In this document: piece by piece, positions 1 to 23,245 of the stretch | How the letters are laid out: every line of letters begins with the position of its first letter | How positions within the stretch are numbered: the first letter of the stretch is position 1 | DNA from: a virus | Length of the DNA stretch: 23,245 nucleotides | Virus record (IMG/VR): IMGVR_UViG_3300047557_003752 | Span: 1-23,245 of that record | Direction: 5' to 3' (one strand) | Position numbers and translations under genes: made by a program | The notes under the pieces: generated by a model | What the model was told of the DNA's origin: nothing | Databases searched by the model: none | The model's input: the letters and a program-made list of their open reading frames with translations, nothing else

Positions 1-327
1 GTCTAGTGGGTTCCTTTGACAATAAAAATCACTACCAACAAATAATGGACCACCTTCCAGATCTGTTAAATTATTATTAGTGCAATTAAAATAACCCATT
101 ACTCTTCTTGGAGAATATTTTAGTGAGTTTAAATTGTAACCACTAATACTGGAATATCCAGTGACCTTATCAATTACAACAGGTGGTAAATACCCTAACG
201 GTGTTGATTTTATTAATACTAAATCACCATCAACATTTATAACACCAGTATTAGGAGTTATTGTGTAATTTCCATCAACGTAATAATACTCTAGAAATAC
301 TTCTTCTATTCTTTTTATATTAAGCAT
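1..327 (-). CDS. Partial leucine-rich-repeat-like phage protein (C-terminus outside window)
   Basis: The open frame runs from an ATG at 325-327 leftward off the window edge, giving 109 codons with no stop. A purine-rich GGAGAG lies 5 bases upstream of the ATG and a late promoter octamer lies further up, so the start is well supported. The last part reads LTDLEGGPLFVGSDFYCQ, a pattern of the irregular leucine-rich repeats (L-x-x-L-x-G-x-P-x-x-V-x-G-x-F-x-C) found in many phage and giant-virus proteins of unknown role. The N-terminal 70 residues (beginning MLNIKRIEEVFLEYYYVDGN) look beta-rich and contain paired Gly/Asp turns. No signal peptide or membrane segment is seen. Late expression suggests a structural or virion-associated job, but function cannot be assigned. 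Only the N-terminal part can be judged here. Confidence 0.75.
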   Translation of the reverse strand, partial: MLNIKRIEEVFLEYYYVDGNYTITPNTGVINVDGDLVLIKSTPLGYLPPVVIDKVTGYSSISGYNLNSLKYSPRRVMGYFNCTNNNLTDLEGGPLFVGSDFYCQRNPLD

Positions 328-345
328 TTAGACTCTCCAAATGAA

Positions 346-353
346 TATTTATC
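346..353 (-). promoter_or_regulatory. Late promoter octamer GATAAATA (minus strand)
   Basis: The minus strand reads GATAAATA, one base from the T4 late consensus TATAAATA recognised by the gp55 sigma factor. If the octamer covers -13 to -6, transcription would start near position 340 and give a leader of about 13 bases containing GGAGAG before the ATG at 327. It forms a divergent pair with the plus-strand octamer at 396-403. Confidence 0.7.
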
Positions 354-395
354 AGGTACAAAAATCTATTCCTAAACGTACATAGTTGATGCTAC

Positions 396-403
396 GATAA
401 ATA
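396..403 (+). promoter_or_regulatory. Late promoter octamer GATAAATA
   Basis: GATAAATA sits 24 bases before the ATG of the gene at 428. The predicted +1 near 409 would give a leader of about 19 bases holding a GAAGG ribosome binding site. It is divergent from the minus-strand octamer at 346-353. Confidence 0.7.
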
Positions 404-427
404 ACATATATTGAAGGTTTAAAACAT

Positions 428-775
428 ATGAAAGCAACAGAAATTTTTGAGGGGTATGAAAAAGTTAATATTGATTACAGCATTCAAGAAGCTTTGCCTC
501 CAACAATAAGTGTCCCTGATATGGATCAGTATTATGAATATTACAGATTTCTTGTTGCAATTGCTGGTCAACCTGAATCAGCAATACCACTACAAGGTCC
601 TATAGCTGACGGTACTTATATCGCGCCATATACCAAGCAAGAAATGGAACATGTTATAGACGTTTTAAATAAAATGGGTAAAAAACATAACTTTGTCACG
701 AGAAAACCCAGTATTGAAACAAAAAATGTAAATAAGAAAAGCCCAGTTCGCGTGTTTAAAGATTACGATGAGTAA
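428..775 (+). CDS. T4-like phage hypothetical protein, stand-alone ALPPT/KSPVR module
   Basis: This 115-residue protein has no recognised enzymatic domain. It is clearly related to the N-terminal 115 residues of the next gene: both open with MK...IFE, carry an ALPPT motif followed by a V-P step near residues 22-31, a tyrosine-rich segment (YYEYYRF here, YMQYRH there) and end with KSPVR-x-F. Proteins with this arrangement recur in T4-like phages, to my recollection without a known function. It is transcribed from the late promoter at 396-403 and lies 6 bases upstream of the next gene, so the two are almost certainly co-translated. Late expression suggests a virion or assembly role. The start ATG is preceded by GAAGG about 11 bases upstream. 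It looks soluble, with no membrane segment or signal peptide. Confidence 0.75.
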   Translation: MKATEIFEGYEKVNIDYSIQEALPPTISVPDMDQYYEYYRFLVAIAGQPESAIPLQGPIADGTYIAPYTKQEMEHVIDVLNKMGKKHNFVTRKPSIETKNVNKKSPVRVFKDYDE

Positions 776-781
776 AAATTC

Positions 782-1573
782 ATGAAATTAAAAGATATTT
801 TTGAAGCAGACGAATCAAGATTTGATATTGAAAATGCATTACCACCTACATATGTAATTCCAAAATTACAAAGTAGTGACGCATATATGCAGTATAGACA
901 CTCAGTTGCTATGGCATCCGCATTGTCACGTCAATCTATTGGCAAAAAGCAAAGTATATGGGGCGAAAATCAAGCAGTTGTATGCTATGTTGATGCAGAA
1001 AAAGAGATTTTAGATATAGCAAATAAAATTATGGGGGTTGAAAGTATTCCTTTGAGCAACACTTCAAGTACTGAAAGCAAGAGTGTTTTTACAAAAAGCC
1101 CTGTAAGAAAGTTCATGGATATTACAGAATCAAAAGACATGCATTCAGAAAGTTCTTATGGCACAATAGTAAAGGTTGACTTAAATAAAGAAGTAGCAAA
1201 AGATCTATACAATTGGTGTGATACTAACGGTATAAGTTGCATTCAACCAGACAAAATGCATTGCACATTACTTTATAGCAAAATACCCGTAAAAAAACTT
1301 ATGCAACTTAACGGTCTCAATATTAAACCATCTGCGAAAATTTTAAACTGGAAAATGCTGGGACGTGCATTAGTGCTTGAGTTGGACTGTCCTGTTTTTC
1401 ATGTTGTTCATTCTTTTTGTAAAAAACATGGGGGCATACATGAGTATGATGAATATATCCCCCATTTAACTGTGAACTATTCTTGGGATAAACCACCCCC
1501 AAAACAAATTCCTAAAATAAACTTGCAGTTTAGCAACATAAAAATTGAACAAATAGACCCAAACTTTGGGTAA
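782..1573 (+). CDS. Fusion: phage ALPPT/KSPVR module + 2H phosphodiesterase (Acb1-like) domain
   Basis: The 263-residue product has two parts. Residues 1-115 repeat the module of the preceding gene (ALPPTYVIP at 19-27, YMQYRH at 35-40, KSPVR at 105-109). Residues 124-263 form a 2H phosphoesterase: the first histidine motif is H160-C-T162 followed by LLYS, the second is H228-L-T230 followed by VNYSW, and a SYGT strand at 125-128 begins the domain. This spacing and the LHxTLLYS-type signature match the anti-CBASS nuclease Acb1 (T4 gene 57B product), which hydrolyses cyclic oligonucleotide signals; other 2H enzymes (LigT/CPDase) share the motifs, so Acb1 activity is inferred. The Acb1 family is usually about 150 residues without this N-terminal extension. 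It is co-transcribed from the late promoter at 396-403, which would be late for a counter-defence enzyme. A terminator hairpin follows the stop at once. Confidence 0.82.
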   Translation: MKLKDIFEADESRFDIENALPPTYVIPKLQSSDAYMQYRHSVAMASALSRQSIGKKQSIWGENQAVVCYVDAEKEILDIANKIMGVESIPLSNTSSTESKSVFTKSPVRKFMDITESKDMHSESSYGTIVKVDLNKEVAKDLYNWCDTNGISCIQPDKMHCTLLYSKIPVKKLMQLNGLNIKPSAKILNWKMLGRALVLELDCPVFHVVHSFCKKHGGIHEYDEYIPHLTVNYSWDKPPPKQIPKINLQFSNIKIEQIDPNFG

Positions 1574-1578
1574 AATTT

Positions 1579-1603
1579 GAAAGCCCTAAATACAAGGGCT
1601 TTC
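1579..1603. terminator. Bidirectional terminator hairpin between convergent genes
   Basis: GAAAGCCCT (1579-1587) pairs perfectly with AGGGCTTTC (1595-1603) around a 7-base loop. It lies between the stop of the plus-strand fusion gene (1573) and the stop of the minus-strand speD-like gene (1606). U-rich flanks are short on both strands, so it may terminate or simply protect both 3' ends. Confidence 0.65.
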
Positions 1604-1605
1604 AG

Positions 1606-1968
1606 TCAGGCTTGACGTGTTAAGTACGTGATTCTTACTGTTTCAGCACCAAAAAACTCTTTTACAGTGTCAACTACAGTTGTGTTGTCAAAAGTCTTGC
1701 AACTAAAGATATCAAAATATGCAGTATTGTCCCTGTCAACAAAATGTGCACAAATATTACTGGTTTCAATTAGTTGAACCATTGAATGACCAGCTTTACT
1801 TGGGTCATGCGTCGCAAAATGCTCAACAATTGGTTCTCCATATGCCTTCATATCAATTCTCTTAACTAGTTCTTTCGTAAAATTCTTAATATTCTCAGAA
1901 CTTTTAATCTTTTCATTATCGCAACCACCACAATCCAGTATTAAATGATAACCCCAGTATGTTCCCAT
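1606..1968 (-). CDS. speD: S-adenosylmethionine decarboxylase homologue (pyruvoyl enzyme, SpeD/AdoMetDC family)
   Basis: The 120-residue protein matches the short prokaryotic AdoMetDC fold in length and pattern: GYHLILDCGGCD opening (residues 6-17), HSMVQLIETSNICAH core and YFDIFSC. Aligned by eye with the Thermotoga maritima enzyme, the four key residues are present: S62 (Ser55), S70 (Ser63, the residue that becomes pyruvoyl by self-cleavage), H75 (His68) and C90 (Cys83). The residue before the cleaved serine is Thr69 instead of the usual Glu, and WPE after the histidine is replaced by FVDR. The known reaction makes decarboxylated AdoMet for spermidine synthesis; relatives have shifted to arginine or ornithine decarboxylation, so the substrate is open. 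I place the start at the ATG at 1968, with AAGGAG upstream, rather than at the in-frame TTG at 1989. It has its own consensus late promoter. Confidence 0.85.
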   Translation of the reverse strand: MGTYWGYHLILDCGGCDNEKIKSSENIKNFTKELVKRIDMKAYGEPIVEHFATHDPSKAGHSMVQLIETSNICAHFVDRDNTAYFDIFSCKTFDNTTVVDTVKEFFGAETVRITYLTRQA

Positions 1969-2001
1969 GCCTTTTTTCTCCTTTTTCAAAAGTTGGTGCG
2001 A

Positions 2002-2009
2002 TATTTATA
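2002..2009 (-). promoter_or_regulatory. Late promoter octamer TATAAATA (exact consensus, minus strand)
   Basis: The minus strand reads TATAAATA, identical to the T4 late consensus. The predicted start near 1996 gives a leader of about 28 bases with AAGGAG before the speD-like ATG. It also argues that the gene does not start further upstream. Confidence 0.8.
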
Positions 2010-2039
2010 TATTTTTGACAAGAAAAAAATAGTAAAAAT

Positions 2040-2047
2040 GATAAATA
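2040..2047 (+). promoter_or_regulatory. Late promoter octamer GATAAATA
   Basis: GATAAATA lies 27 bases before the ATG at 2074; the predicted +1 near 2053 leaves a leader of about 21 bases with a GAAGAG stretch. It is divergent from the TATAAATA at 2002-2009, and it rules out the upstream in-frame starts for the HAD gene. Confidence 0.7.
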
Positions 2048-2073
2048 TTTCTAAATCTTGGAAGAGAAAAATT

Positions 2074-2925
2074 ATGGCAAACGACAAGTACACAATTCAG
2101 GAAAAGAAAAATAAAAACAAAAAACGAAAAGGATGCCACGATAACTATCCTAGCCAAAGTAGTCGCAGACTTAAATGCTATATTGAAAAGAAGTATGGTG
2201 GTCTGCCCAATTGTGTAAAAGCTACCAGAATAGTAAATGACAGCGATGCTCCACACTATTATAGAAAAGCTGCAGCATGGTATAAAAACCTGCATTGTAA
2301 AGGGAAAAAGCAGATACGAGAAGATGACCCCACACATAAAAGTGAAGGATCTGCCCTTACTATTTTTGATTTAGATGATACATTGGTTGTAACTCAGGCC
2401 AAGCATAAAGTTATTAGACCTGGAAAATCAACACTGATTTTAAATGATAAACAAAAAGAATCATATGTATTAAAACCAGGTGAAAAGTTTGATGATAGTG
2501 ACTTTCAAAGTAGTGAAAAATTTCATGATACGGCTAAACCTATTGAAAATATTATGAAGAAAGCTCAACATACCCTTAGAAGCATTGGTAAACGTCCAAG
2601 TTCTCGCATAGTAGTAGTCACTGCCCGTAAAAAAATGGATGATTCTGACCTGTTTATGGATTCTATGGAAAAACTAGGTCTGGATATGAGTAAAATACAT
2701 GTTTATTATGCAGGGAATTTGAAAAAAGGAACTAGTGACGAAAACAAGAAGTCATTAATCCGAAATTTAATTATATCTGGGCCATACACAGAAGTTAGGT
2801 TATTTGATGATAAACTTGAAAATCTTGAAGCGTTCTTAAAACTTAAGATTGAGTTTCCGGATGTAAAATTCTCAGCATATCCAGTACTTAGAAATGGTAA
2901 AATGGGTAAGCCAATTATTGTATGA
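2074..2925 (+). CDS. HAD-superfamily hydrolase-like protein with basic, Cys-bearing N-terminal region
   Basis: The 283-residue protein has a complete set of HAD motifs: motif I D99-L-D101-D-T (TIFDLDDTLV), motif II T183 in VVVTAR, a motif III lysine around K225/K226, and motif IV D245-D246 in RLFDDKLEN. These support Mg-dependent phosphate chemistry, probably phosphatase. Residues 1-90 are very basic and contain four spread cysteines (21, 35, 47, 75) and the conserved-looking stretch RRLKCYIEKKYGGLPNC. That part may bind nucleic acid or metal; this is inference. An open frame extends upstream to 1945, but the late promoter at 2040-2047 and the position of MANDKYT favour the ATG at 2074. The late promoter suggests action during assembly or on the virion. 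Its substrate is unknown; a PNK-type 3'-phosphatase is less likely here because a better match exists at 18.9 kb. Confidence 0.75.
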   Translation: MANDKYTIQEKKNKNKKRKGCHDNYPSQSSRRLKCYIEKKYGGLPNCVKATRIVNDSDAPHYYRKAAAWYKNLHCKGKKQIREDDPTHKSEGSALTIFDLDDTLVVTQAKHKVIRPGKSTLILNDKQKESYVLKPGEKFDDSDFQSSEKFHDTAKPIENIMKKAQHTLRSIGKRPSSRIVVVTARKKMDDSDLFMDSMEKLGLDMSKIHVYYAGNLKKGTSDENKKSLIRNLIISGPYTEVRLFDDKLENLEAFLKLKIEFPDVKFSAYPVLRNGKMGKPIIV

Positions 2926-2951
2926 TTTTAAATAATTTGTAATAATATCGT

Positions 2952-3416
2952 ATGGTTTTATTAATAGCACATCGCGCGTTAGTTGATGGTCCAAGTAGCA
3001 TCTTGGAAAATCATCCGGCAGAGATTGAATCTTGTATAAAAAACGGCTTAGACGTTGAAATAGACCTACGGTATATAGAAGGAAGATGGTATCTTGGACA
3101 TGATCTACCCTCATATGAGGTATCTGAACAATTTTTAACATCTATCAAGCATAAATCGTGGATTCATGCTAAAAATATTGAGTGTTTATATAAGCTATCT
3201 GAGCTAAAATGGGATGGAAACTTTTTTTGGCATCAAAATGATGACGTAACATTAACTAATTCTGGGTTTTTATGGACATATCCAGGTAAAACATTAACTA
3301 AACATAGCATTTGTGTTATGCCAGAATGGGTTCCAGAGCAATTTGACAATATGAAAAATCTAGATGTGTATGGAATATGCTCAGATTACATCAACAAAAT
3401 CAAATCAATGATTTGA
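2952..3416 (+). CDS. Minimal glycerophosphodiester phosphodiesterase-like protein (PLC-like TIM barrel)
   Basis: The first 51 residues carry the active-site signature of the GDPD/PLC-like phosphodiesterases: A-H7-R8, E19-N-H at 19-21, the acidic pair V-E36-I-D38-L-R, and G-H50-D51. The protein has only 154 residues, well short of the roughly 240-250 of typical bacterial GDPDs, so the C-terminal half of the barrel is reduced. Short proteins of this type occur in phages and environmental viruses. Known family members hydrolyse glycerophosphodiesters using Ca or Mg; the phage substrate could be a lipid, teichoic-acid or nucleotide diester. It follows the HAD gene by 26 bases without its own clear promoter or ribosome binding site, so it is probably expressed by read-through from 2040. 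No signal peptide is seen. Confidence 0.72.
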   Translation: MVLLIAHRALVDGPSSILENHPAEIESCIKNGLDVEIDLRYIEGRWYLGHDLPSYEVSEQFLTSIKHKSWIHAKNIECLYKLSELKWDGNFFWHQNDDVTLTNSGFLWTYPGKTLTKHSICVMPEWVPEQFDNMKNLDVYGICSDYINKIKSMI

Positions 3417-3429
3417 ATTACGCTTCTAC

Positions 3430-3437
3430 CATAAATA
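3430..3437 (+). promoter_or_regulatory. Late promoter octamer CATAAATA
   Basis: CATAAATA is one base from the late consensus. It ends only 4 bases before the ATG at 3442, so a transcript starting at the usual distance would begin at or just after that ATG. Either the mRNA is leaderless or the gene is read from upstream. Confidence 0.5.
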
Positions 3438-3441
3438 AAAG

Positions 3442-4419
3442 ATGAAATCTTTAATAGTTACAGGAGTGCTTTCACAACCATTTGGAAGTTGGCCTGTTGT
3501 TACACAAAGTGATGATGGAATAATATGGGATCCATACTCGGTTCCATGGTCAACTAATGAAGCTCCAACTAGTATAGTTACTGATGGAACTACAGTGGCT
3601 ATTTCAAACGGCAGAGGTTATCTCGCAACATCAACAGACCTTGCAAGTTACAGTCAAGTCACTGTATACGATGGTATGTACATATCAAGTTTAGTTTATA
3701 GCGATGGTTGGTGGATTGCAGCAGGACATAAGTATTATAAAAATGCCTACGGCCCATATTTACCCAAGAATGATATTGCTCAAATACATAGATCCTCTGA
3801 TGCAAATGGTCTTTGGACCATGGTGTGGATTCATCCTCAAGAAAACAGCTTTATCTATCAATCAAAAAAATTTATAAATGCTAAAATCACCCCAAGTTTG
3901 ACTGCCGATGTCATAGTTGCAGTAGGATCCGTTCAAGATGTGGGCGATGCATGGTACAGCCTTGACGACGGTGCAACATGGGTTCAAATAACAATTCCCA
4001 CACAGATTTCAAGACTTCTCAGTATTCAATTTGGCAGTGTTGGCAGCGAAGAATTTTGGTATTGGGGAAGCAATAACAATTTATACAAAACTAGTTATTT
4101 AATAAGTGACAACTGGCTTGAAGCCAGCGTGTCCACACCAACTAACATAGTTGATATGGCATCAGACGACGATGTTTTATTGGTTGCAGGGCAGAAACAA
4201 CTTCATTATACGGTTGATGGATCTTCATTTTTTGAACAATTTAATTCAGGATACGCAGTTGACAGAGTTCAATCCATAACAGTCACAGGTAATAAAAGAT
4301 ATTTGGCATTCTTTAGAAGTAATTTGACACAATATACATATATGCTGTCGGATGATACGGTAACATGGGCAAAGTACAATAACAATATTACAGTTTGCGG
4401 TACTACACTTAGTCCTTAG
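3442..4419 (+). CDS. Beta-propeller-like Asp-box/BNR repeat protein, probable virion or adsorption protein
   Basis: The 325-residue protein is built from about six similar blades. Each has a strand followed by a short Asp/Ser-x-Asp-G-x-x-W turn, for example SDDGIIWDPY near the start, SSDANGLWTMVW, YSLDDGATWVQI, YTVDGSSFFEQF and SDDTVTWAKY near the end. Such Asp-box repeats occur in sialidases, Vps10-like propellers and phage tail-associated proteins. No sialidase Arg triad is evident, so a binding or structural role is more likely than an enzymatic one. It sits in the late region upstream of dsbA. The start is uncertain: there is no ribosome binding site and the late octamer at 3430-3437 nearly touches the ATG. 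No coiled coil or collagen-like stem of a classic tail fibre is visible. Confidence 0.7.
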   Translation: MKSLIVTGVLSQPFGSWPVVTQSDDGIIWDPYSVPWSTNEAPTSIVTDGTTVAISNGRGYLATSTDLASYSQVTVYDGMYISSLVYSDGWWIAAGHKYYKNAYGPYLPKNDIAQIHRSSDANGLWTMVWIHPQENSFIYQSKKFINAKITPSLTADVIVAVGSVQDVGDAWYSLDDGATWVQITIPTQISRLLSIQFGSVGSEEFWYWGSNNNLYKTSYLISDNWLEASVSTPTNIVDMASDDDVLLVAGQKQLHYTVDGSSFFEQFNSGYAVDRVQSITVTGNKRYLAFFRSNLTQYTYMLSDDTVTWAKYNNNITVCGTTLSP

Positions 4420-4476
4420 TTGACATCCTGACATAAATTTGGCAAGGTTATACATCATACATATAGGAGATAAAAT

Positions 4477-4749
4477 ATGTCACTATCAGCACTGTCCAGT
4501 ACAGACAAGCAGCGAATCAAGACCATGGTTGATGAAGGTGTACAAGTTCTTTCAGATATTGAAAATATGAAAGAAGGTCTGAAGGACACCGTTGAAGCAA
4601 TAAGTGAAGAGTTGGATATTAAAAAGACCGTACTAAACAAGGCTATTAAAGTTGCATTCAAAAATAGTCAAAGTAAGGACAAGCTCTCTGAAAGTAGAGT
4701 TGAACTTGACGATATTGAACAAATACTAATGGCCGCAGGCAGAGCATAA
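4477..4749 (+). CDS. dsbA: DsbA-like dsDNA-binding protein (late transcription)
   Basis: The 90-residue protein is small, charged and helical. It starts MSLSALSSTDKQRIK and continues with an amphipathic pattern (EGVQVLSDIENMKEGL, then ISEELDIKKTVLNKAIKVA) that I recognise as the T4-like phage DsbA family, the double-stranded DNA-binding protein associated with late promoters. T4 DsbA has a similar length (about 89 residues). AGGAGATAAAAT gives a strong ribosome binding site, and a strong intrinsic terminator follows 8 bases after the stop. It probably acts in the infected cell by binding DNA near late promoters and helping gp55/gp33-dependent transcription. No clear promoter precedes it; TGACAT is repeated at 4421-4426 and 4429-4434, but no -10 box lies at proper spacing. 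Confidence 0.75.
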   Translation: MSLSALSSTDKQRIKTMVDEGVQVLSDIENMKEGLKDTVEAISEELDIKKTVLNKAIKVAFKNSQSKDKLSESRVELDDIEQILMAAGRA

Positions 4750-4757
4750 TTATAAGG

Positions 4758-4789
4758 AAAGCGACTGATATTATATCAGTCGCTTTTTT
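4758..4789 (+). terminator. Strong intrinsic terminator after dsbA
   Basis: AAAGCGACTGATA (4758-4770) pairs perfectly with TATCAGTCGCTTT (4774-4786), a 13-bp stem with a 3-base loop, followed by a run of T to 4789. It should end the late transcript through dsbA. The next ATG is only 7 bases beyond the T run. Confidence 0.9.
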
Positions 4790-4795
4790 ACATTC

Positions 4796-5782
4796 ATGAG
4801 TAATTGGATATTTGTCACTGGTGGAGCCGGTTATATTGGCTCCCATATATGTGCAAGGCTAAAAGAAGATAGCAATAATAAAGTTTTATTAATTGATATT
4901 AATGGAAAATTATACCCGCATGCAACACAGTATTGTGATCTGTTTGCTGATGAAGATTTTTCTGGTCAATTAGTAAATGAAGTGTTGCTACGATATAGAC
5001 CGTCAACCGTCATTCATGCCGCAGAAGATAATAAAATAAATTTTTCTGATGGTCCGTATGAATCCTGGAAAAATAATCATATAAAAAATCTTGAATTTAT
5101 GAATGCATGTGCCAAAGCAGGAGTTAAAAAGTTTATATATTTAAGTAGTGACTCAGTATATTCTAATAGTGCCAATATTCTAAAAGAAACTGACAAGGTA
5201 TATCCAAACGGATGCCTGTCCCGTAATAAATTGTCAACTGAATTTTCATTAAGCGATTTTTACGTGTATTACGGTATGAATAACATTAGTTTTAGAATAT
5301 CAAATGTTTTTGGCTGTAATCAAAAATATAATTTAGGACCACTGTATAAATCACATGGCGTTCAATACAACATTTTTGAATCATTAGTTTTAAATAAACC
5401 TTTTGAAATATACGGTTCAGACTGGAACACAAAAGATGGCACGTTAGTGCGTGATTTTTTACATGTGGATGATGTGGTAGATGCAATAATTTCGTCCATA
5501 ACATGGCTTGATACAAATAATGGTTCACACTTTATGAATTTATCTTCCGGTGTAGGAATGTCACTGAACGAACTTAAATCACTAATTGAATCAACTTTAA
5601 GTGTCAACATCAATATGATTTATGCCGGTAGGGTTCCTGCAAAGCCTGACATACGCATACTAGATAATAGTTTAATTAAATCTAAACTAGCCTGGAAATG
5701 TAAAAGAGATTATAATGATGCAATAAGAAGTATGTTTCAATGGTATACAGGTAACATATTTAAATCTATTTGCTACTCTTGA
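4796..5782 (+). CDS. NAD(P)-dependent sugar-nucleotide epimerase/dehydratase (GalE-like extended SDR)
   Basis: The 328-residue protein opens with the Rossmann NAD-binding loop TGGAGYIGSH (residues 8-17), has the YLSSDSVY strand (115-122) carrying the catalytic serine, and a GalE-type VRDFLHVDDVVDA segment in the C-terminal half. Length and order fit UDP-glucose 4-epimerase or dTDP-glucose dehydratase relatives, which alter sugar nucleotides for surface polysaccharides. Oddly, the position expected for the catalytic tyrosine of YxxxK holds Leu141 (LSRNK, with K145 kept), so activity may be altered or lost. It starts 7 bases after a strong terminator, with no visible ribosome binding site or promoter. 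A phage role could be modification of host lipopolysaccharide or glycosylation of phage components; this is inference. Confidence 0.8.
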   Translation: MSNWIFVTGGAGYIGSHICARLKEDSNNKVLLIDINGKLYPHATQYCDLFADEDFSGQLVNEVLLRYRPSTVIHAAEDNKINFSDGPYESWKNNHIKNLEFMNACAKAGVKKFIYLSSDSVYSNSANILKETDKVYPNGCLSRNKLSTEFSLSDFYVYYGMNNISFRISNVFGCNQKYNLGPLYKSHGVQYNIFESLVLNKPFEIYGSDWNTKDGTLVRDFLHVDDVVDAIISSITWLDTNNGSHFMNLSSGVGMSLNELKSLIESTLSVNINMIYAGRVPAKPDIRILDNSLIKSKLAWKCKRDYNDAIRSMFQWYTGNIFKSICYS

Positions 5783-5806
5783 AGTTTTTGTACCGTCTGT
5801 TATAAT
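5779..5806 (+). promoter_or_regulatory. Sigma70-like promoter for DNA polymerase
   Basis: TTGAAG (5779-5784), a 16-base spacer and TATAAT (5801-5806) precede the polymerase ATG at 5829. The -35 overlaps the stop of the epimerase gene. It is the expected early or middle promoter for replication genes. Confidence 0.7.
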
Positions 5807-5828
5807 AAGAAAAGTGAGTTAAAATAAT

Positions 5829-8582
5829 ATGTATGTTGATGCATTTTTAGAAAAAGAAAAGAATAAAATACTTGTTGTTGAGCGTAACAAAACTGGTAAA
5901 AGAGTATATAATGAGTATCAAACCAAATATGTTGTATACTGGCCAAGTCCTAAAGGAAAATATCCAAATATTTACGGACAACAATGTGAGAAATTCCAAA
6001 CAAATAAGATCAAGGAATTTCAAAAAGAAACAAGAATACTGTCCGATAAAAACCTTTTTGAAAGTGATATAAACCCTATTTTTAGGTGCTTGTATGATAA
6101 TTATAAAAATTGTCCAGTGCCGTATTTAAATACTGCATTTTTTGACATTGAAGTGGACTTTGATCCAGACATTGGATTTTCAACACCGGCTGATGCAGCC
6201 AGCCCAATCACAGCAATATCGTTATATCTTAACTGGCTTGACAGAAACTTTACTGTTGTGTTAAAACCCAAAAATCTAGACCATGCATCTGCAGTGGAAA
6301 TTGCCAGTAAATTTGATGATACTGTTATTTGTGAAAATGAAAAGCAATTATTAGAGGCTTTTCTGTTGTTGATTGATGATGCAGATGTATTAAGTGGGTG
6401 GAATTCAGAGGGGTTTGATATACCGTACATACATAACAGAATAGTGCAGGTCTTGGGAAGGGATGAAACAAAAAAGCTTTGCTTATGGAACAAATACCCT
6501 AAAAAAAGAGAGTATGAATCATATGGTCGTCAAACTTATACGTATGATTTGGTTGGACGAGTACATCTAGATTATTTACAACTTTATCGCAAGCATACAT
6601 ACCATGAAATGCACAGCTATAGACTAGACTTTGTGGGTGAATATGAAGTTGGCGAAAAAAAGATACCATACGAAGGTAGTTTAGATAGATTATACAACAA
6701 CGATTTTGAAAAGTTCATAGCGTATAATCGACAAGACGTTATGCTACTGGTAAAAATTGATGCTAAAAATAAATTCATTGAACTAAGTAATAATCTAGCT
6801 CATGAGAATTGTGTGTTATTACAAACTACTCTGGGTGCAGTGGCACTTCTAGACCAAGCTATTGTAAATGAGGCACATGATCTTGGGTTGGTTGTGCCAA
6901 ATAGAAAACATACAGATTCGGTTTCTGATACTTCATCTGGTGAAAATTCTGATGATGAACAAGATTCTCCTCATGGTGTTGTCGGTGCATATGTGGCCGA
7001 ACCCAAAGAAGGAATACATGAATGGATTGGAGGGGTTGACATTAACAGTCTGTATCCATCTGCAATTCGTGCATTAAATATGAGCCCCGAAACAATAGTA
7101 GGTCATATACGGCCAGAAAGTACTGATACTATTATTTCAAAAAGAATCAAGCAAGAAAAAAGAACCTTTGCAGATTCATGGAATGGTATGTTTGGCACTA
7201 TTGAATATAATCAAGTAATGAAACAAGATATCACGCCAATTATAGTTGATTTTGAAGATGGTTCATCGTGCACTGTTAGTGCCAATGAAGTGTATGATCT
7301 TGTATTTAAAAGTGGTAAAAAGTTTATGCTAAGTGCCAATGGAACAATATTTACATACGAAAAACCAGGGATTATCCCTGGACTACTAGCAAGATGGTAT
7401 GCTGAACGAAAAGAATTGCAAGCGGAAAAAAATAAGTATTCTAAACTGTCAGATCAAGAAGTAGACTCTGACCAGAAACAAGAATATAAAAAACAAGCGG
7501 ACTTTTATGATCAAAGACAGTTAATTAAGAAAATTTTGCTTAATTCACTTTATGGCGCTATTGGAAATCCTGGATCAAGATGGTATGATCCCAGAGTAGC
7601 GCAAAGCGTAACTCTAAGTGGTCGCTGTATTGTGAAACATATGCAAAGTAAAATTAATGAAATTATAGCAGGTGATTATAATCATCTTGGTATATCCAAC
7701 ATCTATGGTGACACTGATAGTGGGTACTTCAGTGCATACCCTGTTATGAAAGATTTACCAGAGTTCAGCGATTTTGAATGGACAAAAGAAAATGTATCTA
7801 AACTTTATGATTCAATTGGTGATCTTACAAATAGTAGTTTTCCAGATTTTATGAAATCAGCGTTTAATTGTCCTCCAGATAATGGTAGTATTATTAAGGC
7901 TGCAAGAGAACTATGTGCTATAAAAGGGTTGTTTATCACTAAGAAAAGATATGCAGTCTTAATATATGATAAAGAAGGTAAACGAAAAGATGTGAATGGC
8001 AAGCCCGGTGAGATTAAAGCTATGGGTCTTGATCTGAAGCGTGCAGATACTCCCAAGATCGTTCAAGAGTTTTTGAATGATTTGTTGATTGATTTGCTTA
8101 CTGGGAAAACTCAGCAAGAAATTCAAGACAAGATAAGTTCTTTCCGTCAGGAATTCCGAAGCTGGCCAGGGTGGTTACAAGGATCACCCAAAAGAGCAAA
8201 TAACATTACACATTATAAAAAAATATTGGATAATCCCCCAACTGACGGCTCTCGTTCCCCTACAATCCCTGGGCATGTTTTGGGTAGTATTAATTGGAAT
8301 AAGCTTAAGAAACTAAACAATGATAATTACTCCATGCCAATTCAAGACGGATTTAAAGTGGTTGTCTGCAAATTAAAAAATAATCCCAGTGGAATAAGTT
8401 CGGTTGCATATCCTGTTGATGAACTTAAACTTCCAGACTGGTTCAAAAAACTACCATTTGATAGTGATGCCATGGAGGAAACGTTGATTGATAAGAAAAT
8501 AAACAACTTGCTTGGAGTCTTGAAATGGGATCTACGATCCAATAGAAAAGACAATACATTTGATGATCTTTTTAAATGGTGA
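5829..8582 (+). CDS. 43: Replicative DNA polymerase, family B (T4 gp43-like)
   Basis: The 917-residue protein has all exonuclease and polymerase motifs in order. Exo I is FFD106-I-E108, Exo II is GWNSEGFD197, and Exo III is Y299-N-R-Q-D303. In the polymerase domain, motif A is GVD404-INSLYPSAI, motif B is K567-KILLNSLYG, and motif C is YGD628-T-D630-S. Length is close to T4 gp43 (898). An acidic Ser/Asp-rich loop (about 362-382) separates the exonuclease domain from motif A. The enzyme copies the phage genome with 3'-5' proofreading, working with the clamp encoded just downstream (8998-9765). It has its own sigma70-like promoter at 5779-5806. The start ATG at 5829 is preceded by AAAGTGAG. No split or intein is present. 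Confidence 0.97.
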   Translation: MYVDAFLEKEKNKILVVERNKTGKRVYNEYQTKYVVYWPSPKGKYPNIYGQQCEKFQTNKIKEFQKETRILSDKNLFESDINPIFRCLYDNYKNCPVPYLNTAFFDIEVDFDPDIGFSTPADAASPITAISLYLNWLDRNFTVVLKPKNLDHASAVEIASKFDDTVICENEKQLLEAFLLLIDDADVLSGWNSEGFDIPYIHNRIVQVLGRDETKKLCLWNKYPKKREYESYGRQTYTYDLVGRVHLDYLQLYRKHTYHEMHSYRLDFVGEYEVGEKKIPYEGSLDRLYNNDFEKFIAYNRQDVMLLVKIDAKNKFIELSNNLAHENCVLLQTTLGAVALLDQAIVNEAHDLGLVVPNRKHTDSVSDTSSGENSDDEQDSPHGVVGAYVAEPKEGIHEWIGGVDINSLYPSAIRALNMSPETIVGHIRPESTDTIISKRIKQEKRTFADSWNGMFGTIEYNQVMKQDITPIIVDFEDGSSCTVSANEVYDLVFKSGKKFMLSANGTIFTYEKPGIIPGLLARWYAERKELQAEKNKYSKLSDQEVDSDQKQEYKKQADFYDQRQLIKKILLNSLYGAIGNPGSRWYDPRVAQSVTLSGRCIVKHMQSKINEIIAGDYNHLGISNIYGDTDSGYFSAYPVMKDLPEFSDFEWTKENVSKLYDSIGDLTNSSFPDFMKSAFNCPPDNGSIIKAARELCAIKGLFITKKRYAVLIYDKEGKRKDVNGKPGEIKAMGLDLKRADTPKIVQEFLNDLLIDLLTGKTQQEIQDKISSFRQEFRSWPGWLQGSPKRANNITHYKKILDNPPTDGSRSPTIPGHVLGSINWNKLKKLNNDNYSMPIQDGFKVVVCKLKNNPSGISSVAYPVDELKLPDWFKKLPFDSDAMEETLIDKKINNLLGVLKWDLRSNRKDNTFDDLFKW

Positions 8583-8586
8583 AAAT

Positions 8587-8790
8587 ATGACATATGATGA
8601 AAAAAAAGAAATAAACAGATTATTTTGGATTATTAAGGGACATTTAGTACCAGAGCATTGGGATGAAAATGCTCTGCGTTCAATAGAAAGTAGCTATTTT
8701 CCCAGAGTTTGGTATAATAGTGAATCATACTATCGTGAAGATGGGTTTGAAGAAGCATGGAGAAATCGTTATGACAACATCAAAAGATGA
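8587..8790 (+). CDS. Small unknown protein between polymerase and clamp
   Basis: The likely start is the ATG at 8587 (MTYDEKKEINRLFW), 4 bases after the polymerase stop, giving 67 residues. An in-frame ATG at 8560 would overlap the polymerase gene and looks less likely. The protein is rich in aromatic and charged residues (VPEHWDENALR, YFPRVWYNSESYY) and has no motif I recognise. Its end overlaps the start of the next gene by 20 bases, so it belongs to the polymerase-clamp translation unit. In T4 the neighbours here are regA and clamp-loader genes; this protein does not resemble them. Confidence 0.7.
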   Translation: MTYDEKKEINRLFWIIKGHLVPEHWDENALRSIESSYFPRVWYNSESYYREDGFEEAWRNRYDNIKR

Positions 8791-9007
8791 TAATCTTAAA
8801 ATGCCGGGTGGTACAAAGAGTTCAATGTATACACCTGATGAATTAAAAACATTGGTTGATGCACTTAACACCGCACCATCATATCTTAGTAAGCGGTTTA
8901 TTCTTAAAAGACTATGTGGGTGGTCGGACTCAATTATAGAAGAAAATACAAGACTAAAGCTTGAAGAAAATGAGCAGGCAAGAAGAGGAGATATTTCATG
9001 GCGATAA
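8771..9007 (+). CDS. Small unknown helical protein upstream of the clamp gene
   Basis: I place the start at the ATG at 8771 (MTTSKDDNLK), which has TGGAGAAATC upstream, rather than at in-frame codons from 8720. The 78-residue product ends DISWR and its last 10 bases overlap the clamp start. The second half, LSKRFILKRLCGWSDSIIEEN, faintly recalls the C-terminal pattern of phage portal proteins, but the protein is far too short to be a portal. The role is unknown. Tight overlap on both sides points to co-translation with the polymerase and the clamp. Confidence 0.7.
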   Translation: MTTSKDDNLKMPGGTKSSMYTPDELKTLVDALNTAPSYLSKRFILKRLCGWSDSIIEENTRLKLEENEQARRGDISWR

Positions 9008-9765
9008 AAGATTATTTGAAAGATATAACCACATATGTAACACCAACTGCTTTTTTTGACAAAATAAAAGTTGTGGCAACTGATAAAGAAATTTTTACTG
9101 AGGCAATTCATAAAGATAGACAAGTTATTCTTCAGGGGAAATATCTCACGCCTATTCCAAATTTTGAAGGCGAATTTGGATTAGCTAATCTATCCTTACT
9201 ACAGACTATCACAAATGATCCAGAATTTTCTTATAAGGAAACTACTGCATCAATAACATATGAAACACGAAATGGCGAATCTGTGCCGACAGAGTTAGAG
9301 TATGAAAACAAAAGTAAAAGTTACATAAATTACAGATTCATGAATAAAGGTCTTTTGCCTGATTTACCACCATATAACGAGCCACAGTGGGAGGTAACTA
9401 TCAAACCAACCAAGAGTAACATTCAACAGTTTTCGTGGGCTGCAACTGGGCTGTCACAGTATGAACAATATTTCATCCCTAAGATTGTTGATGGAAATAT
9501 GAAATTCTTCATCGGAGAGGATGACGCAGCAACACAAAGAGGTGGTGTAGTATTTGCGTCTGATTTAACTGAAACTTTTTCAAGTAACCACAAGTGGAAT
9601 GTTGAGCAAATGCTAACGGTTCTTAAAATTACTGGGTCATCTGATTGTGAAATGAAGTTTTCATCAAAGGGTGCAATTCAGGTAATGTTAAACACTGGGT
9701 TATCTGTTTATAAATATATTTTTCCAGCAAAAATAAACAGGCAAGTTGTCGGATCAAAGGACTAA
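8998..9765 (+). CDS. 45: Sliding clamp, DNA polymerase processivity factor (gp45-like)
   Basis: The 255-residue protein lies directly downstream of the polymerase block and is slightly longer than T4 gp45 (228). Two regions recall gp45: FGLANLSLLQTITNDPEFS near residues 56-75, like the GFLGILSLVNDDAEIS strand of T4, and the C-terminal KFSSKGAIQVMLNTGLSVYKYIFPA, like the KQGAVKFEG-x-x-NYVVALEA end of T4. The alternating beta/helix pattern fits the two-domain PCNA-like fold that forms a trimeric ring. It would tether gp43 to DNA and, in T4, also activates late transcription. The ribosome binding site AGAGGAGA lies 9 bases before the ATG. A terminator follows the stop. Assignment rests on weak motif resemblance plus gene order. 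Confidence 0.72.
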   Translation: MAIKDYLKDITTYVTPTAFFDKIKVVATDKEIFTEAIHKDRQVILQGKYLTPIPNFEGEFGLANLSLLQTITNDPEFSYKETTASITYETRNGESVPTELEYENKSKSYINYRFMNKGLLPDLPPYNEPQWEVTIKPTKSNIQQFSWAATGLSQYEQYFIPKIVDGNMKFFIGEDDAATQRGGVVFASDLTETFSSNHKWNVEQMLTVLKITGSSDCEMKFSSKGAIQVMLNTGLSVYKYIFPAKINRQVVGSKD

Positions 9766-9769
9766 ATTT

Positions 9770-9797
9770 AAAGAGTGGTAGAAATACCACTCTTTTT
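9770..9797 (+). terminator. Intrinsic terminator after the clamp gene
   Basis: AAAGAGTGGTA (9770-9780) pairs perfectly with TACCACTCTTT (9785-9795) around a GAAA tetraloop, followed by a T run to 9797. It closes the polymerase-clamp unit. Confidence 0.9.
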
Positions 9798-9798
9798 A

Positions 9799-9827
9799 TT
9801 GCAAGATTAGACTATAACTATTATTAT
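9799..9827 (+). promoter_or_regulatory. Sigma70-like promoter TTGCAA-17-TATTAT
   Basis: TTGCAA (9799-9804) and TATTAT (9822-9827) are spaced by 17 bases, directly after the terminator and 28 bases before the ATG at 9856. The position is right for a fresh start of transcription; the boxes are only moderate matches. Confidence 0.5.
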
Positions 9828-9855
9828 ATTAATAACTACTTAAAGGTGTTATGTC

Positions 9856-10218
9856 ATGGATAATGATTTGATGAAAATATGTTTTGAGTACTTTGAACAA
9901 TACAGAGCAAAGAAAAACGAACTTGATACTTTGCTTGAAACTCGACGCAAATTAGAAGCAGATGTAGAGAACTTGTCTAGTCAAGTTAGATGCTCCCTTA
10001 CTGAATTAGATCATATGAAAACTATCATATCTGCTATGATTGACAATAACATTGATCCAGTTGAAGCAAAAATAAGAATTGACAACCTAAATTTCAATAA
10101 TTTATGGGTGCAAAATAATATTTCTTATAATTCCCCATTGTTGACATTAACTACTATAAGCGGATCAACTGACATGTATTTTAAAGACATAACAGATAGT
10201 AAGATTAAATTTCCATAA
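9856..10218 (+). CDS. Coiled-coil protein of unknown function
   Basis: The 120-residue protein begins with a long helical, probably coiled-coil segment (residues about 8-57, FEQYRAKKNELDTLLETRR and on through DHMKTIISAM). A beta-like tail with NNLWVQNNISYNSPLLTLTT follows. No catalytic motif or membrane segment is seen. TAAAGGTG supplies the ribosome binding site. An ATG 5 bases earlier leads to an immediate stop, so the ATG at 9856 is the start. It is the first gene after a terminator and promoter. Confidence 0.7.
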   Translation: MDNDLMKICFEYFEQYRAKKNELDTLLETRRKLEADVENLSSQVRCSLTELDHMKTIISAMIDNNIDPVEAKIRIDNLNFNNLWVQNNISYNSPLLTLTTISGSTDMYFKDITDSKIKFP

Positions 10219-10241
10219 GTGTTTAAAAAATATAATATACA

Positions 10242-10526
10242 ATGATATTACATCAAAATCTTCAGTGGCGAATAGGGTACTTTGTTGACAATACCAATAA
10301 TTGGTATCAAGAATATTATGAAATAAAATCAGAACCGTCTAATGATGAAAAAGTAAAAGACGATTGGAAAAAATTTGTAAATGAAAGACCGCATATAGTG
10401 AATCAGGATAAGTGGACGAAGTTCATAAATGAAGAAGACAGGGTAGAGATGGTTTTGAAATGGGGAAACTACCTTATAAAAAGAAATAAACTTATGGATG
10501 AAATTAAACTATGCATGGAGGATTGA
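10242..10526 (+). CDS. Unknown small acidic/aromatic protein
   Basis: The 94-residue protein is rich in Trp (five), Glu, Asp and Lys. A WYQEYYEIK stretch lies near residue 21 and two similar segments follow (DDWKKFVNER and DKWTKFINEE), suggesting a short internal duplication of a W-x-K-F-x-N-E motif. No known domain is recognised. The ATG at 10242 lacks a good ribosome binding site; it is 23 bases after the previous stop. The gene after it starts 1 base past its stop. Confidence 0.65.
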   Translation: MILHQNLQWRIGYFVDNTNNWYQEYYEIKSEPSNDEKVKDDWKKFVNERPHIVNQDKWTKFINEEDRVEMVLKWGNYLIKRNKLMDEIKLCMED

Positions 10527-10691
10527 ATGAATAAACCAAAAATATATCAAGGTGTTGTAGCAGAAGAAGATGGCCAACTTGTTCTTATTTTTGACCCAAA
10601 AATGTGCGAGGATCTTGGTTGGAACCCTGATGATACAATCGTCTGGGATATTAGACCAGACGGTGTTGTTGTTATGAAAAAACAAGACTGA
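10527..10691 (+). CDS. AbrB/MazE-like swapped-hairpin protein
   Basis: This 54-residue frame runs from an ATG at 10527, directly after the previous stop, with GGAGG 6 bases upstream. The pattern LVLIFDPKMCEDLGWNPDDT followed by IVWDIRPDGVVVMKK matches the AbrB/SpoVT/MazE swapped-hairpin fold: a strand, P-x-x-x-x-x-x-L-G-W-x-x-G/D-D turn, and two closing strands. Known members bind DNA as dimers, either as transition-state regulators or as antitoxins. Stand-alone copies are frequent in phages. No partner toxin is evident next to it. It may regulate phage promoters; this is inference. Confidence 0.75.
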   Translation: MNKPKIYQGVVAEEDGQLVLIFDPKMCEDLGWNPDDTIVWDIRPDGVVVMKKQD

Positions 10692-10712
10692 CAGATGAAA
10701 TGAGGGCTATAT

Positions 10713-11306
10713 ATGAAAAAACCATTGATACCATTTAACTGGTTACCGGCCAGTTGGGGACTTAAAGGTAAAACACGTGAAATTGCGCAGGCTGAATATG
10801 AATTAACTGGAATGGATCTTGATCTTAAACTAATAGATATTGAGTATAAAACGGATCCTGAAAGACAGTCACGTGAAAAACTCAAAGTTTTAAAAAACTA
10901 TGGAAAACTAACACAGTCAGAGTATGAATATGAAGTTTTAAAATATGAAATTTCAGATTCAATAAAGAGGGAAATGGCTGTTCTAGATTTAGATTTAAAA
11001 AATAAAAAAATTGATGCACATTTATATGAAAAAAAGAAGGCAAGCCTCAATAAAGAACCATGGGTGAGTATGCCCAAGATCCATTGGGATCCTTTAAATA
11101 ATGGAAAAACTTTTTTTGAACTTGATTATAATGAATATTTTATTCCATATTTAAAAGATAATAATTATAGTGGTTCTGACGATGAAATAATAAATGCATG
11201 GCTTAATGATATTTGTTTAAGCATAACTCAAGAGACTGGCATATCGGATTCGTTTATTTTGCCTGCAAATAGACCTGATATGGAAGATAATTCTGACCAA
11301 ACTTGA
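10713..11306 (+). CDS. Conserved T4-like phage hypothetical protein with charged helical middle
   Basis: The 197-residue protein begins MKKPLIPFNWLPASWGLKGK. Residues about 20-115 form a strongly charged, helical stretch with repeating E-Y-E/L-D-L-D-L-K patterns (AEYELTGMDLDLKL, SEYEYEVLKYEI, VLDLDLKNKKID). A C-terminal part of WDPLNNGKTFFELDYNEYFI type follows. I recall proteins with this opening from other T4-like phages, annotated as hypothetical. GAGGGC lies 7 bases before the ATG. The gene precedes the 5' nuclease and its last codons overlap that gene's promoter. No enzymatic motif is seen. Confidence 0.72.
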   Translation: MKKPLIPFNWLPASWGLKGKTREIAQAEYELTGMDLDLKLIDIEYKTDPERQSREKLKVLKNYGKLTQSEYEYEVLKYEISDSIKREMAVLDLDLKNKKIDAHLYEKKKASLNKEPWVSMPKIHWDPLNNGKTFFELDYNEYFIPYLKDNNYSGSDDEIINAWLNDICLSITQETGISDSFILPANRPDMEDNSDQT

Positions 11307-11331
11307 ATTGTTTGACTATATAGTATATAGT
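11303..11331 (+). promoter_or_regulatory. Sigma70-like promoter with inverted repeat over the -10 (5' nuclease gene)
   Basis: TTGAAT (11303-11308), 17 bases, and TATAGT (11326-11331) precede the nuclease ATG at 11352. A perfect inverted repeat, ACTATATA-G-TATATAGT at 11315-11331, covers the end of the spacer and the -10 box, which looks like an operator. Confidence 0.6.
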
Positions 11332-11351
11332 AGTCATGTGGGAGATCTAGT

Positions 11352-12341
11352 ATGGCTACGTATATTATAATTGATACTCAAAATCTATTCATGCGTGTAA
11401 GACATGGAATTAAACAGGGTGATGCTGACATTAAGTTTGGCATGGCACTGCATGTGATTTTTAACAGCATTAAGAAAGTTTGGAATCAATTTGATGCTTC
11501 TCATACTGTTTTTTGCCTGGAAGGTAGAAGTTGGCGAAAGACCATGTATGCACCATATAAAGCTAACAGAAAAATACTAAATGATAAGAAATCAGTATCA
11601 GAAAAAGAAGAAGATGCTGCATTTTTCCTGGTGATAAATGAATTTGTTGACTTTATACAGACTAAAACAAATTGCTCAGTTCTTCGTCATCCTGAAGCAG
11701 AGGCAGATGACTTGATTTATAGATGGATTGCACTTCATCCTAATGATGAACATGTAATTATCTCAAGTGATAGTGACTTTCAACAACTAATTGCATCTAA
11801 TGTAAAAATCTATAACGGTATTGCTGGGCTGCTTTACACGAATACAGGTGTCTTTGATAAAGATGGAAATCCAGCTAAAAATAAAAAAGGTGAGATTATG
11901 AAAGTTCCAGATCCAGAGTGGATTCTGTTTGAAAAATGTATTCGTGGTGACGATAACGACAATATTTTTAGCTCTTTTCCAGGTGTAAGAACCAAGAAAC
12001 TAATTGAAGCATATAATGACCGAGAAAACAAGGGATTTCAGTGGAACAACTTAATGCTTAGCAAATGGACTGATCATGAAAGTGTTGAGCATCGTGTAAA
12101 AGATTTATATACGCGCAATAAACTACTTATAGATCTTACACAAATTCCTGTAGACTTAGTTGAAAAATTTGATGCGCTGATAAAAGAGTCTATTATCGTT
12201 AATTTGCGCACTCAAGTGGGAATTTCTCTGATGCGGTTTTGTAACAACCATGGGTTAGTTAAAATTGAAAAAGCATGTGGTGAATTTAGTCCATGTCTTA
12301 GTTCTCCTTATAAGGGACATTTAACCATGGAAATGACATAA
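11352..12341 (+). CDS. rnh: 5'-3' exonuclease / RNase H, FEN family (T4 Rnh-like)
   Basis: The 329-residue protein has the metal-ligand set of the 5' nuclease (FEN) family: D8 in YIIIDTQN, E115-A-E117-A-D119-D120 in HPEAEADDLIY, D140 and D142 in ISSDSDFQQL, and D200-D201-N-D203 in RGDDNDNI. A helix-hairpin-helix step FPGVRTKKLIEAY follows. T4 RNase H has 305 residues with the same arrangement and removes RNA primers from lagging-strand fragments 5' to 3'. The GWRK-like arch region (EGRSWRKTMYAPYKANR, 57-73) is present. GGGAG precedes the ATG by about 8 bases. A sigma70-like promoter with an inverted repeat controls it, consistent with early expression. Confidence 0.93.
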   Translation: MATYIIIDTQNLFMRVRHGIKQGDADIKFGMALHVIFNSIKKVWNQFDASHTVFCLEGRSWRKTMYAPYKANRKILNDKKSVSEKEEDAAFFLVINEFVDFIQTKTNCSVLRHPEAEADDLIYRWIALHPNDEHVIISSDSDFQQLIASNVKIYNGIAGLLYTNTGVFDKDGNPAKNKKGEIMKVPDPEWILFEKCIRGDDNDNIFSSFPGVRTKKLIEAYNDRENKGFQWNNLMLSKWTDHESVEHRVKDLYTRNKLLIDLTQIPVDLVEKFDALIKESIIVNLRTQVGISLMRFCNNHGLVKIEKACGEFSPCLSSPYKGHLTMEMT

Positions 12342-12380
12342 CCCTGGTTAGTTAACCATACATATAGAGTTTTTAAAAGT

Positions 12381-12388
12381 GATAAATA
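12381..12388 (+). promoter_or_regulatory. Late promoter octamer GATAAATA close to a GTG start
   Basis: GATAAATA ends 6 bases before the GTG at 12395. A start at the usual distance falls at about 12394, so the mRNA would have practically no leader. It repeats the arrangement seen at 3430-3442. Confidence 0.45.
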
Positions 12389-12394
12389 TTCTTT

Positions 12395-12913
12395 GTGAAT
12401 AGAAAAACTTTATTAGAATTGTTAGCACAATCATCTGATTTAGTAAATCCAGAAATCTGGCATGCCCGTAATCTACAACATCCTGGATATTGTTGGTATA
12501 TAAAAACTATATTACCTAAAGTTTCCATATGCGATGACAGCTCTTTTTTTATCATCAAATTTTGGTTAAAGTTTGCTGAAAATAGTCCAAAACTCATAAG
12601 GATATCTCCGCATGCATATGATTGGTATGGTAGATATATACCAAACTGGTCAACTATTTGGTTAAACCATGAAATAGATATAAATTGGAATTTTAATTCG
12701 TTGGGTGATGTTGACATGTCAATAATAAGTTATCATGCTGGCTTACAAAAGAGTGCCGACACCTTGCATTTTACCAATGATGTGCTCAATACTATACATG
12801 ATGAGGATGGTATTTCCTATTTGAAAGAAATTCAAAATTATTTGAAAACATTTTCATCTGATGATAATAGTAAAAAGAAACGCAAAAAAATAAAGGTTTT
12901 AACAAATGAGTAA
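12395..12913 (+). CDS. Unknown protein with basic C-terminal tail (GTG start)
   Basis: The 172-residue frame begins at GTG 12395 (MNRKTLLELLAQS). A stop lies 12 bases upstream in frame, so no earlier start exists; there is no ribosome binding site, so a later start is possible. The middle is rich in Trp, Tyr and His (ISPHAYDWYGRYIPNWSTIW) and the end is strongly basic (KKKRKKIKV). No recognised domain. Its stop overlaps the next ATG. The late octamer just before it suggests late expression, unlike the early nuclease gene upstream. Confidence 0.65.
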   Translation: MNRKTLLELLAQSSDLVNPEIWHARNLQHPGYCWYIKTILPKVSICDDSSFFIIKFWLKFAENSPKLIRISPHAYDWYGRYIPNWSTIWLNHEIDINWNFNSLGDVDMSIISYHAGLQKSADTLHFTNDVLNTIHDEDGISYLKEIQNYLKTFSSDDNSKKKRKKIKVLTNE

Positions 12914-13379
12914 AATGACAATAAAGCGCCTTACAGAGACGACGTGGATTTTAGAGAACAATCATGAAAAGCAGTCGCTTGTGATTTGTAAAAACGACAA
13001 TACTGTTCAATTGATCGGGAAGATTAATGAGCGATTTGATAGTTTTGATAGTTTTGTAAAAAAACACAAGCCAATTGTAATACAAAACACACAGGAAAAT
13101 TCAGAAAAAGAACAAGCCAGTATAAACTCCTTTCCTGTTAAACATGAAACTTATTTTCATGTGCAGACTGATCCAGTCCCATCATATAGTAAAAATGAAG
13201 CAAACACTGCACGTCATGCTGCTGGTTATTATATTGTTAAAACAAATAACGTATGGAATTCTATATTCTGTCCAAAGATACAAACTCTGGAGAATGCAGA
13301 GTATATGGGACCGTTTACCACAAAACTTGAAATGCAGCATCAAATGAATATAAAAAATAAAATCAAAGGAGATGCATGA
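12906..13379 (+). CDS. Conserved phage hypothetical protein
   Basis: The 157-residue protein overlaps the previous gene by 8 bases and has AAAGG upstream. The N-terminal 50 residues form short strands (TTWILENNHEKQSLVIC). A low-complexity Gln/Glu link follows, and the C-terminal half holds PSYSKNEANTARHAAGYYIV and GPFTTKLEMQHQ, which look like a compact domain. I associate this ending with T4-like phage hypothetical proteins, but no function is known to me. The stop overlaps the start of the next gene (ATGATG). Confidence 0.7.
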   Translation: MSKMTIKRLTETTWILENNHEKQSLVICKNDNTVQLIGKINERFDSFDSFVKKHKPIVIQNTQENSEKEQASINSFPVKHETYFHVQTDPVPSYSKNEANTARHAAGYYIVKTNNVWNSIFCPKIQTLENAEYMGPFTTKLEMQHQMNIKNKIKGDA

Positions 13380-13609
13380 TGGCAGATAGTTATGGAGTTA
13401 TACAGCAATATCTAAAAAAATATCAAACAGCAAAATCATTTAATAGTAAAGAGATACGTCTTACACTTAATGAAGCAGAAGAATTAAATCTTAGTCTTAC
13501 ATTTTTACTTGCTGAACATTCCTCACTGCAGTCCAAAATACTTGAACTTCAAACCAAACTGTTGGAAAATAATCAAAATGACATTCAACTTACCGGTGGA
13601 AATTTCTAA
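13376..13609 (+). CDS. Small helical protein of unknown function
   Basis: The 77-residue product (76 if the second ATG at 13379 is used) has AAAGGAG upstream. Residues 28-70 form a leucine-heptad-like helix (LNEAEELNLSLTFLLAEHSSL then KILELQTKLLENNQ), probably a coiled coil. It overlaps both neighbours, the upstream stop by 4 bases and the nucleotidyltransferase start by 32 bases, so expression is coupled. No known family is recognised. Confidence 0.68.
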   Translation: MMADSYGVIQQYLKKYQTAKSFNSKEIRLTLNEAEELNLSLTFLLAEHSSLQSKILELQTKLLENNQNDIQLTGGNF

Positions 13610-14201
13610 CTCTCAGCCGTATTATAAACGGCCCTTAAAAGATTCTGTTTTTGCAGAATTATGTGGTAAGATATTTGGTCAAGCACCATATTTAAATGTT
13701 ATTATCGCTGGAGGATGCGCCAGAAAACTTTTTTTTGATCTTGACTGGGGTAAAGAAGATGTTGATGTTTGGTTCAAAACTAAATCAGATGTGGATATCA
13801 TTGACTCTAATATTCGCAGAAACATTACCAATAATTTAATGATTTTTAAAACTTTTGACACAATAAATGCTGAAACATACAATGTAGAACATTACACTTT
13901 TCAATTTATGAAAAAACAGTTTAATAGTTGTCATGACTTACTCAATAATTTTGATTTTACAATATCTCAATTTTATACAGATGGCTTGCATGTATACTGT
14001 TCTCCTCTGGCATATTCACATGCATGTCAAAAAATTCTTGATTTGAATCCCACATTTCAAAAACCAGTTAAAATTAGTCGTGTAAAAAAATATTGTGATT
14101 ATGGATTTACTCCGACGTATAAGGTTATGAAAAACATACTTGACAATAGTGTTGTAGATACTAATAACTACATCATCAACGAGGTTGAAGATGAATATTG
14201 A
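13578..14201 (+). CDS. Nucleotidyltransferase-like protein, DNA polymerase beta superfamily
   Basis: I place the start at the ATG at 13578, inside the end of the preceding gene; the frame opens earlier at 13509 but those codons overlap a well-supported gene. The 207-residue protein has the pol-beta-type signature: AGG (G45, G46) on a strand-turn, then D61-V-D63-VWF 14 residues on, and a third acidic strand D126 in FDFTISQFY. These match the G-G/S ... D-x-D ... D catalytic set. The order resembles small viral members with a FDFT-I-Q strand. The family adds nucleotides to RNA, proteins or small molecules; the substrate here is unknown. Its stop overlaps the next gene. No paired HEPN-like toxin is recognised. 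Confidence 0.72.
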   Translation: MTFNLPVEISNSQPYYKRPLKDSVFAELCGKIFGQAPYLNVIIAGGCARKLFFDLDWGKEDVDVWFKTKSDVDIIDSNIRRNITNNLMIFKTFDTINAETYNVEHYTFQFMKKQFNSCHDLLNNFDFTISQFYTDGLHVYCSPLAYSHACQKILDLNPTFQKPVKISRVKKYCDYGFTPTYKVMKNILDNSVVDTNNYIINEVEDEY

Positions 14202-14535
14202 GTTAATTGAGGAAAATAGAGTCTGGAGTATCTTAACAGAGGACTATCATCTTTTTGACTGTGATAATACTGAGCTAGTGTCCATTGTTGGATTGGTTCT
14301 GCCTAAAAATGTTTTTACATCGCTGGTTTTATCAATAATTTACAATAATCATTCAGATAAAACTTTTAATAAAAATAAAGAACAACTTAATCTGGTAAGG
14401 AAATTAAATTCTAAATTTTTAGAACAATTTATGGATACTGCAATTTGGTCTGTTTTACGCAAAAAAATTCATCCTATAGTACATTGTTGGACACATGATG
14501 ATTTTTCCAAATTCTGCGGTAAAATTTATTTTTAA
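14191..14535 (+). CDS. Unknown protein downstream of the nucleotidyltransferase
   Basis: The start is the ATG at 14191 with GAGG 6 bases upstream; the frame could be read from a TTG at 14185. The 114-residue protein (MNIELIEENRVWSILTEDYH) is mostly hydrophobic and charged helix, with WTHDDFSKFCGKIYF at the end. No motif is recognised. It overlaps the nucleotidyltransferase gene by 11 bases, so the two may function together; this is inference from arrangement only. Confidence 0.68.
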   Translation: MNIELIEENRVWSILTEDYHLFDCDNTELVSIVGLVLPKNVFTSLVLSIIYNNHSDKTFNKNKEQLNLVRKLNSKFLEQFMDTAIWSVLRKKIHPIVHCWTHDDFSKFCGKIYF

Positions 14536-14544
14536 CCAAAATAA

Positions 14545-14910
14545 ATGAATTTAAAATCATTACTTAGTGACCCAGACCAGTACGACAAAACCAAAGTTTG
14601 TGATCTGCTGAACGATCACTATAAAAATCTATCGCATCCACATACTTTTACCATTTACAATACATTTTCTGGAAAATTTCAATTAACGCTAGATGGTGCT
14701 AAAGCATGTGATGGCATTGTGCCCGCATTTAAAATTAAACTTGACAATAATTTTATTAAAAGTGGTGCATTCATACTTTCTTCAAACAGAGTGTTCAATA
14801 TGCCTTGGGGTGTTATGAATAAGATGTTTATTTTTTGGAATGATACTATCAATTTTGAACTTGCTATGTGCGACTATGATTTAAAGCAGTACTTCAAATT
14901 TAAAAAATAA
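14545..14910 (+). CDS. Unknown protein
   Basis: The 121-residue protein begins MNLKSLLSDPDQYDKTKV, 9 bases after the previous stop, without a clear ribosome binding site. The pattern is mixed alpha/beta, with HTFTIYNTFSGKFQLTLDG and a later FKIKLDNNFIKSGAFILSS. No known domain is recognised. It is the last gene of this run; an AT-rich gap with a probable promoter follows. Confidence 0.65.
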   Translation: MNLKSLLSDPDQYDKTKVCDLLNDHYKNLSHPHTFTIYNTFSGKFQLTLDGAKACDGIVPAFKIKLDNNFIKSGAFILSSNRVFNMPWGVMNKMFIFWNDTINFELAMCDYDLKQYFKFKK

Positions 14911-14925
14911 ATTTCATTTTTGTTG

Positions 14926-14952
14926 TTGAAGTTGCTTCTATTATGTGATAAT
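14926..14952 (+). promoter_or_regulatory. Probable sigma70-like promoter for the MoxR gene
   Basis: TTGAAG (14926-14931), 15 bases, GATAAT (14947-14952); using TTGTTG at 14923-14928 the spacer is 18. It lies 37 bases before the MoxR ATG. Neither spacing is ideal. Confidence 0.45.
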
Positions 14953-14989
14953 TTGCCCTGGATAATTACTTCAAGAAAGGATAATCTAA

Positions 14990-16189
14990 ATGTCAAAAGA
15001 CTCTCGTAATAAGATGATTGAACTGAGCACTGTTACTCCCAGCCGGTTGTATCATTCTATCTTGCACTGTGTTGATCGGAAGCGCCCTCTCTTTATTTGG
15101 GGACAGCCAGGGATTGGCAAGAGTGATATCGTTGCTATGGTTGCAAAAAATACAAATCGTCCGCTGATTGATATCCGGCTTCCTCTTATGGAGCCCACCG
15201 ATCTGCGTGGTATTCCATACCTTGCTGATGTAAAGGTATATGACAACAAGGGCAAGCTTGTCCGAGATGAAATTGGCGTTCCTCTGACTGATAAAGTTTT
15301 TCGCTGGAGTAACCCCAGTGACCTGCCTACTGATTCAGAAAGCAATGCTATCATTTTCTTTGATGAGATGAGTGCTGCTCCCCCCAGCGTTCAAGCTGCA
15401 ACGTATCAGATCATTCTGAACCGTCGAATCGGTAACTATACCCTCCCCAAGGATGTTGCTATTGTGGCGGCTGGTAACCGAGTCAAGGACAAGGGTGTAG
15501 CGTATAACATGCCTATGCCTCTTGCCAATCGTTTTACCCATCTCACTCTTGAAGTAAATGTTGAAGACTGGAAGGAATGGGCGGTTCTCAATCGCATTCA
15601 TAAGGACGTTGTAGGATATATTTCATTCGCTCCTGGCGACCTCAACAACTTTAATCCAAACTCTGAGGGTTATGCATTCGCCACCCCCCGCAGTTGGTAT
15701 TTTGTCAGCGAGTTGCTGCAAGAGAAGGACGAGAATGGTAATGTAGTTGATACAGATACCCCAAATAATATCCTTAGTGATTTGATCAAGGGTACGATTG
15801 GTGAAGGTGTTGGTCTCAAGTTCATCACATACCGTGCGCATGCGGCTAACCTACCTCATGCTCGCGATGTGTTGACTGGGAAGATTACCAAGCTGAATAC
15901 ACGACAGATTGACGTTATGTATTCGCTGATGACTTCGCTTTGCTATGAAATTCAAGACATGAATAAACGTGTGGCCGAAAAGGGTGCAGAAAACAAGTCT
16001 CTGGATGCAGAATTCCATAAGCAGGTTGATACATTCTTACGATTTACCATGGACAATTTTGAGGATGAACTGATTGTTATGGGTGTCAAGACTTTGCTTG
16101 GTGTTTACAAGATTAACCCTGAGTCCAAAAAGTTGAAAAACTGGAAGGAATTCGTGCAGAAATTTGCTGAACTTCTCCCAAATGCGTGA
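14990..16189 (+). CDS. MoxR-family AAA+ ATPase
   Basis: The 399-residue protein has Walker A GQPGIGKS (38-45), Walker B IIFFDE (121-126), a sensor-1 asparagine in AGNR (161-164), and PLANRF (177-182) with the conserved Arg, in the arrangement of the MoxR branch of helix-2-insert AAA+ ATPases. The LPLMEPTDLRGIP stretch (64-76) is typical of MoxR proteins that work with VWA partners, and the next gene encodes just such a partner. MoxR ATPases act as hexameric remodelling machines for metal insertion, assembly or defence. Codons are visibly richer in G+C than in the preceding genes. AAAGGA lies 12 bases before the ATG. A long GC-rich hairpin follows the stop. The phage role is unknown. Confidence 0.93.
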   Translation: MSKDSRNKMIELSTVTPSRLYHSILHCVDRKRPLFIWGQPGIGKSDIVAMVAKNTNRPLIDIRLPLMEPTDLRGIPYLADVKVYDNKGKLVRDEIGVPLTDKVFRWSNPSDLPTDSESNAIIFFDEMSAAPPSVQAATYQIILNRRIGNYTLPKDVAIVAAGNRVKDKGVAYNMPMPLANRFTHLTLEVNVEDWKEWAVLNRIHKDVVGYISFAPGDLNNFNPNSEGYAFATPRSWYFVSELLQEKDENGNVVDTDTPNNILSDLIKGTIGEGVGLKFITYRAHAANLPHARDVLTGKITKLNTRQIDVMYSLMTSLCYEIQDMNKRVAEKGAENKSLDAEFHKQVDTFLRFTMDNFEDELIVMGVKTLLGVYKINPESKKLKNWKEFVQKFAELLPNA

Positions 16190-16196
16190 TATACTG

Positions 16197-16228
16197 GTGG
16201 GGGCTAAGGTAATCACCTTAGCCCCCAC
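16197..16228 (+). terminator. GC-rich hairpin between the MoxR and VWA genes (attenuator or mRNA processing)
   Basis: GTGGGGGCTAAGGT (16197-16210) pairs perfectly with ACCTTAGCCCCCAC (16215-16228), 14 bp around AATC. No T run follows, so full intrinsic termination is doubtful. It may lower expression of the downstream gene or protect the 3' end of the moxR message. Confidence 0.55.
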
Positions 16229-16239
16229 ACTCACTTTAC

Positions 16240-16247
16240 TCTAAATA
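16240..16247 (+). promoter_or_regulatory. Weak late-promoter-like octamer TCTAAATA
   Basis: TCTAAATA differs from TATAAATA at one position, within the AT core. It lies 15 bases before the VWA gene ATG, giving a leader of about 10 bases with GAGG. It may allow late expression of the VWA gene separately from moxR. Confidence 0.3.
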
Positions 16248-16262
16248 CGAAATGAGGTTAAT

Positions 16263-17513
16263 ATGGTAAACCGAGCCCCCCTAGAAACTAAGATCAAGAA
16301 GGCCAAGATTCATCTGCTTTTTAAGCAGCCATTTTTTGGCACACTGATTATGCATCTTCCATTGGTTGATGTTACTGATGCTGGATGGTGTCCAACTGCT
16401 GCTGTAGATGGCAGGAACATCTTTTATAACCGCGATTTTTTTAATAAATTGTCGGTAGATGAAATTGAATTTGTTCTGTGCCATGAGGTACTACATGTCG
16501 CATTTGACCATCTTACACGAAAGTCACATCGTGATCCTGAATGGTGGAATATGGCCAATGATTATGTCATTAATGGCATGCTGGTCTCTGAAAATATTGG
16601 TAAAATGCCTACCGAGCGTGTTACTGAATCGCTAGAAACTGGTGGTAAAAAGACAACTGTTCAGCGTGTTGGCCTATATAATGCAAAGTATTTGAAGTGG
16701 TCAAGTGAAGCCGTTTATGAAGATTTGGAAAAGCGGAAGGTTAAGAAGGAACTTACACTGGACGTACATCTGGGAAATCCAGGTAAGGGTCAAGATGGAA
16801 AAATCCCAATTGATCTTCCAAGCAACAATGATGACCTTGAAAAACTCCGTGATGAAATCAAAGCAAAGGTTTTGCAGGCAGCAACTGCTGCTGCTGGCAA
16901 GCTCCCAGCTGGCATTAGTCGTCTAATTGATGATTTGATTGAGCCAAAAATCAATTGGAGAGACTTCCTAAAGCAAACCATTCAAAGTTGCATTGTTGAC
17001 GATTTTACCTGGATGAAGGTAAATCGAAAGCATATGTATAGTGGAATTTTTCTGCCGACTCTTAAGAAAGATGAAACTGTTAATTTGCAAATCGCAATTG
17101 ACATGAGCGGTTCAATCAGTGACGAGATGGGCAGAGACTTTTTGTCTGAAATTTATGGAATTATGAATCAATACCATGATTTCACTATTGGTATTTTGAC
17201 GTTTGATACCAAGGTTTATAACTACAAGGAGTTCACTAAAGAAACTGCTGACGACCTGTTGTCTTATAAACTGCAGGGCGGTGGTGGTACTGATTTTCAG
17301 TGTTTCTGGAACTACTGGGAGAAAAACTATATTACTCCTAAGCTAGCATTAGTTTTCACAGATGGGTATCCCAATGGAACATGGGGTCCTAAAAATTACT
17401 GTGATACCTTGTGGATCATTACCGATGGTAAACAACACAATATCAAGCCGCCATTTGGATCCTATGTGCATTATTCTCACAAGACAGGCATTGATGGGGT
17501 AGGGGAAGTATAA
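16263..17513 (+). CDS. VWA-domain protein with HExxH metallopeptidase-like N-terminal domain (MoxR partner)
   Basis: The 416-residue protein has two parts. The N-terminal part carries H74-E75-V-L-H78 (LCHEVLHVAFDH) followed by NMAND100-YVIN, the pattern of putative zinc metallopeptidase domains found before VWA-like domains (DUF2201-type). The C-terminal part is a VWA domain with an intact MIDAS: D280-M-S282-G-S284, T343 in GGGTDF, and D367 in FTDG. Such proteins pair with MoxR ATPases in bacteria; the ATPase probably remodels complexes held by the VWA protein. A lysine/glycine-rich linker lies near 160-200. It is separated from moxR by a hairpin and ends in a terminator whose loop includes the stop codon. 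Function in phage is not established; proteolysis, assembly or interference with host systems are options. Confidence 0.9.
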   Translation: MVNRAPLETKIKKAKIHLLFKQPFFGTLIMHLPLVDVTDAGWCPTAAVDGRNIFYNRDFFNKLSVDEIEFVLCHEVLHVAFDHLTRKSHRDPEWWNMANDYVINGMLVSENIGKMPTERVTESLETGGKKTTVQRVGLYNAKYLKWSSEAVYEDLEKRKVKKELTLDVHLGNPGKGQDGKIPIDLPSNNDDLEKLRDEIKAKVLQAATAAAGKLPAGISRLIDDLIEPKINWRDFLKQTIQSCIVDDFTWMKVNRKHMYSGIFLPTLKKDETVNLQIAIDMSGSISDEMGRDFLSEIYGIMNQYHDFTIGILTFDTKVYNYKEFTKETADDLLSYKLQGGGGTDFQCFWNYWEKNYITPKLALVFTDGYPNGTWGPKNYCDTLWIITDGKQHNIKPPFGSYVHYSHKTGIDGVGEV

Positions 17514-17529
17514 TCCCTACCCTATTTTT
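17497..17529 (+). terminator. Intrinsic terminator overlapping the end of the VWA gene
   Basis: GGGTAGGG (17497-17504) pairs with CCCTACCC (17515-17522), with the TAA stop in the loop, and TATTTTT follows. The stem begins in the last codons. Confidence 0.8.
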
Positions 17530-17555
17530 CATATCTTACTCACAATATTGTTGAC

Positions 17556-17584
17556 TTGATTCAGTTAACAATGTGATTTATATT
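17556..17584 (+). promoter_or_regulatory. Sigma70-like promoter TTGATT-17-TATATT
   Basis: TTGATT (17556-17561), 17 bases, TATATT (17579-17584). A nearby TTGACT at 17551 gives a poorer -10. It would transcribe the hairpin at 17596-17627 and the gene at 17634. Confidence 0.5.
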
Positions 17585-17595
17585 GAATTTATTAA

Positions 17596-17627
17596 TTACT
17601 CCTGATAAAATAACTTATCAGGAGTAA
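17596..17627 (+). promoter_or_regulatory. Hairpin sequestering the ribosome binding site of the 17634 gene
   Basis: TTACTCCTGATAA (17596-17608) pairs perfectly with TTATCAGGAGTAA (17615-17627), 13 bp with a loop of 6. The 3' arm holds AGGAGT, the only ribosome binding site for the ATG at 17634. In RNA the site would be closed. The T run just after the stem also allows a terminator/attenuator reading. Confidence 0.7.
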
Positions 17628-17633
17628 ATTTTT

Positions 17634-17909
17634 ATGAATTCACCATCAGATTTTAACTTGCAACTTGCAGATCTCACTATTAAATTGAGTGGAATGGTCG
17701 CTGAAAGGCTCGCATATTGGAGTAAAGACATGAATCCACCTGATCGGTTAAAAATATTGGAAATGATTGAGTCAAAACTGCCTGACATAATTGCTAATAG
17801 TATAGCAAAGACCCCAAGTCTGCATAGTTCAGGTGGTGTACAATATCTTGAGCAAAATTTATCAGAATATGCAGATGCCTACGCTAAAAAATTCATAGGT
17901 AAACTATAA
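17634..17909 (+). CDS. Small unknown protein under hairpin control
   Basis: The 91-residue protein (MNSPSDFNLQLADLTIKL) is mostly helical, with amphipathic helices at about 8-30 and 38-58 (PDRLKILEMIESKLPDIIAN) and a final YADAYAKKFIGKL helix. No known domain is recognised. Its ribosome binding site AGGAGT lies in the 3' arm of a 13-bp hairpin, so translation is probably regulated. It begins a small operon with the next gene after the terminator of the VWA gene. Confidence 0.7.
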   Translation: MNSPSDFNLQLADLTIKLSGMVAERLAYWSKDMNPPDRLKILEMIESKLPDIIANSIAKTPSLHSSGGVQYLEQNLSEYADAYAKKFIGKL

Positions 17910-17916
17910 AAAAGTG

Positions 17917-18156
17917 ATGGACGACCTAAAACAAGTAAAATTTGTATTTGACGAGAGTCTTGGATCAAAAAAATCTCAGTGGGATTGCTTTATCATTATG
18001 TTACAGGATCTTCTTACCTTTAACACTATATCAAATTATAAGCTTACAGTTGTTGATGACATGAATACATGTTCTAAAATAGTAATAGTATCATTTGAAA
18101 CAGTTGAAGACGCAACATGGTTCAAATTAAGAATGAGCAATGCGCTTTCTGCATGA
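17917..18156 (+). CDS. Small unknown protein
   Basis: The start is the ATG at 17917 or the GTG immediately before it at 17914. The 79-residue protein (MDDLKQVKFVFDESLGSKKS) has a beta-alpha-beta look: VKFVFDE, SQWDCFIIMLQDLLTF, YKLTVVDD, KIVIVSFETVEDATWFKLRM. A ferredoxin-like small domain is possible. No motif is identified. It lies 7 bases after the previous stop without a clear ribosome binding site, so translation is likely coupled. Confidence 0.65.
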   Translation: MDDLKQVKFVFDESLGSKKSQWDCFIIMLQDLLTFNTISNYKLTVVDDMNTCSKIVIVSFETVEDATWFKLRMSNALSA

Positions 18157-18237
18157 CAACCGTGATTATTTAACGGGTTGCATAATCCATTTGCATAGCT
18201 AAGTATATTGCAGTGCAGCATATGAAAGGAGAACGCT

Positions 18238-18396
18238 ATGCTAGGTAAATTTAAATCAATTTTTCAAAGAATTAAGTCTAAATTTTTTGTTGATGACGAA
18301 AATGCTCAACGATTTTTCGCAGTTGAGTACGGAAAAAACGCCGAAGCGGCCTACAATTATTGGCTTGCTCACAAAAGGCTTATAAAGTATTATTGA
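18238..18396 (+). CDS. 52-residue basic small protein
   Basis: A short frame beginning MLGKFKSIFQRIKSKFF starts at 18238 with a strong AAAGGAG 8 bases upstream and ends at TGA 18394-18396. The first 17 residues form a basic amphipathic helix that could sit on a membrane surface or bind nucleic acid. The rest (AQRFFAVEYGKNAEAAYNYW) is an Ala/aromatic helix. A strong terminator follows 9 bases later. The good ribosome binding site and terminator make it a real gene despite its size. The family is unknown to me. Confidence 0.72.
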   Translation: MLGKFKSIFQRIKSKFFVDDENAQRFFAVEYGKNAEAAYNYWLAHKRLIKYY

Positions 18397-18404
18397 TTGT
18401 GAGT

Positions 18405-18432
18405 ACAAACCCCCATTTTGGGGGTTTGTTTT
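18405..18432 (+). terminator. Intrinsic terminator ACAAACCCCC / GGGGGTTTGT
   Basis: ACAAACCCCCA (18405-18415) pairs with TGGGGGTTTGT (18419-18429), closing on a TTT loop, followed by more T residues. The -35 box of the next promoter starts 2 bases downstream. Confidence 0.9.
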
Positions 18433-18433
18433 C

Positions 18434-18462
18434 TTGTAATATTGATTTTTATGACATATAAT
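18434..18462 (+). promoter_or_regulatory. Sigma70-like promoter TTGTAA-17-TATAAT
   Basis: TTGTAA (18434-18439), 17 bases and a perfect TATAAT (18457-18462) precede the mazG ATG by 20 bases. It directly follows a terminator. Confidence 0.65.
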
Positions 18463-18482
18463 TGATTAAAATGGAGATATAA

Positions 18483-18890
18483 ATGGATATTTCACTAAAT
18501 GAATACACAGACTTCGTTGCAAAGGTAACAAGTGATCCAAGTAATGAATTAGAAAAGATGTCTGTACGTCTTGATGAATTAAATTCTGACGACGTGAAGG
18601 TCAATATGAGTCTTTTGCTTACTGGTGGTATAGGATTGAGCAGTGAAACCGGTGAATTTAATGAAATTATCAAAAAAATGATATTTCAAGGTAAACCATG
18701 GAACGAGGACACCAAATTTCACTTGAAAAGAGAGCTGGGTGATGTCATATTCTACTGGGTAAATGCATGTCGTGCATTGAATTTAGACCCAAATGAGGTC
18801 ATACAAGAAAATATAAGCAAGCTTTCAGCCAGATATCCTTCGGGTTTTGAGGTTTTCAGGTCTGAAAATAGGAAAAAAACAGATATATGA
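18483..18890 (+). CDS. mazG: MazG-like nucleotide pyrophosphohydrolase
   Basis: The 135-residue protein has the all-alpha NTP pyrophosphatase signature: E55-T-G-E58 in GLSSETGEFNEIIKK and E84-L-G-D87 in KRELGDVIFYW, the paired ExxE...ExxD metal ligands. A LSARYPSGFEVFRSENR ending is typical of the phage/bacterial MazG-like group. Such enzymes cleave NTPs or dNTPs to monophosphates; in phages they may adjust nucleotide pools or alarmone levels. GGAG lies 6 bases before the ATG, and a terminator-promoter pair stands upstream. Its stop overlaps the in-frame start region of the PNK phosphatase gene, so mazG leads the RNA-repair operon. Confidence 0.9.
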   Translation: MDISLNEYTDFVAKVTSDPSNELEKMSVRLDELNSDDVKVNMSLLLTGGIGLSSETGEFNEIIKKMIFQGKPWNEDTKFHLKRELGDVIFYWVNACRALNLDPNEVIQENISKLSARYPSGFEVFRSENRKKTDI

Positions 18891-18898
18891 GGAGTGCC

Positions 18899-19342
18899 AT
18901 GGACGTTATTTTTGATATTGATGGAACTTTAGCCGACATTGCGCATCGTCGGCACTATGTTCAGTCTAAACCAAAGAATTGGACGGCATTTATCAAGGCA
19001 AGCGTCCATGATACGCCAAATTATGACATTGTTTGGATGCTGAAAACCTTCCATAACGCAGGATGCCGCATTCTCATAGCAACTGGTCGCAGCGAGTTGG
19101 ATAGAAAATTGACTGAAAACTGGTTGCATTCTGTAGCTGGTATTGGTGGGCTGTATGTAAAGATGTATATGCGACCAATCAATGATTTTCGTCAGGATAG
19201 TACCATTAAAAGCGAAATTCTTGACCAAATGTATGTTGACGGGTTTGATCCAAAAATGGCAGTTGATGATCGTGATCAAGTCGTACAAATGTGGAGACAG
19301 CGTGGTGTGCGTTGTCTTCAAGTAGCTGATGGAAATTTCTAA
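18899..19342 (+). CDS. Polynucleotide 3'-phosphatase (stand-alone PNK phosphatase domain, HAD family)
   Basis: The 147-residue protein matches the C-terminal phosphatase half of T4 Pnk: motif I D6-I-D8-GTLA (DVIFDIDGTLADIAHRR), motif II T62-G-R in LIATGR, a motif III lysine at K104 in DSTIKSEIL, and motif IV D123-D124-R-D-Q-V-V-x-M-W. The RPxNDFRxDxxxK pattern is typical of PNK phosphatases. It removes 3'-phosphate or 2',3'-cyclic phosphate from cleaved RNA ends. The kinase half is a separate gene at 20961. The start is ambiguous: ATG 18899 (AGGAG 4 bases before) or ATG 18887 overlapping the mazG stop. G+C is higher than in neighbouring small genes. Confidence 0.88.
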   Translation: MDVIFDIDGTLADIAHRRHYVQSKPKNWTAFIKASVHDTPNYDIVWMLKTFHNAGCRILIATGRSELDRKLTENWLHSVAGIGGLYVKMYMRPINDFRQDSTIKSEILDQMYVDGFDPKMAVDDRDQVVQMWRQRGVRCLQVADGNF

Positions 19343-19349
19343 TTAACGG

Positions 19350-19378
19350 TTGTTAGTACGCTTGTTGAGTGCTATGAT
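19350..19378 (+). promoter_or_regulatory. Sigma70-like promoter TTGTTA-17-TATGAT
   Basis: TTGTTA (19350-19355), 17 bases, TATGAT (19373-19378), 24 bases before the ATG at 19403. It would drive the 62-residue gene and the RNA ligase. Confidence 0.55.
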
Positions 19379-19402
19379 ACGACATCAAGGCAAGGAGATA
19401 AA

Positions 19403-19591
19403 ATGAATCCTAAAACCCCTAAGTTGCCACAAGCGTACTATGAACTAATCAGTTTATTCTTTTCAAGTGATAATACACTTAAACAACTTGAAACTCTGGA
19501 TGCTCAGGTATCCGGTGACCACATACCAGAGAGTTATAACATGATTATGAATGCCTATGAAAAAGTAAAAAATCAGAAAAACAAATCTTGA
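19403..19591 (+). CDS. 62-residue unknown protein in the RNA-repair operon
   Basis: The small protein (MNPKTPKLPQAYYELISLFF) has a strong AAGGAG 6 bases before the ATG. It is helical and highly charged at the end (NAYEKVKNQKNKS). No domain is recognised. It sits between the phosphatase and the RNA ligase with its own promoter, so it may assist the repair enzymes, but nothing in the sequence proves this. Confidence 0.65.
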   Translation: MNPKTPKLPQAYYELISLFFSSDNTLKQLETLDAQVSGDHIPESYNMIMNAYEKVKNQKNKS

Positions 19592-19632
19592 AGATAAATT
19601 GACCCATAACAGATTGTTAATTGGAGAAAAAC

Positions 19633-20823
19633 GTGAAATATAAGTTCCCAACAATTACTCATATTGATGATGTAAAGCCCCTAATTGAAAACGTTCAGGG
19701 GTTTGCAATCAATGAGCGCGACTATGGATGGGTCATCACTTACATGCAGCTAGGATCCGAAATGTTTCCGGATATTGATGAGACATCTGCTGGTTCTGGG
19801 CATATTATCCGCCGGGAATGTCGTGGTATTGCATTTGATAAAAATGGTAAAGTGATTAGTCGTTCACTGCATAAATTTTTCAACGTTAATGAGCGAAATG
19901 AGACGCATATCAGCAACATTGACCTTGCTTCACCTCATGTAATATTGGAAAAAATGGATGGCAGCATGATTCGGCCTATTCAAATTAACGATGGCTATCG
20001 TCTCGGCACAAAAGCAGGTGTTACTGACATTAGTATGCAAGCAGAAGTTTTTGTGGCAGAACACAACAACTATCATCAATTTATTATTGATATGATTTCA
20101 TCTGGGATTACACCCATTTTTGAATGGTGTAGTCGTCAACAGCGTATTGTTATTGACTATCCTGTGGATAGGTTGGTTCTTTTGGCTGCTCGTCACTTGT
20201 ATACCGGTGAGTATGTCTCTTATAACCAACTTGTTGATTGGGGTAAGTCGTATAATCTTGATGTTGTCAGGACATATCCTGGCTCTGTTGAAAGTATGCA
20301 ATCTCTGCTTGTGGAAACCAAGGATTTGAAAGACCAAGAAGGTTGGATTATTCGTTGGGATGATGGTCATATGGTCAAGATTAAAGCTGACGAATATATC
20401 AGCATTCATCGTGCCAAAGAAAACATCATTCGTGAAAAAAACATCATTGAATTGTTCATCACTGAAAAAATTGATGATGTTAAGCCATATTTACAGGAGC
20501 ATGATCGCAAGAATATTGACGCATTTCAGTCTGCATTCTGGAATGGTCTTAATGCGACTGTAAGTGCGTGGCATGATGACTATGTGAAAATGCGAGATAA
20601 GTATGGAAATGATCGTAAATCTTTTGCATTGGAGTGCGCACCTTCACTTGATCCTATCAAGCGTAGTGCTATGTTTTGGGCATGGAGCAAAAACTCTAAC
20701 CAATTCATGGATTTTATACTTGATTTTATCAGTAAAAATATTGGAACTCAGACAGATGTCAACCGAGTTAGGAGTCTTTGGGGTGGATATACTTGGAATT
20801 TGAGCACAATAGTTGATGAATAA
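19633..20823 (+). CDS. rnlA: RNA ligase 1 (T4 RnlA-like)
   Basis: The product has 396 residues (T4 Rnl1 has 374). Motif I is K107-M-D-G-S in VILEKMDGSMIRP, the adenylated lysine. It is preceded by RRECRGIAFDKNGKVISRS and KFFNVNE, the Rnl1 N-terminal pattern. Motif III is in IFEWCSRQQRIV, motif IV is EGWIIRW, and motif V is MVKIKADEYISIH. The enzyme joins 3'-OH and 5'-phosphate RNA ends and repairs tRNA cut by host anticodon nucleases. The GTG at 19633 with GGAG 6 bases upstream is the best start; a TTG at 19621 is in frame but lies over the binding site. Phosphatase and kinase genes flank it, forming a repair set. Its end overlaps a 52-residue frame. Confidence 0.94.
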   Translation: MKYKFPTITHIDDVKPLIENVQGFAINERDYGWVITYMQLGSEMFPDIDETSAGSGHIIRRECRGIAFDKNGKVISRSLHKFFNVNERNETHISNIDLASPHVILEKMDGSMIRPIQINDGYRLGTKAGVTDISMQAEVFVAEHNNYHQFIIDMISSGITPIFEWCSRQQRIVIDYPVDRLVLLAARHLYTGEYVSYNQLVDWGKSYNLDVVRTYPGSVESMQSLLVETKDLKDQEGWIIRWDDGHMVKIKADEYISIHRAKENIIREKNIIELFITEKIDDVKPYLQEHDRKNIDAFQSAFWNGLNATVSAWHDDYVKMRDKYGNDRKSFALECAPSLDPIKRSAMFWAWSKNSNQFMDFILDFISKNIGTQTDVNRVRSLWGGYTWNLSTIVDE

Positions 20824-20974
20824 AATATTGATTGACAGAAAACATATTGAGGATAGTATTGAATACTTGAAGAGTCTATCAACGTATAAGAACAATGGCT
20901 GTGATGAAAAACTTGATGCGTTGCGGCTTGCTGAAGAACTTGAAAAAATTTTGGAGAAAGATGAAAATGCCTAA
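20816..20974 (+). CDS. 52-residue overlapping small protein between ligase and kinase
   Basis: A short frame beginning MNKILIDRKHIEDSIEYLKS starts in the last codons of the RNA ligase gene (8-base overlap) and ends inside the start of the kinase gene (14-base overlap). The second half is a charged leucine-bearing helix (DALRLAEELEKILEKDE). Overlap at both ends is what one expects for a translationally coupled gene, and no other frame fills this gap. The AGTT-type upstream gives no classical ribosome binding site, so it relies on coupling. Function unknown. Confidence 0.62.
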   Translation: MNKILIDRKHIEDSIEYLKSLSTYKNNGCDEKLDALRLAEELEKILEKDENA

Positions 20975-21434
20975 ACTGTGGATGTTAATCGGAGTCCCTG
21001 GATCTGGAAAATCAACGTGGATTTCCAGACAGAACTTTGATAAAAAGACAACTGTTATCGTCAGTACTGACAACATCATTGATCAAATCGCAAAGGATCA
21101 AAATAAAACATATAATGAAGTTTTTAAAAATGAAATCAAAGGTGCTACAGCCGAGATGAATAGAATTTTAGACTTGGCTGTGAAGAATAAGTTTGACATT
21201 GTGTGGGATCAAACTAACACTACGAAAAAAGCTAGAGCGTCAAAACTTTCTAGGGTCACTGATGACTATGAAAAAATTGCCGTTTTTTTCCGTACACCCC
21301 CAAGGGATGTTTTGCAAAAGAGATTGGCATCTAGACCGGGTAAAAACATTCCACACAATGTTATGCAGTCTATGATAAGTATGCTTGAGTATCCAGAATT
21401 TGCAGAAGGGTTTGATAGCATTATAGAAATCTAA
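20961..21434 (+). CDS. Polynucleotide 5'-kinase (stand-alone PNK kinase domain)
   Basis: The 157-residue protein (MKMPKLWMLIGVPGSGKST) has P-loop GVPGSGKS at 11-18, a catalytic-type aspartate D37 in IVSTDNI, D83 in WDQTNTTKKAR like the SDTNLNPERR strand of T4 Pnk, and a lid with KRLASRPGKNIP. It corresponds to the N-terminal half of T4 Pnk; the phosphatase half is a separate gene at 18.9 kb. It transfers phosphate to 5'-OH RNA ends before ligation. The frame is open back to 20895, but GGAG at 20953-20956 points to the ATG at 20961 (or 20967). It is the last gene before the late membrane-protein gene, and no terminator follows it, so read-through is expected. Confidence 0.88.
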   Translation: MKMPKLWMLIGVPGSGKSTWISRQNFDKKTTVIVSTDNIIDQIAKDQNKTYNEVFKNEIKGATAEMNRILDLAVKNKFDIVWDQTNTTKKARASKLSRVTDDYEKIAVFFRTPPRDVLQKRLASRPGKNIPHNVMQSMISMLEYPEFAEGFDSIIEI

Positions 21435-21453
21435 ATTATTTTTTGGCATGTTG

Positions 21454-21461
21454 CATAAATA
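21454..21461 (+). promoter_or_regulatory. Late promoter octamer CATAAATA
   Basis: CATAAATA is 22 bases before the ATG at 21484. The expected +1 near 21467 lies inside the 5' arm of the hairpin at 21462-21485. Confidence 0.65.
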
Positions 21462-21485
21462 ATGCTACATTGGAGAATGTAGCAT
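21462..21485 (+). promoter_or_regulatory. Hairpin with the ribosome binding site as its loop
   Basis: ATGCTACATT (21462-21471) pairs perfectly with AATGTAGCAT (21476-21485). The loop is GGAG itself, and the 3' arm includes the first two bases of the ATG at 21484. Read-through RNA from the kinase gene would form the full stem; RNA starting at the late promoter near 21467 would lack half of the 5' arm. Confidence 0.75.
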
Positions 21486-21672
21486 GCACAAAATAGTTCA
21501 ACGCTTATGCCTTATAATCACAATTTTTGGTATTTTTTGTTTAGCTGGATTTGTCGCAAATAATTTCCCCATACTTCATGAAAACATCATAACTAGCACT
21601 GCTGTATTTGGGGTAAGTTTTGTAAGCTTAATTAGTGGTGCATTTCGTTGGTTTACTGACCTATTCAACTAA
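21484..21672 (+). CDS. Late two-TM small membrane protein (holin candidate)
   Basis: The 62-residue protein has a short basic start (MHKIVQR), a first membrane segment at about 8-26 (LCLIITIFGIFCLAGFVAN), a short polar loop (FPILHEN), a second membrane segment at about 36-53 (ITSTAVFGVSFVSLISGAF), and a short tail RWFTDLFN. Size and layout fit a small two-helix holin or another inner-membrane protein; no lysis enzyme is nearby, so this stays a suggestion. The late promoter at 21454 and the translation-blocking hairpin indicate that it must not be made early, which suits a lethal membrane protein. Confidence 0.72.
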   Translation: MHKIVQRLCLIITIFGIFCLAGFVANNFPILHENIITSTAVFGVSFVSLISGAFRWFTDLFN

Positions 21673-21690
21673 CAAAATTGCGTGGGTGAT

Positions 21691-21719
21691 TTGACTTTAG
21701 TTCGTAAAAATTATAATAT
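21691..21719 (+). promoter_or_regulatory. Sigma70-like promoter TTGACT-17-TAATAT
   Basis: TTGACT (21691-21696), 17 bases, TAATAT (21714-21719); TATAAT at 21712-21717 gives a 15-base spacer. It lies 8 bases before the HNH gene ATG, so the leader would be very short. Confidence 0.55.
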
Positions 21720-21727
21720 AAGTAATT

Positions 21728-22276
21728 ATGAGTGATACGCTTTTACTAAATTCTGACTTTACTCCAATGAGCCTCTTGCCTATTAGCGCAATATCATGGA
21801 GAGATGCAATTAAAATGATATTTTTGGATACTGCGGTAGCCGTTGAATGGTATGACGATTGGCATGTTCGTAGTCCAAGTATTACAATGGCAGTACCCGC
21901 TGTCATGACATCCAAAACTTATGTAAAGAAAAAACAATCTGTGCGATTTTCCAGGCATAACTTAATGTTGCGTGATAAGTTCACATGCCAATATTGTGGT
22001 GTGAGACTCACTCATAAAGACTGTACTATAGACCATGTAATACCTCGTGTAAGAGGTGGAAAAAAACGGTGGGACAATCTTGTTTGTGCATGTTTTAAAT
22101 GCAACAGTGCTAAAGGACATCGCAATATTATAAAGCCAAAGTATAAGCCATACAGCCCTGACTATGGTCAATTAATTGATACAGCCATGAGTATGCCAAT
22201 TAAAGTTCCAACTCACAAGTGGATTCCATATCTTACATGGCAAGAAAATTTAATAAAAGTAGACGAATGTAACTAA
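21728..22276 (+). CDS. HNH endonuclease
   Basis: The 182-residue protein has an HNH core: C87-Q-Y-C90, IDH103VIPRVRGG with D102-H103, N117 in WDNLVCAC, C122-F-K-C125-N and H131. The first 60 residues (LLLNSDFTPMSLLPISAISW, then WHVRSPSITMAVPAVM) match the N-terminal domain common to a large group of bacterial and phage HNH proteins. It could nick or cut DNA; roles in phages include packaging, host DNA attack and homing. It is not inside another gene, so homing is unproven. It is expressed from an early-type promoter just upstream. The ATG at 21728 has no good ribosome binding site. Confidence 0.9.
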   Translation: MSDTLLLNSDFTPMSLLPISAISWRDAIKMIFLDTAVAVEWYDDWHVRSPSITMAVPAVMTSKTYVKKKQSVRFSRHNLMLRDKFTCQYCGVRLTHKDCTIDHVIPRVRGGKKRWDNLVCACFKCNSAKGHRNIIKPKYKPYSPDYGQLIDTAMSMPIKVPTHKWIPYLTWQENLIKVDECN

Positions 22277-22279
22277 ATT

Positions 22280-22304
22280 AATTGACATAATTTAAATGTC
22301 AATT
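22280..22304. promoter_or_regulatory. Perfect 9-bp inverted repeat covering the -35 (operator candidate)
   Basis: AATTGACAT (22280-22288) and ATGTCAATT (22296-22304) are perfect inverted copies with a 7-base spacer. The left arm contains the -35 TTGACA and the right arm abuts the -10 TACAAT. Confidence 0.6.
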
Positions 22305-22310
22305 TACAAT
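22282..22310 (+). promoter_or_regulatory. Strong sigma70 promoter TTGACA-17-TACAAT
   Basis: Consensus -35 TTGACA (22282-22287), 17-base spacer, TACAAT (22305-22310), one base from consensus. It lies 24 bases before the ATG at 22334 and drives the last two genes. Confidence 0.85.
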
Positions 22311-22333
22311 TTAAAATATACACGGAGTATTAA

Positions 22334-22594
22334 ATGAGTGAAAAATCCACTGTGGATCCCACAATAGACGTAAATGATATCAGAAATCTTTTAGGTCTTA
22401 TAGATTTGGCTGCACAGAGGGGTGCTTTCAAGGGTGTTGAATTGAGTCATGTTGGTGCAATTTTTGACCGAATCACGGATAAAATACAACTAGCAGCAGC
22501 TTCTCAATCAACTCATACACCTAATACGAAACAACCTTTTTCATCAGAGGTTACTCCTTCATTTTTACCAAATATAGGAAATTCAAATGACTAA
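22334..22594 (+). CDS. Conserved T4-like phage hypothetical protein
   Basis: The 86-residue protein has CGGAG before its ATG. Residues 12-56 (VNDIRNLLGLIDLAAQRGAF then KGVELSHVGAIFDRI) form the helical core that recurs in small proteins of T4-like phages, to my recollection without an assigned function. A Ser/Thr/Pro-rich tail from about 57 looks disordered. It is driven by the strongest sigma70-type promoter in the window and overlaps the next gene by 8 bases. Confidence 0.75.
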   Translation: MSEKSTVDPTIDVNDIRNLLGLIDLAAQRGAFKGVELSHVGAIFDRITDKIQLAAASQSTHTPNTKQPFSSEVTPSFLPNIGNSND

Positions 22595-23245
22595 TTTTCA
22601 AGGAATGACAAAGCATGTAGGTGTTCTTAATAACACTGGAAAAAACGTTGTTGTAGTCTTTATGAGACTGCCAAACGATTCAAATAATTCTCTGGTAATT
22701 GATACTGATGCGTTGCCAGATCAATTCAACGAGTCTCTACGCAAAATAGTTGAAAGCGTAGAGGGTCAACAAAGTAAGGACCTAGCCGATGTGCTCTCAC
22801 GCAGAATGAGTCCAGATGGAAGTAATATGACTCTGCTTGAGAAGTTCCACCACGCCGGTAGACTTGAAAAAGTTCCTGTAACGCACGTTACAATGACTCC
22901 TCGTAAGGGTATTCGCTGGCCCCTCACCGATGTACTCAAGGCCATGGATGAGTCAGCCAGTGACCTTCCTACGAACTTTGATGACCTAGATCCTGAGACT
23001 CGCGCAGCAATAGCGTCTGAGGTCAAGAAATTCAACGTTCATGCTAATAACCTGGATGGCGAAGCATCTGCAAATAAAAAAGATCAAGCCATGAGTCTAA
23101 TACGACAGGCAGAACTTATGGAAGCTGATGCAATTTCTATGAGAACCAAGGCATATCAAATGGACCCCAGCTTACGCCCAAATCAGGCTGCAAAAACTAC
23201 TGATTCTTCTAACGCTGATGCGACTGAAAATACAAAGGGAAAGAA
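22587..23245 (+). CDS. Conserved phage hypothetical protein (C-terminus outside window)
   Basis: The frame starts at the ATG at 22587 inside the end of the previous gene and stays open for 219 codons to the window edge. It opens MTNFQGMTKHVGVLNNTGKN and has two parts: an N-terminal domain to about residue 120 (VVVVFMRLPND, LPDQFNESLRKIV, KDLADVLSRRM, RLEKVPVTHVTMTP) and a long charged helical region from about 120 (ESASDLPTNFDDLDPETRAA, MSLIRQAELMEADA). The tail becomes Ser/Thr/Asp-rich. I recall similar proteins in T4-like phages as hypothetical. G+C is higher than in most of the window. The gene shares a strong promoter with the 86-residue protein. Confidence 0.75.
   Translation, partial: MTNFQGMTKHVGVLNNTGKNVVVVFMRLPNDSNNSLVIDTDALPDQFNESLRKIVESVEGQQSKDLADVLSRRMSPDGSNMTLLEKFHHAGRLEKVPVTHVTMTPRKGIRWPLTDVLKAMDESASDLPTNFDDLDPETRAAIASEVKKFNVHANNLDGEASANKKDQAMSLIRQAELMEADAISMRTKAYQMDPSLRPNQAAKTTDSSNADATENTKGK

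What the first reader, a model, noticed from the sequence alone, without database searches (positions are those of the whole stretch)
782..1573. Acb1-like 2H phosphodiesterase fused to a phage-specific N-terminal module
The C-terminal 140 residues carry H160-C-T162 and H228-L-T230 with the LLYS context of the anti-CBASS enzyme Acb1. They are joined to an N-terminal module that also exists as a separate gene just upstream. Known Acb1 is a compact single-domain protein. The extra module could place the enzyme on the virion, so that it is delivered at infection, which would make sense of its late promoter.
Basis: partly seen in the sequence, partly recalled or inferred. Interest (0 to 1): 0.72.

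Follow-up and report, generated by a model that had tools for sequence, protein, structure and literature searches.

The report
Anti-CBASS enzyme fused to neighbouring protein
A giant T4-like phage carries an enzyme that should destroy a bacterial alarm signal (Acb1), joined to the protein of the gene just upstream, and its start resembles the tag that T4 uses to pack proteins into its head, so the enzyme may be carried in with the phage DNA; the packaging step is inferred, not shown.

Summary
ORF 782-1573 (263 aa) is an N-terminal module homologous to the gene upstream (428-775) joined to an Acb1 domain: Pfam Acb1 72 bits (cut-off 27); AlphaFold model closest to solved Acb1 (Z 17.1 against 11.3 for LigT); all four catalytic residues and E141 kept, one of four base-stacking aromatics lost. 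In four related giant-phage lineages the same three genes stand side by side but unfused, so the window protein is an in-frame fusion of neighbours, seen once. Acb1 is not always single-domain: it is also fused to portal proteins (including Pam3, PDB 8hds), to a DUF6267/cytidylyltransferase protein, and inside a 1951-residue polyprotein. A late promoter does not by itself argue for packaging, because T4 Acb1 also acts late. The virion idea nevertheless gains support: the protein starts MKLKDIFE|A, like T4 capsid-targeting peptides, has a second I-x-E site in the linker, and such N-termini are enriched in related giant phages and among Acb1 proteins. Acb1-type enzyme about 0.9, genuine fusion about 0.85, packaging and injection about 0.45. 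Activity and virion content are untested.

The parts
397..403 (+). ATAAATA, T4-type late-promoter-like box 31 nt before the first gene of the operon
   Evidence: same box at -12 to -39 in 7 of 8 relatives
428..775 (+). stand-alone paralogue of the N-terminal module (115 aa, starts MKATEIFE|G)
782..1573 (+). fusion gene: N-module + Acb1 domain, 263 aa
782..805 (+). capsid-targeting-like N-terminus MKLKDIFE, putative prohead-protease cleavage after E8 (I-F-E|A)
   Evidence: compared with T4 ipII/ipIII MKTYQEFIAE|A and Alt MELITE|LFDE; enrichment
782..1117 (+). N-terminal module, residues 1-112, family found in 15 of 44 related giant-phage records
1058..1156 (+). linker, residues 93-125, mostly low confidence (103-123 below pLDDT 50)
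1121..1129 (+). second L/I-x-E motif, I114-T115-E116|S117, at the module boundary
   Evidence: sequence; comparison with the linkers of L164, L170, L190
1160..1561 (+). Acb1 (2H phosphoesterase) domain, residues 127-260
   Evidence: Pfam PF23474, model and fold search
1259..1267 (+). first catalytic motif H160-C-T162
1463..1471 (+). second catalytic motif H228-L-T230

Best explanation
The gene encodes an Acb1-type 2H phosphoesterase that hydrolyses the cyclic di- and trinucleotide alarm signals of CBASS (inferred from homology, fold and active-site residues). It arose when the acb1 gene fused in frame to the gene directly upstream, a phage-specific module whose paralogue is the first gene of the same late operon (supported by comparison with four lineages in which the genes are separate). 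The protein most likely enters the prohead through a short capsid-targeting-like N-terminus (MKLKDIFE), is cut by a T4-type prohead protease after E8 and possibly after E116, which would free the Acb1 domain, and is ejected with the DNA so that the enzyme is present when CBASS is triggered (all inferred). No head gene was identified in the window fragment; the T4-type protease was found only in relatives.
For: Acb1 domain: Pfam 72 bits, PHROG 755, 7t26 at 4e-9, model pLDDT about 97 over most of the domain with 7t27 at Z 17.1, rmsd 2.0 over 132 residues, against LigT Z 11.3. T4 residues of PMC9117128 map as H44-H160, T46-T162, H113-H228, T115-T230, W74-W190, F107-Y222, E141-E256, W147-F262. Fusion of neighbours: unfused paralogue - N-module - acb1 in L004/L090, L163/L168, L188, L216; the in-frame internal ATG at M120 has no Shine-Dalgarno pairing. 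Packaging: the T4 protease cuts after L/I-x-E (PMC9026906); T4 Alt is cut after ITE-6 and LTE-619 (PMC5694885). CTS-like N-termini: 78 of 2071 ORFs of relatives against 7.1+-2.6 shuffled, 9 of 586 against 1.8 in a 518-kb relative and 6 of 179 against 0.3 in another (0 of 300 shuffles each). [LI]xE in 11 of 19 stand-alone Acb1 N-terminal extensions against 5.1 shuffled, p 0.0014; phiAS5 Acb1 begins MIRSFSEFITEA. The N-module also heads a cytidylyltransferase-like protein in three relatives. T4-type protease in four relatives.
Against: No virion proteome and no activity data. The fusion is seen in one contig only. T4 Acb1 appears about 15 min into infection and its N-terminus has no L/I-x-E, so packaging is not needed for anti-CBASS action. 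The CTS motif is short: in T4 the strict pattern finds ipII and ipIII but also two proteins not known to be internal head proteins. The shuffling tests ignore relatedness, the motif pattern and the list of extensions were chosen by me after looking, and some Acb1 N-termini (T4, ZZ1, L188, L196) lack the site. Y12 is replaced by I129; E141 is not kept in the nearest relatives.
Confidence: 0.45

Rival explanations
1. Acb1 made late inside the infected cell, as in T4, with no packaging; the N-module is a passenger, a stabiliser or brings the enzyme to a partner of the neighbouring proteins.
For: T4 Acb1 acts late and protects from CBASS without known packaging (PMC9117128). The operon has a late-promoter-like box. 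The N-module exists alone and in tandem without acb1 in several relatives.
Against: CTS-like N-termini are enriched in these phages and before Acb1 domains; in other phages Acb1 is fused to portal proteins, which are in the virion.
Confidence: 0.38
2. A 2H phosphoesterase with another substrate, such as RNA 2',3'-cyclic ends or non-CBASS cyclic nucleotides, possibly in RNA repair with the adjacent kinase/phosphatase-like gene.
For: 2H family fold is shared with LigT; the family is often annotated RNA ligase; the next gene on the + strand matches a polynucleotide kinase PHROG at 1e-7; Y12 is replaced.
Against: Acb1 profile far above cut-off while LigT_PEase is below its cut-off; fold clearly nearer Acb1; base-stacking and E141 positions largely kept.
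Confidence: 0.1
3. The fusion is an assembly or sequencing artefact, or is not made as one protein.
For: Seen in one contig; M120 lies where stand-alone Acb1 of L188 starts (MNESHEHGTI against MHSESSYGTI).
Against: One open frame of 789 nt; relative to L004 the join differs by a stretch of codons, not by a single base; no ribosome-binding site before M120 (0.2 kcal, weaker than the median internal ATG).
Confidence: 0.07

Closest known systems
Acb1 (T4 gp57B, FBB1; PDB 7t26/7t27; Pfam PF23474)
   Same: 2H fold, HxT/HxT tetrad, W74, F107 (as Y), E141, W147 (as F)
   Different: extra 126-residue N-terminal part; Y12 replaced by I129; CTS-like N-terminus and I-x-E in the linker
Portal-Acb1 fusions (Phage_portal_3 + Acb1; Pam3 portal 8hds, Ssp-JY40, Rhizobium and Pseudomonas phages)
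   Same: Acb1 at the C-terminus of a larger phage protein
   Different: partner is the portal, a certain virion part; the partner here is a small protein of unknown role
T4 internal head proteins and Alt (capsid-targeting sequence, cut by gp21)
   Same: short N-terminus with L/I-x-E before a protein that could be delivered with the DNA; ipI counters a host defence
   Different: no proof of packaging; no sequence similarity found beyond the N-terminus
LigT / 2',3'-cyclic phosphodiesterase
   Same: 2H fold
   Different: fold score lower than for Acb1; Pfam LigT_PEase below cut-off

Membership tests
Acb1 | match to the Acb1 profile above the curated cut-off | tested here: met
   72 bits against 27
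Acb1 | HxT/HxT catalytic tetrad (H44, T46, H113, T115) | tested here: met
   H160, T162, H228, T230
Acb1 | aromatic base-stacking residues W74, F107, W147 | tested here: met
   W190, Y222, F262, aromatic at all three
Acb1 | aromatic residue at Y12 (a base-stacking contact, not part of the catalytic tetrad; not treated here as defining on its own) | tested here: not met
   I129; also I in the L004 and G007 relatives
Acb1 | E141, adenine contact | tested here: met
   E256 by ungapped local alignment; K, Q or N in most close relatives
Acb1 | fold nearer Acb1 than LigT | tested here: met
   Z 17.1, rmsd 2.0 over 132 residues, against Z 11.3
Acb1 | cleaves cyclic di- and trinucleotides 3' of adenosine | not testable with these tools
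   needs an assay
LigT / 2',3'-cyclic phosphodiesterase | match to LigT_PEase or TIGR02258 above cut-off | tested here: not met
   13.4 against 23.3; 19.3 against 65.7
T4-type capsid-targeted internal protein | L/I-x-E prohead-protease site within about 20 residues of the N-terminus | tested here: met
   I6-F7-E8; rule
T4-type capsid-targeted internal protein | phage encodes a gp21-type (S77) protease | tested here: inconclusive
   the window is a 23-kb fragment and was not scanned for it; present in four relatives
T4-type capsid-targeted internal protein | present and processed in the virion | not testable with these tools
   needs mass spectrometry of virions
Portal-Acb1 fusion | N-terminal Phage_portal_3 domain | tested here: not met
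   no such match in P0001

The most novel reading that the evidence does not exclude
Virion-borne anti-CBASS: giant T4-like phages pack Acb1 into the head through capsid-targeting sequences, in this phage as a fusion and in another as one unit of a large protease-processed polyprotein, while other phages carry it on the portal, so that the alarm signal can be destroyed from the first moment of infection.
Probability: 0.4. Interest if true: 0.82.

Novelty: new variant of a known kind. Interest (0 to 1): 0.58.

Why it matters
T4 Acb1, the founding anti-CBASS nuclease, becomes active only about 15 min into infection. If Acb1 is packed into virions in other phages, the phage could remove the alarm signal before its own genes are expressed, which changes how early CBASS can act and gives a new role for head-internal proteins. 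The comparison gives a simple test: look for Acb1 peptides in virions of phages that are already isolated (Aeh1, phiAS5, Pam3).

Tried and rejected
Direct search of IMG/VR with the whole protein found no second fused copy. A GTDB-genome scan with the close Acb1 alignment found no relative. PADLOC and NCBIfam gave nothing informative for the N-module; PHROGs gave no significant family for it. The N-module alone folded poorly (pLDDT 64) and gave no significant match among solved or viral structures, which says nothing about its true fold; the best, insignificant viral row was a cytidyltransferase-like phage protein (E 0.1). A weak hit of the N-module in Bacillus phages (E 0.2) was not pursued. 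A broader cleavage-site pattern ([LI]xE[ASG] in the first 18 residues) was enriched in T4, G002 and G005 less than twofold and is not specific. The Acb1 copies annotated 'prohead protease' in DSS3P8 and phage ZHS match Acb1 and no protease family, so they are not protease fusions. Separate translation of Acb1 from M120 was considered and judged unlikely. No paper in the library was found that describes packaged Acb1 or portal-Acb1 fusions, but most subscription journals and preprints are missing from it.

Full report
What is there. ORF 782-1573 (+) encodes 263 residues. Residues 127-260 match the Pfam family Acb1 at 72 bits (cut-off 27) and LigT only below its cut-off; PHROG 755, the family of T4 57B, matches at 2e-19, and the solved Acb1 of phage FBB1 at 4e-9. 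An AlphaFold model made with 24 sequences is very confident over most of this domain (about 97) and poor in the linker, with residues 103-123 below 50. Among the chains that Foldseek ranks highest, the structural aligner puts Acb1 first (7t27, Z 17.1, rmsd 2.0 over 132 residues), then a Burkholderia phage phosphodiesterase (Z 14.8) and LigT (Z 11.3).

Active site. The residues described for T4 Acb1 (PMC9117128) were mapped by alignment: H44, T46, H113 and T115 are H160, T162, H228 and T230; W74, F107 and W147 are W190, Y222 and F262; E141 is E256. Y12 is replaced by I129, as in the nearest relatives. E141 is kept here but is K, Q or N in most close relatives, so the adenine preference may differ within this clade.

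Where the fusion comes from. DNA polymerase relatives of the window are contigs of giant T4-like phages of up to 518 kb. In the closest one that covers the place, L004, the stand-alone paralogue, the N-module and acb1 are three successive genes; acb1 has its own start, MRLLELFDPK. Profile searches find the same order, unfused, in L163/L168 (a 453-kb contig), L188 and L216, and the first two genes without acb1 in others. The window protein is therefore best read as an in-frame merger of the last two genes, lacking the stop codon and, relative to L004, the first part of acb1. No second fused copy was found. An in-frame ATG at M120 sits where L188 Acb1 begins but has no ribosome-binding site, so a single fused product is more likely than separate translation.

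Acb1 is often a domain of larger proteins. In G007/G009 and many related contigs it is the C-terminus of a 739-749-residue protein with DUF6267 and cytidylyltransferase-like domains. In L190 it lies inside a 1951-residue open frame with repeated units that begin QLNELFDF. Outside this group it is the C-terminus of portal proteins: tested with Pfam for Ssp-JY40 and Pam3, and by annotation in Rhizobium and Pseudomonas phages. The 621-residue Pam3 portal sequence was deposited as PDB 8hds (12 chains). Whether the Acb1 domain is resolved in that structure was not examined.

The N-module. It forms a family in 15 of 44 related records, begins with M[KR]xx[ED][IL][FL]E in most members, and gave no structural match at the confidence reached. 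In three relatives (G002, G005, G026) it heads a different protein with a cytidylyltransferase-like part (Pfam tested for G002), so it is a reused N-terminal module.

Capsid targeting. In T4, short N-terminal peptides bring internal proteins into the prohead and are removed by gp21 after L/I-x-E (PMC9026906; PMC3012670); Alt is cut after ITE-6 and LTE-619 (PMC5694885). The T4 sequences MKTYQEFIAE|A and MELITE|LFDE were read from the record. The window protein starts MKLKDIFE|A and its paralogue MKATEIFE|G; a second I-T-E lies at the module boundary. A strict pattern for such N-termini finds 78 of 2071 ORFs of relatives against 7.1+-2.6 in shuffles (with many homologues counted more than once), and in single genomes 9 of 586 against 1.8 and 6 of 179 against 0.3 (0 of 300 shuffles). 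In T4 the same pattern finds ipII, ipIII and two proteins not known to be internal head proteins, so about half of its hits may be wrong. Before Acb1 domains, [LI]xE occurs in 11 of 19 stand-alone N-terminal extensions against 5.1 expected (p 0.0014). This set was assembled by hand from sequences already seen, and its members are related, so the p-value is indicative only. Four relatives encode the T4-type protease; the window fragment is too short to tell for this phage.

Timing. The ATAAATA box before the operon recurs in relatives. It does not by itself argue for packaging: T4 Acb1 activity appears about 15 min after infection, which fits the late onset of CBASS.

Verdict. Acb1-type enzyme about 0.9 (inferred from sequence and fold), genuine fusion about 0.85, packaging and injection about 0.45. 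The individual parts are of known kinds; the arrangement is a new variant.

Noticed in passing
L239:406-2271 (Pam3 portal, PDB 8hds); L160:235-2094; other portal hits: Acb1 domains at the C-terminus of Phage_portal_3 proteins in several phage groups; 12 portal chains per virion would mean 12 Acb1 copies. No paper found in the library mentions it.
   Followed up: partly
L190:87-5939: A 1951-residue open frame with an Acb1 domain in the middle, repeated units beginning QLNELFDF, and kinase-like and acetyltransferase-like parts (the last two judged by eye); L-N-E or I-N-E precedes the units, as if it were a protease-processed polyprotein.
   Followed up: partly
L157:198-692, L198:248-745 (Aeh1, phiAS5 gp57B): Acb1 of Aeromonas T4-like phages starts MLKSFSEFTEA or MIRSFSEFITEA, very like T4 internal-protein targeting sequences.
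   Followed up: partly
L129:139-12195 and L130:175-1434 (G002, 200-221 kb): A run of genes just before the DNA polymerase whose products share CTS-like N-termini, including Pol-beta-type and cytidylyltransferase-like proteins: a possible set of injected enzymes.
   Followed up: partly
window 1609-1989 (-): S-adenosylmethionine decarboxylase gene (Pfam AdoMet_dc, 80 bits) on the opposite strand next to the fusion; a similar reading is visible downstream of acb1 in L004.
   Followed up: no
L042-L082, DNA polymerase loci: In many relatives the polymerase match is longer than the query or splits near residues 540-635, which looks like inteins or other insertions.
   Followed up: no
window 2041-2047 and 2074-2922: Another late-promoter-like ATAAATA before a gene with a polynucleotide-kinase/phosphatase-like C-terminal part (PHROG 415) and a basic N-terminal region.
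   Followed up: no
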